From: Candidatus Gastranaerophilales bacterium
Lineage (GTDB): Bacteria > Cyanobacteriota > Vampirovibrionia > Gastranaerophilales > Gastranaerophilaceae
NCBI GenBank assembly: GCA_944323115.1
Contig: CALURG010000079.1
Location: forward strand, 62,001-126,000
Reading direction: 5' to 3'
DNA: 64,000 bases
In this document: positions 1-64,000 of the stretch, one piece after another
Layout: every line of letters starts with the position of its first letter
How positions within the stretch are numbered: position 1 is the first letter of the stretch
The notes under the pieces: model-generated
What the model was told of the DNA's origin: nothing
What the model saw: only the letters and a program-made list of their open reading frames with translations
Databases searched by the model: none
Made by a program: the position numbers and the translations under genes

Positions 1-577
1 GAGCGAGTTTTTCAATTTTATCTTCTTCATAATTAAGACGATAACCCATAGCTGTGGCAAGAATGGCTGTATTTAGTGCGTGACAGTCCTGGTAATTTCC
101 GAGCAATTTAAGCTGAGAACAGTATTTTACATCAGGAATAATAGCCTGAACATCATTCAGAATTTTGTCTTTTATTTCATCAACCATCTGTATGGCATCT
201 TGGTTTGCATTTTCTTTGAGTGCAAACATTGTAGTTGCATAATAAGACTTCATATCAACCTGAGACTGGGCTTTTAATTTTGATTTTCTGTTGACGGTTT
301 TGTCAAATATAATTTCTTTCGGACGTTCAGGTTCTAAATTTTCAAATGTATTAAGCCCCATTGATTCGTCGTCATATGATGTTTTTGAGCCTTTTGACCC
401 GCCTCTGTCAAAATTTTTCGGCATTGACTTGTACAAAACATCATACTGGCTGATTTGCAAAAGTTTTCCGGATGTGAGAATTTCTCCCGCATCAACAAGT
501 TTTTCTCCGTTTTCGTTGTATACATCAAACGGGAGCATTTTAAATTTTATTAATTCTTCAACAGGAATCTTTTCCAT
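1..577 (-). CDS. HD-GYP domain protein, N-terminal part (runs off the window)
   Basis: The frame is open from an ATG at 577 to the window edge, giving 192 residues of a truncated protein. It opens MEKIPVEELIKFKMLPFDVY, a small beta-rich N-terminal domain common in proteins with a C-terminal HD-GYP phosphodiesterase. Residues around 165-190 read YQDCHALNTAILATAMGYRL, which looks like the start of the HD domain, where the first metal-binding His is followed by a hydrophobic helix. Family knowledge: HD-GYP proteins hydrolyse cyclic-di-GMP. The His-Asp pair and the GYP motif lie outside the window, so enzymatic activity cannot be judged. A poly-Gly/Ser/Lys stretch near residue 65 is probably a linker. 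Confidence 0.65.
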   Translation of the reverse strand, partial: MEKIPVEELIKFKMLPFDVYNENGEKLVDAGEILTSGKLLQISQYDVLYKSMPKNFDRGGSKGSKTSYDDESMGLNTFENLEPERPKEIIFDKTVNRKSKLKAQSQVDMKSYYATTMFALKENANQDAIQMVDEIKDKILNDVQAIIPDVKYCSQLKLLGNYQDCHALNTAILATAMGYRLNYEEDKIEKLA

Positions 578-646
578 TTACAAACGCATAAATAAACTAC
601 TACATTATAAATTATAGGTCATTTTAAGCTAATTGCCAACACACTG

Positions 647-675
647 TTTATATGATTTAAAAATATTGGTATAAT
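647..675 (+). promoter_or_regulatory. Putative sigma-70 promoter for the 742 operon
   Basis: A perfect TATAAT lies at 670-675 with a moderate -35 (TTTATA, 647-652) 17 bases upstream. It sits in the divergent gap between the HD-GYP gene and the hydrolase gene that starts at 742. A ribosome binding site (GGAAAGGA) precedes that start codon. Confidence 0.35.
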
Positions 676-741
676 AATCCCTGAAGAGTAGTCGGTTGAC
701 TGCATGAAATTCGTAAATTTTTTATTCGGAAAGGATATTTT

Positions 742-1419
742 ATGTCTGTAATTTTACAATACATCGGGCACAGTGCTTTTTACATAAAATCACAAAACAG
801 CGGTATTCTTGTAGATCCTTTTATCTCTCAAAACCCAAAAGCAAATTTTGATTTGAATAATACAATTACCGATATTTTTGTAACACACGGGCATGCTGAC
901 CATCTCGGAGATGCTCTTTCCATATCGAGAAGCAAAAAGGCCGAAATTACGGCTATTTTTGAACTTGCCAACTATTGTGCCCAAAAAGGTGCATTTGCAA
1001 ACGGTGTAAACTTTGGAGGAAAAATAAAATACAACTGGGGAAGTGCCAGATTTTTGCCGGCTTTTCACAGCAGTTCCACTCCGGACGGTATTTATGCAGG
1101 CATGCCTGCTTCAATTCTTTTTGAAATCAACGGGACAAAAATATACCATGCCGGCGACACTTGTTTGAACAGCGAAATGAAAACAATTGGAGAAATCTAC
1201 AAGCCTGACATAGCTCTTCTGCCTGTTGGCTCGCATTTCACAATGGATATTGACGAAGCGGTGACAGCAGCAAAATGGCTTTGTGCAAAAAAAGCAGTGC
1301 CCATGCACTACAACACGTTTGATGCAATAAATGTCAATATAGAGGATTTTGATACAAAACTGAAGTCTGAAAATATTGAGCCTGTAATATTAAAACCGTC
1401 AGAAAGAATTGAACTCTAA
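742..1419 (+). CDS. UPF0173-family metallo-beta-lactamase-fold hydrolase
   Basis: A 225-residue protein with the metallo-beta-lactamase fold metal motif T-H49-G-H51-A-D53-H54 and a later HAGDT segment. These are hallmarks of the small YtkL/UPF0173 group of cytosolic metal-dependent hydrolases, and the length fits that family. The natural substrate is unknown. The start is set by GGAAAGGA upstream of ATG 742. The stop codon overlaps the ATG of the next gene by one base, so the DUF3326 protein is probably translationally coupled to it. Family assignment is confident; the reaction is not known. Confidence 0.85.
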   Translation: MSVILQYIGHSAFYIKSQNSGILVDPFISQNPKANFDLNNTITDIFVTHGHADHLGDALSISRSKKAEITAIFELANYCAQKGAFANGVNFGGKIKYNWGSARFLPAFHSSSTPDGIYAGMPASILFEINGTKIYHAGDTCLNSEMKTIGEIYKPDIALLPVGSHFTMDIDEAVTAAKWLCAKKAVPMHYNTFDAINVNIEDFDTKLKSENIEPVILKPSERIEL

Positions 1420-2399
1420 TGAAAAAAGTATCACTGATGATTGTACCAACAGGTGTCGGTGCTTCCATAGGCGGATATGCCGGTGATGCAAGCCTCACGG
1501 CACAAAAAATAGCAGCCCGTATACCTTTGATAGTAAACCCGAATATCGTAAATGCCGCTGTTTTTTCGGGTATAAACGACAACATGTTTTATGTTGAAGG
1601 ATGGGCAATTGAGCAGTTTCTAAAAAATAGAATAGCACTCAGGCCTTCAAAAAATAATAAAATAGGCATAATTTTTGATAAAGCCATACCCGAAAATATT
1701 CTTAATATACATATAAATACAATTAATGCAGTTAAGACAATATACGGCATAGACATAATCGGCTACGAAATTACAGATGAAAACGCAGGTGTTGAGTTTT
1801 TCAACACGGAAAACGGCATATCTTCCGGAACGGTAAAAAATCCCGAAACACTTCTTTCTGCCGGTAAAAAACTGATAAGCAAAGGTGCACAGGCTCTTGC
1901 TGTTGTATGCTATTTTGAAGAACCGCCGGAAGATGATTATGAAAAAGGCGAAGGTGTTGATATAGTAGGCGGTGTAGAGGCTGTAATTTCTCATTATCTG
2001 TCAAAAGAACTTCTTTGTCCGTGCGTCCACGCTCCGGCTTTTTTTGATGTTGTTATTCATGAAGAAATTGTTAACCCGAAAGTCAGTGCGGAATATATTA
2101 CTCCGACATTTCTACCTTGTTTGCTTTTGGGTCTTAGGAATGCTCCGCTTCTCATTGACGCAAAGAATGCAAAAGAAACGGATATTACACTAAAAAATCT
2201 GCATTCCGTTACGATGCCTTTCAACTCGCTTGGCTCAAGTATAGTACTTGATGCAATACAAAATACAATTCCCGTATATGCAATAAAAGAGAATTCTACT
2301 GTATTAAATGTAAATTGCTATTCTTTGAACAAACAAAATGATATAATAGAACTGGAAACTTATGACGAGTATATAGAATTAATAGAAACGGATGTTTGA
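1419..2399 (+). CDS. DUF3326 family protein
   Basis: A 326-residue protein that I recognise as DUF3326, a family I know mainly from cyanobacteria. The conserved N-terminus MIVPTGVGASIGGYAGDASL is present, followed by a segment about emptied lists of names (IVNPNIVNAAVFSG) and a C-terminal region with PCVHAPAF. There is no signal peptide or membrane helix, so it is probably cytosolic. Function is unknown. It starts inside the stop codon of the UPF0173 hydrolase and its own end overlaps the start of the prepilin-like gene by 8 bases, so the three genes form one tightly coupled unit. Confidence 0.75.
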   Translation: MKKVSLMIVPTGVGASIGGYAGDASLTAQKIAARIPLIVNPNIVNAAVFSGINDNMFYVEGWAIEQFLKNRIALRPSKNNKIGIIFDKAIPENILNIHINTINAVKTIYGIDIIGYEITDENAGVEFFNTENGISSGTVKNPETLLSAGKKLISKGAQALAVVCYFEEPPEDDYEKGEGVDIVGGVEAVISHYLSKELLCPCVHAPAFFDVVIHEEIVNPKVSAEYITPTFLPCLLLGLRNAPLLIDAKNAKETDITLKNLHSVTMPFNSLGSSIVLDAIQNTIPVYAIKENSTVLNVNCYSLNKQNDIIELETYDEYIELIETDV

Positions 2400-3357
2400 A
2401 AATATGAAAAATGTAATCAAAAGAAACAATGAGAGAAAAGCTTTCACATTGCCTGAAGTTTTGATTGTCATGGTAATTGTCGGTGTAATCAGCGTACTTA
2501 TGCTTACGATGGTTAAGCCAAACGACAAGGCTTTGAAATATCAGTATTACAATGCTTATAACACGCTTCAAACAGCCGCATTTAACATATATCAGGATGT
2601 TCAAGACGCTATTCTATACGATTTTAAAGACAAAAGTAAGAAATTTGCGGAAGGAACAGGTTCTGCCGCAAGCAGAGATTTTTGTAAAAAACTGGCAGTA
2701 CAGCGAGGTTCTGAAGTTTCAAATGAATACGGATATATAAATACCATAGAATGGAATTGTGACAGCTTTTCCAGCGTAAATGAATCAACAAGTAATTTTT
2801 CAGGTCTGACTCCTGCGTTTATAGCATCAAATTCCATGAAATACTATATTTCTCCTCTTCAAACAAAACAGTTTCCCGATACTTTAAGCATAGGTAACAG
2901 TACAACTATAAATTACTTTATCGTTTGGGTTGACCTTAACGGAGACAGAAGACCGAACACAAATAAAATGGAAAATGAAAACAGACCGCCGGATATTGTT
3001 CCTTTTATTGTAACAACAAGCGGCGAAATTATTCCTATAGGTGTACCGATAAATGACATGAGATACATGCAGGCGTACGTAAAAATTCCTACCGAAACTT
3101 CGGAAAGACATACAAATACAATGACTTATCTTAATGCTCAATGGAAAACATTCGGTGGCAGTGAATATCCTTCCGTAGATCATTCTTCAATAAAACGAGG
3201 ATGGGCTTCATTGTACGCAAACAAACCTATTTGGCCGTGGGCCGGCTTCCCGAATGAAAGCCCTCAAACAGCTGCTGATTCGGATTGCAGAGTGATGACA
3301 GGTGAAGCAACCGAATGTGAAATCGTAATAGAAGAATACAAAAACGCATTTCAATAA
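2392..3357 (+). CDS. Type IV prepilin-like protein with N-terminal methylation motif
   Basis: A 321-residue protein with a short basic leader and the prepilin signature RKAFTLPEVLIVMVIVGVIS: cleavage is expected before Phe, followed by Glu at position +5 and a hydrophobic helix. The residue before the cut is Ala rather than the usual Gly. The rest is a large globular domain; a VDLNGDRRPNTN segment resembles the Asp/Asn-rich loop in other pseudopilins. It could be a minor pilin or pseudopilin exported by the type IV pilus or type II secretion machinery. An alternative start lies at 2404; neither start has a clear ribosome binding site, so coupling to the upstream gene is likely. Confidence 0.75.
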   Translation: MFENMKNVIKRNNERKAFTLPEVLIVMVIVGVISVLMLTMVKPNDKALKYQYYNAYNTLQTAAFNIYQDVQDAILYDFKDKSKKFAEGTGSAASRDFCKKLAVQRGSEVSNEYGYINTIEWNCDSFSSVNESTSNFSGLTPAFIASNSMKYYISPLQTKQFPDTLSIGNSTTINYFIVWVDLNGDRRPNTNKMENENRPPDIVPFIVTTSGEIIPIGVPINDMRYMQAYVKIPTETSERHTNTMTYLNAQWKTFGGSEYPSVDHSSIKRGWASLYANKPIWPWAGFPNESPQTAADSDCRVMTGEATECEIVIEEYKNAFQ

Positions 3358-3490
3358 TTCTTTATAGGCAATTTAAGCAAAAATTTGTCGATAGATTTTA
3401 ACTATACATATAAAACACTACAGACCCGGTTGTAAATTGGGGTGCAGGTTGGTTTTTGTCGCAGTCAAAAATCATTTTTAAAAACTGCCG

Positions 3491-4621
3491 TTATCTTGTA
3501 TAAACTCTGGGAAGTCTGACCCTGAGAGAACAAGTAAGCTCATAGTGAATTGTGTTTAAAATTTTTGCCCACTCATCAATATCAATTTGTTCGTCTCCGT
3601 CTTTACCTAAAAGAGTAATAATGTCGCCTTCTTGTGCATCACAGTCAGTTATATCAAACATCATCTGATCCATAGTGATGTTGCCGATTTGTCGGACTTT
3701 TTTTCCGTGTACAATTCCGTATATTTTATTTGAGAGCCCTCTAAACACTCCGTCAGCGTAACCTATAGGAATTGTCGCTATTTTAGTAGGTTTTTGTGTT
3801 TCAAATGTGTGTGAATAGCTAACACCTTCACCTTTTGAAGCTATGTGAATATTTGTGATTCTTCCTCTCAAAGACATTGCTGGCAGCAATCCGGGAGGGA
3901 CTGTTCCTTCTGTCAAATCAGGCTGCAATCCGTATATGCCGACACCTACTCTTGCCATGTTATATTCAAAATTTTTGTAACAGATTACGGCTGCCGTGTT
4001 GCAGCAATGGATGAGAAGACCTGTCGTATCAATTTTTTCAATAACGGAATTAAATTTCTTATATTGCTCAAATGCATAGCTTTCGGTCTCGGCTGTTGCA
4101 AAGTGAGTAAAAATTCCTTCCAATTCAATAAAATCACAGGCTTGAATTTTTTTTATAAATTCAACTGCTTTATCCGGCCTTACACCGATTCTGTTCATGC
4201 CGGTATCTATTTTTACGTGTACTTTCGGTTTTATTTTTGTTTTTTCAAAAGTTTGTTTGCAAGCTTGGATATGTTCTTCAGAAAACACAGAAACCGAGAT
4301 ATTGTTTGTTGCAGCCCAGTCAAAAGACCAAACCGGAACGGCTCCGAGAACCAGGATTGGTGCATTTATTTTTGCTTCTCTAAGCTGTAAACCTTCATCG
4401 ATTGAAGAAACACCCAAAAAATCCACACCCGAAGCAAGCAGTACCGGAGCTATCATAACTGCTCCATGCCCGTATGCATCAGCTTTGACTACCGCAAACA
4501 GTTTTGAACCGGGTTTAAGGTATTTTTTTAAAAGTAATATGTTTTTTTCAATATTGTCTAAGTTAACTTCTACCCATGCGTCTCTGTGTGTATTTAGATA
4601 AGAACTTCTGTTGAATTTCAT
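3491..4621 (-). CDS. alr: Alanine racemase
   Basis: A 376-residue protein of normal length for Alr. It interconverts L- and D-alanine for peptidoglycan. The PLP-binding lysine sits in VVKADAYGHGA (K46), the catalytic tyrosine region reads EGVSYSHTF, and the C-terminus ends with the family-typical LRVRLPRVY. Start ATG 4621 is preceded by AGGT. It is transcribed alone, convergent with the prepilin-like gene and divergent from the TPR gene. The 133-base gap downstream (3358-3490) holds only a weak 6-bp hairpin and no other feature I can support. Confidence 0.95.
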   Translation of the reverse strand: MKFNRSSYLNTHRDAWVEVNLDNIEKNILLLKKYLKPGSKLFAVVKADAYGHGAVMIAPVLLASGVDFLGVSSIDEGLQLREAKINAPILVLGAVPVWSFDWAATNNISVSVFSEEHIQACKQTFEKTKIKPKVHVKIDTGMNRIGVRPDKAVEFIKKIQACDFIELEGIFTHFATAETESYAFEQYKKFNSVIEKIDTTGLLIHCCNTAAVICYKNFEYNMARVGVGIYGLQPDLTEGTVPPGLLPAMSLRGRITNIHIASKGEGVSYSHTFETQKPTKIATIPIGYADGVFRGLSNKIYGIVHGKKVRQIGNITMDQMMFDITDCDAQEGDIITLLGKDGDEQIDIDEWAKILNTIHYELTCSLRVRLPRVYTR

Positions 4622-4726
4622 TTTTTTTTACCTGTTTAATTTATCTTTATTATTTTATATCAAAATAATAAACCTGAACAAAACTGTAAGGCTCTTTGTA
4701 TTTTTTGTGATGTGTAGTAAAATATT

Positions 4727-5830
4727 ATGGTTAATCACCAATGTAAAACTGTGAAAATTATGGAAATTTCAAACAACAATCCAAAAAATCAAATAGATGA
4801 ATACTTTGATTTGATAAGTAAAGACCCCAAAAACGAGAACAATTATCTTGAACTTGGAAAATTGTTTATCGGAGAGCAAAATTATCAAAATGCTCTTGAT
4901 ATATATGAGTCATTGCTGAGAGTCAATCCGATAAATTCTCAGGCATTAATAAATGCGGGAAGTATTCATTTTTATTTTCACAATATAAATAAGGCTATTG
5001 ATTATTATACAAGAGCCTCCGAAATAGAATCAAAAAGCTTTTCGATATACATGAATCTTGGTAATGCTTATGCCGAACTTGGTGATTTTAAGCATGCCAT
5101 GAAAAATTATACAAAAGCTCTTGAACTGGAACCCAAAAGTTCTGCATTGTACAATGCAATCGGGCTTTTGTATCAGGACAACAAAGATTTTCTCTCTGCA
5201 ATGGTTTATTATGACAAAGCAATAGAAATTGATGGCAATGACCCTGAAACATTTATAAACAAAGCAAGTGCACAAATGTCCATGCACATGTACAAAGAAG
5301 CCGTTAAAACTTTAAAAAAAGCTGTTGCCATTGAACCGGAAAATATAAAAGCACAAATTTGTATTGCAAATTGTTATTCTTCACTGAAAGATTTTAACAA
5401 TTCGGAAAAGGCATTTGAACGTTGTTATCAAATAGCACCAAATACATATCAGGTTTATGTATGTCATGCAATTTCGTATTCTGATGCAAACAGAATAGAT
5501 ATGGCCATAAATAAATACAAAGAAGCAATAAAAATTGCTCCTGAATTTCCTAATGCTTATATATTGCTCGGCAACATTTATGTTGACAGAAAAAAATATC
5601 TTGAAGCATTGGACTGCTACAAAAAAGCATCTCAAATTCAGCCGGATGATGCAAAAACTTATACTTTTATCGGCAACACATATTTTATGCTGAATGATTT
5701 GGAAAATGCTATTTATACCTATCGTACAGCACTCAATTTAAACGAAAAATGTACAGAAAACAAACTTGTTTACCTTGAAATTTTACAGGAATACATAAAA
5801 AGAAAAGAGTCTTCAAAAATATCAGAGTAA
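4727..5830 (+). CDS. Tetratricopeptide repeat protein
   Basis: A 367-residue protein made almost entirely of TPR units of 34 residues; recurrent motifs such as ALYNAIGLLYQDNKDFLSAM and AYILLGNIYVDRKKYLEALD recur about nine times. There is no signal peptide or membrane helix, so a cytosolic protein-interaction scaffold is likely. ATG 4760 (MEISNNN) is an alternative start: a possible promoter (TTGTAT at 4696, TAAAAT at 4718) would place the transcript start at or after the first ATG. No ribosome binding site supports either codon. The specific partner is unknown. Confidence 0.8.
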   Translation: MVNHQCKTVKIMEISNNNPKNQIDEYFDLISKDPKNENNYLELGKLFIGEQNYQNALDIYESLLRVNPINSQALINAGSIHFYFHNINKAIDYYTRASEIESKSFSIYMNLGNAYAELGDFKHAMKNYTKALELEPKSSALYNAIGLLYQDNKDFLSAMVYYDKAIEIDGNDPETFINKASAQMSMHMYKEAVKTLKKAVAIEPENIKAQICIANCYSSLKDFNNSEKAFERCYQIAPNTYQVYVCHAISYSDANRIDMAINKYKEAIKIAPEFPNAYILLGNIYVDRKKYLEALDCYKKASQIQPDDAKTYTFIGNTYFMLNDLENAIYTYRTALNLNEKCTENKLVYLEILQEYIKRKESSKISE

Positions 5831-5855
5831 AACATAAGACTCTCGGGAGAAAAAA

Positions 5856-6278
5856 TTGCAATATTCATATTCAAATAAACAGCCATCGGTTATGGAAAAA
5901 CTTGTTGCCGGATTATCTTATATATTCCCGTTGATAGGCTTTATATTTATAATAATTTCGGCATTAACAAAAAGAGATATGAAACCTTTTTTGAAATACC
6001 ACATTTTTCAGTCAATATTTATTGCATTCTTAATTTGGCTGATTGTTTCGGCTTTGGGTTTTGCTATGCATCTTATCAGTTACGTACCGATTGTAAAAAC
6101 TATTGTAAGTATGGTTACTTTCTTTCTTAATACTCCTTTATTTATGGATTTTTCTATTGTTTCTCTTTTATATTTTTTGCTCATATTGTATTTGATAATA
6201 GGAGTTATACGAGGTTCGGACAGTTATGTCTTTTGGGTTTCTGATATAATTAAAACAAATCTGAGAGGACAATTTTGA
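5856..6278 (+). CDS. Small integral membrane protein (Tic20/DUF4870-like)
   Basis: A 140-residue protein with about four hydrophobic segments. It opens with a TTG codon, supported by GGGAG six bases upstream (5845-5849). The first helix, VAGLSYIFPLIGFIFIIIS, followed by a polar loop and KPFLKYHIFQSIF, resembles the small Tic20/DUF4870 group in which a helix-loop-HxxQ pattern is common. That resemblance is by eye only. It lies 25 bases after the TPR gene and is probably in the same transcript. Confidence 0.6.
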   Translation: MQYSYSNKQPSVMEKLVAGLSYIFPLIGFIFIIISALTKRDMKPFLKYHIFQSIFIAFLIWLIVSALGFAMHLISYVPIVKTIVSMVTFFLNTPLFMDFSIVSLLYFLLILYLIIGVIRGSDSYVFWVSDIIKTNLRGQF

Positions 6279-6336
6279 ATAAATCGCGGATTTAAATTAA
6301 GAATTAGTTGAATATACAAGTAGGATAAAGAAAAAT

Positions 6337-6864
6337 ATGCAAAAATATGTAGAATCAAAAGTCAGAGATATTGTGGATTTTCCCAAAAAAGGAATCATTT
6401 TCAGAGATATCACAACAGCCGTCAAAGATGCGAAAGCATTGAAATTCATGATAGACTTTTTGACAGAACAATATGAAGATAAAAAGATTGATTACGTTGC
6501 CGGAATAGAGTCAAGAGGCTTTATATTCGGTTCCGCTCTTGCGTATAACCTCAATGCCGGTTTTGTTATGATTAGAAAACCGGGTAAACTTCCCGCAAAA
6601 ACGATTTCTCAAGAGTATGAGCTTGAATACGGCACAGACAAAATAGAAATGCATGAAGATGCAGTAGAACCGGGTAAAAATGTTCTCGTAATTGATGATT
6701 TGCTTGCAACAGGCGGTACGGTTGATGCTGCCGTAAAACTCTTGAAAAAAGCCGGTGCAAATGTTGTCGGTGCTGCTTTTATTATAGAGTTGAGCGATTT
6801 AAAAGGCAGAGAAAAACTAAAAGACATCGACGTTGTGTCTATGATTCAATATAAAGGGCTGTAG
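6337..6864 (+). CDS. apt: Adenine phosphoribosyltransferase
   Basis: A 175-residue enzyme that turns adenine plus PRPP into AMP. The PRPP-binding signature VLVIDDLLATGGT spans residues 116-128, and IESRGFIFG is the conserved flexible region of the family. Length is standard. A weak AGGA lies 11 bases before the ATG. Together with the nucleoside transporter, PunA and Ade elsewhere in the window it completes a purine-salvage route. Confidence 0.95.
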   Translation: MQKYVESKVRDIVDFPKKGIIFRDITTAVKDAKALKFMIDFLTEQYEDKKIDYVAGIESRGFIFGSALAYNLNAGFVMIRKPGKLPAKTISQEYELEYGTDKIEMHEDAVEPGKNVLVIDDLLATGGTVDAAVKLLKKAGANVVGAAFIIELSDLKGREKLKDIDVVSMIQYKGL

Positions 6865-6966
6865 ACAGTTTTATACAGGCTGCTTCTTTCAAAATGATTT
6901 CACCGCTATACTCAACTTTCAGAACTGTTTTATCTTTGATATATTACAGAGGGTAAATGGTTGTGA

Positions 6967-6972
6967 TAAAAT
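6967..6972 (+). promoter_or_regulatory. -10 box six bases before rsmD start
   Basis: TAAAAT at 6967-6972 is followed by six T residues and then ATG 6979, with no Shine-Dalgarno sequence. No good -35 is visible. The spacing would place transcription start at the start codon, suggesting a leaderless mRNA. Confidence 0.35.
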
Positions 6973-6978
6973 TTTTTT

Positions 6979-7533
6979 ATGCAAATAACAGGCGGCTACT
7001 TGAAATCAAGAAAAATTGATTCTCCGAAAGGCTCGAATGTCAGACCGACACTTTCGCAAATTCGTGAAAGCATTTTCAGCATACTTTTTTCTCTAATGGA
7101 TTTTGAGAAAAAAAGTTTTCTTGATATGTTTTCAGGTTCCGGCATAATGGGCTTTGAAGCTATATCAAGAGGGTTTTTGAGTGTTGATTTTATAGAGAAA
7201 GACAAAAAAACATTTTTTTTAATAAAATCAAATGCAAAAAAACTGGGTATAGATGAACAAATGCTTGGTTTTTATTTCGGGGACAGCTTAAAAATCCTTG
7301 AAAAAACAAACAAACAGTTTGATGTAATATATGTTGACCCTCCGTATCAAAGCGGACTTTATGAAAAAGTACTTGAAATTTTGTATAAAAAAAATATTTT
7401 AAAACAAAACGGAATAATAATTCTTGAACACCCCAAAGATTTGGAAATTAACTTTATGGGTTATGATGTGCTAAAACAAAAAACATATGCGGACAAGAAT
7501 TTGACTTTTTTAAGATTTCACGACAAAAACTGA
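6979..7533 (+). CDS. rsmD: 16S rRNA (guanine-N2-)-methyltransferase RsmD
   Basis: A 184-residue Rossmann-fold methyltransferase. N-terminal ITGGYLKSRKI and RPTLSQIRESIFSIL are typical of RsmD, and the catalytic motif DPPY lies at residues 120-123. It methylates G966 of 16S rRNA using S-adenosylmethionine. The ATG is not preceded by a ribosome binding site but by a -10-like box six bases away. The neighbours apt and prfA are also housekeeping genes but have their own gaps of over 100 bases. Confidence 0.93.
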   Translation: MQITGGYLKSRKIDSPKGSNVRPTLSQIRESIFSILFSLMDFEKKSFLDMFSGSGIMGFEAISRGFLSVDFIEKDKKTFFLIKSNAKKLGIDEQMLGFYFGDSLKILEKTNKQFDVIYVDPPYQSGLYEKVLEILYKKNILKQNGIIILEHPKDLEINFMGYDVLKQKTYADKNLTFLRFHDKN

Positions 7534-7670
7534 CCTGCTTGTTAATTTTGAAATTTTTAAAAAACATAGTTGTAATGGGTTGCTGCATATTTACGGATTG
7601 ATACTTCAACATGACAGATTGTTTTTACACCCTTCTCAAATTGTTATGCTTGATATAAGATAAAAATATT

Positions 7671-8753
7671 ATGAAAGATATGTTAGACAAAATTCTTCAA
7701 ATAGAAGAAAAATATATGGAATTGGGAACAATTCTTTCCGACCCTGATGTCATTGCAGACTATGAAAAGTTTAGAGACTTGTCTAAACAAAGAAAAGCAA
7801 TGGAAGAAACCGTTGAAGTTTATCACCAATGGAAAGATAATACGGATGCCATTGAAGATGCAAAAGAAATGCTAAAGTCTGAAAATGATCCGGAAATGAA
7901 ACAGTTTTTGCATTCCGAGATAGACGCAAATGAAGCTAAAAATCAGGAACTGGAAGAAAGAATGAAAGTTCTTTTGCTGCCCAGAGACCCTATGGATGAC
8001 AAAGATATCATGCTCGAAATTCGAGGCGGTGCAGGCGGAGACGAAGCAAACATTTTTGCAGGTGATTTGATGAGAATGTATCTTCGTTATGCCGACAAAC
8101 AGGGCTGGCAGTCTCAAATTCTCAGCAAAACTGACTGTGAAGCAGGCGGTGTATCAGAGGTAATTATCTCGATTAAAGGAGACAGTATCTACTCAAAACT
8201 AAAATACGAATCGGGCGTTCACCGTGTGCAAAGAGTGCCGCAGACAGAATCACAAGGCAGAGTTCATACTTCAACTGCTACTGTAGCCGTTATGCCGGAA
8301 GTTGACGATGTTGAAGTCGAATTGAATCCGAATGATTTGGAGATTTCTACTGCACGTTCAGGCGGTGCAGGCGGCCAAAACGTAAACAAAGTTGAAACCG
8401 CAGTAAGAGTTTTTCATAAACCTACGGGGATTATGATTTTCTGTACTGAAGAACGTTCACAGCTTCAAAACAAAGAACGTGCTTTGCAGATTTTGAAAGC
8501 AAAATTGTACGATATGGAAGTTCAAAAGCAAATGCAGGAAATTACCGACCTCAGACGTTCTCAAGTCGGAACAGGCGACCGTTCGGAACGTATCAGAACA
8601 TACAATTTCCCGCAAGGACGTCTTACCGACCATCGTATCGGACAAAATTTGAATGTATGGACAGTGATTGACGGCGAGCTTGATGAACTTATCAATCTGC
8701 TTATGGAACACGACCAAAAACTTAAATTGGAAAAACTGGCTGAAATAAATTAA
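7671..8753 (+). CDS. prfA: Peptide chain release factor 1
   Basis: A 360-residue class I release factor. The GGQ motif that reaches the peptidyl-transferase centre is at 234-236 ([14 protein letters not shown]), and the stop-codon-reading PxT motif is PQT at 190-192, which marks RF1 (UAG/UAA) rather than RF2. Length and domain order are normal. The 137-base gap upstream is AT-rich; GATAAA at 7659-7664, six bases before the ATG, could be a -10 box. Confidence 0.97.
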
Positions 8754-8755
8754 AA

Positions 8756-9553
8756 ATGGTAATAGAACATCATCATATAGTAGCATTTGTCTTAACTTTA
8801 ATTGCCGGACTTGCGACAGTGATAGGCGGGTCTGTGTCGTTTTTTGTTAAACGAAGCAATTTGAGAATGCTTGCAATAGGGCTGGGTTTTTCTGCCGGTG
8901 TAATGATTTACATGGCATTGACGGAAATTTTAAAAGATTCAAATGAATATACACATATGTATTTTGGGCCGAAAGCTTCGTTGATTACTTTTTTGGGTTT
9001 TTTTGCAGGTATCGGAATTGCAGCTCTGATAGACTATTTTCTGCCGGCTCACTTTGGCGATGATTTGATAGACAAAGATCCTCAAAATATTTCAGAAGAA
9101 GACGAAAAAATAAAAAAAGCCGGACTTTTAACGGCAATTGCAATTTCACTTCACAGATTTCCGGAAGGTTTGACCATGTTTCTTGTTGCAAGTACGGATA
9201 TAAAACTTGGTATTCCTCTGGCTGTTGCAATTGCAATACACAACCTGCCCGAAGGAATTGCAATAGGGCTTCCTATGTATCAAGCTACGGGAAAAAGACG
9301 TTATGCTATGCTTTTTTCTTTCCTTGCCGGGATTTCAGGTCCTATCGGTGCAATTATAGGTTTTATGATAATAAAAATATTCATGCCCCAAATGGCAATA
9401 GGTATTTTGTTTGCAATAGTTGCCGGTATCATGGTTTACATTTCTCTTGATACGCTTTTACCCACAGCAAGAGAATACGGTGAAAACCATGACGTTATGG
9501 CAGGAATTTTTGCAGGTATGTTTTTTATAGGTGCAGGGCTGCTTTTGGTTTAG
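8756..9553 (+). CDS. zupT: ZIP-family zinc transporter (ZupT-like)
   Basis: A 265-residue polytopic membrane protein with the two ZIP signature helices HRFPEGLTMF and HNLPEGIAIGLP that carry the metal-binding His, Pro and Glu residues. A His/Asp-rich loop (residues about 95-120) lies between them. It imports zinc and probably other divalent metals. The ATG is two bases after the prfA stop, so it is co-transcribed with prfA. Its 3' end overlaps the 3' end of comF by four bases. Confidence 0.93.
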   Translation: MVIEHHHIVAFVLTLIAGLATVIGGSVSFFVKRSNLRMLAIGLGFSAGVMIYMALTEILKDSNEYTHMYFGPKASLITFLGFFAGIGIAALIDYFLPAHFGDDLIDKDPQNISEEDEKIKKAGLLTAIAISLHRFPEGLTMFLVASTDIKLGIPLAVAIAIHNLPEGIAIGLPMYQATGKRRYAMLFSFLAGISGPIGAIIGFMIIKIFMPQMAIGILFAIVAGIMVYISLDTLLPTAREYGENHDVMAGIFAGMFFIGAGLLLV

Positions 9554-10206
9554 GCAATATTAAACTCAGTGCAGCTTGTAACAAACACCGTAATATCATT
9601 AACATCTGCTTTTTGCAGTGTAGAAGTAACTTCTGATATGGTGCTGCCTGTTGTGAGTATGTCGTCTATTACAAGGAGTTTTTCTCCGTTGTAGTGGTTT
9701 GGGTTATATTGAAAAGCTCCTTGCAGATTTTTTTCACGTTCTTTTTTTGTCAATTTATACTGAGGTTTTGTATTTTTGATACGTTTAAGTATTTCATTGT
9801 TTACAGGATATCCGCTAAGCTTTGAAAACTCTTGTGCAACAAGCAGCATTTGATTGTATTTTCTTTTTTTCTCTCTTGCCGGATACAAAGGTACCGGTAC
9901 AATGACAAATTTTTCTTCACTAACGCTCAATTTTTTCCAATAATCATACATCAATTTTGCCTGAAAATATGCAAGTTCCTTTTGATTATGATATTTTACA
10001 CCTCTGATAAGTTTTTGAAGTTCATTTTTGTAGACTGCCGCACTGTATATTGGTGTATTGTTTATTTTTTTCAAAATTTTGACGGGCAGAAGCCGGATTT
10101 TTTTATAGCAGTTTAAACACATTTTTGTGTTATCTTTTGAACTTCCGCAAAAATAACACCTTTTTCTGTATATCAAATCGAGCAATTGTGATAAAAATTT
10201 AATCAT
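9550..10206 (-). CDS. comF: ComF family phosphoribosyltransferase-like protein
   Basis: A 218-residue protein with an N-terminal zinc-ribbon (RCYFCG...CLNCYKK) and a C-terminal PRPP-type motif, LLVIDDILTTGSTISEV. This is the ComF/GntX architecture; in naturally competent species ComF assists uptake or handling of single-stranded DNA. I chose ATG 10206 (MIKFLSQ) because the longer reading frame would run into rseP on the other strand. No ribosome binding site is present; a TATAAT lies six bases upstream instead. Competence plus type IV pilus parts in the window is suggestive but unproven. Confidence 0.85.
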   Translation of the reverse strand: MIKFLSQLLDLIYRKRCYFCGSSKDNTKMCLNCYKKIRLLPVKILKKINNTPIYSAAVYKNELQKLIRGVKYHNQKELAYFQAKLMYDYWKKLSVSEEKFVIVPVPLYPAREKKRKYNQMLLVAQEFSKLSGYPVNNEILKRIKNTKPQYKLTKKEREKNLQGAFQYNPNHYNGEKLLVIDDILTTGSTISEVTSTLQKADVNDITVFVTSCTEFNIA

Positions 10207-10212
10207 ATAATA

Positions 10213-10218
10213 ATTATA
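10213..10218 (-). promoter_or_regulatory. -10 box six bases before comF start
   Basis: Read on the minus strand, a perfect TATAAT is followed by TATTAT and then the ATG at 10206. No Shine-Dalgarno sequence intervenes, so the transcript would start at or next to the ATG. Confidence 0.4.
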
Positions 10219-10263
10219 ATATGGTAAAATAAAGCTAAGCATATTAAAAAAGAGAGATTTTTT

Positions 10264-11634
10264 ATGAATATAATAATAATGCTTTTGTTGATAAGTTTTT
10301 TGATACTTGTTCATGAACTGGGACATTTTCTGTCGGCAAGGGCACTGGGGATAAAAGTAGACAAATTCGGATTTGGTCTGCCTTTTGGGCCTACACTTTT
10401 CAAAGGAAAAATAAAAGATACGGAAATACTTGTGCATGCACTGCTTTTGGGCGGTTATGTTGCATTTCCTGATGATGACACAGATACGGCAAAGGAGAAA
10501 AATCCTCAGGATTTGTTTAAAAATAAACCGATTTGGAAAAGAACAATAGTAGTATCGGCCGGTGTTATTGCCAATGTGATTTGTGCATTGCTGCTTGTCA
10601 TATTTACAGCCTCAGTGTGGCACAAACTTCCCGCCGGAAAATATGACATAACCGTTGCAAAAATTACGGCACCAAAAAGTGCTTCGGTACATTTTTCCGG
10701 ATTAAAACCCGGTGACAAAATATACAAAATCAACGGTTCGGAAATATTCCAACCTTTCCAAATAAACAAATTTGCACAAGAGAGCAAAACCCATGACGGT
10801 TTGACTACTCCTGAAATTTACAGTGACAGGCTGTCTTTGCTGCAAAAGGAAAATGCCGGCATAAAAGATGTGCAAAAAAATATTGAAAAAGGCAAAAAAA
10901 TTGTTTTGATTCCCGTGAAAGATGAAGAACCGGTAAAACTTTCCAAAGCCGCTTTGATGGGAATTGAAAAGGTAAAACAGGATTCTTTAAAACTCAATAA
11001 AAAACAAATTGCACTGCGGGACAAAATTCAAGGAAAAAAAGAGTTTGTTTCTGACGGTGAAACTTCTCTTTCTGACATTGCGGTAGCTTTGTCAGACACA
11101 AGAAAGCCTATATATTTTACCGTACTAAGAGACAAAAAGCCTTTTGATTTGAAACCGATATACTCCGACAATAAAGGTATAATCGGTATTCAGCAGAATT
11201 TGAACGAAGTTTTGCTCAGTGCAAAAACACCTTCAGAAATTTTAAAATCATCTTTTGAATACACATACAGAATTACTGATTTGACTATACTCGGCCTGGA
11301 GAAATTGTTCACGGGGCAAATACCTATGAAAGAGCTTCACGGTATAGTTGCAATTACAAAAGTCGGAGGAGATATGATACAGCAATCCGGGTTGTTCAAC
11401 GGACTGCTTCTTACTGCAATTATCAGTATAAACCTTGCTGTTATGAATCTTTTGCCGATACCAGCGTTGGACGGCGGACATCTTTTGTTTTTGCTTGCCG
11501 AAAAAATAAAAGGAAAACCGCTGGATGAAGAGCTTATTGCAAAAATAAGCAATTTCTTCTTCCTGCTTTTGATTGTCCTTATGCTATTAATTGTTTTTAA
11601 CGATATATTTGCATTAATTACCAAAAAAATATAA
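10264..11634 (+). CDS. rseP: RIP metalloprotease RseP (site-2 protease)
   Basis: A 456-residue membrane protease. Zinc ligands H17 and H21 with catalytic E18 form HELGH in the first membrane helix, and NLLPIPALDGGH is the C-terminal active-site motif with the third ligand. A PDZ-type domain with an inserted charged segment (about residues 140-290) lies between. It cuts membrane-embedded substrates, typically anti-sigma factors or signal peptides; the large anti-sigma-like protein at 29.7 kb is a conceivable client, which is inference only. It is divergent from comF. Confidence 0.93.
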   Translation: MNIIIMLLLISFLILVHELGHFLSARALGIKVDKFGFGLPFGPTLFKGKIKDTEILVHALLLGGYVAFPDDDTDTAKEKNPQDLFKNKPIWKRTIVVSAGVIANVICALLLVIFTASVWHKLPAGKYDITVAKITAPKSASVHFSGLKPGDKIYKINGSEIFQPFQINKFAQESKTHDGLTTPEIYSDRLSLLQKENAGIKDVQKNIEKGKKIVLIPVKDEEPVKLSKAALMGIEKVKQDSLKLNKKQIALRDKIQGKKEFVSDGETSLSDIAVALSDTRKPIYFTVLRDKKPFDLKPIYSDNKGIIGIQQNLNEVLLSAKTPSEILKSSFEYTYRITDLTILGLEKLFTGQIPMKELHGIVAITKVGGDMIQQSGLFNGLLLTAIISINLAVMNLLPIPALDGGHLLFLLAEKIKGKPLDEELIAKISNFFFLLLIVLMLLIVFNDIFALITKKI

Positions 11635-11699
11635 TATATTAACGGCGTTCGAGCTATTAGCGGTATTTTTCCGCAAAACAAAAACAAAGCAAAAAAGTT

Positions 11700-12509
11700 A
11701 TGGAACACATCACTTATCTTCAAGACAACTTAAAAGACGGCCGTATTGTCAGATGGCCGGAAAGCTGTTTTCCTCTGAAGTTTTATATAGCACCTTTCAG
11801 ATGGTATGCAAAAACCGGAAATGACAGTTATAAATATCAGGCACTTGTAAAAAGAGCTCTTCAGCAATGGGAAAAAATCGGCGGCGGCAAAGTCAGGTTT
11901 AAAATTGTAAATACACTGAATGAATCTCAAGTAAATCTTGATTGGAAACGTGTAGACAGAAAAGCATTGGGTCACTGCTATTTTCACTTTGACAACAACA
12001 GCCGGCTGTATAGTGCCGAAGTTCAGATAGGGCTTTCTGACGGTATACTTCATCAGCAGTATCAGGACGAAAATGAAGTGTATCATACAATTCTGCATGA
12101 AATCGGACATTCACTCGGTCTTGGGCACAGCCCTTACGAGTCGGATATCATGTACACTCCCCACAAATACGGAGTAGTCAGTCTTTCTCACAGGGACGCT
12201 TCTTCAATACAATGGCTATACAAGCTTCCTCTCGGTATCAGTGTCAAAGAATTCGGACAAAAATACGGTATAAACTCAAACAACATTGACGATATTATTT
12301 TAAAAATTGCAACCGAAAAGCTCAGAAATAATGAATTTGAGGAAGTGAAAAATTCCATAAAAATTCCTCAAAAAGACCTTATGAATGAGCAGGATAAACT
12401 TGCCGAAATGAAAAAATATAATCTCGGTTTGCAGGATATAAAAATTTCAAGCAATGTTCAAGAATATATCAAAAAGAATTTGATAATCAAGAAACCGTCA
12501 AAAGATTGA
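11700..12509 (+). CDS. Matrixin-like (M10) zinc metalloprotease
   Basis: A 269-residue protein with the metzincin signature H133-E-I-G-H137-S-L-G-L-G-H143 and a Met-turn at IMY (M151), exactly as in matrixins. The catalytic domain spans about residues 20-175, with a helical C-terminal tail. No signal peptide or propeptide is visible: residue 1 is followed at once by the folded domain, so it may be cytosolic, exported by another route, or have an upstream start I could not identify. It lies 65 bases after rseP and may be co-transcribed. Substrate unknown. Confidence 0.8.
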   Translation: MEHITYLQDNLKDGRIVRWPESCFPLKFYIAPFRWYAKTGNDSYKYQALVKRALQQWEKIGGGKVRFKIVNTLNESQVNLDWKRVDRKALGHCYFHFDNNSRLYSAEVQIGLSDGILHQQYQDENEVYHTILHEIGHSLGLGHSPYESDIMYTPHKYGVVSLSHRDASSIQWLYKLPLGISVKEFGQKYGINSNNIDDIILKIATEKLRNNEFEEVKNSIKIPQKDLMNEQDKLAEMKKYNLGLQDIKISSNVQEYIKKNLIIKKPSKD

Positions 12510-12577
12510 TTTTTGCACACAACAACTGTGGGCGGTGTTTTTTAATTTTCTCCGCACAACACAGCCATCAGCTTTGT

Positions 12578-13648
12578 TTATACTATATTAATCAATCTTT
12601 TCAACTCATCCGGTCTGCTGGATTTTGACAGAGCATCTTCGGCAGAAACAAGCTTTTGTTTGTAAAGATTTGCAAGAGCTGTTTCAAGAGTCTGCATACC
12701 TTGACCCGCACCGGTTTGAATTGCAGAATACATCTGTGAAGTTTTTCCTTCTCGAATAAGGTTTGCAATCGCACCGTTTACAACCATGATTTCCTGAGCC
12801 ATTACACGGCCTTTTTTCTCACCGTTTTCATTGAGTTTCGGCAGGAGTGTTTGTGAAAATACAGCAGTCAAAGAGTTTGAAAGCATGATACGAATTTGCT
12901 GCTGTTGCCCTTGCGGAAATACGTCAATGATACGGTCAATCGTCTGGCTGGCAGATGAAGTGTGGAGTGTTCCCATTACCAAGTGACCGGTTTCTGCAGC
13001 CGTAATAGCAAGCGAAATAGTTTCCAAGTCACGCATCTCACCTACTAGTATAATATCAGGGTCTTCACGAAGAGCTGATTTAAGTGCATTTGCGAATGAA
13101 CGTGTATCTTGTCCAAGTTCTCTTTGGTGAACAACACTTTTTTTAGACTTATGAACAAATTCAACAGGGTCTTCAATCGTCAAAATATGTTCATTTCTTG
13201 TTTCATTTATGTAATCAATCATTGATGCCAGAGTGGTTGATTTACCTGAACCTGTAGGACCTGTAACAAGAATAAGTCCTCTCGGTTTTTCTGTAATCTT
13301 TCTGACAATAGACGGGAGTCCAAGAGTTTCGAAAGAAGGCACTTCCGTGTTGATAGTTCTGAATGCGGCAGCGTACGTACCGTTGTTTTTGTATACGTTT
13401 ACACGGAATCTTCCAAGACCGTGAATACCGTATGAAAGGTCAAGTTCCCAGTCTTGTTCGAGTCTTCTTCTTTGTTCATTATTCAAAATAGGAAAAACTA
13501 AAGTTTCTACATTTTCGGCAGTAAGTGCTTCATGATTTGTTCTTACCAATTTGCCGTCAATACGAAACACCGGCGGGAGGTTTGCAGAGATATGTATATC
13601 ACTTGCACCTTGTCCTACCGCTTCTTCCAATAATTCTTCTATTAACAT
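12578..13648 (-). CDS. pilT: Type IV pilus retraction ATPase PilT
   Basis: A 356-residue hexameric ATPase. Walker A is GPTGSGKST, the Asp-box region reads ILTIEDPVEF, Walker B is PDIILVGEMRD, and the His box is ETGHLVMGTLHT. The C-terminal AIRxG-like part (NLIREGKTSQMY) is typical of PilT. It powers pilus retraction for twitching and DNA uptake. SD AGGAG precedes the ATG. A related but distinct ATPase lies at 55308-56429. Confidence 0.93.
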   Translation of the reverse strand: MLIEELLEEAVGQGASDIHISANLPPVFRIDGKLVRTNHEALTAENVETLVFPILNNEQRRRLEQDWELDLSYGIHGLGRFRVNVYKNNGTYAAAFRTINTEVPSFETLGLPSIVRKITEKPRGLILVTGPTGSGKSTTLASMIDYINETRNEHILTIEDPVEFVHKSKKSVVHQRELGQDTRSFANALKSALREDPDIILVGEMRDLETISLAITAAETGHLVMGTLHTSSASQTIDRIIDVFPQGQQQQIRIMLSNSLTAVFSQTLLPKLNENGEKKGRVMAQEIMVVNGAIANLIREGKTSQMYSAIQTGAGQGMQTLETALANLYKQKLVSAEDALSKSSRPDELKRLINIV

Positions 13649-13770
13649 TATTTTGCTCCTGATACTAATTATTTTATATAATTTAATTTAATGTTATAAT
13701 TTCTGTTACCTACATAGAATTTTACAATCATGCGGCATTAATGTCAAAAAAAATAAAACTGAGAGAGGAT

Positions 13771-14595
13771 ATGAAACAAATAAAACCGGTTAAACTAAAG
13801 GATTTTGAAATAGGTTCGGACAAACTGACCATACTTGCCGGGCCTTGTGCAATAGAGAGCAAAGATATACTTTTTACCGTTGCGGAAGCATTGAAAAAAC
13901 TGACACAAGAGCTTGGTATAAACTATGTTTTTAAGTCATCATTTGACAAAGCAAACAGAAGCTCCATAAACTCTTTTAGAGGACCGGGTCTTGAAAAAGG
14001 ACTTGAACTTCTTGCACAGGTAAAAAAAGAGTTTGATTTGCCTATCGTTACAGATATTCATTTGCCCGAACAGGCTGCACCGGTTTCAGAAGTTGCCGAT
14101 ATTATTCAGATTCCAGCATTTTTGTGCCGCCAGACAGACTTGCTTGTTGCAGCAGCAAAAACTGGGAAAATCGTAAATATTAAAAAGGGTCAGTTTCTTG
14201 CTCCTGCACAAATGGAACCGCTTGCAAAAAAAGTTCTCGATTCCGGCAACGACAAGATTCTTCTCACGGACAGAGGCACAAGTTTTGGCTACAACAACCT
14301 TGTTGTCGACATGAGAGGAATACAAATAATGCAGGAAATGGGATATCCCGTTGTTTTTGACGCTACTCACAGTGTTCAATTGCCGGGCGGTGCAGGAGAT
14401 TGCTCTTCAGGTGAGAGAAAGTACGTCCCTACTTTGGCAAAAGCTTCTATAGCCGCAGGAGCCAAAGCTTTGTTTTTTGAAATTCATCCCGACCCTGACA
14501 AAGCTCTTTGTGACGGGCCCAATATGCTTTCTGTTGAAGCGGCAAAAGACGTATTTAAAGTTTGCAATGATATTTTTAAACTGCTAAATCAATAA
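13771..14595 (+). CDS. kdsA: 3-deoxy-8-phosphooctulonate synthase (Kdo8P synthase)
   Basis: A 274-residue enzyme joining PEP and arabinose-5-phosphate to make Kdo8P, a precursor of the LPS inner core. [30 protein letters not shown] and [14 protein letters not shown] are family motifs. I favour ATG 13771 because GAGAGG precedes it and the protein then begins MKQ, as in the E. coli enzyme; an in-frame ATG at 13741 adds ten residues and has no ribosome binding site. It converges with ade and the two coding regions overlap by 20 bases. Its presence implies an outer membrane with Kdo. Confidence 0.92.
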
Positions 14596-16309
14596 CTTCA
14601 AACTTGTTTACGTCAATAAGTCCTTTATCGGTAATTTTTAATTCCGGTATGACCGAAAGCGACAGAAATGCCATGCTCATAAAAGGATCATCTATTTTGC
14701 AGCCTATTTGTTTGGCTGCTTTGTCCAGTTCTTTGAGTTTTGTTTCAACTTCTTCAAACGGCCTGTCCGACATCAATCCCGCTATCGGAAGTTTCAAGTG
14801 TGCAAGTGTTTTTTTGTTTTCAACTATTATTTTTCCGCCTTGAGATTTTACAAGTTCTACGGCAGCGTAGTACATGTCTTCATCATTTGTGCCGATAACA
14901 ATCATATTGTGCGAGTCATGAGCAACTGTAGATGCAATTGCACCGGATTTTAAGCCGAATCCTTTTACAAAGCCGAGTCCTATGTTTCCTGTGGCCTTGT
15001 GACGCTCAATCACGGCAATTTTTAAAACATCTTTTTCAATACAGGGTTTTGCAATACCGTTTTCTATGTTTATTGTTTCTACTGTTTCTTTGGTTATAAG
15101 CTGTTCAGGTATTACATTGATTACTTTTACCTTGTTTTTTTCGGGAGGCAGTTTTATTTCAAGATCTTTATGATAAAGATACTTGATATTCACAGAACCT
15201 CTCAACGCCGGAGTTTGGGCGGTATCAATTTGAACGGTCATTTTGCCGTTTTGAGCAACAAGTTTTCCGTTTTTGAAGACCATTTCCGGCTCAAAGCTTT
15301 CCAAATCCTTTAAAACAAGCATGTCCGCTCTGTATCCCGGTGCAATAGCCCCGAGATTCGGAATATTGAAGTATTCCGCAGTATTTATACTTGCCATTTG
15401 AATTGCTTTTATTGGATTTATTCCGTTTTTTACAGCTTTTTTTACCATTCTTGAAATATGCTTTGCCAGATGTTTCGGGTGTCTGTCATCGGTTACAAAC
15501 ATACATCTTTGTGTATTATAGTTTTTCAAAACAGGTATGAGAGCATCCAAATTGCGTGCACCTGTGGCTTCTCTGACCATTAAATACATCCCAAGCCTTA
15601 GTTTTTCCAGTGCTTCTTCATAAGTTGTGCATTCATGATCGGAGCATACACCCGCCGCAGCGTATGCATTTAAATCTTTGCCGGACAAATTTGGTGCATG
15701 CCCGTCTATTCTTTTCTTTTTATCTAAACCCAGTTTTATTTTGCTCAACACACTGTTGTCACAATTGACAACACCCGGAAAATTCATCATTTCAGCAATG
15801 CCAAGCACCCAGTCTGCATCAATTAACAAAGCCAAATCATAGCTGTTCAAATCCACACCTGATGTTTCAAGATCAGTAGCCGGAACGCAGGAAGGAAGAG
15901 TCATATACACATCAAGAGGCAGATTTTTTGATGCTTCTCTCATAAAGCTGATACCCTGCAAACCCATTACGTTAGAAATTTCATGAGGATCTGCTACTAT
16001 GGTAGTTGTGCCTGAAGGTACAACCATTTTTGCAAATTCTGCGGGAAGGAGCATGGAGCTTTCAATGTGGACATGCCCGTCAATAAACGACGGTGAGACG
16101 TATGCACCTTGCACATCTATTTCTTTTTTGCCTTTATAATTCTTTGATATGCCTGCTATTTTGCCGTCTGAGACAGCAATATCGGTTTCATAAATTTCTT
16201 CTGACAAGACATTTATGAGTTTTGCATTTTTTATTACAATATCTGCTTCGATTTCACCTTTTGCTGTTTTTATTATTTTTTCAAGATTGTTCTCTTCGGT
16301 TGTATACAT
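14576..16309 (-). CDS. ade: Adenine deaminase
   Basis: A 577-residue amidohydrolase of the Ade family. The metal-binding motif [11 protein letters not shown] near residue 77 and the C-terminal adenine deaminase domain ([15 protein letters not shown]) are both visible. It converts adenine to hypoxanthine and ammonia. It is the last gene of a leftward series korDABC-punA-ade, separated from punA by 129 bases. Its 3' end overlaps kdsA in a convergent arrangement. Confidence 0.93.
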
Positions 16310-16438
16310 TTTTTTCTCATTTCATTTAAAAAATTTTTACAATATAAATACATAATAAAGTTCTTTTTATTTTTAGCATAAATTAAGAGAATTATATATT
16401 ATTTGTCCGAAAAAAATCCATAATTGACTGTTAAAAGA

Positions 16439-17239
16439 TTAAATGTTTTCTATAACGGCCATCAAAAGATTCATGAAAGAATCTTTAATTTTTTCGGCGG
16501 TTTCGACAACTTCACTATGACACAGCCTGGAAGGATGAACACCTGCTGCGGAATTTGTTATGCAGCTTATACCAAGCACCCGCATGGAACAATAATTTGC
16601 TACAAGTGCCTCAGGGACTGTTGACATGCCTACTGCGTCGGCACCGACAATTCTGAGCATATTAATCTCAGCCGGTGTCTCATAACTCGGACCGCTCATT
16701 GCTGCATAAACCCCTTTTCTCATCGAAAGACCGAGTTCTTTACCTTTTTTCTGTGCCAAAGCAGCAAGTGTATGGTCATAAATCTCGCTCATATCAGGAA
16801 ATCTGTCACCCAATGACGAATCGTTTTCTCCGATTAAAGGGTTCACACCCATCAAATTTATGTGGTCGGTAATAATCATTAAATCGCCTGCATTGTATTT
16901 TTTGTTTACACTGCCTGCGGCATTTGTAATTATCAAAGTATCAACACCGAGTTTTTTCATGACTTTGACAGGATAAACTATGCGGCTTATGTGATAGCCT
17001 TCATAAAAATGATACCTGCCTTGCATTATAACAGTGTTTTTTCCGAAAACTTCTCCAAAAACAAGCTGTCCTTTGTGCCCCGCAACAGTAGATGTTTCAA
17101 AACCCGGAATATCGCTGTATTTTATCCTTACGCCTTCTATATTATCTGCAAAGTCACCAAGTCCCGAACCCAGTATAATACCGAGTTTTGGTTTAAATGT
17201 TTTAATTTTATTCTGGATGTAGTCGATTGTTTCTTTCAT
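16439..17239 (-). CDS. punA: Purine-nucleoside phosphorylase
   Basis: A 266-residue trimeric-type PNP. The phosphate-binding motif GSGLGDF, AGHKGQLVFGEV, the loop ITNAAGSVNKKYNAGDLM and the base-recognition part YAAMSGPSYETPAEI are all in place. It splits inosine or guanosine into base plus ribose-1-phosphate. The start lies 5 bases downstream of the korC stop, so it is co-transcribed with the ferredoxin oxidoreductase genes. Confidence 0.94.
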   Translation of the reverse strand: MKETIDYIQNKIKTFKPKLGIILGSGLGDFADNIEGVRIKYSDIPGFETSTVAGHKGQLVFGEVFGKNTVIMQGRYHFYEGYHISRIVYPVKVMKKLGVDTLIITNAAGSVNKKYNAGDLMIITDHINLMGVNPLIGENDSSLGDRFPDMSEIYDHTLAALAQKKGKELGLSMRKGVYAAMSGPSYETPAEINMLRIVGADAVGMSTVPEALVANYCSMRVLGISCITNSAAGVHPSRLCHSEVVETAEKIKDSFMNLLMAVIENI

Positions 17240-17244
17240 GTTTT

Positions 17245-17814
17245 TTAAGTTGCTGCAAATTGTTTTCTTATAATTTCCGCACCGTATTGCAGCGATTCTA
17301 TATTGTTTGGAAGCAAAGCCGCTTTTTTAGAGGAAACGGTTTTTGCCATTTCTTTCATTACTTCAATTAACGAATCTATTTTTAATATGCCGGTTTTTTC
17401 AATAAATGCACCGAGAGCCATAACGTTTATAAAAGAAGGTTGTGTGAGTTTTTGTGCAAAATCGTTAAAAGGAATTTTCAAATATTCAATATCATCTCTG
17501 GTTGTGTTTACATGAGACAGAGACGAATTGATAATCATAAAACCGCCCTTTTTAACCCTTTTTTCAAACTTAATTTGCGATGCATCATTTAGTGCAATCA
17601 CAACATCTGCCTTGTCGATAATAGGAGACGGCACATCATCGGATGAAATATTTACGGAACAGTTAACGGCACCACCTCTCATTTCCGCACCGTATGAAGG
17701 AAACCAGGTCGTGTGTTTGCCTTCAAGAACCGCTGCATGACAAAGAATGACACCGGCAAGAAGTGCACCTTGACCGCCAAATCCGGAAATTATTACATTC
17801 ATGTTTTCAGTCAT
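17245..17814 (-). CDS. korC: 2-oxoacid:ferredoxin oxidoreductase, gamma subunit
   Basis: A 189-residue gamma subunit: N-terminal GFGGQGALLAGVILCHAAV, TTWFPSYGAEMRGGAVNC and the later NVMALGAF segment are diagnostic. It forms the non-catalytic part of a four-subunit enzyme that oxidises a 2-oxoacid with CoA and reduces ferredoxin. Its start directly abuts the korB stop. Substrate (2-oxoglutarate or branched-chain 2-oxoacid) cannot be fixed by eye. Confidence 0.92.
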   Translation of the reverse strand: MTENMNVIISGFGGQGALLAGVILCHAAVLEGKHTTWFPSYGAEMRGGAVNCSVNISSDDVPSPIIDKADVVIALNDASQIKFEKRVKKGGFMIINSSLSHVNTTRDDIEYLKIPFNDFAQKLTQPSFINVMALGAFIEKTGILKIDSLIEVMKEMAKTVSSKKAALLPNNIESLQYGAEIIRKQFAAT

Positions 17815-18573
17815 TTATAATTTCTCCTGCTCGGTTATATCTTTGTACACACCAATACAGTGCACTTTTTCTGTTACATCTGTTATATGCTGAACTGCTT
17901 CCGATGGTGTCATATGCCAGTTTGTCGGGCAGGTGGCAAGTACTTCAACAAAACCGAAACCAAGTCCCTTTATCTGAGCCTCAAAAGCTTTTCTTATTGC
18001 TTTTTTAGCCTGCATAATATTTTTTGAATCAGTTATTGCCACTCTCGCACTGTAAGCTGTACCATCGCATTTTGCAACAATTTCTGCCGCATGCAAAGGA
18101 TATCCGGTGAGTTCGGCTTTTCTGCCTTCGGGAGTAGTTGTAGTCACCTGACCGACAAGAGTAGTTGCACTGGCCTGTCCGCCTGTCATACCGAAGTTTG
18201 TGTTGTTAATCATTATGGTAGTGATATGTTCACCCCTGCAAGCGGTATGAATAGTTTCGTTAAAACCTATAGTAGCAGCATCACCGTCACCTTGATAAGT
18301 AAAAACAAACTTTTCAGGCTTGCATCTTTTTATCCCTGTAGCAACACAGGGCGAACGTCCGTGAGAGGCTCCCGCAACATCCAGGTCAAAGAATTTTTCC
18401 AGAAATATTGAACAACCTACGGAAGAGATAGCGATAGTGTCATTTTTCAAATTGTATTCGTCAATCAATTCCGCAATAATTCTCAGTACAACCCCATGCC
18501 CGCAGCCCGGACAAAAAGTGAAACGGCCGTTTTTCAAAAGTGATTCGGGTCTTTTGTATACAAGTGTTTCCAT
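17815..18573 (-). CDS. korB: 2-oxoacid:ferredoxin oxidoreductase, beta (TPP-binding) subunit
   Basis: A 252-residue subunit carrying the thiamine diphosphate site (GDGDAATIGFNETIHTA with the following NNTNFGMTGGQ). N-terminal FCPGCGHG is the conserved CxxCxH segment. I place the start at ATG 18573 (METLVYK), preceded by a GGGGGT ribosome binding site inside the end of korA, rather than the longer frame that begins at 18627. It works with the alpha, gamma and delta subunits. Confidence 0.93.
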   Translation of the reverse strand: METLVYKRPESLLKNGRFTFCPGCGHGVVLRIIAELIDEYNLKNDTIAISSVGCSIFLEKFFDLDVAGASHGRSPCVATGIKRCKPEKFVFTYQGDGDAATIGFNETIHTACRGEHITTIMINNTNFGMTGGQASATTLVGQVTTTTPEGRKAELTGYPLHAAEIVAKCDGTAYSARVAITDSKNIMQAKKAIRKAFEAQIKGLGFGFVEVLATCPTNWHMTPSEAVQHITDVTEKVHCIGVYKDITEQEKL

Positions 18574-18574
18574 A

Positions 18575-19657
18575 TTATTTGACCCCCGCTTCTTTTTTGC
18601 TGTCCAATTCCGAATACAATTTTTCAACTTTTTCTAAAATGGTGTCAGGAGTAAGCAAACCTCCTGCACATCTTCCGTAAAATTCAACAGGACAAGCACC
18701 AAACACTGCCGAACGAACATCAAGCAGCATCTGCCCGTGATTTAATTCCAAATCCAGTATCATATCGGCCTTTTTTGCCGCTTCGTGAAGCTGTTTGTCA
18801 GGGAATGGAAACAGTGTAATCGGCCTGAACAAACCGACTTTCATACCTTTTTTACGTGCCCGGATAACGGCAGCCTTTGCAATTCTTCCGACGGTGCCGA
18901 ATGCTGTCAATACAAGTTTTGCATCGTCAAGCATAAATCCTTCGTACGTTGTTTCTTCTTTTGCCGCTTTTTCGTATTTCTCAAACAACTGATTTGACAA
19001 TTGTTCCAATTCGCCGTCAGGCATGTGTAAAGACACAATATTTCTTGCTGGGCGGTTGTTTGCACCGTCCAGTGCCCATTCACTGACATCCGGATCTTTG
19101 TACGGATATTCGCCAAATTCTGCCGGTTCCATCATCTGGCCCAGTATTCCGTCTGCCAGCAGCATAACAGGGTTTCTGTATTTCAATGCAAGGTGAAATG
19201 CCCTGTATGTAAGGTCTATGGCTTCTTGAACCGTTGACGGTGAGAGAACTATAGTTTTGTAGTCTCCGTTTCCTCCGCCTTTAACAGCTTGAAAATAGTC
19301 ACCCTGTGCAGGTGCAATATTTCCGAGACCTGGCCCGCCTCTCATTACACTGACTATAACACCCGGAACTTGTGCACAGCACATTGCGGAAATTGCTTCC
19401 TGCATCAATGCTATACCGCAGGAAGACGATGATGTCATTGCTTTTGTACCTGTGACACCTGCCCCGATTACCATATTTATCGAAGCCAGTTCGCTTTCTG
19501 CCGTGACAAAATTTCTGCCCAGTTCAGGCATGTGGGCACCCATGTATTCACCTATTTCGCTCTGCGGTGTAATCGGATATCCAAAATAGCACTGGCAGCC
19601 GGCTTTTATAGCAGCCTTTGCAATTGCTTCATTTCCTTTTACCAAAACCTTAGCCAC
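18575..19657 (-). CDS. korA: 2-oxoacid:ferredoxin oxidoreductase, alpha subunit
   Basis: A 360-residue pyrimidine-binding subunit with the typical opening KGNEAIAKAAIKAGC and YFGYPITPQSEI. This opening is one I associate with proteins annotated VorB (branched-chain 2-oxoacid:ferredoxin oxidoreductase), so the complex may act on 2-oxoisovalerate as well as or instead of 2-oxoglutarate. The first base of its ATG is shared with the end of the ferredoxin gene. Anaerobic metabolism is implied. Confidence 0.92.
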   Translation of the reverse strand: MAKVLVKGNEAIAKAAIKAGCQCYFGYPITPQSEIGEYMGAHMPELGRNFVTAESELASINMVIGAGVTGTKAMTSSSSCGIALMQEAISAMCCAQVPGVIVSVMRGGPGLGNIAPAQGDYFQAVKGGGNGDYKTIVLSPSTVQEAIDLTYRAFHLALKYRNPVMLLADGILGQMMEPAEFGEYPYKDPDVSEWALDGANNRPARNIVSLHMPDGELEQLSNQLFEKYEKAAKEETTYEGFMLDDAKLVLTAFGTVGRIAKAAVIRARKKGMKVGLFRPITLFPFPDKQLHEAAKKADMILDLELNHGQMLLDVRSAVFGACPVEFYGRCAGGLLTPDTILEKVEKLYSELDSKKEAGVK

Positions 19658-19866
19658 TATCTGTAAACCTCACATATTGCAACATCAGGACAATTCAATG
19701 CACACAACCCGCAGCCCGTGCATTCATGATTTTCATCAGCAAATTCAACCGGAAAAAAACCGTTTACATTGGATTTGCTGCTTTTTTTTAAAAGACCTTT
19801 CGGACATGCCTTCATACAAAGGTAACAACCTTTGCATATATCTTTATCGACTACAATCCTGCCCAT
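19657..19866 (-). CDS. korD: 2-oxoacid:ferredoxin oxidoreductase, delta (2[4Fe-4S] ferredoxin) subunit
   Basis: A 69-residue ferredoxin-like subunit with two complete 4Fe-4S motifs: CKGCYLCMKACPKG and CTGCGLCALNCPD. It passes electrons from the TPP site to soluble ferredoxin. It is the first gene of korDABC, and the next gene overlaps it by one base. A putative promoter lies directly upstream. Confidence 0.93.
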   Translation of the reverse strand: MGRIVVDKDICKGCYLCMKACPKGLLKKSSKSNVNGFFPVEFADENHECTGCGLCALNCPDVAICEVYR

Positions 19867-19903
19867 TTAACTCGTACACTCAATATACTATACTCTTTTA
19901 TTT

Positions 19904-19931
19904 ATTGTATCACTTAGCATTTAAAACACAA
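19904..19931 (-). promoter_or_regulatory. Putative promoter of the korDABC-punA-ade operon
   Basis: On the minus strand, TTGTGT (19931-19926) and TACAAT (19909-19904) are 16 bases apart, about 40 bases before the korD start. It sits at the end of the GH57 gene, the only gap upstream of the operon. Confidence 0.35.
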
Positions 19932-19933
19932 CT

Positions 19934-22477
19934 TTATTTCTTGTTTTGTAAATGTAAAGGTGACATTACTTTGTCAAAAGTTTCTTTATAAAAGTCTGTA
20001 TTTATATTGAGTTTGTTGCCCAATTCAAGCAGCAGCAGCACAAATTTTCTGTCGTACTCATCTTTAAGTTCGTCAATATTTGAAACAACGTCCTCCAAAA
20101 TTTCATGGATTTTGTTGAAATATGTGTTTTGTGCTTCTGAAGTATCAATTCTTAATTCCAGAAGGTCAACATATCTGAAAAGATTAAGCACTGTTTCTAT
20201 CCTGTGTATTTCCGGGTTTTTTGCCAGTGCATACATTGCATCCGTAACTTTTTCCGTAAAAATCTTATTTGCAAGCTTTTTGTCAAGTTTGATATCAAGC
20301 ATTTTGGCTTCGTTGTTGATATCAATAGCTTCCTGCAAGTCATGTTCGTTTATTATTTTGTCAGCATTTTCAAATTGTTTGCCAAATTCAATACCGAGCA
20401 CATATCTTGCTGCGATTTTGAATTCATCAGGAGGAGTCAAGCCGAGATTTTTAAAGTGGAAAATAGAAGCTTTTCCGTCTTCGTAAATATCTTTGTACAA
20501 TCCTGAAAATTTATTTGTTTTGCCCTGAATCATTATATTGAGAATTTTTCTTCTTTCTTCAATAAAGATATCTTTGAGCGTATAGTATTCCGTACCGAAG
20601 TTTTTGTCCAGACTTCTTATTATCTCTGTCAAAGGATAATTTACAAATGTAGAAGTCAAATTCTTTTGAATTTCGTTAAATTCTTCCGCTGTGGAGTATT
20701 CTTTAATCGCACAATGAAAATCTCCGCCTGAATATCTCAAAAGTGCAAATATCAAATCATATTTTTCAAGGGTAATTTTAGATTTTATTTCAACCCTGCC
20801 CAAATACAAACTGTTTTTGCCTTTTGAAACGGTTTTGTAGCTTTTGCGTTTTATGTCGTAACAGTAAAGATGTGTTTCGTCTTCTGTTTCTTCATACAAA
20901 GATACTATCGCCCAGAGGCTGGCTATTTGTTTTATTGTAACAACGGAAGGTTTTACAAATTTTTTGTAAATATCCGCTCCTGTACCGAATTCTTTTATAT
21001 TGCTGTGTGCATTTGCGAGAATATTCACAAATTCCGTTTCAAAATCTTCATCCGTAAAACTTGCAGCAAGCTGCATTGCACGGGCAGCATATTTCATAAT
21101 CTGTGTGGTTTCAATTCCCGAAATATCCGCAAAAAACCAGCCGCAGCTTGTATACATAAGCATAGCCTGTCTTTGCATTTCCAAAAGTTTCATTGCAGCG
21201 ACTTTATCCTGGTCATTGCATTCAGGCTTCAAATTGTTTCTGAAGAAGTTTTTGATAGAAAGCTCACTTCTGTCAAGAATAACATTTATATATTCATTGC
21301 GGACATCCCAAGAATCTTTTGTAAAGAACTTTTTGCCTTGTTTTTCATACAACACGGCAAGTTTGTCTCTAAGGTAATCCAAAGCATCCCTGAGCGGCTT
21401 TCTCCATTTTTGATTCCAGCTTGGCTGGCCGCCTGTTGAACATCCGCAGTCTTCTTTCCATCTGCCGACACCGTGAAAACAGCTCCAAGAAGATGCCTGT
21501 TTTATGTCGGCTTCATCACTGACTCCGTATTTGTCAAGGTATTCGGCATAATTTGTAAGAGTGAATCCTGCATCTTTTGCTTTCACACGAAGAACATAAG
21601 CAAGAGCCATATCACCAAATTTTGTATGATGGCCGTAGCTTTCTCCGTCCGTTCCGATGTTGACAAGCTGTGCATATCCTCTTGTGTCGGACAATCCTTC
21701 TTTGAGTCTGTTTACAAATTTGTTTCCGTCTTGAAGAATATTGTCAAAAGCGACGGATTTTGAAATTGCCCCGTCGTAAAAGAACAAATCAATAAATTTT
21801 TTGGGGTTGCTTTTGATAAAGTATCTGTATGGTTTTGCAGGGTCGATATTTCCCCATCCTGCGTCTGTCCACTCTTTTGCCCCGAGTTTACGATAGCTTT
21901 GTGCTTGATACGGAGAAAGAATGGTAAATTTAATACCGTTGTCTGCCAGTACTTCAAGGGTTTCATCATCTACGGCAGTTTCTGCAAGCCACATGCCTTC
22001 GGGCATTCTTCCGAATCTGTATTCAAAATCTCTTATGCCCCATCTCACCTGAGTTTCTTTGTCATGTCTGTTGGCAAGAGGCATTATCATGTGATTGTAG
22101 ACCTGTGCGATGGCATTTCCATGACCGGAAAACCTTACACGGCTGACGATGTCGGCTCTTATTATCCTTTCATAAGTTTTTGGTGCATGTGTTTCCATCC
22201 AGGAAAGCAATGTAGGGCCAAAGTTGTAACTCATAAGAGAATAGTTATTTACGATATCGAGAACTTTGTTGTTGGCGTCTACTATCCTTGATGCAGAGTT
22301 TGGATTGTAGCATTCGAGGTTTACCCTTTCATTCCAGTCATGAAAAGGAAGAGCACTGTCTTGCAGCTCTATGGCTTCGAGCCAGGGATTTTCTCTTGGC
22401 GGCTGGTAGAAGTGTCCGTGTATTGTTAGATAGTTTTTCTTTTTTTCACTCTTGCTTTCGGATTTGTTTTCTGCCAT
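19934..22477 (-). CDS. Glycoside hydrolase family 57 protein with DUF3536 domain
   Basis: An 847-residue protein. The N-terminal HGHFYQPPRENPW is the GH57 hallmark, followed by a (beta/alpha)7-type domain to about residue 330; the rest corresponds to the DUF3536 part seen fused to GH57. GH57 members act on alpha-glucans (amylases, branching enzymes, 4-alpha-glucanotransferases). No signal peptide, so it probably acts on intracellular glycogen. I chose ATG 22477 because GAGGAG lies ten bases upstream; a TTG at 22495 would start inside that site. Confidence 0.9.
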   Translation of the reverse strand: MAENKSESKSEKKKNYLTIHGHFYQPPRENPWLEAIELQDSALPFHDWNERVNLECYNPNSASRIVDANNKVLDIVNNYSLMSYNFGPTLLSWMETHAPKTYERIIRADIVSRVRFSGHGNAIAQVYNHMIMPLANRHDKETQVRWGIRDFEYRFGRMPEGMWLAETAVDDETLEVLADNGIKFTILSPYQAQSYRKLGAKEWTDAGWGNIDPAKPYRYFIKSNPKKFIDLFFYDGAISKSVAFDNILQDGNKFVNRLKEGLSDTRGYAQLVNIGTDGESYGHHTKFGDMALAYVLRVKAKDAGFTLTNYAEYLDKYGVSDEADIKQASSWSCFHGVGRWKEDCGCSTGGQPSWNQKWRKPLRDALDYLRDKLAVLYEKQGKKFFTKDSWDVRNEYINVILDRSELSIKNFFRNNLKPECNDQDKVAAMKLLEMQRQAMLMYTSCGWFFADISGIETTQIMKYAARAMQLAASFTDEDFETEFVNILANAHSNIKEFGTGADIYKKFVKPSVVTIKQIASLWAIVSLYEETEDETHLYCYDIKRKSYKTVSKGKNSLYLGRVEIKSKITLEKYDLIFALLRYSGGDFHCAIKEYSTAEEFNEIQKNLTSTFVNYPLTEIIRSLDKNFGTEYYTLKDIFIEERRKILNIMIQGKTNKFSGLYKDIYEDGKASIFHFKNLGLTPPDEFKIAARYVLGIEFGKQFENADKIINEHDLQEAIDINNEAKMLDIKLDKKLANKIFTEKVTDAMYALAKNPEIHRIETVLNLFRYVDLLELRIDTSEAQNTYFNKIHEILEDVVSNIDELKDEYDRKFVLLLLELGNKLNINTDFYKETFDKVMSPLHLQNKK

Positions 22478-22576
22478 AACAAGGTAACTCCTCAACTGTT
22501 CTACAAATTTGACCTGATTATATTATACAAATATTTTTTTACTTTTTTCAAATTAAAAAATTACATTCAAAACAAA

Positions 22577-23146
22577 CTATGCTTTCTTTTCTTTATTTTT
22601 CTTTGTTAAAACAACAAGTTTTTCCGTATCCAGCCAGGTATCTGTCAACGCATCCGAGAAAACTTTTCCGTAAATTTCTACAATGTCTCCGGAGTCAAGA
22701 TCAATGAATTTTTCGGCATAATCACGTTTTATAAAAATTTTCATTTCCGCAAGGGGGATTGTGTGATCTGTGACATCGTCTCTTTTTATCAAAAAAGAAA
22801 TATATTTTTGTGAATCTCTAAATGCCGGTTTGTAATCCAATCCGAGTGTTGAAAACTTGTCAAATACCGCTTTGAATTTGATTTGTTTTCCCAAATATTG
22901 TGACGGATCTGCCACAACATCAAGCGGTTTTACACAAACATAATTTTTTTCGTTTATTACAGGATTTGCTGCCGCCTTTTTGGCTTCAGGTGTATCTTTT
23001 TGAGCCAGATTCAATTCAACAGATTCAGGTGAAGCGGCTGCTTTCAAAACAGGTATTTCCGGTTTGTGTGCAAATGCTACAAGTCCGCCTGCTATTATCA
23101 GTGCAGAAATTAAAGAAATTGATATTGTATTTTTTAGATTTTTCAT
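22577..23146 (-). CDS. Exported or membrane-anchored protein, OB-fold-like
   Basis: A 189-residue protein with an uncleaved anchor or signal peptide (ISISLISALIIAGGLVAFAH, residues 9-28), an Ala/Glu/Lys-rich linker, and a beta-rich domain from about residue 72. The domain opens CVKPLDVVADPSQYLGKQIK and ends with a segment on FIDLDSGDIVEIYGKVF, a pattern that resembles OB-fold domains. No recognised enzyme motif. It lies between the GH57 gene and the GT-C-like membrane protein. Confidence 0.55.
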   Translation of the reverse strand: MKNLKNTISISLISALIIAGGLVAFAHKPEIPVLKAAASPESVELNLAQKDTPEAKKAAANPVINEKNYVCVKPLDVVADPSQYLGKQIKFKAVFDKFSTLGLDYKPAFRDSQKYISFLIKRDDVTDHTIPLAEMKIFIKRDYAEKFIDLDSGDIVEIYGKVFSDALTDTWLDTEKLVVLTKKNKEKKA

Positions 23147-23219
23147 TTGAATTTCACCTTATATTTATTTTATTTTTTAACTACTAAATTTTATCATATA
23201 TCTTAAAAATAGTAATTAA

Positions 23220-24545
23220 TTAGTTTATACTATCCGGTTTGCCGATTCTAAGAGTGATTGAAAACAGGAACAAAAACACAGGAAGAATTTGAAGAATTAT
23301 TCTGTCCATTGAATTTTCAACAAGCCAGTTTATATCATGCGGGGCCAAAACATAAACGGCCACATATCCGCAGACGGTTAATCCGAATATTAAAGAAGAA
23401 AGCAAAAACGGCTGCCGTAATTTTTCTCTGATTTTAAACCCTTTAAAGCACAGCAGCACAAGTGCCAGAAATATAAAAAATTTCTTAAACAACAGCGTTA
23501 TAAAAGTTTTTGCTATCACAATATAGCGGTTTATATCAAAAGCAAAGACATAAGATTTTGTTTCATTAAAACCAAAAATCAAATCATTGGGTGCTGCACT
23601 GAATTTTTTAAACAAAATTGCAAAGAAAATTGTTATGCCGGCCAGCACGGCAGTGAATATTGATTTTTTATAATCTTTATTTCTTAAAAACCATCCGAAA
23701 ATCACCGCAGCATATATTGCAAAAAACATTAAGCCTTCATTTTTTACCCATACGCTGAGACCTGCAAAAATCAAACCCAGCAATAGAGTGTTGAATCTGT
23801 TGTTTTTGAAATACAGAAAAAGACAAACAACAGAAGATAAAAAGAACATGGCAAGAGGAATATCTGCACACTGTGCAGCCCCGTTTACAAGAAAAATATC
23901 ACACAGCATAAAAACAGTACACACTGCATATGCTACTTTTTCGCTTTTAAAATATCTCAAAGCCTGATACAAAAGATAAATAAGCCCGAATGTAAACAGA
24001 AATCCTATCAGAATGTTTGCCGTAAAATCCTGGTGAGAGCTATACAGCCACAATCTGGCTGTTGAGCAAGGCAAAAACAACGGATAGTCTCCGTGCGACA
24101 TAAAGTGCGGAAGATTAAACAGGTTTTTCCACAACGGGCTTTGCAAATACAAAAATTCAGCCTTTATGTTCCAGATACGAAAGCCGTCCCAGCTTCCCAT
24201 AGGATTGTTTATAAAATATTTTAAAAATATAACCAGAGCATAAATATTTGCTAAATAAAACCAGTTGTTCAGTCTTTTAAATTTGTGTTTTGACAAATCG
24301 GGACGCTCTTGGTTGTAATAAATCAAAGCCAGTATCAATACAAATATCATTTCAAAAAATCTAAAATCGCTGAGGCTGTAAATGTTTAAACATTGATGTA
24401 AAAAGTAAAACAAAGAATGAATTGCAAAGCCAAAAGGAATTGCAAAAAGTATTCTAAACCGCAGCTCCATGTCTCTGTCTATTACAGAAACAGCCAAATA
24501 TCCGCTCAAAAGAACTATAATCAATGCAAAAAATAAACTCATCAT
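23220..24545 (-). CDS. Polytopic membrane protein, GT-C-type glycosyltransferase-like
   Basis: A 441-residue protein with about ten to eleven hydrophobic helices. A periplasmic loop between residues about 125 and 170 has MGSWDGFRIWNIKAEFLYL, which resembles the GWDAWAIWNxKA motif of membrane glycosyltransferases that use lipid-linked sugars (ArnT/PMT-like). If correct it would transfer a sugar to a lipid or protein on the outer face of the inner membrane. Its start overlaps the end of the upstream 149-residue gene by four bases, so the two are coupled. Confidence 0.6.
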   Translation of the reverse strand: MMSLFFALIIVLLSGYLAVSVIDRDMELRFRILFAIPFGFAIHSLFYFLHQCLNIYSLSDFRFFEMIFVLILALIYYNQERPDLSKHKFKRLNNWFYLANIYALVIFLKYFINNPMGSWDGFRIWNIKAEFLYLQSPLWKNLFNLPHFMSHGDYPLFLPCSTARLWLYSSHQDFTANILIGFLFTFGLIYLLYQALRYFKSEKVAYAVCTVFMLCDIFLVNGAAQCADIPLAMFFLSSVVCLFLYFKNNRFNTLLLGLIFAGLSVWVKNEGLMFFAIYAAVIFGWFLRNKDYKKSIFTAVLAGITIFFAILFKKFSAAPNDLIFGFNETKSYVFAFDINRYIVIAKTFITLLFKKFFIFLALVLLCFKGFKIREKLRQPFLLSSLIFGLTVCGYVAVYVLAPHDINWLVENSMDRIILQILPVFLFLFSITLRIGKPDSIN

Positions 24546-24991
24546 TTTATTTCCTTTTCAAGAACATACATATTGCTGTTAATCTTTTGTTTTTCGACAA
24601 ATCCTTGAGGGAAAAGTTTTTTGTTCACAAAAGATGCAATAACATAATCGGATTCCGTATCGTTTTTCAATATTGAAGGTACTATTGCGTACTGTGTGAT
24701 ATAAAAAGATTTTATGGATTCGGGCAAGTCAAATACGCTGTTTTGTTCAACATCCGAGACATAACCGATACGTCCTTCATCTTGAAAATCAGAAATTTTT
24801 TCTGTCGCAAATCTGATTGCCTGCACTTGTGAATAAAAAGGATTTTTCCATATAAAATCCTGTGTAATCATGGTAAAAGGCACCTGTAACGGCAAGAAAA
24901 AATATTTTAGGTTTATCAATATAACAATAAGAAATACCGCAGAAAAAAACACTCTGTCAGGGATTTTGTGAATTTTTTTCATCATGTCCAT
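24542..24991 (-). CDS. Single-pass membrane protein of unknown function
   Basis: A 149-residue protein with one N-terminal helix (VFFSAVFLIVILINLKYFFL, residues 14-33) and about 115 residues expected outside. Nothing in it matches a family I know. It overlaps the coaE 3' end by 10 bases and the following glycosyltransferase-like gene by four bases, so all three are translated together. The physical coupling suggests a partner or accessory of the membrane glycosyltransferase. Confidence 0.6.
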   Translation of the reverse strand: MDMMKKIHKIPDRVFFSAVFLIVILINLKYFFLPLQVPFTMITQDFIWKNPFYSQVQAIRFATEKISDFQDEGRIGYVSDVEQNSVFDLPESIKSFYITQYAIVPSILKNDTESDYVIASFVNKKLFPQGFVEKQKINSNMYVLEKEIK

Positions 24992-25572
24992 AGTCTTTCA
25001 ATTGTTTTGTTAATCTGTGTTTCCAATTCTATCAAATCGTTGTTGTTTTCAATGATAAAGTCTGCCATGTATCTTTTTTCTTCCTGAGACACTTGAGAAT
25101 TTATACGCTCAAGTGCATGTTCAAGGCTGTATCCGTTTCTGTTCATAAGTCTTTGGAGTCTGATTTTTTTGTCCGCACAGACAAGAATCGTTCTGTCAAA
25201 AAGATTCTGCATATTGGCTTCAAAAAGCAGAGGAACGGATGCCGCTACTATCTCTTCTTTTTGATGTTCTTCAAAAAACTCAAGAATTTTCTTTTCGGCA
25301 AGAGGATGCAAAATATTTTCCAACGCTTCCATTTTTTCGGGATTTGAAAACACGATGAGTCCTATTTTGTGTCTGCCCAAACGACCGTCATCAAGAAAAA
25401 TGTCTTTGCCTTCAAAGAGTTTTGAAACTTTTTCAATAACCTCTTCATTGCTGTCCAAAAGCCTGTGGCAAATCCAATCGGCATCAATAACCGGGATGCC
25501 TTTTTTTTCAAAATAACTTTGTACAATGGATTTTCCTGAGGCGATATTGCCTGTGAGACCTACTTTTAACAT
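24982..25572 (-). CDS. coaE: Dephospho-CoA kinase
   Basis: A 196-residue kinase that adds the 3'-phosphate in the last step of CoA synthesis. P-loop GNIASGKS (residues 8-15) and the conserved DADWICHRLL and VPLLFE motifs are all present. I chose ATG 25572 (MLKVGLTG) because GGAAAG sits nine bases before it; the longer TTG-initiated frame at 25581 would begin right after that site. Confidence 0.93.
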   Translation of the reverse strand: MLKVGLTGNIASGKSIVQSYFEKKGIPVIDADWICHRLLDSNEEVIEKVSKLFEGKDIFLDDGRLGRHKIGLIVFSNPEKMEALENILHPLAEKKILEFFEEHQKEEIVAASVPLLFEANMQNLFDRTILVCADKKIRLQRLMNRNGYSLEHALERINSQVSQEEKRYMADFIIENNNDLIELETQINKTIERLWT

Positions 25573-25631
25573 GCTTGCCAACTTTCCGTAAGTTAACTAT
25601 TTCTTATACCGCATATAGCTGCTGTGTCTGC

Positions 25632-27068
25632 TTATTTTATTTCAAAAACAGTGCCGTCTTTTGTGTCTTTCAGTACGATATTTATTTTGTCCAGAGAATC
25701 TCTTATTTTATCGGCAGCAGCCCAATTTTTTTCGGCTCTTGCCTTGTTTCTTTCTTCTATGATTTTATCCATGATTTCTTTTGCGGAAGCGTTTTTGTCT
25801 TCTACAAAATCAAATTCATCAATGACATGAGAAAGTTTTTCTTTAAGCTGGTTTTCATCCAGCTCGACTTTTTCAAAATCAAACCCGAGCACTTTAGAAA
25901 GTTTGATTAGAATTGACAAATATTTTGCCGCATTCTCTTTGTCTGAAGAATCTTTTGCCTTATTTGCTTTTGAAGCTACATCAAACAACACCGCAAGTGC
26001 TTTTGATGTATTTATATCATCATTCATTGCTTCTTTAAAAGCTTCTGTTTCCTCCGATTCGATATTGTCTGTCAGTTTATCTTTTCCTATCCAGACAAGT
26101 ACATTGTTTGCAGCATTTTTGAGTCTTTGCACTCCGGCATGTGCCGAAGAAAGTGCTTCATCATTAAATTCTACCGGCATTCTGTAATGATTTGTCAAAA
26201 TAAAAAATCTGATTGTGTTTGCGTCATATTTTTCTAACAAACCGTTTATTGTAATGAAATTGCCTAAAGACTTGGACATTTTTTCTTTGTTTATAGTAAC
26301 AAAACCGTTGTGCATCCAATATTTTACAAATCTGCATCCGTTTGCACATTCTGACTGGGCAATTTCGTTTTCGTGGTGAGGAAATATCAAGTCAGCACCG
26401 CCTGCGTGAATATCGATTTCATCAGCAAGGTGTTTTTTGCTCATAGCGGAGCATTCAATATGCCAGCCGGGTCTTCCTACACCCCATGGGCTTTTGTATC
26501 CGAATTTTTCATCTTTTTTCCACAGTGCAAAATCCAAAGGATCTTCTTTTATGTCAGAAGCCTCTACTCTTGCACCGGATTCCAAATCATCAATAGGCTG
26601 TTTACTCAAATAACCGTATCTCGGGAATTTTTTGACTCTGAAATAAACATCACCGTCAACTTCGTAAGCAAAACCTTTTTCGATAAGAGTTTTCACCATT
26701 TTTATCATTTCACCGAGTGTTTTTGTTGCAAAAGGTTCAACATCAGGTTTGAGGTTATTTAATTTTTTCATTGATTCGGAAAAAATATCGTAGTATTTTT
26801 TTGCAATTTCATCCGGTGTGCAGTTTTCTTTTACGGATTTGTTAAGTATTTTGTCATCGACATCCGTAACATTGCGGCAGTATTTAACATCATAGCCGAG
26901 AAATTTCAGATATCTGTACAAAACATCCCAAGTAATATAGCAGCGTGCGTGGCCCAAATGTGGATGGTCATAAACTGTCGGCCCGCAGACATACATATTT
27001 ACCTTGTTGCCGCTGATAGGAACAAATTCTTCTGTTTTTCCTGAATATGAATTAAAAACTTTTAACAT
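25632..27068 (-). CDS. cysS: Cysteine--tRNA ligase
   Basis: A 478-residue class I aminoacyl-tRNA synthetase. The HIGH-type motif is HPHLGHARC, with the zinc-site Cys in MYVCGPTVYD; KMSKSLGNF is the second signature. The C-terminal DALR-like anticodon region is present. It lies alone, followed after 59 bases by coaE. Confidence 0.96.
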   Translation of the reverse strand: MLKVFNSYSGKTEEFVPISGNKVNMYVCGPTVYDHPHLGHARCYITWDVLYRYLKFLGYDVKYCRNVTDVDDKILNKSVKENCTPDEIAKKYYDIFSESMKKLNNLKPDVEPFATKTLGEMIKMVKTLIEKGFAYEVDGDVYFRVKKFPRYGYLSKQPIDDLESGARVEASDIKEDPLDFALWKKDEKFGYKSPWGVGRPGWHIECSAMSKKHLADEIDIHAGGADLIFPHHENEIAQSECANGCRFVKYWMHNGFVTINKEKMSKSLGNFITINGLLEKYDANTIRFFILTNHYRMPVEFNDEALSSAHAGVQRLKNAANNVLVWIGKDKLTDNIESEETEAFKEAMNDDINTSKALAVLFDVASKANKAKDSSDKENAAKYLSILIKLSKVLGFDFEKVELDENQLKEKLSHVIDEFDFVEDKNASAKEIMDKIIEERNKARAEKNWAAADKIRDSLDKINIVLKDTKDGTVFEIK

Positions 27069-27163
27069 AACCGATAACCTAAATAAAATTTTCCGATGAT
27101 ATTTATATTACATCAAAACGGTTTATCTTAAAAGTCTTTAAAGAGTAATATAGTACAGCAGGA

Positions 27164-28840
27164 CTATTTACCGGCAGTTGCTGTATTTTTATGCTGCAAT
27201 TTATTCCACGCATCATAGGTGGTTTTCATAAGATTTTGCTTTTCTATGTATTTTACATACAAGTCATTGGCTTTTGTGCCCAGCAAATTCAAAACATAGC
27301 CAATACCAAGACCCAAAAACAGGTTTTTAGCTCCGGTCCAGCCTCTTGTCATACCGTAATACGATGTTGCAACACCGCCTAGTATCGGTATACCTTGAGT
27401 GAATGTTTTACCGATTCTTTCGTGTTTGTCTTTGGAATTTACAACAAGGAATGTACCCAGTGCTGTAGGCCCCAATATACCTAAAATATCCGTCGGCAAT
27501 GAGCCTACTTGAAGTTCGGCAAGTTTTTCAAAAGAGTTTAACTCTGATGAAATTGCAGTATTGAGACTGTTGTTTAAATTTCCGGCATATTGTTTTGCTT
27601 GCTTGTATTGAACGGAATCTTTTCCGAATTTTTCTTTGATAAGAGTTAGTGCATCTTGAGCGAGTCCTTTTTTTGTTGATTCTTCGGAGATAGCTTTGTT
27701 AAATTCGTTTATTTTAATATTTATACTGTTTATTTTGTCTGCGTTTTGTCTGTCTGCTTTAAAAATTGCAGAAAGATTCTTCATTTCGGATGACAATTTT
27801 TTGTATATTTTACTTCTGATTTCAGCTTCTTGCGGCCCTGAAACAGTCTTGTATTCATCAAGTGATTTGTTTATGTCCTTGATTAGATTTACGGCATGTT
27901 TATTACCCGGATCTACAAATATTTCTATTTCTCCGACAATCTGTTTTATTTTTTCATAGTTGTCGGAAATATTGTTTGAAAAAATATTTTTGTTTTGTGA
28001 CAATATTTTTGATAATGCTTTTTTCTCGGAAGCTACCAAATCAGTAGTTATATAAGTTTTGTATTTTTTTACATTCTTTAAAAGACCGCCTTGTGAAAAC
28101 AATTTTTCGTACACAGCTTCATCAAGACCGTACATTTCTTTGAAAGCTTTTTCTGTACGCTGGAAATGTTCCGCCGTTGAAAAATTATCTTTAAACAATT
28201 TTTTCATACTGTTTGAATATTCAAGCAATTTTTCTTTTACTTGAGTGTCACCGGTTTGTTTTGCCAAATCTTCAATATATGAACAAAATTTCAAGTTAGC
28301 TGATTCGGATTTTGTATAATAATCTCTTGTATTTTTAGTTACTACGCCTTTAAATGCTTTGTTTAGCTTCACAATAACGGGTTCAAATCCGAGTTTCTTC
28401 AACCAGTGTCTTGCCCAGCTGTCTTTTATGGCGGAAATATTCGAGGCGGATTGCATGGAATCTGCCATTGGCTGTAGTGCTTTGCTGATTTTCAGTTTGA
28501 TTTTTTGATAAAGTGTGAGTTCTTTTGTATCTTGGGACAGGTTGTAAATTTTTTTCTGCAAGTTTCTTGACCACTTTGAAACTTTTTTTGAAAAACCGGA
28601 AGAAAATCCTTTTGATAATGTAAAAAGCCCTATCAAAGACAACAAAGCAACAGAACCGACAGAAATGCCTATTATACCAAACAATTTTTTATTATTTTTG
28701 TTTTCTTTTTCGGAAGGAACATCAGAAACTTTTACGGAGGCAGCAGAAATAGTACTTGCCGGTGACAAGCCGTTTTGACTTTGACCGGATATCTGTATAA
28801 AACCGGTATATGGATTATTTTTTGAAAAATTAACTGTCAT
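27164..28840 (-). CDS. Large membrane-anchored coiled-coil protein of unknown function
   Basis: A 558-residue protein. Residues 1-45 are Ser/Asn/Pro-rich with the lineage-style opening MTVNFSKNNPYTGF. A membrane helix (KKLFGIIGISVGSVALLSLI, about 50-75) and a basic stretch with KKVSKWSRNLQKKIYNL follow. The middle (about 110-450) is strongly helical and Lys/Glu rich, with a likely coiled coil. The C-terminal 120 residues have two or three more hydrophobic stretches (GILGPTALGTFLVV and GLGIGYVLNLLG). No recognisable catalytic motif. SD AGGT precedes the ATG. Confidence 0.6.
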   Translation of the reverse strand: MTVNFSKNNPYTGFIQISGQSQNGLSPASTISAASVKVSDVPSEKENKNNKKLFGIIGISVGSVALLSLIGLFTLSKGFSSGFSKKVSKWSRNLQKKIYNLSQDTKELTLYQKIKLKISKALQPMADSMQSASNISAIKDSWARHWLKKLGFEPVIVKLNKAFKGVVTKNTRDYYTKSESANLKFCSYIEDLAKQTGDTQVKEKLLEYSNSMKKLFKDNFSTAEHFQRTEKAFKEMYGLDEAVYEKLFSQGGLLKNVKKYKTYITTDLVASEKKALSKILSQNKNIFSNNISDNYEKIKQIVGEIEIFVDPGNKHAVNLIKDINKSLDEYKTVSGPQEAEIRSKIYKKLSSEMKNLSAIFKADRQNADKINSINIKINEFNKAISEESTKKGLAQDALTLIKEKFGKDSVQYKQAKQYAGNLNNSLNTAISSELNSFEKLAELQVGSLPTDILGILGPTALGTFLVVNSKDKHERIGKTFTQGIPILGGVATSYYGMTRGWTGAKNLFLGLGIGYVLNLLGTKANDLYVKYIEKQNLMKTTYDAWNKLQHKNTATAGK

Positions 28841-28987
28841 TTACCTGCCAAACATTGCCTGCTTATATTTATTAAAACATCTGTGTAAAATTATTTGCCA
28901 AAACAATAAATTTCAATTTACAAAACATAATAAATCACTTGAAAAATCCGGGAAAATGAATTTTCAAGCTGCCTGATTATATTATTG

Positions 28988-29017
28988 AAAAAACTCCCGA
29001 TAAAACGGGAGTTTTTT
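28988..29017 (-). terminator. Rho-independent terminator
   Basis: A 12-bp perfect stem (AAAAAACTCCCG, 28988-28999, with CGGGAGTTTTTT, 29006-29017) and a 6-base loop. Read on the minus strand it ends in a T-run and lies 25 bases after the stop of the 127-residue gene. Confidence 0.9.
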
Positions 29018-29042
29018 ATAATTTACAATTGTATTTTTCAAA

Positions 29043-29426
29043 CTAGGCAGCAGGTTTTTTGGAGAACAAGTTTCTAACCCAGACGGCTGCTTTGTTCCAA
29101 TATTTTGTTGCAAAATCACCAACTGTTGCTACCGCTTTTTTACCGTAGAAAGCTGCTTTTTCCGTAAATTTTGAGCCTGAAGGCAGTTTTGATGTTACAT
29201 CAAAGTTTTTGAACATATCAACTTTGCCTCTCAATGCAGCTGCACCGCCCAAAACTACTGCTGCTGCGATTAATGTTTTCAAAAACCAGCGGCTTTTCTT
29301 TTTAGGCTGATAATAAGCTGTATCCATAGGACTGCTTGCTGCCGGTTGTTGAGTTGTTGTGTAAGCCGGCTTTCTTGAAATAGTTGACGGATTCATCGGG
29401 GTAATAGTTGAGAAATTTACTGACAT
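29043..29426 (-). CDS. Small single-pass membrane protein with lineage-style N-terminus
   Basis: A 127-residue protein. Residues 1-50 are Ser/Thr/Pro-rich and disordered in appearance (MSVNFSTITPMNPSTISRKP), then a Lys/Arg run and one membrane helix (FLKTLIAAAVVLGGAAAL), then an amphipathic basic tail ending NLFSKKPAA. I set the start at ATG 29426 because AAGGAG lies eight bases upstream. Its layout matches the proteins at 27164 and 46695. It ends in a strong terminator. Confidence 0.65.
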   Translation of the reverse strand: MSVNFSTITPMNPSTISRKPAYTTTQQPAASSPMDTAYYQPKKKSRWFLKTLIAAAVVLGGAAALRGKVDMFKNFDVTSKLPSGSKFTEKAAFYGKKAVATVGDFATKYWNKAAVWVRNLFSKKPAA

Positions 29427-29713
29427 AATAACACTCCTTTTTATAACACTTCTGTAGACATAAAAAACATGAGAAAACAAATTATTGATAAAATTAAAAA
29501 TTTTGAATTAAATTTGAAACATTTTGTTACATTATACCATGTTTTTTACGATTTTGGAATATTTTTTCACCAACTGTAGTCTGTATAAACAGAGTGTTTA
29601 AAAAAACCTGCAATAAGGAATGCTCTGTTGTTAATCCAGCTACCTGCACAAGTATAAAACTACCGGCAGCAAAAGTGACACCGAACCGGACAGGAATTAA
29701 AGAGGATAAAATA

Positions 29714-32518
29714 ATGATTGATACTATGGAAATAAGCAAAAAAATAATAGAAAGATCAAAAATTGTAGCATCAAAAATAGATGATATTTCAATAAGAAAA
29801 AGAGTATATGCACTGAATTTGGCTGCAAATGTTGCTGCGGATTATATTACGGATCACGGACTTCAAACAGATACAAATTTGAGTCTGTTTCGTATACCGT
29901 CTTTTGCAAAAAATATGGAGCTGGCCGATATATACATTAACGGTTTGAGACTTGATGTAAGGTTGAGTTTTGACGGGGAAACTTTTTGTATTCCGAAAAC
30001 TCATGAAAAATATGACGCAAAGCCTTATGCATACGTGGTAGTTCAAATTGAAAAAGGTTTGCAAAATGCAAATATTCTGGGTTTTGTTCCGGCATCGGAA
30101 TTGGAAGAAGTAAAGTCAAATACGGAGTATTTGGGCTACAGCACATCCATTTTGAAACCGATGACTGATTTAAGGGTTTTTCTTTCTACAATCGAGTTCA
30201 AACAGCCCGTATATTCCGCTTCTGAACATGAAAAAATAAAAGAACTTTGTGCTGCGTTTGCGGATGATGAAATTTCAGAAAGTGAAAAAGTTTATTTCAT
30301 AAAGCACGTAATAGCTTGTCCTGTATGTCGTGAGACATTCTGTGACACAAATGATTTTGACATAGTTTCTTCTCATGTGAAACATTACAATGAACTTTTA
30401 AATGACAGCACTCTCAGTGTTTTATCAGGAAACAGAAAAGAAATTGATGAAGCTTCTCTTGCAAGTATGGGTGTTGTTGAAAATGCACAAGAAATCAACA
30501 ACGAAAGTGAAGAAGATTCTATAATCCTGCCTATGGGTGCACCAAAACTTGAAGAAACACAATCCGAAACAAATGTTGTTGAAGACAATACTGAAGAAAC
30601 ACAAGATTTTGACAGTGAAACAAAACAAGAGGAGCAAAACACGGAAGAAAATACCGAAAAGCAAGAAGAACAAGACAAAGATAATGATGAAGATATAAAT
30701 AATATAGAGGAAAATTTTGCAATAGAAGATTTGGAAGAATCGCTTTCACCGGAATTGTTTGAAGATGATTCTGTTCAAAACAATGAAGAACAGCTTGAAG
30801 AATTGCAAGAGCCCGTACTTTCCGAAACATACGAGGATGTGCAAGATGAGCCGGCTGAACAAGATGAACTTTCGCAAGATGTGCTCTCTGTTACAAATAC
30901 AGAAGATGAACCCGAACTTTTAGAAATAGAAAATGATTCAGATACAACGGTCCTGGATGAATTTGACCTTGATACTATTGAACAAGCCGGAGATTTGGAA
31001 AATTTTGAAGAACTTTCAGAAACAAAAGAAGAAACTGAAACAAATATACAAGAAAATGAAATTTCTGAAATCCCTTCACTTGACGAAGAGCCGCTTGCAG
31101 AAATATCCGGACTTGATGAAATTTCCGATATTGAAGAGGCAGACAACCTTCAAGAATTTGATGAATTGAAGGAGTTTGATATACAAGAAGATACAGACGA
31201 ATTACAACCGGATTTTGCCGGCGAGAAGACGGAAGAATCACAGCAAATTGCATCTGTTGATGAAAAAATAAATCAAGAAAACGATTCTGAGTTTAATGAA
31301 AATTTACAAGAAGAAACAACGAACGAAGATTTTACTGATGTTATACCGGAAGAAGTTGTTTCAAAAGCACAAGAGCCGGTAGAACTTGTTTACGATGATG
31401 ACGATGATGATAAAGACGAATATGAAAATGCCGGCACCGTTGAAAACAATGAAATCCTTGCTGAACAAGGTGAAAACAAAGAGCAAGAAGAACATCAAGA
31501 AGTCTTTGATTCTGTAAATGATGTTCAACATGAAAAAACGGAAGAAACCGAGAAAGATATTTCTTTCGAAACAGAATCATTTGAAGATGATTTACACACA
31601 GACAATGAAGAAATGATAGAGCAGTCTGAAACAAAAACAGAGGCACAAGAACCCGAAAACGACTCTGATATCCAGCAGCTTTTGGATGATGATTTGCTTG
31701 CATTGCTTTCAGATGACAGCAATCAGGATTCTGAAGAAGAAAATAGTACAGATTCAAATATTGAAAACCCGTCGGAACACGTAGAAGAACCGTCATTTGA
31801 AGACGATATTTCAAATGAAAATCAGCAGGGAGATGAAACAATAGAATCTCTTTACAGCGATACAAATATTCCGGAAGCACAAGGAAATGACCCGGCACAA
31901 TTTGAACTGGCACAAGAACCTGTATCTGCAAAAACGGTAAGTGCTACGAAAAAAATAGTTGCGGCAGCAGCTCTGTTTTTGATTCTTGCAGGCGGCAGTG
32001 CGATTTCATGGTATTTCAATCATGCAAAAACTGTTCAGGACAATTCTTTGCTTGATACAGGCAACTCTGACGGAGAATTTTTCGATACTCAAAAAAATGC
32101 AAATAACGAAGAAGCTCCCGCAGTTTCTCAAGATATAAACAAATCGATGACAAATTCATTCTCTGACAAGCCTGCTGCCATTACGATTACAAAACTTTCT
32201 TGGCAGGTAAGCGAAAAACTTGCAGCAAACTCTTCTGTTAAGGAATATTTACAAACTGCGGGTAAAAATATTCAGATGAATTTACAAAATGACCTTGCGA
32301 ATTCAGCTGACATAAACTTCAACAATATAATAAAAGTATCTTTTGAAATTGCTCCGGACAATACAATGAAAGGTATGCAAGTCTTGGAATCCAGCGGTTC
32401 CGACCAGGTTGACGAAATAGTATTAAGAAGTATTAAAAACACTTTAAAATACATAAGTGTGCCTAAGATTAAAGACTTTAAATCCGATTACTTCTTAACT
32501 TTAATAATAAATTTTTAA
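29714..32518 (+). CDS. Giant anti-sigma-like transmembrane protein (DUF1822-like, zinc finger, acidic linker, TonB-like C-terminus)
   Basis: A 934-residue protein. Residues about 5-140 look like the cyanobacterial DUF1822 domain, including a YVVVQIEKGLQNANILGF segment. Residues about 178-210 match the zinc-binding anti-sigma finger: ADDEISESEKVYFIKHVIACPVC, with H198, C202 and C205 in the H-x3-C-x2-C pattern. A roughly 500-residue Glu/Asp-rich linker follows, then one membrane helix near 746-768 (VAAAALFLILAGGSAISWYF) and a C-terminal domain of about 110 residues that resembles the TonB C-terminal fold. Start: ATG 29714 after GAGG; a GTG at 29594 is in frame but unsupported. The next gene is a sigma factor. 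Confidence 0.7.
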   Translation: MIDTMEISKKIIERSKIVASKIDDISIRKRVYALNLAANVAADYITDHGLQTDTNLSLFRIPSFAKNMELADIYINGLRLDVRLSFDGETFCIPKTHEKYDAKPYAYVVVQIEKGLQNANILGFVPASELEEVKSNTEYLGYSTSILKPMTDLRVFLSTIEFKQPVYSASEHEKIKELCAAFADDEISESEKVYFIKHVIACPVCRETFCDTNDFDIVSSHVKHYNELLNDSTLSVLSGNRKEIDEASLASMGVVENAQEINNESEEDSIILPMGAPKLEETQSETNVVEDNTEETQDFDSETKQEEQNTEENTEKQEEQDKDNDEDINNIEENFAIEDLEESLSPELFEDDSVQNNEEQLEELQEPVLSETYEDVQDEPAEQDELSQDVLSVTNTEDEPELLEIENDSDTTVLDEFDLDTIEQAGDLENFEELSETKEETETNIQENEISEIPSLDEEPLAEISGLDEISDIEEADNLQEFDELKEFDIQEDTDELQPDFAGEKTEESQQIASVDEKINQENDSEFNENLQEETTNEDFTDVIPEEVVSKAQEPVELVYDDDDDDKDEYENAGTVENNEILAEQGENKEQEEHQEVFDSVNDVQHEKTEETEKDISFETESFEDDLHTDNEEMIEQSETKTEAQEPENDSDIQQLLDDDLLALLSDDSNQDSEEENSTDSNIENPSEHVEEPSFEDDISNENQQGDETIESLYSDTNIPEAQGNDPAQFELAQEPVSAKTVSATKKIVAAAALFLILAGGSAISWYFNHAKTVQDNSLLDTGNSDGEFFDTQKNANNEEAPAVSQDINKSMTNSFSDKPAAITITKLSWQVSEKLAANSSVKEYLQTAGKNIQMNLQNDLANSADINFNNIIKVSFEIAPDNTMKGMQVLESSGSDQVDEIVLRSIKNTLKYISVPKIKDFKSDYFLTLIINF

Positions 32519-32580
32519 TTCTGTGATATTATATAGTAAAATGTTTAGTAATTTTTAAATATCAAAATTGGGTTGCAGAA

Positions 32581-33156
32581 TTGAATACACTACAAGAACA
32601 ACGGGATTTTATAGAACAACTGGTAAAAACAAATAACAAATTCTTTGGAAACGAAGATCTTTTTGAAGATTTTTGTTCTGAGACTTACAAACGTTCACAC
32701 ACTCTTCTTGAAAGTATGAACGTGAATGCGATAGAAGCATATCTTGCAAAGGTCGCAAATACTGCTATCTTGACGGTGTTGAAAGAAAACGGCAGAGTCA
32801 GAAGAAGAGAAAACAAATATATCAGCACAAAAGAGGTTCTTGTCAGCCCTATACCGGCTAAAGAAACAGAACAGACAAACGATTTTGTCGATGCTTCTTG
32901 TGTATATGACATTGAAGACCCGAGAGATTCTTTTGAAGAAAAAATTGTTCGAAAAGATCTTTTGCAAAAAATAGTTGATATTGTGCTTGTTTCACAAAAA
33001 AATGATCCTTCAAAAGAGTTTCTGAAACTGTTTTATCTTAGATATGTAAAAGAACTTAAGCAAAAAGATATTGCAAAAGAAATAAATATTTCACAATCGG
33101 AAGTAAGCAAGAGACTTGTTGAACTTGCACAGATTGTAAAAACTCATTTTGTCTAA
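32581..33156 (+). CDS. Sigma-70 family RNA polymerase sigma factor, divergent
   Basis: A 191-residue protein with a C-terminal region-4 helix-turn-helix (LKQKDIAKEINISQSEVSKRL) after a LFYLRYVKE segment and a helical N-terminal half that fits region 2. The TTG at 32581 is the only start I can suggest; no ribosome binding site precedes it, so coupling to the upstream gene is possible. The 62-base gap to the giant anti-sigma-like gene suggests one transcript. It would control its own small regulon. Family: small group of alternative sigma factors, neither FliA nor clear ECF. Confidence 0.7.
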   Translation: MNTLQEQRDFIEQLVKTNNKFFGNEDLFEDFCSETYKRSHTLLESMNVNAIEAYLAKVANTAILTVLKENGRVRRRENKYISTKEVLVSPIPAKETEQTNDFVDASCVYDIEDPRDSFEEKIVRKDLLQKIVDIVLVSQKNDPSKEFLKLFYLRYVKELKQKDIAKEINISQSEVSKRLVELAQIVKTHFV

Positions 33157-33280
33157 ATTCAATGTTTTTTGTTAATTCAGTGAACTGCTTATTTCATATA
33201 TTCAACTGATTTCGGCTGTGTATTAAAATACGGACGTTTCGTCATAGACTGTTGGTTACAAAGAATATGTCTGTACACAG

Positions 33281-35665
33281 TTAAAATATTTCTTCAAGCG
33301 GCATTGTACAAAGGGTTTTTCGATAATCATATATTTTTTTAAGTTCTTCTTCCAATTCCTCATACAATTCAGAATTTTTTACCGCAGAAAATTCTATGGA
33401 ATGATTGAATTTTATTTTGTAATGTTTTGCATTTTTCTCAACAATCTCAATCATATTGATAGAATCAAGCATATCTATACACAACTCGGCAACTTCATCA
33501 GTAATTGACAAAAAGTCTGAAATATCAGAAAGAAACAGTTCGCCGTTTTTGTTTGAACACACATATTTGAGCATTCCGGAAATATTTTTTATCAAATCCT
33601 GTGCATCAATATTTTTATTGTTGTAGTTCATAAAATGCAAGGTTTTTGCTCCTGTTTTTTGAAGCAGTTCGTTCATGATATTTTCGCTCGCCGGATAATC
33701 AAAAAACATAATCTGCGGACATTCGGAAATATTTTTACGGCTTCTTGTCTTTTCAAAAATAACAGGATATTCTTTCAATGATTCAAGGATGTTCTTTTTC
33801 TGAACAAACACCTGTGTCGGCACTTTTGTGGACATCAAATAGTCATTAATCTGGTTTAGGATATTTGTTTTCTTCCTGTGATCATAAAGTTTGACTTGAG
33901 TATTTTGTTCTTGCTGCAAAAATTCCGAATGTACATCCTGCAAATCAAGCTGGATTGACGAAACATTATTAAAAACATTGAGTTTCGGAGAAAAAACAAC
34001 ATCAAACTCTTTTCCTTCAGGAATATTGAAACTGTTGTGATTCCAAAATACACACTCAAAAGGCTTTCCGTCTTTGTTCTCACAAAAAATCTTAAGATGG
34101 TTGTTGTTTGAACCGATAACTTTGTAATTTCGCAAAATCAAATTTTTTGTCATAAAAATCGGAGATTTGTTGCCTTCACCAAGCGGCTCCAGCTTTTTTA
34201 TGTCATCAAGCAGGTTCAAATCAATGTCATTTGTATCAATTTCAATATCAATAAACAAAGAGGGTTTTAATTCTCTGCCTTCCAGCTGTATTTTTACGGA
34301 GTTGTTTAAACATTCTTTTACTGTCTCAAATTTTGACTTTGCAGGGTCAAAAACAAGTCCGGCCGCCTGTGCGTGCCCGCCAAAATATTCCAGAATGGAT
34401 TCATTTTGGGCAATTGCATTTCTCAAATGCACTTCATGGATACTTCTTGCGGAACATCTGACAAAGCCTGTATTTTCGTCTTTTGTCATTAAAAACACGG
34501 GTTTGTAAAAAGTTTCAACAAGCTTTGACGCAACAATGCCAATTATACCGATATGCCAGTCAGGATTGTACAAAATGATACTTTCTTGTGCCGGCTCATT
34601 TTGAAGCATTTCCAATGCTTCGTTGTATATTTTGTCACACAAATCCTGGCGTATACGATTAAAATTGTTGAGTTCCTGAGCACAAACATCTATTTCCGAT
34701 TTGTTGTCAGAAATAAGCAGTTTCACGGCACTATCCACTGTGTCCAGCCTGCCTGCGGCGTTTATTCTGGGTGCAACACCAAACGCTATATTTTCGGAGG
34801 TTATTCCGTTTTTGATATCATAACCGCTTATTTCAAGAAGTTTTGACAAGCCGTAGTGTTTTCCGCTTTCTATCAATTTCAGCCCTGCATACACAAGAGC
34901 CCTATTTTCATAAAACAAAGGAACAACATCAGCTATTGTGCCGACAGCGACATAGGGCAAAAGTTCGTTTGCAAAATCATAATCTTTTTTCTCTTCAAGA
35001 AGAGCACATGCCAGCTTGAAAGCCACACCTACACCGGCAAGCTGATTTAACGCTTCTAGTTCTTCCACATTTAATGTTTTTTCCAGTGCATTAAATGCTT
35101 TTGGGTTCAAAATTGCAAAAGCTTCAGGCAAAATTTCCGGTGCTTCGTGGTGGTCAGTTATGATAACATCGACTTTGAAGCCTTTTGCAAAATTTACCTG
35201 TTCAACATCGCTTACTCCGCAATCTACAGTGATAATAAGTTTTGCTTTGTGTTTTGAAATCAGTTTTACAAGAGCTTTTGTGTTCAGTCCGTGATTTTCT
35301 GTTTCTCTGTTCGGGATATAAAACTCTGCATTTGCTCCCAAATGTTTGAGCGTTTTGTATAAAAGAGAGGTTGATGTAACTCCGTCAGCATCAAAATCAC
35401 CGTAAACAATAATTTTTTCTTGATTTTCAACAGCCTCAAATATACGGGAAACAGATTTTTTCATATCGGTAAAAACAAAAGGAGAAATGATTTTTGTTTT
35501 TTGAGGATTCAAAAAATTTTCAATTTTTGAAACAGTGTCAATACCACGCTGCAAAAGAAGTTCTGCCAACACAGCACTTCCTGCGGCTTTTTTTATGTCG
35601 TCGGATATTTCTTTTTTTTCTTTCAGTTTCCAGATTTTGTTCATAATAAATCTTTGACTCATCAT
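33281..35665 (-). CDS. recJ: Single-stranded-DNA-specific exonuclease RecJ
   Basis: A 794-residue DHH-superfamily nuclease. IIVYGDFDADGVTST is the first catalytic motif, VIITDHHEAPE the DHH motif, and GGHAQAAGL the DHHA1 motif. The core covers about residues 40-560; the C-terminal extension of about 230 residues resembles the longer Firmicute-type RecJ. It degrades 5'-ended single strands in recombination and mismatch repair. An internal Met at residue 8 is a possible shorter start. Confidence 0.94.
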   Translation of the reverse strand: MMSQRFIMNKIWKLKEKKEISDDIKKAAGSAVLAELLLQRGIDTVSKIENFLNPQKTKIISPFVFTDMKKSVSRIFEAVENQEKIIVYGDFDADGVTSTSLLYKTLKHLGANAEFYIPNRETENHGLNTKALVKLISKHKAKLIITVDCGVSDVEQVNFAKGFKVDVIITDHHEAPEILPEAFAILNPKAFNALEKTLNVEELEALNQLAGVGVAFKLACALLEEKKDYDFANELLPYVAVGTIADVVPLFYENRALVYAGLKLIESGKHYGLSKLLEISGYDIKNGITSENIAFGVAPRINAAGRLDTVDSAVKLLISDNKSEIDVCAQELNNFNRIRQDLCDKIYNEALEMLQNEPAQESIILYNPDWHIGIIGIVASKLVETFYKPVFLMTKDENTGFVRCSARSIHEVHLRNAIAQNESILEYFGGHAQAAGLVFDPAKSKFETVKECLNNSVKIQLEGRELKPSLFIDIEIDTNDIDLNLLDDIKKLEPLGEGNKSPIFMTKNLILRNYKVIGSNNNHLKIFCENKDGKPFECVFWNHNSFNIPEGKEFDVVFSPKLNVFNNVSSIQLDLQDVHSEFLQQEQNTQVKLYDHRKKTNILNQINDYLMSTKVPTQVFVQKKNILESLKEYPVIFEKTRSRKNISECPQIMFFDYPASENIMNELLQKTGAKTLHFMNYNNKNIDAQDLIKNISGMLKYVCSNKNGELFLSDISDFLSITDEVAELCIDMLDSINMIEIVEKNAKHYKIKFNHSIEFSAVKNSELYEELEEELKKIYDYRKTLCTMPLEEIF

Positions 35666-35730
35666 TACCTGCTCTGCCGTTTTTCAGCACAACAGACAAT
35701 CAGTCTTACATCGGCTGTTTATCAAAAAAA

Positions 35731-36114
35731 TTAAAGTTCTTCTTCTGCTTCTTCTTCGTCTTTGTCTTCTTTAATTTTGTCAACAACCATTTTTGCTATT
35801 TCTTTTGCAACAGCTTTTTGAATAGGTTCAGGGCTGTTTTCGAGCATATTTATTGCTGTTCTCACAGTAGTATCAAGATCATACCATCTGTTGTTGCCTC
35901 TTTCAACAAGACCGTCTTCTACGGCTGTAAGCATATCTTCCACACCTGTAAAAGTGCTTTCCGAAATATTGTGTTCAATCAAAATTTTGATTAAATTCAA
36001 AGCAACTTTTATCTGAGTTTCATCATCAGAATTTTCAAGAGTATGCATTGTTTTTGACAACAACGGGTCTTTGTCATACCACCTGCGGTAATTTGAACTG
36101 TATTCTTCTTTCAT
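35731..36114 (-). CDS. Small protein with internal tandem duplication
   Basis: A 127-residue acidic protein. Two copies of a roughly 40-residue unit start with RRWYDKDP and NRWYDLDT, each followed by a LENS motif and a helix of the KVALNLIKILIE type. No signal peptide or membrane helix; the C-terminus is Glu/Asp-rich. I set the start at ATG 36114 because GGAGAGAGG precedes it. It lies in the leftward series between fixX and recJ. Its function is unknown. Confidence 0.65.
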   Translation of the reverse strand: MKEEYSSNYRRWYDKDPLLSKTMHTLENSDDETQIKVALNLIKILIEHNISESTFTGVEDMLTAVEDGLVERGNNRWYDLDTTVRTAINMLENSPEPIQKAVAKEIAKMVVDKIKEDKDEEEAEEEL

Positions 36115-36163
36115 ACCTCTCTCCTTTATTTTCTGTTTCAAAATGCAGTAAATAATTTATTTT

Positions 36164-36451
36164 TTACGATTTTTTATATACCACGCCTTTTCCGCTTTTC
36201 GGATAAGTCCACTGTATGTGTTTACAAACTACTTTGCAGGCACCGCACTCCAAACATTTTTCATAACTTACGGCAAGTTTTTTTTCATTTTCATTGTAGC
36301 TGTATACATTTGCCGGACAAACTATTGTACAGGTTTTTTCAATACATTGCAAGCATTTTGATTCATCCGGATTCAGATGACATTTTGAGTCTGTGTTGTA
36401 TTTTAATTTATATAATTTGTCTTCTATTTTTTCTGACATATTTTCTTCCAT
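36164..36451 (-). CDS. fixX: Ferredoxin-like protein FixX
   Basis: A 95-residue protein with a CIEKTCTIVCPANV motif and a CLECGACKVVCKH motif, the pattern of FixX rather than a classical 8Fe ferredoxin. It is partner of the flavoprotein FixC directly upstream, with 17 bases between them. Electron transfer between an ETF and quinone is the usual role. A second Met at 36439 has GGAAG before it and could be the true start. Confidence 0.88.
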   Translation of the reverse strand: MEENMSEKIEDKLYKLKYNTDSKCHLNPDESKCLQCIEKTCTIVCPANVYSYNENEKKLAVSYEKCLECGACKVVCKHIQWTYPKSGKGVVYKKS

Positions 36452-36468
36452 AAGTTATGTTCCGTGTT

Positions 36469-37785
36469 TTATTTAAGTATTCCTAAAATAAGTTTTATAC
36501 CTGCCGTCATATCCAAAAACAATTCCGACAAACTTCTTTTTCTAAAGAAATTTTTTGCAAAATTTTGAAATTTTGATTTCTTTTCCAAACCGTCAGCACA
36601 GGTAAAAATTCCAAAAAATTCGTTTATCTTTTCAGGATAATACCCCATAAAAGATGAAGAACGCTTTGTCAATATTTTTACAACATCTTTGTAGGTCTTC
36701 AAATCTTTTAAAATAAAACTGTTTAACAGTTTTTTCTTGTATAAACAAAGCATATTTGCCGAAAAATCATTTTCCTCAAAAGCGGCCAATGCTGTTTCTC
36801 CGGCCATTTTACCGCTAATCATGGCAAAATTTGTACCCTCAAAGTGTACATTGTTTACGAGCATTGCCGCATCACCGACAACCATTGCCCCGTCAGTATA
36901 AAGTACCGGAAGACAGTTGTATCCCCCTTCCGGAATCATATGAGCGGAATATTCAAGAAGCTCTCCGCCTTCAATCAAATCTGAAACAAAAGGATGAGAC
37001 TTTAATTTTTCCAAAAGCTCGTAAGGTTTGATTTTTTTTGTTTTTAAATCTTCAAGAGAAACCCCAAGCCCTACAGCAATAGAATCTTTGTTTGTATAAA
37101 TAAACCCCAGTCCGAACATGCCGGAGAAAGGCCCGCCGACAAGTTCTACTGCCGCACCCTCCTGATTTTTTAAGGACAGTCTTTGTTCAATAATCTCGGG
37201 TTTAAGTTTTATAACTTCTTTAACGCCGAGAACAACGTTTTTTGGTTTTATATCATCTCTCAAATTCAACTGCTTTGCCAAAAGTGAATTTACGCCGTCT
37301 GCAATAATTACAATATCGGCAAAATAATCTTCAATGTCCGTTCTTATTCCGACAACTTTTCCTTTTTCAAGGATTAATTCTCTGACAAGCGTTTCAGGAG
37401 CATAATACACTCCTTCTTTTTTTGCCTGTTCAACACACCATTTGTCCCAATTTGCTCTGATTGCAACAAAAGCATTTTTTTCATTCTGCGGGTTTTCATA
37501 AGTTATTTGCGTTGTCGAATCATCCTTTGACAAAAGTACGTACGTATGTTTTTTTACAAATCTTTCTATAGGTGCCTCTTCTTCAAAATTCGGAAAAATT
37601 TCTTTTGCCGCATGAGAGTAAATTATTCCGCCATACATATTTTTTGAACCGGCAAAAGTTCCTCTCTCAACAAGAACAACTTTTTTCCCTCCCCGTGCAA
37701 CAGTAACAGCCGCACTGACACCGGCCGGGCCTGCTCCGACAACTATAACATCAACTTTATTGTTTTTGGAAACTTCTTCCTGCAT
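36469..37785 (-). CDS. fixC: FixC-like FAD-dependent electron-transfer oxidoreductase
   Basis: A 438-residue protein with the FAD-binding motif VIVVGAGPAGVSAAVTVARGG and the family-typical VVGDAAMLVNNVHFEGTNFAM. It belongs to the ETF:quinone oxidoreductase/FixC group. I chose ATG 37785 since GGGGAG lies four bases upstream; a TTG at 37797 would overlap that site. Electron-transfer flavoprotein subunits FixA and FixB are not in the window. Confidence 0.9.
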   Translation of the reverse strand: MQEEVSKNNKVDVIVVGAGPAGVSAAVTVARGGKKVVLVERGTFAGSKNMYGGIIYSHAAKEIFPNFEEEAPIERFVKKHTYVLLSKDDSTTQITYENPQNEKNAFVAIRANWDKWCVEQAKKEGVYYAPETLVRELILEKGKVVGIRTDIEDYFADIVIIADGVNSLLAKQLNLRDDIKPKNVVLGVKEVIKLKPEIIEQRLSLKNQEGAAVELVGGPFSGMFGLGFIYTNKDSIAVGLGVSLEDLKTKKIKPYELLEKLKSHPFVSDLIEGGELLEYSAHMIPEGGYNCLPVLYTDGAMVVGDAAMLVNNVHFEGTNFAMISGKMAGETALAAFEENDFSANMLCLYKKKLLNSFILKDLKTYKDVVKILTKRSSSFMGYYPEKINEFFGIFTCADGLEKKSKFQNFAKNFFRKRSLSELFLDMTAGIKLILGILK

Positions 37786-37948
37786 AAAACTCCCCAAATT
37801 TTACCAATGAAACAATTATACTATCAAACTTCATTTTGCCGCAATAAACTGTTCGACGATATTTTTGTATTTTTTGTTAATTTACATTTGTATACAAACC
37901 AACAAAATATTTTTTTTACGGATTTATTATCTGTAGGAAAATATTTTT

Positions 37949-39100
37949 ATGCGTATAAATCATATAAATAACAACGGTTATAAACAAACAACAGGACAAA
38001 ATTTATCTTTTAAAGGATGGAGACCGGCCAGCCTCAAAAACAAAGAACAAATTGAAAAAATCTGTAACTTGCTTAATACGGCAAAAATAAGAAAAGTCTC
38101 AATCTCCGGCCACAGTTTCCCTGATTCTGACTCTATCGGCTCCAGTTTTGCTATGGCTGTTCTTTTGAATACAAAATACAAAACACCGGTTGATATTTTT
38201 ATTTCCGGAAAACTGCCTAAAAAATACAGGTTTTTGAAAGGACAGCCGGGAGTAAGAGTTTTTCCTCTTTTTGATGATGAGCCCAATTTAAAAAGACGTT
38301 TCGGAAGATATGATTTGTCCATATCAATGGACACTCCGGACAGTACCAGAATGCACAAAGATTACTACAGAGATATTTTTCTGAATTCTAAATACAGAAT
38401 AAAAATAGACCACCACGAAGAACCTGCTGATTCGGACTTGAGAATAGGAAACTATGCGGATATCAGTCTTGTTGATACAAATTCCGTTTCAGCCGCACAG
38501 CTTGTTATGCAGTTTGTTGAACCACTGGGTATAAACAAAAGACATTTACCCAGACGTTTTAATGAAGCGGTATATACGGGAATTTTGGGTGACACAGGAT
38601 ATTTTAAACGCCCGAATGTAGGTTTTGCAAGGAAAGACACTGCATTGTTAATAAAAAACGGTTTAAAAACAGAAATTGTAAAAGACCTGCTCCATCCGAC
38701 CATCCCGAAAGAAATCGGGGATTTTATAACCGAAACAACTTCGAATGTAAAACTAAGTGAAAAAAAACGTGTTGTTTATCTTCACCTTGATGATGAGTTT
38801 CAAAAAAAACTGCATGAGTTAAACAACAAAGATATGGAATATGAAATCAACAACAAATTAAAATCTCATATAATGATTTTAGGAAAGCAATTAAAAACCG
38901 AATTTGCATTGATATTTTCCAAAATCGGAGAAAACTTACTTAAAGTGAGTGCACGCAGTGCAGAAGTAAATATTCTTGATACCGCAAAAAAATATCAAGG
39001 AGGAGGCCACGAAAATGCCGCAGGATTTTTTATACCGATAAAAAAAGACGTAAATACTCATATAAAAGAAATTTTGAAAGAGTTTGACGAATTATATTGA
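37949..39100 (+). CDS. DHH-family phosphoesterase (NrnA-like)
   Basis: A 383-residue protein of the DHH/DHHA1 superfamily: VSISGHSFPDSDSIGSSFAM is the first motif, RIKIDHHEEP the DHH motif, and KYQGGGHENAAGF the DHHA1 motif. Relatives such as NrnA degrade short oligoribonucleotides and pAp. An extra N-terminal stretch of about 25 residues (INHINNNGYKQTTGQNLSFKGW) looks like a lineage-type tag. Asp in the first motif replaces the usual His-Asn/Asp spacing only slightly; activity seems likely. Confidence 0.82.
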   Translation: MRINHINNNGYKQTTGQNLSFKGWRPASLKNKEQIEKICNLLNTAKIRKVSISGHSFPDSDSIGSSFAMAVLLNTKYKTPVDIFISGKLPKKYRFLKGQPGVRVFPLFDDEPNLKRRFGRYDLSISMDTPDSTRMHKDYYRDIFLNSKYRIKIDHHEEPADSDLRIGNYADISLVDTNSVSAAQLVMQFVEPLGINKRHLPRRFNEAVYTGILGDTGYFKRPNVGFARKDTALLIKNGLKTEIVKDLLHPTIPKEIGDFITETTSNVKLSEKKRVVYLHLDDEFQKKLHELNNKDMEYEINNKLKSHIMILGKQLKTEFALIFSKIGENLLKVSARSAEVNILDTAKKYQGGGHENAAGFFIPIKKDVNTHIKEILKEFDELY

Positions 39101-39302
39101 TACTATAATTTCAATCATTGTCTAATCTAGTGTCGCAGGTGCTGCCGGCTGACCGCAGCCAGCACCTGCTCACCTTTTCAATGTGTCACTCCAAAAATTC
39201 GTTCACGTCGCTTTGCTCCTTATCACAAATTTTTCTCGAACAAATTTCATGATAGAATATTTTTGTTGAGAATGGTTAGCTAAAAAACAGGAATCCTGCC
39301 CA
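39101..39302 (+). other. Intergenic region upstream of flhB with GC-rich hairpin
   Basis: A 202-base gap without a gene. It holds the strong hairpin at 39135-39169 described separately. A weak AT-rich stretch with TAGAAT near 39253 could be the flhB promoter but no good -35 stands out. Confidence 0.5.
39135..39169 (+). repeat. GC-rich inverted repeat / hairpin
   Basis: GCAGGTGCTG (39135-39144) and CAGCACCTGC (39160-39169) form a 10-bp perfect stem, with an inner GCTG/CAGC stem and ACCG loop. It follows the DHH phosphoesterase gene by 34 bases. A four-T run follows close by, so it may act as a terminator or be a dispersed repeat. It stands out sharply from the AT-rich surroundings. Confidence 0.75.
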
Positions 39303-40400
39303 ATGGGTGATGAAGACAAGCAGTTTGAGGCATCACACCAAAAACTGGAAAAAGCAAGAAAAGAAGGCCAGGTTGTAAAGTCAAAGGACTTTTCAACAGC
39401 GATTGCAATGATTGTTATGTTTTTTGCAATTGCCAAACTTGCTCCTTTTATATTTGACCAGATATCGAGACTTTTTGTGTTGTGCTATGAACAAATTCCA
39501 AACCAGCATCTTCAAAACATTGGTATGCCGTATTTGTTGTTTATTACTCTTGTTCCGACAATACTTATTATTGCTCCGATTCTTTTTCTTGCAATGTTTA
39601 TTGCAATAATAGGTGATTTTATTCAAGTCGGCCCGCTTTTTACAACAACGCCGCTTGCCCCAAAACTTGATAAACTCAATCCAAGCAAATATTTTAAAAA
39701 TATAATGTCTATAAAGACTCTTTTTGAACTTTTCAAAAACATTTTAAAAGTAATAGTTCTGGGCTGGGTCGGATGGTCTGTATACAGCTCTCACTTTGAA
39801 GTAATTCTCGGGCTTGCGGCAATGGACAACAATTTTGCGGTTATGCAGGAGTTCGGTTCATTGATTATGGACTTTGTAATCAAAGCCAGTATTGCTTTTT
39901 TGATAATCTCAGCCGCTGATTACGGAATGACAAGATGGAAGTTTTTGCAAGACCAAAAAATGTCTTTTAAAGAAGTTAAAGATGAATACAAAAACACTGA
40001 AGGCGACCCGAATGTCAAAGCAGCATTGAGACAACGCCGCCAGCAAATGATGCAGCAAGGCATGATGGATGCCGTGCCGGATGCCGACTTTGTTGTAACA
40101 AACCCGACACATATAGCTTGTGCTTTGAAATATGACCAGGAAGAAATGGAGTCCCCTACACTTGTTGCAAAAGGTACGGAGCTGTTTGCAAAAAAAATCA
40201 TAGAAATTGCAAGAGAACACGGTGTCCCTGTTATAGAAAATCCTCCCGTTGCAAGAGCACTATTCAGGCTTGTTGACCTAAACAGAGAAATACCCCCTGA
40301 TTTATATAAAGCTGTAGCGGAAATCTTATTATTTGTATATAATTTGAAAAAAACTCAAAAACCTAGTAATATAGAAACTAAGAAAACAGATAAGACGTGA
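39303..40400 (+). CDS. flhB: Type III export apparatus switch protein FlhB
   Basis: A 365-residue protein with four membrane helices in the first 210 residues and a cytosolic C-terminal domain. The autocleavage motif NPTH lies at residues 267-270 in FVVTNPTHIACALKYD. The end REIPPDLYKAVAEILLFVY is also family-typical. It switches substrate specificity in flagellar or non-flagellar type III export. No other export genes except a possible FliO-like one are near. A stop-start overlap couples it to the next sigma factor. Confidence 0.93.
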   Translation: MGDEDKQFEASHQKLEKARKEGQVVKSKDFSTAIAMIVMFFAIAKLAPFIFDQISRLFVLCYEQIPNQHLQNIGMPYLLFITLVPTILIIAPILFLAMFIAIIGDFIQVGPLFTTTPLAPKLDKLNPSKYFKNIMSIKTLFELFKNILKVIVLGWVGWSVYSSHFEVILGLAAMDNNFAVMQEFGSLIMDFVIKASIAFLIISAADYGMTRWKFLQDQKMSFKEVKDEYKNTEGDPNVKAALRQRRQQMMQQGMMDAVPDADFVVTNPTHIACALKYDQEEMESPTLVAKGTELFAKKIIEIAREHGVPVIENPPVARALFRLVDLNREIPPDLYKAVAEILLFVYNLKKTQKPSNIETKKTDKT

Positions 40401-41065
40401 TGATGGTAAACAACGCTTCTCAAAATAAAATTAAAGAATATATTTCAATAGTTGAAAAAGTAGCAAAAATAGAGCACAGGCGTATTCCTTCCCATATGGT
40501 GGATTATGAAGAGCTTGTTTCTATAGGTATCATTGCCGTTCAATCAATGATTAAAAACAAAACGGAAGAACAACTTGAAAAATACAACAGCTCTTACATA
40601 GGCACCGCAGTAAGATGGGCCATCAGAAATGAACTGAGAAACAGATACAAATGGTACACGCTGAAACACAACAAAACAGAAGAAGATGAAGGTTCTTCGG
40701 AAGGTGATATTGATGTATCTCCGGGCAAAGTCAGAGAAGCTATCTATGAAACAATTTTGTCTATAGACTCAATTGCAGCTGCTTCTTCAGACAATGATTC
40801 TCCGTTTGATTTCATAAAAGACCCGCATGCTCTTCCCGATGAAAAAGCGGAAATCTCTGAACTCGGAAAAGCTATTCGTGAAGCAATTGCCACTCTTCCG
40901 CAAAAAGACAGACTTGTTGTTGAATACAGATTTTACAGAAACATGCAGGTAAAAGAAATTGCGGAACAGGTTGGTTTGTCTTCTTCACGTATTACACGTA
41001 TAGTTCAAGGTGCTTTAAATCATGTCCGGGAATATTTGATTCAGCACGAGCATTACGGTTATTAA
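40400..41065 (+). CDS. FliA-like sigma-70 factor (sigma-28 class)
   Basis: A 221-residue sigma factor with region 2 (YEELVSIGIIAVQS and RWAIRNELRNRYKW), a short region 3, and region 4 (MQVKEIAEQVGLSSSRITRIVQGAL). The size and the position right after flhB fit a motility-type sigma factor. The ATG overlaps the flhB stop codon; a GTG three bases earlier is in frame. A Ser/Asp/Glu-rich insert (about 95-150) between regions 2 and 4 is unusual in length. Confidence 0.85.
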   Translation: MMVNNASQNKIKEYISIVEKVAKIEHRRIPSHMVDYEELVSIGIIAVQSMIKNKTEEQLEKYNSSYIGTAVRWAIRNELRNRYKWYTLKHNKTEEDEGSSEGDIDVSPGKVREAIYETILSIDSIAAASSDNDSPFDFIKDPHALPDEKAEISELGKAIREAIATLPQKDRLVVEYRFYRNMQVKEIAEQVGLSSSRITRIVQGALNHVREYLIQHEHYGY

Positions 41066-41080
41066 TTACGGGTATTTTTT

Positions 41081-42070
41081 GTGAATTTTGTTGTTATTTT
41101 GTTTTGCACAATTATTACTATACTGCTTTGTACGGTAGTGTCTTTAAGTTTGAAATATCAAAAACTTAAAAATACTTTCCGCACACACAAAAAAATGCTT
41201 GGTATTGTTCTAAAAACCGTAAATTCAGTAAGATACGGAAATCTTTATGAACGTGTCAACGAAAACGCCTGCTCTTTAATACCAAATTTCGTTCAAAGTA
41301 TAAACTCAATGATTGATTCTCTTGCCGACAGAGAAGCTATGATAAAAGAATATCAAAATGAACTAAACAAAAAAATTGACGGGTTGCAGGAAATTGAACA
41401 ACTGAAAGAGGATTTTGTCGCAACTCTGACACATGACCTCAAAGTACCGATTATGGCCGAAAAAAATATGCTTTCATTCCTTATGGAAGAAAAATTCGGC
41501 AAATTAAACGAACAGCAAAAAGAAGCCGTTTTTCATCTGAAAAATTCAAATCAGGAACTGGTTGAATTGGTCGAAATTATTCTTGAAACATACAAGCTTA
41601 ACGAAACAAAAATAAACCTTGTCAAAGAAAAAATCTGTGTCAATGACCTGCTGAAAGACACCATAGAAGAGATGAAACCTATTTCGGACTCTGATGACAT
41701 ACAGGTAAATTTCTTTACGGAATTTGACGGTGATGTTGAACTAGACAAATTTTACATAAAAAGAGCTTTAAAGAATTTAATTCTAAACGCAATATCTTTC
41801 AGCGAGCCGGGCTCCAAAATAGATACGGCCGTTTGTATAGACGAAAAAAACGTATATATAAAAATTACAAATTACGGCAAAGGCATAAAAAAGGAAGAAG
41901 TAAAACACGTTTTTGATAAATATTACACAACAGCAAAAAAATTCAGAAAAGTCGGAACAGGGTTGGGGTTGTATCTTTCAAACAAAATTGTAAAATCACA
42001 TAAAGGCAGAATCATGGTTGAATCCGAAAAAGACAACTGGACAACTTTTGCTATTGTACTTCCCAGATGA
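41081..42070 (+). CDS. Sensor histidine kinase, short extracytoplasmic part
   Basis: A 329-residue protein with one N-terminal membrane helix (VVILFCTIITILLCTVVSLS), a helical linker of about 75 residues, a HisKA domain (EDFVATLTHDLKVPIMAE, the His of which is phosphorylated), and a catalytic ATPase domain (N box NLILNAISFS; G2 box GTGLGLYLS). There is no visible sensor domain. GTG start at 41081 with ACGGG upstream. It is the third gene of flhB-sigma-kinase. No response regulator lies next to it; the nearest is at 62.4 kb. Confidence 0.88.
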   Translation: MNFVVILFCTIITILLCTVVSLSLKYQKLKNTFRTHKKMLGIVLKTVNSVRYGNLYERVNENACSLIPNFVQSINSMIDSLADREAMIKEYQNELNKKIDGLQEIEQLKEDFVATLTHDLKVPIMAEKNMLSFLMEEKFGKLNEQQKEAVFHLKNSNQELVELVEIILETYKLNETKINLVKEKICVNDLLKDTIEEMKPISDSDDIQVNFFTEFDGDVELDKFYIKRALKNLILNAISFSEPGSKIDTAVCIDEKNVYIKITNYGKGIKKEEVKHVFDKYYTTAKKFRKVGTGLGLYLSNKIVKSHKGRIMVESEKDNWTTFAIVLPR

Positions 42071-42101
42071 TTTACTTTAACAAACGGTATTTTAATACAT
42101 C

Positions 42102-42131
42102 TGGACTCAAACCCGATTTGCATGGTAAATT
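42102..42131 (+). promoter_or_regulatory. Putative aroQ promoter, -10 six bases before ATG
   Basis: TGGACT (42102-42107) and TAAATT (42126-42131) are 18 bases apart. The -10 box ends six bases before ATG 42138 and no ribosome binding site intervenes. Confidence 0.35.
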
Positions 42132-42137
42132 AGTTTT

Positions 42138-42578
42138 ATGAAAATACTTATCTTAAACGGACCGAACATAAACCTGCTGGGAGATAGAGAACCCAACGTA
42201 TACGGAACTCTTACACTCGAAAAAATCGAGCATGAACTTTCGGATTTTGCAAAATCCTTAAACACGGAACTTGTTTTTTTTCAAAGCAATGTCGAAGGAG
42301 AAATTGTAAACACAATCCAAAAAGCAAAATACGAATGGAATTGTGACGGGATAATAATCAATCCTGCCGCATATACTCATACAAGCGTCGCAATAAGAGA
42401 TGCAATATGTGCAGTAAATCTTCCTACCGTAGAAGTGCATATTTCAAATATACACAATAGAGAAGAATTTAGAAAACATTCTTTCATTGCACCAGTATGC
42501 ATAGGGCAAATATCCGGATTTGGTGCTGACAGCTACAAACTCGGATTGAAAGGGCTTGTTAATATCATCAGCTCTTAA
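42138..42578 (+). CDS. aroQ: Type II 3-dehydroquinate dehydratase
   Basis: A 146-residue enzyme of the shikimate pathway that dehydrates 3-dehydroquinate. [20 protein letters not shown] carries the catalytic Tyr (Y22), [10 protein letters not shown] and [15 protein letters not shown] are conserved substrate-binding motifs. Length is typical. It is the only shikimate gene in the window, so the pathway genes are scattered. Confidence 0.95.
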
Positions 42579-42596
42579 CATTGGGTAACATCGTAC

Positions 42597-42626
42597 TTGA
42601 AAAAAAAGTATCTCTTTTGCTACAAT
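42597..42626 (+). promoter_or_regulatory. Putative promoter of the 42675 gene
   Basis: TTGAAA (42597-42602) and TACAAT (42621-42626) are 18 bases apart, about 50 bases before the ATG at 42675. Confidence 0.4.
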
Positions 42627-42674
42627 GTTAACAACTAGTTGGGCATTTAATTAGACTCGGGTTATGTCATCAAA

Positions 42675-43520
42675 ATGAAATATCAAACTGGAATTAAAAC
42701 TTTACTTATTTTTACTGCATTTACATTTGCTTTGGCACTTTTCGGCACAAAAGCATTGGCTTCCGATTACAAATACAAAGTCCTTGATCCCAGATACAAT
42801 CCTTCTGCGGAGCAAATTGCCGAAAGAAATATACCGCCTGTTCAGGAAGTATTGCCGGATGAAGAAAAAAAAGGGTTTGATTTTCTGCGATTTTTATCAA
42901 TAATAGCACTTATTTCTTTCCCTGCATTTATCATTACCCTTTCCGTAAAAGCATTTAAAGAAATTACGGAAGATATACCCGGTAGAATTTCTGAAGAAAA
43001 CAAACCTGAAAAAGAAAAAGAACAACAAACTCTCGGCAATATAAAAATACAGCCAAAACCCAAAGCCGAAAAAGATTTTTCATTGGAAGACCTCGCAGAT
43101 ACAGAAGATATTGAAAATATAAACTTTGACAATTTAAAAATAATGCCTGACAAAAGAATTGATGAAAAAGCTCAGAATATGCCTGTCAGCATCAAACAAA
43201 TGATGAAAAACACAGACGAAAAATACAAACACACAACATCACCTTTACATAAAAAAAATCCGATGCTTTTAAATACCGCACCATTAACAAAAAACAAAGG
43301 TTTGTGCCTTGTTGAATATAACCAAAAATATTCTTTGATAGGTTATATCAACAATGAGATTTTTCTTTTAAACCAGTTTGATTATGTAAACAGCAATGAA
43401 ATCCGCTCAAGATTGTCTGAAAAAGTAGACAACAAAGACAGATATATTGTAAGACTGGGAGATTACAAAGCCCTTGTTGAAGTCAGCGACAAAGATATGA
43501 GTTTGCTTCTTGAGCTGTAA
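42675..43520 (+). CDS. Membrane protein with signal peptide, possibly FliO-like
   Basis: A 281-residue protein. Signal peptide (residues 1-30, ending GTKALAS), a short loop, a membrane helix (FLRFLSIIALISFPAFIIT, about 75-95), a charged disordered part (95-200), and a C-terminal domain (KGLCLVEYNQKYSLIGYINN, then FLLNQFD). That last segment resembles the conserved C-terminal part of FliO, which reads roughly valVEVGdryLvlGVT..i.lL. The topology also fits FliO. The match is only visual and the gene lies 2.3 kb after flhB. Confidence 0.45.
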   Translation: MKYQTGIKTLLIFTAFTFALALFGTKALASDYKYKVLDPRYNPSAEQIAERNIPPVQEVLPDEEKKGFDFLRFLSIIALISFPAFIITLSVKAFKEITEDIPGRISEENKPEKEKEQQTLGNIKIQPKPKAEKDFSLEDLADTEDIENINFDNLKIMPDKRIDEKAQNMPVSIKQMMKNTDEKYKHTTSPLHKKNPMLLNTAPLTKNKGLCLVEYNQKYSLIGYINNEIFLLNQFDYVNSNEIRSRLSEKVDNKDRYIVRLGDYKALVEVSDKDMSLLLEL

Positions 43521-43531
43521 AAAAATATAAT
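43503..43531 (+). promoter_or_regulatory. Promoter of the sugar-binding protein gene, -10 six bases before ATG
   Basis: TTGCTT (43503-43508), a 17-base spacer, then a perfect TATAAT (43526-43531). The -10 box ends six bases before ATG 43538. It lies over the end of the upstream gene. Transcription would begin at the start codon, implying a leaderless mRNA. Confidence 0.5.
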
Positions 43532-43537
43532 ATAAAA

Positions 43538-44800
43538 ATGAAAAAATTATTTTTGCTTATTTTTATAGCTGTTATTTTTTTGTGTTTTTTTGCATGGCAA
43601 AAAAACACGTCTGACAAAAAACAACAAACGGAAATACAGTTTTCTTCTTGGGGTTCACAAAGTGAAATTGAAGTGTTAACACCTTTGATAAAGGAATTTG
43701 AACAGAAAAATCCGGAAATAAAAATCAAATTTCTTCATATTCCCCAAAATTATTTTCAAAAACTGCATGTGCTTTTTGCCTCAAAACTTGCTCCTGACGT
43801 GATTTTTTTAAACAACTATTACGCTCCTTTGTATGTAAAAGCCGGTCTGCTGGAAGATTTGACTCCTTATATTAATCAAAACGAATTTTTTGAAAAATCT
43901 CTCTCCGGTTTTACATTTGATTCAAAAATTTATGCAATACCAAGAGATATCTCTGACATTGTCGTTTATTACAACAAAGATTTTTTCAAAAAATACAATG
44001 TTTCTTACCCTCAAAAAAACTGGTCAATTGAAGAATACATTGAAACCGCCAAAAAACTCTCGAAAGATTTAAACAACGACGGGAAAAATGATGTCTGGGG
44101 GACAAGTTTTGAAACAGACACAATATTCTGGCTGCCATATTTGTTAAGCAGCAAAGCCTCTATACTCAATGATTCCGGAGAAAAAATAACAATCTGCGAA
44201 CCGGCAGCTATAAACGCCTTAAATATGTACAGTGATATTGCAAACAAATATCATGCAGCACCGACAAAACCGCAAAGTGCCAGCTTGACAATGGCACAGC
44301 TTTTTTTGCAGGAAAGAATAGCTATGCACGTATCCGGAAGATGGCTGGTTCCAAAATACAGAAAAGAAGCAAAATTTGACTGGGACATTGTCACTTTCCC
44401 AAATGGAAAAGCAGGCTCTATAGTAAATATTGATGCCTCCGGATATGCGGTATCCAAACAGTCAAAACACAAACAAGAAGCGGTAAAATTTGTAAAATTT
44501 ATATCGTCAAAAGAATCTCTTTCCGTTTTGACAAAATCGGGTCTGATTGTACCGGCAAGAAAAGATGTTGCATACAGCAGCCTGTTTCTTTCAAAAGAAA
44601 AACCCAAAAACGCCGCAGCATTTTTGGAAGCAATTGAAAACGGAAAACCTACAGTAATAAACGAAGATTATCCAAGACTCTCCGACAAGCTGAATTTAAT
44701 TTTGGAACCCGTTTTTTTAGGCAAAGGAAAAGCGGAAGACGCCTTGACTTCCGCAAAAAAATTTTTAATAGATATTTCAGATAATCACAGTTGTTTTTAA
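43538..44800 (+). CDS. ABC transporter sugar-binding protein (family 1 type)
   Basis: A 420-residue exported binding protein. N-terminal helix KLFLLIFIAVIFLCFFAW may be a signal or an anchor: a Cys is present but the preceding residues are not a standard lipobox. The mature part has the periplasmic binding-protein pattern (IQFSSWGSQSEIEVL, LAPDVIFLNNYYAP, DLNNDGKNDVWG). Family 1 members bind maltose, glycerol-3-phosphate or oligosaccharides. It has no permease or ATPase beside it; a matching-type permease lies at 56591. Its end overlaps the convergent gene by four bases. Confidence 0.88.
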   Translation: MKKLFLLIFIAVIFLCFFAWQKNTSDKKQQTEIQFSSWGSQSEIEVLTPLIKEFEQKNPEIKIKFLHIPQNYFQKLHVLFASKLAPDVIFLNNYYAPLYVKAGLLEDLTPYINQNEFFEKSLSGFTFDSKIYAIPRDISDIVVYYNKDFFKKYNVSYPQKNWSIEEYIETAKKLSKDLNNDGKNDVWGTSFETDTIFWLPYLLSSKASILNDSGEKITICEPAAINALNMYSDIANKYHAAPTKPQSASLTMAQLFLQERIAMHVSGRWLVPKYRKEAKFDWDIVTFPNGKAGSIVNIDASGYAVSKQSKHKQEAVKFVKFISSKESLSVLTKSGLIVPARKDVAYSSLFLSKEKPKNAAAFLEAIENGKPTVINEDYPRLSDKLNLILEPVFLGKGKAEDALTSAKKFLIDISDNHSCF

Positions 44801-45273
44801 ATACCAAGCATGAATCTGTTCAAATTGCCCAGCTGAGAAGCTCCTGAATAATAACTTATACTGTTTTCTTTTGAGATGTTGTATTCATACTCAACCTGGT
44901 CTTTGAGTGCCTGGTAGTATTCTTTTTCCTCATCGGAATAAGCAAGATCTATTTCATAATCCAATTTGTCTATAGTTGTGTCGTAATCCTTATCCAAATC
45001 GCCGGTTATTGTGAGGTTAAGAGTATTCATAATATCATCAAACGGAATGGAATCTCTTGATGATGTTTCTTGTGATTCTCTCATTTCCATCATTCTTTCA
45101 ACAACTTCAAGGCGTACCTTGTCGGTTTCTTTGTCACCGGAGGAAGGTATACCATAGACAGCAAGCTGCTGAATAATCATTTGGTATTCATAATCATCTT
45201 CAGCAGGCTTTGCAGTGCCTGATGAAGGCACATACATAGACATCATTGAGGATGAAATAGGGCTTATTGACAT
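44797..45273 (-). CDS. Small acidic protein with lineage-style N-terminus
   Basis: A 158-residue protein. The first 30 residues are Ser/Met/Pro-rich (MSISPISSSMMSMYVPSSG), then two helical regions rich in Glu, Asp and Tyr. No membrane helix, signal peptide or known motif. It converges with the sugar-binding gene and overlaps it by four bases. Function is unknown. Confidence 0.6.
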   Translation of the reverse strand: MSISPISSSMMSMYVPSSGTAKPAEDDYEYQMIIQQLAVYGIPSSGDKETDKVRLEVVERMMEMRESQETSSRDSIPFDDIMNTLNLTITGDLDKDYDTTIDKLDYEIDLAYSDEEKEYYQALKDQVEYEYNISKENSISYYSGASQLGNLNRFMLGI

Positions 45274-45332
45274 GAATGATCACTCGATTCTTTAGTACTA
45301 TCATGATAATACCCGTATTTTTTATATTTTAA

Positions 45333-45803
45333 TCACCTGTGATAAGATTCGTTGTTGTTAATCTTAAATGCCCTGTAAATCTGTTCATACAAAATAACTC
45401 TTGCCATCTGGTGGGTAAATGTCATTTTGGAAAAACTCAGTTTAAAATTTGAACGCTCGCTGACTTTTTTGGACAAACCGTTTGCCCCGCCGATTACAAA
45501 AACAATTTCATTGTAGCCGTAATTTGAAAGATTTTTAATTTTTTTTGCAAAATCTTCGGAACTCAATTGATTTGCAGCTATTTCCAGAGTAATAACATAA
45601 GAATCCTGTTTTATTGCCGCAAGTATTTTTTCTCCCTCAAGCTCCATGTATTTTTCCGCCAAACTTTCATCTTTTATTTCTTGAGCGGGAATTTCAATTT
45701 GAGACAGGCTGCAATAAGAACTAAGCCTCTTTTTGAATTCTTCAATTGCCTCTTTTGTGTATCTTTCTTTAAGTTTACCGACAGCAATAATTTTTATATT
45801 CAT
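45333..45803 (-). CDS. rlmH: 23S rRNA pseudouridine-1915 N3-methyltransferase RlmH
   Basis: A 156-residue SPOUT-family enzyme. It opens IKIIAVGKLKERYTKEAI and ends with the knot-forming FVIGGANGL and the tail MTFTHQMARVILYEQIYRAF. It methylates pseudouridine 1915 in helix 69 of 23S rRNA. No ribosome binding site is seen; TATCTT lies six bases before the ATG, similar to other leaderless-looking genes here. Confidence 0.95.
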   Translation of the reverse strand: MNIKIIAVGKLKERYTKEAIEEFKKRLSSYCSLSQIEIPAQEIKDESLAEKYMELEGEKILAAIKQDSYVITLEIAANQLSSEDFAKKIKNLSNYGYNEIVFVIGGANGLSKKVSERSNFKLSFSKMTFTHQMARVILYEQIYRAFKINNNESYHR

Positions 45804-45913
45804 ATAATAAAGATAACACAGTCAAAACTCCGTAAAAATATGCCGGAAAATTCGATAAGATTTTATCAAAGCGGAATCTGTCGAACACTTCAAAATGATG
45901 GCAAAACAATAAT

Positions 45914-46678
45914 TTAATTTTTCAACTCTTTCAAAATTTGAGAATGCAAAATCCCCGCTTTGGAAAGATGAGTGACAAGCTTTTCATATCTTGCTTCCTG
46001 CTCTCCAAAGGGCACCTGCATTTTTATAAGTTCGTCTACGGATTTGTTTATTTTGTCCAATTTTCCCAAAGTATCTCTTACCGTAAGTGAACGTACAAGA
46101 GGTTTTATATTTTTCAAAAATTTCGATTTGTACAAAGCCAGTTTGCAGTATTTTTTAAATTTTTGCTTAAAATTTTGAGGAAATTCCAAAATTTGAACAA
46201 GGATTGAAACAAATCTTGTATCAACATTCGCAGTTTTGTATTCATTTTTCAAATTCTGTAAATGCCTTGAAGTAATTTCTCTTTGCAAATTCAATTCGTC
46301 AAGTTCGGCAGAATCATTCAAAGTCTGTGCAACAACAATTTTTTCATTGATTGACTGCAATGTTTTTTCAAGATTTTCAATTTTCTTTTCGAGTTTGAGT
46401 TCAGAATCATCAAGAATATTGTATGCCGTTTCCTCAAGCATTGTAGAATCCATTGAGTTTAAGCGTTTTTTCAAGACAGCATTTTGTCCGTCCCACATTT
46501 CATTTTGGTACGGTTTTGAATTAAAAACGGAAGTGTTTTTTGCTATTACGCTGTCATATTTTCTTATGTCCGAAACAACCTGCTGTCCGGTCAATCGGAA
46601 AAATTCAGCCGGATTGTCCTGATTTTTGCCGGATGGAGCTTTTTTATTTTTGCTGCGGTTAGATTTATTGGATTCCAT
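45914..46678 (-). CDS. Coiled-coil protein of unknown function
   Basis: A 254-residue hydrophilic protein. Residues 1-25 are Ser/Asn/Lys-rich; about 90-155 form a probable coiled coil (ELKLEKKIENLEKTLQSINE); the rest is helical and basic. No membrane helix, signal or known motif. It follows the 122-residue membrane protein by 16 bases and is probably in the same transcript. Confidence 0.6.
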   Translation of the reverse strand: MESNKSNRSKNKKAPSGKNQDNPAEFFRLTGQQVVSDIRKYDSVIAKNTSVFNSKPYQNEMWDGQNAVLKKRLNSMDSTMLEETAYNILDDSELKLEKKIENLEKTLQSINEKIVVAQTLNDSAELDELNLQREITSRHLQNLKNEYKTANVDTRFVSILVQILEFPQNFKQKFKKYCKLALYKSKFLKNIKPLVRSLTVRDTLGKLDKINKSVDELIKMQVPFGEQEARYEKLVTHLSKAGILHSQILKELKN

Positions 46679-46694
46679 AGTTATTTATTATATT

Positions 46695-47063
46695 TTAAGT
46701 CTTTCTTGTAAACAAATTTTTTACACTGTTGTGTAAACCTTTGACAAGATTTTTAAACGGCTTGCAAAATTTGTATGCTGCCAGTGCCCCGCCGAAAATA
46801 AGTGTCCAACCCAAAATTTTTGAAATGGCACGTTTTTTTCTGCTTTGTTTCAATTCTTTTGAAGGTTTTTTTGAAGCAAGTTCGCCAAGAATCTGTTTAA
46901 AATGGTCTTCTCCCAGTTTCAACTCATCGTATACCGAATATTTATAAAACTGAGAAGGCGGGTTTACTACAAACTTTCCGGGCTCAAATCTGTTTGAACC
47001 GTCAAGAGTGTACGCTCCCACAGGATAAAATGAATTGTTCAAGTTTGTGACAGGCATTGTCAT
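46695..47063 (-). CDS. Small single-pass membrane protein with lineage-style N-terminus
   Basis: A 122-residue protein: N-terminal 60 residues without regular structure (MTMPVTNLNNSFYPVGAYTL), a basic stretch (KQSRKKRAIS), one membrane helix (ILGWTLIFGGALAAYKF), and a basic amphipathic tail ending VKNLFTRKT. AGGGAAG precedes the ATG. It has the same plan as the protein at 29043-29426. It precedes the 254-residue coiled-coil gene. Confidence 0.6.
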   Translation of the reverse strand: MTMPVTNLNNSFYPVGAYTLDGSNRFEPGKFVVNPPSQFYKYSVYDELKLGEDHFKQILGELASKKPSKELKQSRKKRAISKILGWTLIFGGALAAYKFCKPFKNLVKGLHNSVKNLFTRKT

Positions 47064-47242
47064 TTTGGACTTCCCTTTACTTCACTAATTATTTAAAACA
47101 ACTCATCATGCATTTTTGCATAATTTAAGATTTTATTGTTAATTTTGTTACAAATATCAAAAATATATAAAAATTGTTTAGTAATTTGTTTGCTGTTTAA
47201 GTAAAATAAACCTAAGGCTGATTTTAAATTAAAGGAAAAAGT

Positions 47243-48523
47243 ATGGAGAGATTTACAGGAGTAATAGGCATAGCGGTAATTTTGGGAATAGCATACGCTC
47301 TTTCAAACAACAAAAAAGCAATTTGCCTGAAAACAATAATTCCGGGTTTTATATTGCAGGTTTTGCTGGCGGTTTTTGTATTAAAAGTGCCTCTCGGACA
47401 AAAAATCTTCCATGCCATAGGATTGTTTATACAAAAAATTCTTGATTTTTCAAATGAAGGCGGAAATTTTGTCTTTGGTGTTTTGACAAACAGCCCTTCT
47501 CGCATGGAAGAACTTTTTGGAGCCGGAGCAGGTTTCATTTTTGCTCTCAAACTTATTCCGACAATTATTTTTATACTTATACTTGTTAACATTCTTTACT
47601 ATTACGGAATTATGCAAAGAGTCGTAGAGTTTTGTGCAAAAATAATGTACAAACTGATGAATGTTTCAGGGGCAGAATCCCTTTCAAACATAGCTTCTGC
47701 CTTTGTCGGACAGGTAGAAGCACAGATTATGATTAAACCGTACCTTGCGACAATGACCATGTCGGAACTTCTTGCTTCAATGACAGGGTCAATGGCATGT
47801 ATAGCGGGCGGCGTTATGGCTATGTATGTGGGTATGGGTATACCGGCCGAATACCTTCTTGCGGCATCTATTATGGCTGCACCCGGTGCACTTGTTATTT
47901 CAAAAATTGTTTATCCCGAAACAGAAGAATCTCAAACAAAAAATGAGGTAAAAGTAGAAATACAAAAAACTCATGTAAACCTCATAGATTCAATTGCACA
48001 TGGTGCGTCAGACGGTATGAAAGTTTCTATCAATGTAATAGCTATGCTGATTGCTCTGACTGCTTTGATTTCAATGGTTGATTGGATTTTGGGGCATGTC
48101 GGATTGTTTTTGGCAAATGTAGTTCATATGAATCTTTCTTTTATACACATTGATTTGACTCATCTGTCTTTGAAAGAAATACTGGGAAGCATTTTTTCAC
48201 TGTTTGCACTTGTTATGGGTGTTCCGTTTAAAGAAGCAATTGATGTAGGTTCTTTGATGGGGACAAAGCTTGTGTTTAATGAATTTATTGCTTACCTTGA
48301 TTTGACATCAATGAAAGAATTTTTGAGTCCGAAAAGTATAATTATTGCATCATTTGCACTCTGCGGATTTGCAAATCTCGGCTCCATAGCAATTCAAATC
48401 GGAGGTATCGGAGAACTTGCTCCAAACAGAAGAAAAGACCTTGCAAAACTCGGAGTGAAAGCTCTTGTCTGCGGAACACTGGCATCATATCTTTCCGCCT
48501 GCATTGCGGGAATGTTATTGTAA
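47243..48523 (+). CDS. nupC: Concentrative nucleoside transporter (CNT family)
   Basis: A 426-residue polytopic transporter. The family motif regions GQVEAQIMIKPYLATMT and GMGIPAEYLLAASIMAAPGAL are present, as are ALCGFANLGSIAIQIGG at the C-terminus. CNT proteins use Na+ or H+ to import nucleosides. SD AAGGAA precedes ATG 47243. It fits with PunA, Ade, Apt and DeoC in the window. Gene symbol is by family only. Confidence 0.88.
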   Translation: MERFTGVIGIAVILGIAYALSNNKKAICLKTIIPGFILQVLLAVFVLKVPLGQKIFHAIGLFIQKILDFSNEGGNFVFGVLTNSPSRMEELFGAGAGFIFALKLIPTIIFILILVNILYYYGIMQRVVEFCAKIMYKLMNVSGAESLSNIASAFVGQVEAQIMIKPYLATMTMSELLASMTGSMACIAGGVMAMYVGMGIPAEYLLAASIMAAPGALVISKIVYPETEESQTKNEVKVEIQKTHVNLIDSIAHGASDGMKVSINVIAMLIALTALISMVDWILGHVGLFLANVVHMNLSFIHIDLTHLSLKEILGSIFSLFALVMGVPFKEAIDVGSLMGTKLVFNEFIAYLDLTSMKEFLSPKSIIIASFALCGFANLGSIAIQIGGIGELAPNRRKDLAKLGVKALVCGTLASYLSACIAGMLL

Positions 48524-48552
48524 ATCGGAAATTTAAAAAACGGGGATACAAC

Positions 48553-49173
48553 ATGCTTGATACAATTTTGGGACATTTAATAAATTTTATTGAACACGTA
48601 GTTACATCAATGGGACCGCTCGGAATAAGCCTTTTAATGGCAATAGAATCCTGCAACATACCTCTGCCGAGCGAAGCTATATTGCCGTTTGCCGGATATC
48701 TTGTATCAAAAGGCGTATTTAATTTTCATGTTGCCGCTTGGGCCGGTGCCTTCGGCTGTGTTTTGGGGTCAATACCGTCATATTATCTTGGATATTTCGG
48801 AGGACGTACGTTTGTTGAAAAATACGGCAAATGGTTTCTTGTCAGCAAAAAAGACCTTGAAGACGCTGACAAATGGGTTGAAAAATACGGCGACTGGGCG
48901 TTTTTTATATGCAGGATGTTACCCGTTGTAAGAACGTTCATCTCCCTTCCGGCCGGCATACTTCGTGCAAAGAAAAGGTTTTTCTTTACTTTTACATTTT
49001 TGGGTTCATTGATATGGAGCTATGTTTTAGTTTATGTCGGAGTAAAAATGGGACAAAATATTGAGGCTTTCAAACATCTTTGGCACAAATTTGACATAGC
49101 TATTGTGGTTGTTTGTTTTGTTCTTGGAGTTCTTTATTTGTACAAGCATTTCAAGCATTTGAAAGAGTCTTAA
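48553..49173 (+). CDS. DedA family membrane protein
   Basis: A 206-residue DedA protein: MAIESCNIPLPSEAILPFAG and GYFGGRTFVEKYGKWFLV, then ICRMLPVVRTFISLPAGILR are conserved, with the two re-entrant-loop regions and four to five hydrophobic segments. DedA proteins act in membrane homeostasis and lipid-carrier recycling. It is 29 bases after nupC, in the same transcript. Confidence 0.9.
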   Translation: MLDTILGHLINFIEHVVTSMGPLGISLLMAIESCNIPLPSEAILPFAGYLVSKGVFNFHVAAWAGAFGCVLGSIPSYYLGYFGGRTFVEKYGKWFLVSKKDLEDADKWVEKYGDWAFFICRMLPVVRTFISLPAGILRAKKRFFFTFTFLGSLIWSYVLVYVGVKMGQNIEAFKHLWHKFDIAIVVVCFVLGVLYLYKHFKHLKES

Positions 49174-49208
49174 ATATTAAGTTTTGTCACTCTAAAAATT
49201 TTTCAAAC

Positions 49209-49237
49209 TTTCCACCAAACATCGTTTACTATATACT
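49209..49237 (+). promoter_or_regulatory. Putative manC promoter
   Basis: TTTCCA (49209-49214), a 17-base spacer, and TATACT (49232-49237), about 50 bases before ATG 49286. A good ribosome binding site (CAGGAG) follows closer to the start. Confidence 0.4.
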
Positions 49238-49285
49238 TTTTATGGATAGCAATTTGATACAAGAGTAATCTCAGGAGTTAACAAC

Positions 49286-50743
49286 ATGGCAGTCAGCAAT
49301 TTATACGCAATCATTTTGGCAGGCGGTTCGGGTACAAGATTGTGGCCGTTAAGCAGAGAGCTTCATCCGAAACAGCTTATGAAAATAGAAGGAGATTACA
49401 CTCTGTTTCAGTCTGCTTTTATAAGACTTGTCAACAGTGTTGATGACAAAAATATTTTGAGTGTAACAAACGTTAAACTTGAGTCTCAGGTAAAAACCCA
49501 GCTGGCTGAAATGCAGGAAAAATTTTGCAGAAAATCAAGCTATCGTGTGATTACGGAACCCGAAGGAAAAGGAACAGCACCGGCTATTGCACTCGCCATA
49601 AAATACATAGAAAAACTTCAACAGGACAAAAACACAGATGAAGATGCAATAATTGTTGCCGTACCGTCTGACAATTTAATTTCCGACAACAAAAAATTTG
49701 CCGACGCAATCACCGAAGGAATAAAACTTGCAAAAGAAAATTACATAGTTACATTCGGTGTAAAACCTGATAGAGCCGATACCGGGCTTGGATACATAAA
49801 AACAAAAAACAACAAAAAAATTAAAGAAGTTTCAAGAAAAAGTTTTAAAGTTGAAACATTTATTGAAAAACCCGACAAAGAAACAGCTCAAGAATTTCTT
49901 GATTCTGACAAATATTACTGGAACAGCGGTATGTTTGTGTTCAAAGCTTCCGTAATGATGGCCGAATTGAAAAAATACGAGCCGGATATTGTAAGAATAG
50001 TTAAAAATGCAGAAATCTCTTCACAAACACCGACAATCCCGTATCTTGATTTTGAAGAAATGCCGGATATATCCATAGATTACGCTGTTATGGAAAATTC
50101 AAAAAAACTGGCAATGGTTCCTCTCGGTTGTGATTGGCGAGATGTAGGTTCTTGGGAAGCTGTCTATGCAATTTCCGAAAAAGATGAAAACGGCAATTAT
50201 TTGATGGGTAACGTAATCGACCTTGACAGCAAAGATTCTATGGTTTATTCAACATCAAAGCTTATTACTACAATTGGTCTTGAAAATGTAGTGGTTGTAG
50301 AAACTGAAGACGCAGTACTTGTTTGTGACAGAGAACGCTCTCAAGACGTCAAAAAAATAGTCAGCCACCTAAAAGAAAGACACGACGAAACTCAATATTC
50401 CCACAAAACAGTTTATCGTCCTTGGGGTTACTATACAGTGCTGAATCAAGGCAAAGGCTTTTTGACAAAATGTATTTATGTAAATCCCGGTGCCAGCCTG
50501 AGCGTGCAGCTGCACCATCACAGAAGCGAACATTGGGTTGTTGTTGAAGGCAAGGCTCTTGTTCTTAAAGGTGAAGAATATTTTGAACTTGAAAACGGTG
50601 ACAGCATTGACCTCGCTGTTGAAGAAAAACATTCATTGAAAAATCCGTACGACGAACCGTTGAAAATTCTTGAAGTTCAAAAAGGCGATATATTAGACGA
50701 AAATGATATAGTCCGGTTTGAAGATATGTACGGCAGAGTATAA
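49286..50743 (+). CDS. manC: Mannose-1-phosphate guanylyltransferase / mannose-6-phosphate isomerase
   Basis: A 485-residue bifunctional enzyme. The N-terminal nucleotidyltransferase half has GGSGTRLWPLSRELHPKQ; the C-terminal cupin half (about 375-485) has VNPGASLSVQLHHHRSEHWV with metal-binding His. It makes GDP-mannose for surface polysaccharides. It is followed by a bidirectional terminator shared with atpC. Confidence 0.94.
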   Translation: MAVSNLYAIILAGGSGTRLWPLSRELHPKQLMKIEGDYTLFQSAFIRLVNSVDDKNILSVTNVKLESQVKTQLAEMQEKFCRKSSYRVITEPEGKGTAPAIALAIKYIEKLQQDKNTDEDAIIVAVPSDNLISDNKKFADAITEGIKLAKENYIVTFGVKPDRADTGLGYIKTKNNKKIKEVSRKSFKVETFIEKPDKETAQEFLDSDKYYWNSGMFVFKASVMMAELKKYEPDIVRIVKNAEISSQTPTIPYLDFEEMPDISIDYAVMENSKKLAMVPLGCDWRDVGSWEAVYAISEKDENGNYLMGNVIDLDSKDSMVYSTSKLITTIGLENVVVVETEDAVLVCDRERSQDVKKIVSHLKERHDETQYSHKTVYRPWGYYTVLNQGKGFLTKCIYVNPGASLSVQLHHHRSEHWVVVEGKALVLKGEEYFELENGDSIDLAVEEKHSLKNPYDEPLKILEVQKGDILDENDIVRFEDMYGRV

Positions 50744-50835
50744 TCGTACTCAATTCTATTTTTATAGAATATAGTGCCCGGCAGTTTTTTAAAAATTCTC
50801 TACTCAGAGTTTTGCTCTGATTATTTGCAAAAAAC

Positions 50836-50872
50836 AAACAGGACAAGCTTTAATAAAATACCTGTCCTGTTT
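50836..50872. terminator. Bidirectional rho-independent terminator
   Basis: AAACAGGACA (50836-50845) and TGTCCTGTTT (50863-50872) make a 10-bp perfect stem with a 17-base loop, flanked by A-rich and T-rich runs. It lies between the convergent manC and atpC genes. Confidence 0.8.
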
Positions 50873-50904
50873 TATTGTTAATAATTATTTGTCATGTGGA
50901 AATT

Positions 50905-51309
50905 TTATTTTTGCATTGCCGCTTTGAGTCTGGCCATCGCTTTAGCGAGTGCAATTTGTGCTCTTGCATTGTCAATTTCCACATCGTGTGAGCCAAGTCT
51001 TGCTTCTGCTCTTTCTTTGGCGGATTTTGCTCTTGTGACATCAATATCACTGCCTTTTTCTGCCAAATCAGTCAATATAAGAGCTTCATTGTCTTTGAAC
51101 TGAAAAATTCCGCCCATAGTGGTGAAATATTCCATTTTTCCGTTTTCTTCAGCTCTGGTAACTCCTATATCCAAAGCAGCCATAAAAGGCTGGTGGTCAG
51201 GCAAAATACCAAACTCACCTTCAACGCTTTTTGAATAAATCGCGTCAACTTCTTCATTAAAGAGTTCTTTTTCATGAGTAATTATTTTAAGATTTATTTT
51301 TTTTGTCAT
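50905..51309 (-). CDS. atpC: ATP synthase F1 epsilon subunit
   Basis: A 134-residue subunit: beta-sandwich N-terminal domain (ITHEKELFNEEVDAIYS...FGILPDHQPF) and a helical C-terminal domain. It regulates rotation in F1. I chose ATG 51309 because GAAGG lies six bases upstream; the TTG at 51315 would overlap it. It pairs with atpD only, with 71 bases between them. Confidence 0.93.
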   Translation of the reverse strand: MTKKINLKIITHEKELFNEEVDAIYSKSVEGEFGILPDHQPFMAALDIGVTRAEENGKMEYFTTMGGIFQFKDNEALILTDLAEKGSDIDVTRAKSAKERAEARLGSHDVEIDNARAQIALAKAMARLKAAMQK

Positions 51310-51380
51310 ATTCAACCTTCACATATTCTTATGCGATTTTGGTTTTTGCTAAAACCTTTGCAGCACAAGCTTTTATCAGC

Positions 51381-52805
<1,425 letters not shown>

Positions 52806-52829
52806 TTATTTCTTTTACAATATAGATTC

Positions 52830-52858
52830 ATTATACAATTTTAATTATTTTTATACAA
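52830..52858 (-). promoter_or_regulatory. Promoter of atpDC
   Basis: On the minus strand, TTGTAT (52858-52853), a 17-base spacer, and TATAAT (52835-52830), about 40 bases before the atpD ATG. Spacing is ideal. Confidence 0.6.
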
Positions 52859-52940
52859 ACATGTAATTTTTCAATGATACAAAAGGAGGAGTTTATACAA
52901 ATTTGCAGTATTTCAACAATTTTTTAATTTATGCGAAAGT

Positions 52941-53699
52941 TTAATTTCTCACGCAAATACCGTCACAAGCCAAGTCAGATTTTAATTTTCTTATAGGAAG
53001 AGTATTAAAATGGAAAATAGACGCCGCAAGAGCAGCATCTGCATTTGCAAGCTTGAACACGTCACAAAAATGCTTGGAATCAGCACCCGCTCCGCCTGAT
53101 GCAATAACAGGAATATTTGTATTTTCCACAACAAGTTTTGTCATTTCTATATCAAAACCTTTTTGAGTTCCGTCAGCGTCCATTGATGTCAAAAGAATTT
53201 CGCCGGCACCAAGTTTTTGGACTGTTTTGACCCAGTCGATAAGCTTTATGCCGGTATTTTTTTGACCCGCATTGATAAATACATAAAAATCATTGTCAAT
53301 TCTCCTGCCGTCAACGGCAACAACAACACATTGCGAACCAAAATAAGAAGCCGCTTTTTCAATCAAATCAGGTGTTTTTACAGCCTGAGAATTTATTGAT
53401 ATTTTGTCGGCACCTGCACGCAGCAAAGAATGCATATCTTCTATAGTTTTTATCCCGCCTCCTACTGTAAAAGGAATAAAAACCTGTTTTGCTACTTGTT
53501 CAACCATATTAACTGTGGTTTTTCGTGCTTCATTTGTTGCCGTAATATCAAGAAAAACAAGTTCATCCGCTCCTTCATCGCTATATTTTTTTGCGAGAGC
53601 AACAGGATTTCCTGCATATTTCAAATTTTCAAAATTTACGCCTTTTACAGTCTGTCCGTCTTTTACATCAAGGCATGGAATAATTCTTTTTGCTAACAT
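52941..53699 (-). CDS. hisF: Imidazole glycerol phosphate synthase cyclase subunit
   Basis: A 252-residue (beta/alpha)8-barrel with catalytic Asp residues in [11 protein letters not shown] (near 11) and [12 protein letters not shown] (near 130) plus phosphate-binding SINSQAV and IASGGAG. It works with HisH to make imidazole glycerol phosphate in histidine synthesis. HisH and other his genes are not nearby. It heads a leftward gene set after deoC, recO and pilT. Confidence 0.96.
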
Positions 53700-53764
53700 A
53701 TTTTTGCTGCCGTTTTATTTTTGTATGTTGTAATCTTTAAATCAAAAAAGTGCTGCTTTTTATT

Positions 53765-54415
53765 TTACTGCACTATTGCCACACCGGAGCTTGTACCCAG
53801 CCTGTCTGCACCTGCGGCAATCAAAGCAAGTGCTTTTTCCTTGTCTCTGATTCCGCCGGAAGCTTTCACTCCAAGACCGTATGGTTTTACTGTCTTTGCC
53901 ATAAGTTCCACATCTTCAACTTTTGCTCCGACGCCGTTTTTTACAAATCCTGTTGATGTTTTGACAAAATCCGCTTTTGCTTCAACACAAATTTCACAAG
54001 CTTTTTTTATTTCATCTTTTTCAAGAAGGTCTGTTTCCAGTATAACTTTTAACGGTTTATCACCGCAGGATTTTTTTACTGTTTCAATATCTGTTTTGAC
54101 TGTTTCGTAGTTTTTGTTTTTTATTTCAGAAACATTCAAAACCATGTCGATTTCATCAGCACCGTCTTCTATTGCCTTTTTCGCTTCAAAAGCTTTCACG
54201 TCGCTTCTGCTTGCTCCGAGAGGAAACCCTACCACAGTGACAACTTTTACATTTGAACCTTTCAGTGCCGAAACTGCATCAGCAACATTGACAGGGTTTA
54301 CGCAGACTCCCAAAAAATTATTTTCTTTTGCTTCAGCGTAAAGTTTTTGCAAATCTTCTTTTTTTGCATCCTGTTTCAGGAGTGTGTGTTCTATATATTT
54401 CGACAAATCTTTCAT
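53765..54415 (-). CDS. deoC: Deoxyribose-phosphate aldolase
   Basis: A 216-residue class I aldolase. The Schiff-base lysine is in FVKTSTGF and the proton-relay lysine in VKASGGIRD. It cleaves deoxyribose-5-phosphate to glyceraldehyde-3-phosphate and acetaldehyde, the end of deoxynucleoside catabolism. AAAGGAA precedes the ATG. Confidence 0.96.
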   Translation of the reverse strand: MKDLSKYIEHTLLKQDAKKEDLQKLYAEAKENNFLGVCVNPVNVADAVSALKGSNVKVVTVVGFPLGASRSDVKAFEAKKAIEDGADEIDMVLNVSEIKNKNYETVKTDIETVKKSCGDKPLKVILETDLLEKDEIKKACEICVEAKADFVKTSTGFVKNGVGAKVEDVELMAKTVKPYGLGVKASGGIRDKEKALALIAAGADRLGTSSGVAIVQ

Positions 54416-54476
54416 CTCAAATTCCTTTTTTGCTAAAAATTCTTATTTAATGTGCAAATTAAAACAAATATTTAAG

Positions 54477-55238
54477 TTATCTTGTCATTTCCAATATTTG
54501 TCCCGACTTAATTTTTTTGGGTGAAAACTGTTCTATATGCTGTTTTAAGATATTAAAACAAAAATCACATATTTTTTCCGTTGCAAGCTCGTCATATCTG
54601 GTTTTTGCGTCAAAATCAAGCTGTAGAAGGGTAATTAAAAAATCTCTGATTTTATGGTGAAGTTTTACCGATTTAAAAAGTCCTTTTGCACATTCTTCAC
54701 AGATTGTACCGCCGTTTTGGGCAGAAAAGCGGATATTTTCTTTGTCAAGTTTTCCTCCGCAGCACACACAAGATTCGAGTTCGAGAGAATAGCCTGCTAT
54801 GTGTGTTATTTTAAGCTGGAATTTTATCACAGAAATCAAAAGCTCAACCTTGTTTTCGGAAATCGATATTGCCTCCAGAGTTTTGTACAAAAGATTGTAT
54901 ATTTCTTCGCTGTTTGGATCATTTTCCACACCAAAACAGTTAACTATCTCTGAGCAGTAAATAGAATAAAACAGTTTGTCTATATCTTTTCTGCTGTTTT
55001 TAAAAGTATTTAAAGCTTCTGCCTGACAGATAGTGTTGAGATTTTTGCCTTTACGCATAAGAAGCTTATTTGCAATAAGCATATCCATTCTGCCGCCGAG
55101 TTTGCTTGTTGTTTTTTTCACACCTTTGGCCACACCTTTTATTATTCCTTTTTCTTTGGAATACATAACAACAATCTTGTCTGTTTCGCTAAGATTGTAC
55201 GATTTTAGGTTTATGGCATTGGTAGTAAAGTTTTGCAT
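54477..55238 (-). CDS. recO: DNA repair protein RecO
   Basis: A 253-residue protein with the OB-fold N-terminus (AINLKSYNLSETDKIVVMYS, GIIKGVAKGVKK) and a zinc-binding CVCCGG...CEEC pair. It anneals single strands and loads RecA with RecR/RecF. SD GGGGAGA precedes the ATG. Other rec genes in the window (recJ, umuC) are separate. Confidence 0.92.
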   Translation of the reverse strand: MQNFTTNAINLKSYNLSETDKIVVMYSKEKGIIKGVAKGVKKTTSKLGGRMDMLIANKLLMRKGKNLNTICQAEALNTFKNSRKDIDKLFYSIYCSEIVNCFGVENDPNSEEIYNLLYKTLEAISISENKVELLISVIKFQLKITHIAGYSLELESCVCCGGKLDKENIRFSAQNGGTICEECAKGLFKSVKLHHKIRDFLITLLQLDFDAKTRYDELATEKICDFCFNILKQHIEQFSPKKIKSGQILEMTR

Positions 55239-55307
55239 TCTCCCCGCACCCGGTTTTTAGAAGTCTGTCCAGTTTTTCTAAAACATGTTTAAACCGCAGT
55301 TTTAAAA

Positions 55308-56429
55308 TCAAAACTGAATATCAAAAGTCTCTCTGGTTCCGTGATATGCTCCTCTGAGCATTTGTTCTATCTCAACTTTGTTGTCAGAAACATCTATCGC
55401 TGTTTCTTTGGAAATTAAACCTTCTTTGATAAGTTGAAGAAGCGACATGTTCATCGTAATCATGTCATTGTACGAACCTTTTTTGACAAGGTCATAAATT
55501 TGTTCAAGCTCGTCTTTTATAATAAAGTCCTTAATTGTAGGCGTAACAACCATAATCTCACATGCCGGTATACGGCCGTGACCTGATTTTAGAGGCAGAA
55601 GTTTCTGTGCAACACAAGCTTTTAGTGTCTCGGCAAGCTGCTTGCGAATATTGTCTCTGTCTTGAGGATCATACATACCGACAATTCTGTTTACCGTTTG
55701 AATTGCATCATTTGTGTGTAAAGAAGCAATAACAAGGTGTCCGGTTTCAGCAGCTTTCAGTGCACTTGAAAGAGTCTCTATGTCTCTGATTTCCCCGATA
55801 AGAATAACATCCGGATCTTGTCTCAGGGCATATTTTACACCGTCAGGAAAAGAAAGCGTATCTATTTCCACCTGTCTTTGGGTGATAATACAATTTTTGT
55901 TTGAATAAATGAACTCTATCGGGTCTTCAATGGTAATAATATGTTTACGTTCATTTTTGTTTATCAAATCAATCAAAGACGCAATGGTTGTAGATTTACC
56001 GGAACCCGTAGGGCCTGTGACGAGAACTATGCCGCTGTGGAATTTTGCAAAAAGATTCAATGCCGGAGGAAGATGCAAATCCTTGAAAGACGGTATTTCA
56101 TAAGGAATAATTCTAAATACCAGTGAAGTATTTCCAAGCTGTCTGGCAAGATTTATTCTGAATCTTGAAATACCTTTTATTTCGTAAGAAAAATCCAAGT
56201 CAAAAGCCGATTGAACTTTTGTTCTGAGATATTTGGGCAGCACCACATTCAAAACATGAGAAATGTCTTTTTCTTTTATTACAGGATAATTTGTTTTTAC
56301 AATTTTCCCGTCTTTTCTGACAACAGGAACTTCGTCTATACGCAGATGAACATCCGATGCACCCTCTTGTACAGCTTTTTTCAAAAATTCATTAATATCA
56401 AAAATAGCTTCATATTTTTCCACAGGCAT
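55308..56429 (-). CDS. Second PilT/PilU-like type IV pilus ATPase
   Basis: A 373-residue retraction-type ATPase related to but distinct from the PilT at 12578: GPTGSGKST Walker A, ITIEDPIEFIY, PDVILIGEIRDIETL Walker B and TGHLVIASLHT. The C-terminus is longer and ends in a charged tail. It could be PilU or a paralogue for another pilus. SD GAGGAGA precedes the ATG. Confidence 0.88.
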   Translation of the reverse strand: MPVEKYEAIFDINEFLKKAVQEGASDVHLRIDEVPVVRKDGKIVKTNYPVIKEKDISHVLNVVLPKYLRTKVQSAFDLDFSYEIKGISRFRINLARQLGNTSLVFRIIPYEIPSFKDLHLPPALNLFAKFHSGIVLVTGPTGSGKSTTIASLIDLINKNERKHIITIEDPIEFIYSNKNCIITQRQVEIDTLSFPDGVKYALRQDPDVILIGEIRDIETLSSALKAAETGHLVIASLHTNDAIQTVNRIVGMYDPQDRDNIRKQLAETLKACVAQKLLPLKSGHGRIPACEIMVVTPTIKDFIIKDELEQIYDLVKKGSYNDMITMNMSLLQLIKEGLISKETAIDVSDNKVEIEQMLRGAYHGTRETFDIQF

Positions 56430-56576
56430 TCTCCTCTGCTTTATATTGTAACCTTTTTCTTTTACAAAATAAACAAATTTATATTAATTCATATATTTGT
56501 TGGAGAATCATTTTAAAAAAAGCTGTTTCAAAGCAAGATTTGTAATCCTTTCAAAAAAATAAAATACAAAATTCTG

Positions 56577-56583
56577 GTACAAT
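56577..56583 (+). promoter_or_regulatory. Extended -10 box before the sugar permease gene
   Basis: TACAAT (56578-56583) is preceded by TGG, an extended -10 pattern. The first ATG (56591) follows after seven bases, so transcription would start at the codon. No -35 or ribosome binding site is visible. Confidence 0.35.
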
Positions 56584-56590
56584 AATATCA

Positions 56591-57472
56591 ATGAAAATGT
56601 TAGAAAAAAAATCTGTCAGCAATACCTGCTTTCATTTTCGAAAGTTATTTTTGCTGCCTGCCTTTGCGGGTACTTTTGTTTTTATTATTATACCGATATT
56701 CTTTTCTTTTTTCCTGAGTTTTTGCCATTGGAATCTTTTATCCGATATAGATTTTGCAGGATTGGAAAATTACAAAAGTCTTTTGGCGGATAATTCATTC
56801 AAAATGATATTAAAAAACACATTTGTATTTGCAATATCAACAACGATAATCTCAATCATAATACCGCTTGTTCTTGCCGCATGCATAAACAGCAAAATCA
56901 GGGGAAGTGAGTTTTTTAAGACAGCATATTTTCTTCCTTTTATTACTCCAATGATTGTTGCCGCAATAGTTTGGGAGTGGATTTTTGACCCAAATTGCGG
57001 ACTTTTGAATTTTTTGCTGAAAACGCACATAAATTGGCTGTATGACACAAACACGGCAATGATTGCATTGATAATTGTATCTTCGTGGAAACTTATCGGA
57101 TACAATATGGTAATCTTTTTATCCGGTTTTTCTTCAATAAACCAAAACCTTTATGAATCGGCAAAAACAGACGGAGCAAATCCGCTGCAAGCTTTCTTTT
57201 TTATTACGATTCCGCTTTTAAGCCCGACTGTCTTTTTTGTTTTGATAATTACGACAATTTCTTCTTTTCAGGTCTTTGACCTTATTTACCTTATGACAAA
57301 AGGCGGACCGCTTGAGAGTACAAATGTTCTTGTTTACTGGATATACAAAAACGCATTTGAATATTTCAATATAGGGCAGGCTTCAGCAGGTGCTTATATA
57401 TTGTTTTTAATTGTTTTTTGTTTAACTGCCGTACAATGGCTGATTCGTAAAAAATGGGTAATTAACGAATAA
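56591..57472 (+). CDS. Sugar ABC transporter permease (UgpA/MalF type)
   Basis: A 293-residue permease with six membrane helices. The EAA loop that docks to the ATPase is SAKTDGANPLQAFFFITIPL. It fits the MalF/UgpA half of a carbohydrate importer. No MalG-type permease, MalK ATPase or binding protein is adjacent; the binding protein at 43538 is a possible partner. Its stop is two bases from the stop of the convergent GH13 gene. Confidence 0.9.
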   Translation: MKMLEKKSVSNTCFHFRKLFLLPAFAGTFVFIIIPIFFSFFLSFCHWNLLSDIDFAGLENYKSLLADNSFKMILKNTFVFAISTTIISIIIPLVLAACINSKIRGSEFFKTAYFLPFITPMIVAAIVWEWIFDPNCGLLNFLLKTHINWLYDTNTAMIALIIVSSWKLIGYNMVIFLSGFSSINQNLYESAKTDGANPLQAFFFITIPLLSPTVFFVLIITTISSFQVFDLIYLMTKGGPLESTNVLVYWIYKNAFEYFNIGQASAGAYILFLIVFCLTAVQWLIRKKWVINE

Positions 57473-57474
57473 AA

Positions 57475-59520
57475 TTACATTTTAAGCCACATAGCGTCAT
57501 AGGGTTTTAACCTTACGGTAAGTTTTTTGTTCTGTACTCTTGCACGCACCATTTTGTCGGTCAAAAGGTCTTTTAAGAATATGTCTTTTGATTTTTTGCC
57601 GAAATCATCGTTTGTAAAAATAACCGTAGCTCTTACTCTGTCGGATGAAAGATTGTTTATTATAACAATTCTGTCGTCTTTGTACTCCCGGACGTAAGCA
57701 AAAACTTCGGGAGTTTGTGTTTTTATTTCGGTAAATGTACCTTTTGTAATTACCGGATATTGTTTTCTTACTCTTATCAACTGTTTTACACGTGAATAAA
57801 CTTTATGATTGTATGAGTTTGTATTTTTCATTGCGTCATAAAAAACTTTTTGTTTTATCGGGCCTCTGTTTATATCACGGCTGTCAAAATAACTCAAAAG
57901 CTTTGCTTTATTTTTCTTGTCGGATTTTTGTTTTGCTTCTCTGATTTTTGCACTTTGTTTTGCATTTGCAAAGTTGTTCGGCATTCCTATTTCATCACCG
58001 TAATAAATTATCGGCACTCCCGGCAAAGAAAGCAAAATAGAAAAAGCCATGCCTATTCTGTCCGGGTCATTATCCAAAAAGCTGGCAAGTCTTCCGCTCA
58101 CGCCGTAGCCTTTTCTGAACGCTGCACCTTTTGGTGCTAGTCCGTCAAACAAAAGCTCTCTGGTTTTTTCATTTACCATCTCAAGCGTAAGTTCATCGTG
58201 CACTCTCAAAAACATTGCCCAAGCAGCAGAATCAGGTATTTTTGGGGTGTTTTTGTAAGCTTTCCAAAAATATGTATTGTCTGCCGTAACGAGAGAAGCC
58301 CATATAGCCGGCATATAAGGAAAATGATAGCATATTTGAACCTCATCGGTTCTTGTTATTTCTTTCAAATTGTCTTTAATTATGTGTTCTACTTTTCTGT
58401 CCGCACCAAAATACGGAAGAATGTTTTTTGGCTGCTGGCAGGCTTCTGCCTGTATAATGGAGCGAGGTGCTATTGTTTGCAAAAAAGCACTGATGAGCTG
58501 AATAATATAATGAGTTTTTGGCTGGTTTTCGGCACTTGTTCCTTTTTCTTTGCTCAAATAAGGAATAGCGTCCATCCTAAAAATATCTATACCCATATTT
58601 GCCCAAAAAGCCACTGTTTCAAGCATGTAATACAAAACTTGAGGATTCTCCCAATTTACATCAAGCTGAAACGGATAAAAAGTATGATAAATATAATAAT
58701 CTTTTCCTTTTATTGTAACTTTTCTATAATGGTTGTCCGTTATTTCAGGAAAAATAAGTCTTCTTTTGGAAACAGTTCCGTCTTTTTCTTTGTATTCAAC
58801 CATGTACCCGAGTTTGTCGTCTTTGTACTGTCTGTATTCCGGCATGTCTTCTCTGACGACAAAATAGTTGAGTTTGTTTATATCTCCTTTAAGTGCCTGC
58901 TGGAACCATTCATGCTGGTCGGAAAAATGGTTTAAAATTAAATCGGCTTTGATTTTAAAACCTTTTTCCTTTGCCGCACACATAAACTCTTCAAATTCTG
59001 CCATTCCTCCCAAATCCGCACGCACGTTTCTCGGATTTCTTACATCAAAACCTGAGTCATTCATGGGAGAATCGGCAAAAGGAAGAATATATATAGTCGT
59101 GACTCCCAAATCTTTAAGATAATCCAGCATTCCTATGAGTGTTTTAAAAGTGGAAGGTTTTCCTGTTTCATCAACTCCGAATTGGTCGGGATAAAACATG
59201 TAAACAACTTCGTTTTTATACCAATCAGAATCTCTTTTTAAGTCATCTTCAAAAAAAGCCTCGCTTCTTTGAAATTTCGATTTTTTTATTATTTTTTCAA
59301 CTTGGTCATATATAACATCAACATTTTCTTTGCCGTAAATATGTGCTATGGACGTTTTCATAGAAATTTCCAATTTCTTGGGCACAAGATTTTCATAATT
59401 CGGACGTGTTGTATTTGTGCTGAGGGATTTTGAATCTGTTTGAGCAGCAAAAACACCTAACCCGGAATAAAAAAACACAAGATTTATGAGCAAAAATACA
59501 GAGAATATACGTTTATACAT
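57475..59520 (-). CDS. Exported GH13 alpha-glucan-active enzyme (trehalose-synthase-like)
   Basis: A 681-residue enzyme. Signal peptide MYKRIFSVFLLINLVFFYS, likely cut after residue 27. The GH13 barrel shows GIDIFRMDAIPYL (catalytic Asp), IIQAEAC (acid/base Glu) and LRVHDELTLEMV (transition-state Asp). The last motif resembles that of trehalose synthases (TreS). However, cytosolic TreS proteins lack a signal peptide. It may act on maltose or maltodextrin in the periplasm. I chose ATG 59520 because GGAAAG lies about nine bases upstream. Confidence 0.88.
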   Translation of the reverse strand: MYKRIFSVFLLINLVFFYSGLGVFAAQTDSKSLSTNTTRPNYENLVPKKLEISMKTSIAHIYGKENVDVIYDQVEKIIKKSKFQRSEAFFEDDLKRDSDWYKNEVVYMFYPDQFGVDETGKPSTFKTLIGMLDYLKDLGVTTIYILPFADSPMNDSGFDVRNPRNVRADLGGMAEFEEFMCAAKEKGFKIKADLILNHFSDQHEWFQQALKGDINKLNYFVVREDMPEYRQYKDDKLGYMVEYKEKDGTVSKRRLIFPEITDNHYRKVTIKGKDYYIYHTFYPFQLDVNWENPQVLYYMLETVAFWANMGIDIFRMDAIPYLSKEKGTSAENQPKTHYIIQLISAFLQTIAPRSIIQAEACQQPKNILPYFGADRKVEHIIKDNLKEITRTDEVQICYHFPYMPAIWASLVTADNTYFWKAYKNTPKIPDSAAWAMFLRVHDELTLEMVNEKTRELLFDGLAPKGAAFRKGYGVSGRLASFLDNDPDRIGMAFSILLSLPGVPIIYYGDEIGMPNNFANAKQSAKIREAKQKSDKKNKAKLLSYFDSRDINRGPIKQKVFYDAMKNTNSYNHKVYSRVKQLIRVRKQYPVITKGTFTEIKTQTPEVFAYVREYKDDRIVIINNLSSDRVRATVIFTNDDFGKKSKDIFLKDLLTDKMVRARVQNKKLTVRLKPYDAMWLKM

Positions 59521-59677
59521 AAAAATTAATCTTTCCTGTTCATGACTTAAATCAATTATCATTTTTAAACAAAGACAAGTCAAGATTTGTTAAAGTATGC
59601 TAAGAATATCTCCGGTATGACGATAAAAATTTTTTATAAAAACTAAGTTTTTTATGTTACAACCTTGCCGGACTTTT

Positions 59678-61045
59678 TTATTTTTCCGTATGTAATTTTT
59701 GTTTTTGCATTTCCAAAAGAGCGGTATATGTCGGCATAATTAACAATTGTTCGCCTTCTTCTATGCTTTTTACAGAATAGTCAATTGCTTCTTTTATATC
59801 TTTTTTGACTTCAATTTTTGCTTCGTCAAATCCGGCATATTTCATTCTTACAGCCATGTCATATGCTCTGCTTCCGCTCACTACAATACTGTTTTCATAG
59901 TCTTTTAAAAGTTCAAAATCCGTATCCCAAAGCCAGGAAACATCCCGTCCGTCAGCATAATTATCATTTATAATAATTAAAAGTTTTTTTGCTGATTTTT
60001 GATTTATTGTCCTTAGAACCTCAGATGCACCCGTTGGATTTTTTATCAGTTGAACAAGAATATTTCTTTTGTTTATCGAAAATCTTTCCGACCTTCCAAA
60101 AATTGATTCATAAGTATCGAGGCCTTTTTGTATAATTTCCGGAGAAATATTTAATTCCAAACATGCACTGACTGCGGCAAGAACATTGTATGTATTGTAT
60201 AAACCCGGAAGTTTGGTTTTAAAACACAATTCTTTATTTTCAGAATCTTTATTAAACTTTAAATATATTTCGGAATATTCGTCATAAATCACTCCATAAC
60301 CTTTATAATCAGGCTCGGGTCTTTGTCGGCCGCAATTTTTGCAAAAATATTTTCCAATATGTGCATAGTATCTTTTTTCGTAAGACAAATCAGAACCGCA
60401 TGGGCATGATACGGCTTCTGACGGAGCCAGTGATTCTTTTGAAGAAGTTTTGTATGTTATATCTTCGAATCCGAAAAAAATCTTTTTATTTTTTTCTCCA
60501 AGCGAAGAAAGCATTGGGTCATCCGTATTGACAAATATTTTTAAATTTGGATTTTTATCAATTGCTTCTTGGATTTTTTTTGCGGTTGTATTGAGTTCTC
60601 CGTACCTGTCCAATTGGTCTCGAAAAAGGTTTGTTACAAGCAGGTAATCCGCATTTATGTAATCATAAAGTTTTGTCAGGTATGCTTCATCGGATTCCAA
60701 AACAGCAAAATCAAATTTTGAAAAAGGTTTGTAACCGACAGCAAGAGAACTGGCTATGCCTGACAACATATTTGCCCCTTTTTCATTATGCAAAACAGAA
60801 TACTGCGAGACTTTTAAAATATGTGCAATAAGTCCGGCTGTGGTTGTTTTTCCGTTAGTACCCGTAACGGTCAAAATATTTTTTTTGCAATATTTTGACA
60901 TAAAAGACAAAAAGTTTTTTGATATTTTTAAAGCGACCACTCCCGGCAGTGAGGTACCCGGACTTTTAAAAAAATGCAAGCTCTCATTTACTGCTTTCGC
61001 ACCAAACAGTGCTGTGTAAAAACTAAGTTTATCCGTTGTTTTCAT
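59678..61045 (-). CDS. murT: Lipid II amidation ligase MurT (Mur ligase/DUF1727)
   Basis: A 455-residue protein. GTNGKTTTAGLIAH is the Mur ligase ATP site. A Cys4 zinc-ribbon (CPCG...CKNCG, about residues 200-225) is inserted in the middle domain. The C-terminal DUF1727 domain (QLIKNPTGASEVL, NDNYADGRDVSWLWD) is diagnostic. MurT with GatD amidates the D-Glu of lipid II. GatD is not in the window. I favour ATG 61045 over the longer frame from 61084, which would overlap the start of folC. Confidence 0.88.
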   Translation of the reverse strand: MKTTDKLSFYTALFGAKAVNESLHFFKSPGTSLPGVVALKISKNFLSFMSKYCKKNILTVTGTNGKTTTAGLIAHILKVSQYSVLHNEKGANMLSGIASSLAVGYKPFSKFDFAVLESDEAYLTKLYDYINADYLLVTNLFRDQLDRYGELNTTAKKIQEAIDKNPNLKIFVNTDDPMLSSLGEKNKKIFFGFEDITYKTSSKESLAPSEAVSCPCGSDLSYEKRYYAHIGKYFCKNCGRQRPEPDYKGYGVIYDEYSEIYLKFNKDSENKELCFKTKLPGLYNTYNVLAAVSACLELNISPEIIQKGLDTYESIFGRSERFSINKRNILVQLIKNPTGASEVLRTINQKSAKKLLIIINDNYADGRDVSWLWDTDFELLKDYENSIVVSGSRAYDMAVRMKYAGFDEAKIEVKKDIKEAIDYSVKSIEEGEQLLIMPTYTALLEMQKQKLHTEK

Positions 61046-61067
61046 ATCAATGATTATATCGTAAAAT
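61039..61067 (+). promoter_or_regulatory. Putative folC promoter, -10 six bases before ATG
   Basis: TTTTCA (61039-61044), 17 bases, then TAAAAT (61062-61067). The -10 box ends six bases before ATG 61074. It lies over the murT start on the other strand. Confidence 0.4.
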
Positions 61068-61073
61068 TTAAGC

Positions 61074-62354
61074 ATGGAAAACAATTATCAAAAAGCAATC
61101 AATCTAATAACCTCAAGAGAAAAGTTCCACATATGTCTGGGATTGGACAGAATTTTAAAAATTTTGGAAATTCTCGGCAATCCCCAAAAAAATCTCAAAA
61201 TAATTCATGTTGCAGGGACAAACGGTAAAGGTTCGGTTTGTGCAATTTTGTCAAAAGTTCTTTCCTGTGCCGGGTACAAAACCGGTCTTTATACAAGCCC
61301 TCATATCTTGGAATATACGGAACGCATAAAAATCAACCAAACGGATATTTCAAAAATTGATTTTGCTGATTTGATTTTTGAAATATCGGATATTGCACAA
61401 AAAAACAATATTTACCTTACAGAATTTGAACTGCTTACGGCTGCGGCATACAAATATTTTTCCGACAAACAAACCGATATTTGTGTAATAGAAACCGGGC
61501 TGGGCGGAAGACTGGATGCAACATCTGCCATATCAGAAAATGTTTTGTCAATAATCACTTCGATAAGTTTTGATCATGTTGACAGGCTTGGTGACACTAT
61601 AGAAAAAATAGCTTTTGAAAAAGCAGGGATTATAAAAAACGGCTGTCCGGTGCTTGTCAGCAAAAAAAACAAGGGTTTTGAAACAATTTTAAAAACAGCA
61701 AAAGAAAAAAACAGCAATATTCTTGTACCCGAAAACTACGTGGATTTAAGGTTTGAAAACAACAGAAATTATGCTTTTTACAAAAATGAAAAATATGAAT
61801 TTAATTTGCTTGGTTTGTGGCAAAAAGAAAATCTTGAGCTGGTTTTCAGATGTATTGAATATTTAAAAAATTCAGGATATGAAATTTCCAAAGAGGCTGT
61901 AAAAAAAGCTCTCAAAACTATTTTTTGGCCATGTCGTATGCAGTATATTGAAAAATACAATCTCTTGATTGACGGAACTCACAATCCGGACGGTGCAAGG
62001 GTTTTGAAAGATAGTTTGGATTATTATTTCCCCAATCAAAAAAGAGTTTGGATTTACGGCTCATTAAAAACAAAGAATTACAAAAAGGTTATGGAAACTC
62101 TTTTTTCAAAAGATGATGAAGTATATTTCTATGATTTCAAATACCCTAACAGCGTAAATTTTCAAGATTTACAAAAAATAATTGCAAAATCATACCCCAT
62201 AAATCAAAAAGAACTGGAATATCTTTTGGAAGAAAACAAAAATAAACAAAATCTCGTTGTCATTTCAGGCTCTTTTTATATGATAGGTTCAATTTTTTCT
62301 CAAATGTCTTCCGATTTTTTTAAAAATATTGCCAGGTTGGATAATATCTTATAA
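61074..62354 (+). CDS. folC: Folylpolyglutamate synthase / dihydrofolate synthase
   Basis: A 426-residue Mur-ligase-superfamily enzyme: HVAGTNGKGSVCAIL is the P-loop (GTNGKGS), YTSPHILEYTERI and VIETGLGGRLDATSA are family motifs, and ITSISFDHVDRLGDT is typical. It adds glutamate to folates. It is divergent from murT with only 28 bases between start codons. Confidence 0.94.
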   Translation: MENNYQKAINLITSREKFHICLGLDRILKILEILGNPQKNLKIIHVAGTNGKGSVCAILSKVLSCAGYKTGLYTSPHILEYTERIKINQTDISKIDFADLIFEISDIAQKNNIYLTEFELLTAAAYKYFSDKQTDICVIETGLGGRLDATSAISENVLSIITSISFDHVDRLGDTIEKIAFEKAGIIKNGCPVLVSKKNKGFETILKTAKEKNSNILVPENYVDLRFENNRNYAFYKNEKYEFNLLGLWQKENLELVFRCIEYLKNSGYEISKEAVKKALKTIFWPCRMQYIEKYNLLIDGTHNPDGARVLKDSLDYYFPNQKRVWIYGSLKTKNYKKVMETLFSKDDEVYFYDFKYPNSVNFQDLQKIIAKSYPINQKELEYLLEENKNKQNLVVISGSFYMIGSIFSQMSSDFFKNIARLDNIL

Positions 62355-62447
62355 ATTTTTAGTCATCCATAATGTCATGAACAAAAAGAACTCTCCATTT
62401 TCTTTGTTAGCTGTTTAGTAATGAAAAGAAAGGAAAAAGCTAAAGTG

Positions 62448-63134
62448 ATGTTGACTACTGTGGAACAAGACAATCAGATTATTAATGTAGTTATAGTTGA
62501 AGATTACAAATTGACAAGAGTAGGACTGCGTTCGGCATTGAACGAGTTTGACAATATCAACGTAGTCGGTGAAGCGGAAGACGCAATAAAAGGACTGGAA
62601 GTAATAAAACAAAAAAAACCGGATGTAGTGCTTATGGATTTGGGCCTGCCCGAAATGAACGGAATCGAAGCAACACAAAAAGTAAAAGAACTTTCTATGG
62701 AAACAAAAGTAATAATTCTTACCTCTCATGACAGAGAAGAAGAGGTTCTTGCCGCACTCGGTTCGGGTGCTTCTGCATATTGTTTAAAAGATATTGACCC
62801 GACTACACTGGCTTCGGTTATTAAAAATGTTTCAAAAGGTGCTTGCTGGCTTGATTCTGCTGTTGCACAGGTGGCTTTGAATTTGTTCCCGAAACCTGAA
62901 AACATAAACCTGCAAAACAGCACGGAAATTTCTGATGCAAGGGCACAATTGACCGAAAGAGAATTTGAAGTATTGAGACTCCTTGTTAAAGGAAAAAGCA
63001 ACACGGAAATAGCAAAAGAACTGATTGTCAGTGTACATACGGCAAAAGCTCATGTTTGCAGCATTTTACAAAAATTGTGTGTTGATGACCGTGTTCAAGC
63101 CGCAGTAAAAGCTATTAAAGAAAATATTATTTAA
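62448..63134 (+). CDS. NarL/FixJ-type response regulator
   Basis: A 228-residue regulator with a receiver domain (VVIVEDYKLTRVGL; phospho-Asp in VLMDLGLPEMNG; conserved Lys later) and a LuxR-type HTH (LTEREFEVLRLLVKGKSNTE, then a recognition helix with VSVHTAKAHV). No kinase lies next to it. I prefer ATG 62448 because AAGGA lies upstream; ATG 62421 is in frame and adds nine residues. The gene ends before a strong terminator. Confidence 0.93.
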   Translation: MLTTVEQDNQIINVVIVEDYKLTRVGLRSALNEFDNINVVGEAEDAIKGLEVIKQKKPDVVLMDLGLPEMNGIEATQKVKELSMETKVIILTSHDREEEVLAALGSGASAYCLKDIDPTTLASVIKNVSKGACWLDSAVAQVALNLFPKPENINLQNSTEISDARAQLTEREFEVLRLLVKGKSNTEIAKELIVSVHTAKAHVCSILQKLCVDDRVQAAVKAIKENII

Positions 63135-63199
63135 TTTTTTGAACGGTTTATAAAAAAACAAACAATTTACCACAACACAATATTTGATTCACACTAATA

Positions 63200-63237
63200 A
63201 AACCTCCTTTGTGAAAGAAATTTCATAACGGGGGTTT
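63200..63237 (+). terminator. Rho-independent terminator after the response regulator
   Basis: A 17-bp imperfect stem (AAACCTCCTTTGTGAAA, 63200-63216, with 63221-63237) capped by a GAAA tetraloop and followed by T residues. Two G-T pairs and one mismatch. It separates the regulator gene from the umuC promoter. Confidence 0.9.
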
Positions 63238-63248
63238 TTAAAAACATG

Positions 63249-63277
63249 TTGACAAATTATAGACAAATGTCTATAAT
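63249..63277 (+). promoter_or_regulatory. Strong umuC-like promoter with palindromic operator
   Basis: A consensus promoter: TTGACA (63249-63254), a 17-base spacer, TATAAT (63272-63277). A perfect inverted repeat covers the spacer and the -10 box: ATTATAGACA at 63256-63265, two central bases, then TGTCTATAAT at 63268-63277. An unrepressed promoter of this quality would be very active, so a repressor binding the palindrome is likely. Confidence 0.75.
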
Positions 63278-63297
63278 AAAATTGTAAACAAAAAAGA

Positions 63298-63370
63298 GCG
63301 GAACATTTACACCTTCCTTCCCGGCTTAAAATTTGCAAATCTCAACATGTCTTTGTTCCGCTTGTTTTTT
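63298..63370 (+). ncRNA. Structured leader or small RNA ahead of umuC
   Basis: GCGGAACA (63298-63305) pairs with TGTTCCGC (63354-63361), followed by TTG and a T-run to 63370. With a start near 63284 this would be a transcript of about 87 bases ending at an intrinsic terminator. It could be an attenuating leader for the umuC-like gene or an independent small RNA. Stem ends are also preceded by A residues, so it may terminate in both directions. Confidence 0.5.
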
Positions 63371-63402
63371 CTTTTGTCTCAAGAAATATTAAGGTATCGG
63401 TT

Positions 63403-64000
63403 ATGGCGGAAATAGCTCTTGTGGATTGCAACAATTTTTTTGTTTCATGCGAACAACTCATGAATCCGGCTTTGAAAGACAAAGCTGTCTGCGTATTGAG
63501 CAACAATGACGGATGTATTATTGCCCGTTCAAAAGAAGCAAAAGAAATAGGCATACCTATGGGATATCCGCTTTTTAAAGCACGAAAAGAATTTAAAAAT
63601 GTTATCTATATTTCAAGAAATTTCGGACTGTATCATGATATTTCAAACAGAATTATGCTAAAGCTCCTAAACTACACTCCCGATGTTGAGCAATACTCTA
63701 TTGACGAAGCTTTTTTGGATTTAACCGGTTTAAAAAAACTCTACAGATGTTCTTACGAGGAAATTATTGCAAAAATAAAATATGAAATAGAAACACAAAT
63801 AGGTGTTCCTGTTTCTATCGGTCTTGCACCTACAAAAACCTTAGCAAAACTCGCCTGCGAAACAGCAAAAAAAAATGAAAAATTACAGGGACTTTTTCGT
63901 ATAAACAAAAGAAATTTGGATGAAATTTTGAAAAAAACTTATATTGAAGATGTCTGGGGTGTAGGCAAAAACACAGCCGCACTTTTTCACAAGTACGGAA
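63403..64000 (+). CDS. umuC: UmuC-like Y-family DNA polymerase, N-terminal part (runs off the window)
   Basis: 199 codons are visible. LVDCNNFFVSCEQLM carries the first catalytic Asp, YSIDEAFLDLTG the Asp101-Glu102 pair, and the SIGLAPTKTLAKLACE motif is typical of UmuC/DinB proteins. The opening is closer to UmuC than to DinB. Y-family polymerases copy damaged DNA. Start ATG 63403 is preceded by AAGG eight bases upstream. The palindromic promoter and structured leader upstream indicate tight control, probably by the SOS response. Confidence 0.92.
   Translation, partial: MAEIALVDCNNFFVSCEQLMNPALKDKAVCVLSNNDGCIIARSKEAKEIGIPMGYPLFKARKEFKNVIYISRNFGLYHDISNRIMLKLLNYTPDVEQYSIDEAFLDLTGLKKLYRCSYEEIIAKIKYEIETQIGVPVSIGLAPTKTLAKLACETAKKNEKLQGLFRINKRNLDEILKKTYIEDVWGVGKNTAALFHKYG

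Follow-up and report, generated by a model that had tools for sequence, protein, structure and literature searches.

Class I anti-sigma domains are three-helix bundles whose zinc-binding types carry Hx3Cx2C across helices 2 and 3; zinc-free domains are common, and a fourth helix after the bundle binds sigma-2 (PMC7406223). In RslA of M. tuberculosis and RsiW of B. subtilis, a three-helix domain with Hx3Cx2C precedes one membrane helix, an ECF-size sigma gene lies next to the anti-sigma gene, and an ECF-like promoter serves the systems' own operon. The PUMA3 system of P. aeruginosa (VreA-VreI-VreR; PMC2729926) combines an ECF sigma factor, a membrane regulator and a TolA/TonB-like periplasmic domain, the last carried by the separate periplasmic protein VreA together with an STN domain. 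In cyanobacteria, linkage of DUF1822 to sigma factors was noted earlier (eLife 2021, PMC8195603), with DUF1822 and ECF sigma genes lying beside caspase-like immune genes. The DUF1822 proteins described there stand alone, are ~320–460 aa long and are labelled TPR proteins; proteins of the caspase-like, CHASE2 or trypsin kind are encoded next to them.

The locus described here resembles each of these systems in part. The window, that is, the whole 64,000-nt stretch of Gastranaerophilales DNA that was analysed, holds a gene for a large membrane protein (protein A) directly followed by a sigma factor gene (Table 1). Our results are best explained if A serves the adjacent ECF sigma factor as a transmembrane anti-sigma factor and the pair senses the envelope, a reading to which we assign a probability of about 0.7. 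The sigma/anti-sigma layout proposed in the original prediction is borne out by similarity to DUF1822, anti-sigma and TonB_C domains, both in profiles and in predicted structure.

Table 1. Positions of the features within the window.
Feature	Position	Strand	Description
Predicted ECF-type promoter, GGAAT-N14-TGtagTC (TTTGGAATATTTTTTCACCAACTGTAGTC)	29555..29580	+	pattern match 29553-29581
Protein A	29714-32518	+	934 aa; putative membrane-spanning anti-sigma factor
DUF1822 N-terminal domain	29714..30205	+	residues 1-164; fold predicted to resemble PD-(D/E)XK
Class I (zinc) anti-sigma domain	30224..30376	+	residues 171-221: H171, H198, C202, C205
Residues 222-246 (ELLNDSTLSVLSGN)	30377..30451	+	candidate helix 4, putative sigma-2 contact
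Acidic, poorly alignable linker	30500..31925	+	about residues 263-737
Single transmembrane helix	31955..32011	+	about residues 748-766
TolA/TonB-like C-terminal domain	32186..32515	+	residues ~825-934; predicted periplasmic
Sigma factor gene	32581-33156	+	191 aa; ECF-size sigma-70 family
M50 site-2 protease (RseP type)	10264..11634	+	PF02163 185.7 bits; HELGH motif

Several lines of evidence point to a class I zinc anti-sigma domain in A, where a zinc finger had been predicted at H198-x3-C202-x2-C205. The zf-HC2 profile matches residues 174–206 with 21.3 bits, just under its cut-off of 22.2, and NF052368 reaches 13.3 bits against a cut-off of 50, such curated cut-offs being annotation thresholds and no biological feature. 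The AlphaFold2 model of residues 1–230 (mean pLDDT 91.6) contains a three-helix bundle (helices 169–183, 189–201 and 203–222), and VIA-align matches residues 170–229 to RslA at Z 6.0, covering 56 of the 56 residues of the RslA chain. When the family profile was compared with all PDB sequences, four weak matches were returned, three of them to anti-sigma factors in the right region, namely RsiW (the best, E 0.014), DdvA and RslA. The motif is present in 59 of 67 aligned proteins, and several genera are without it; most of the alignment rows displayed also have H171, an additional histidine at helix 1. The bundle, the placement of Hx3Cx2C and the adjacent sigma gene are together those of a class I anti-sigma domain. 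Residues 222–246 are the most conserved segment of the N-terminal half within the home genus (mean column identity 0.87; the preceding part has 0.58–0.71, and beyond residue 262 the value is 0.26). Since the segment directly follows the bundle, and in view of the helix 4 precedent, we read it as a putative contact with sigma-2.

The downstream gene encodes a sigma-70 family factor, as the original prediction had stated. Its product scores 51.8 bits against TIGR02937 (cut-off 42.9), and profile and alignment reveal sigma-2 and sigma-4 regions only, within ~190 aa; its TTG start is supported by alignment with ATG-starting relatives. The two genes lie in tandem with a gap of 62 nt, in the reverse of the customary sigma–anti-sigma order. 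Conservation of the pair across Gastranaerophilales, about which the original prediction had asked, was confirmed in 80 GTDB loci retrieved through the sigma factor: in all 80, A is the immediate upstream neighbour of the sigma gene on the same strand. A gene for a zinc-ribbon (DZR)/AAA/TPR NTPase (AAA_16/TPR with DZR by Pfam) directly follows the sigma gene in 75 of the 80 loci. The unit is therefore, in its usual form, a three-gene operon. In the source genome the NTPase orthologue is found on the same contig but at a distance of ~67 kb, with no operon-type promoter upstream of the relocated gene, and the sigma gene is followed there by recJ on the opposite strand. In one relative, A appears as two overlapping frames, probably through a frameshift. 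Scanning the window for Rfam families and tRNAs returned nothing.

Domain order, gene linkage and a conserved ECF-like promoter were all established by computation. The promoter element 5' of A reads TTTGGAATATTTTTTT-N6-TG-N3-TCT and, at 61 of 74 loci, falls within the 250 nt that precede A; in 8 further loci it is found just beyond 250 nt or after an over-extended (mis-called) start, giving 69 of 74 in total. For comparison, shuffled sequence gave 0.025, and among 411 upstream stretches of other genes the element occurred in 3. The pattern occurs once in the window, with 0 mismatches, against a chance expectation of 0.02 with 3 mismatches allowed. Across 8 genomes, the strict pattern recovered the operon's own site once in 7, with 6–7 of these placed ahead of A by their position, and gave three further matches, or about one strict site per genome. 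A looser pattern applied to 15 genomes added only matches without the T-tract and the TGTAATC element. A wider regulon is thus not indicated by the motif, since only the operon's own site was reproducible and the other recurrent matches lacked both elements. A conserved and nearly unique promoter upstream of A implies autoregulation, and we read the unit from its sequence as a probably autoregulated operon with a narrow regulon, although more divergent targets would escape the pattern. The sigma factor presumably reads the GGAATA...TGnnnTC promoter.

The remainder of A suggests a protein that reaches across the inner membrane. The stretch of about 500 Asp/Glu-rich residues described in the original prediction measures 502 aa between the zinc domain and the membrane helix, with 36% D/E and 3% K/R. 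It is acidic in all 75 full-length relatives (26–47% D/E), with a median length of 474 aa and a range of 305–1310 in proteins of 764–1805 aa; the first set of relatives includes shorter linkers, down to 76 aa. The single membrane helix expected near 746–768 was located within that span, and K/R residues are in excess on its N-terminal side in 61 of 75 proteins. By the positive-inside rule the helix is predicted to be N-in, which would place the C-terminal domain in the periplasm. The TonB-C-like character proposed for this far-side domain also stood up to analysis. Submitted by itself, the C-terminal part reaches 22.4 bits with TonB_2 (cut-off 22), and the predicted structure of the last 150 residues has an alpha-beta-beta-alpha-beta order that matches domain III of E. 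coli TolA at Z 8.6 and the TonB-CTD of H. pylori at Z 7.9, the latter with a Foldseek probability of 1.00. Fold and profile are therefore both those of a TolA/TonB C-terminal domain. Signalling of the FecIR type through TonB-dependent receptors is rejected for the home genus, because none of its 13 genomes searched yielded such a receptor (PF00593; 3 of 21 genomes overall).

The N-terminal domain of A belongs to DUF1822, as predicted: PF08852 matches residues 5–152 with 35.6 bits (cut-off 25), a match that spans just the first 149 of the 370 profile positions. For residues 3–162 of the model, the 20 best VIA rows all fall in the PD-(D/E)XK superfamily (Z 6.2–8.5), including Hjc resolvases, SPARDA, Eco15I, NhoI, DpnI and PvuII, and no fold outside this group stood out; a VIA Z near 8 can reflect a common structural arrangement. 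Foldseek searches with residues 1–230 gave E-values without significance, so that the PD-(D/E)XK assignment rests on the coherence of the VIA list. In the alignment D72 is invariant and D81 and R83 are nearly so, and the catalytic D...(D/E)-x-K appears as D81-x-R83, with arginine replacing lysine. The short, ECF-linked group of cyanobacterial DUF1822 proteins retains an aspartate and E-C-R at the matching positions, and the long group has lost the motif. An active nuclease is not favoured given D-x-R in the lysine motif. For the same reason we propose that DUF1822 is non-catalytic; on the predicted structure, it most likely acts as a PD-(D/E)XK-like module that binds protein or DNA and is coupled to control of the sigma factor.

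Nearly the whole order carries the A-sigma unit, in a single copy. The sigma factor has 272 relatives among those found. Among 59 relatives, an A-type N-terminal domain was found in 55 and the sigma factor, itself conserved across the order, in 56; the two are linked in most, and the same domain order of A recurs throughout. In family f6, A and the sigma gene lie on different contigs or A was not found. A class-wide sample gave strong N-terminal profile matches from the home family only, whereas matches from elsewhere in the class were weak or partial. Family f8, which also belongs to this class, has two genomes that encode a DUF1822-like protein beside a 480-aa protein with HHH_3, which shows weak sigma similarity in one of the two. 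In the literature searched we found no paper pairing Gastranaerophilales or Melainabacteria with sigma/anti-sigma factors; DUF1822 is mentioned there by two papers, and neither passage names an anti-sigma role.

The link between DUF1822 and sigma factors is not new, contrary to the original prediction: beyond the published cyanobacterial cases (PMC8195603), a sigma-like ORF with profile support lies beside DUF1822 at 29 of the 30 best cyanobacterial loci. DUF1822 itself was detected in 188 of 292 genomes sampled across Cyanobacteriota and in none of 14 control genomes. A broader reading, which we offer tentatively and rate at somewhat below even, is that DUF1822 is an inactivated PD-(D/E)XK-like domain acting across Cyanobacteriota as the dedicated partner and regulator of a particular set of sigma factors. 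In Gastranaerophilales it may then have been fused to the zinc anti-sigma domain, the tether of acidic residues and the TolA/TonB-like sensor, giving the whole order an operon for envelope signalling that regulates itself and includes an NTPase of its own.

We infer inhibition of the sigma factor by A, together with topology, signal and release, in the following form. At rest, the class I zinc domain (residues ~170–246), sitting at the end of the long acidic tether, would clamp the sigma factor on the cytoplasmic side of the inner membrane. The periplasmic TolA/TonB-like domain would respond to an envelope cue, which may be a partner protein, peptidoglycan or the state of the outer membrane. 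The cue would free the sigma factor through regulated proteolysis (a site-1 cut, then an M50/RseP cut) or through a change of shape. Free sigma factor would start transcription of its own operon at GGAATA...TGnnnTC. This transcription would reset the levels of A and sigma and, in the majority of relatives, supply the DZR/AAA/TPR NTPase as well. RseP had been proposed as the releasing protease; the M50 protease is indeed encoded in the window, and it is by its presence that this housekeeping enzyme becomes a plausible releaser.

The position of A ahead of the sigma gene, with the co-expression that this implies, would also suit a protein that mainly activates or chaperones its sigma factor, such that loss of A silences it. 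VreR offers a precedent for a regulator of the FecR/VreR type, being both required for VreI function and inhibitory, and VreA in the same system has a TolA/TonB-like periplasmic domain (PMC2729926). We nevertheless consider this unlikely, as the cytoplasmic part of A is of the class I, RslA/RsiW-like type whose studied members inhibit, and A has no short FecR-type tail. The conserved C-terminal domain raises another alternative, in which A is chiefly a TolA/TonB-like envelope protein co-transcribed with the sigma factor by happenstance and its zinc bundle anchors something else. That domain is the best conserved part of A within the home genus, and an ExbB-like protein that could act as its partner occurs in 21 of 21 genomes checked. 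The source genome, however, encodes a separate TonB/TolA-like protein adjoining ExbB and ExbD, the home genus lacks detectable TonB-dependent receptors, and the linkage of A to the sigma gene is strict. We regard this reading as very unlikely.

The predicted fold of DUF1822 and the AAA_16/TPR NTPase in the operon could instead belong to a conflict or stress effector unit, with DUF1822 as a PD-(D/E)XK nuclease or DNA-binding effector, the NTPase as a STAND-like sensor and the sigma factor amplifying expression. The caspase-like immune setting of DUF1822 and ECF sigma genes in cyanobacteria (PMC8195603) agrees with such a unit. The change of the catalytic lysine to arginine and the loss of the motif in a large cyanobacterial group speak against it, as does the near-universal, single-copy occurrence of the unit, unlike that of patchy defence genes; moreover, no caspase-like neighbour of the EACC2 caspase-linked kind was seen at the A-sigma loci. 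We regard an effector unit as very unlikely and retain the transmembrane anti-sigma factor as the preferred explanation.

The Gastranaerophilales, relatives of cyanobacteria that are common in the gut and for the most part uncultured, gain here a core system for signalling whose promoter can be tested. DUF1822, so far named only as unknown, is offered a concrete role, that of a PD-(D/E)XK-like module linked with sigma factors phylum-wide. New results are the AlphaFold2 model with its RslA-like and PD-(D/E)XK-like parts, the promoter at 69 of 74 loci and the sigma-like genes beside 29 of 30 DUF1822 genes sampled in cyanobacteria.

Compared with known systems, A is of the same kind as RslA or RsiW, sharing their type of zinc domain, the single membrane helix, the neighbouring ECF-size sigma gene and an ECF-like promoter on its own operon. 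It differs from them in the DUF1822 domain before the anti-sigma domain, the acidic tether of ~300–1300 aa and the TolA/TonB-like outer domain, and its operon differs in having the anti-sigma gene first and the NTPase third. The resemblance to PUMA3 lies in the three components named at the outset; in contrast to the separate VreA, the TolA/TonB-like domain is fused directly to the predicted anti-sigma factor, and the search of the home genus turned up no TonB-dependent receptor. The EACC2/caspase-linked cyanobacterial loci likewise set a DUF1822 gene beside a sigma-like gene, but their DUF1822 proteins, as described in PMC8195603, are without the zinc anti-sigma domain, the tether and the TolA/TonB-like domain. 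The predicted DUF1822 core aligns with the PD-(D/E)XK nucleases Hjc, DpnI, Eco15I/NhoI and SPARDA over 104–136 residues and departs from them at the D-x-R. The kind of regulator is familiar, and the design with its DUF1822 domain is new.

In many relatives, an ORF of 128–151 aa occupies the same position divergent from the predicted transmembrane anti-sigma factor (protein A) as the 145-aa protein does here; Pfam gave no match to the latter, and NCBIfam just a weak one. The block TGAAACATTTTGTTACATTATA upstream of A contains TATAAT on the minus strand in most relatives and may act as the divergent gene's promoter.

The 1131-aa DZR/AAA/TPR NTPase is orthologous to the product of the third gene in the relatives' operon; in this genome it has been relocated to a site ~67 kb away on the same contig, where the ECF-like promoter is absent. 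In one relative, two overlapping frames of 889 and 632 aa make up A (L118:3111-7503), a split that possibly reflects a frameshift or an assembly error.

Elsewhere in the genome, the 313-aa protein represents a third TonB_2 match. The gene encoding the HEIGHSLGLGH protein lies directly 3′ of the M50 protease gene.

Features in the window and elsewhere in the same genome (contigs C15, C48 and C79)
Feature	Location	Strand	Remark
HEIGHSLGLGH protein	window 11700-12509	+	matrixin-like zinc protease motif
145-aa protein, divergent from A	window 29043-29480	-	one hydrophobic stretch
TGAAACATTTTGTTACATTATA block upstream of A	window about 29510-29535		conserved in home genus
FlhB/YscU-like protein	window 39303-40400	+	NPTH motif
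DZR/AAA/TPR NTPase, 1131 aa	L280:1914-5309 (C79)
TonB_2 protein, 313 aa	L282:1108-2049 (C48)		zinc-ribbon-like start
Conventional ECF sigma factor and zinc anti-sigma factor pair	L287:1533-2858 (C15)

The conventional pair comprises a 201-aa ECF sigma factor followed directly by a 234-aa zinc anti-sigma factor, which matches the zf-HC2 profile at 51.9 bits. Encoded in the same genome as A, this ordinary pair would be useful as a control.
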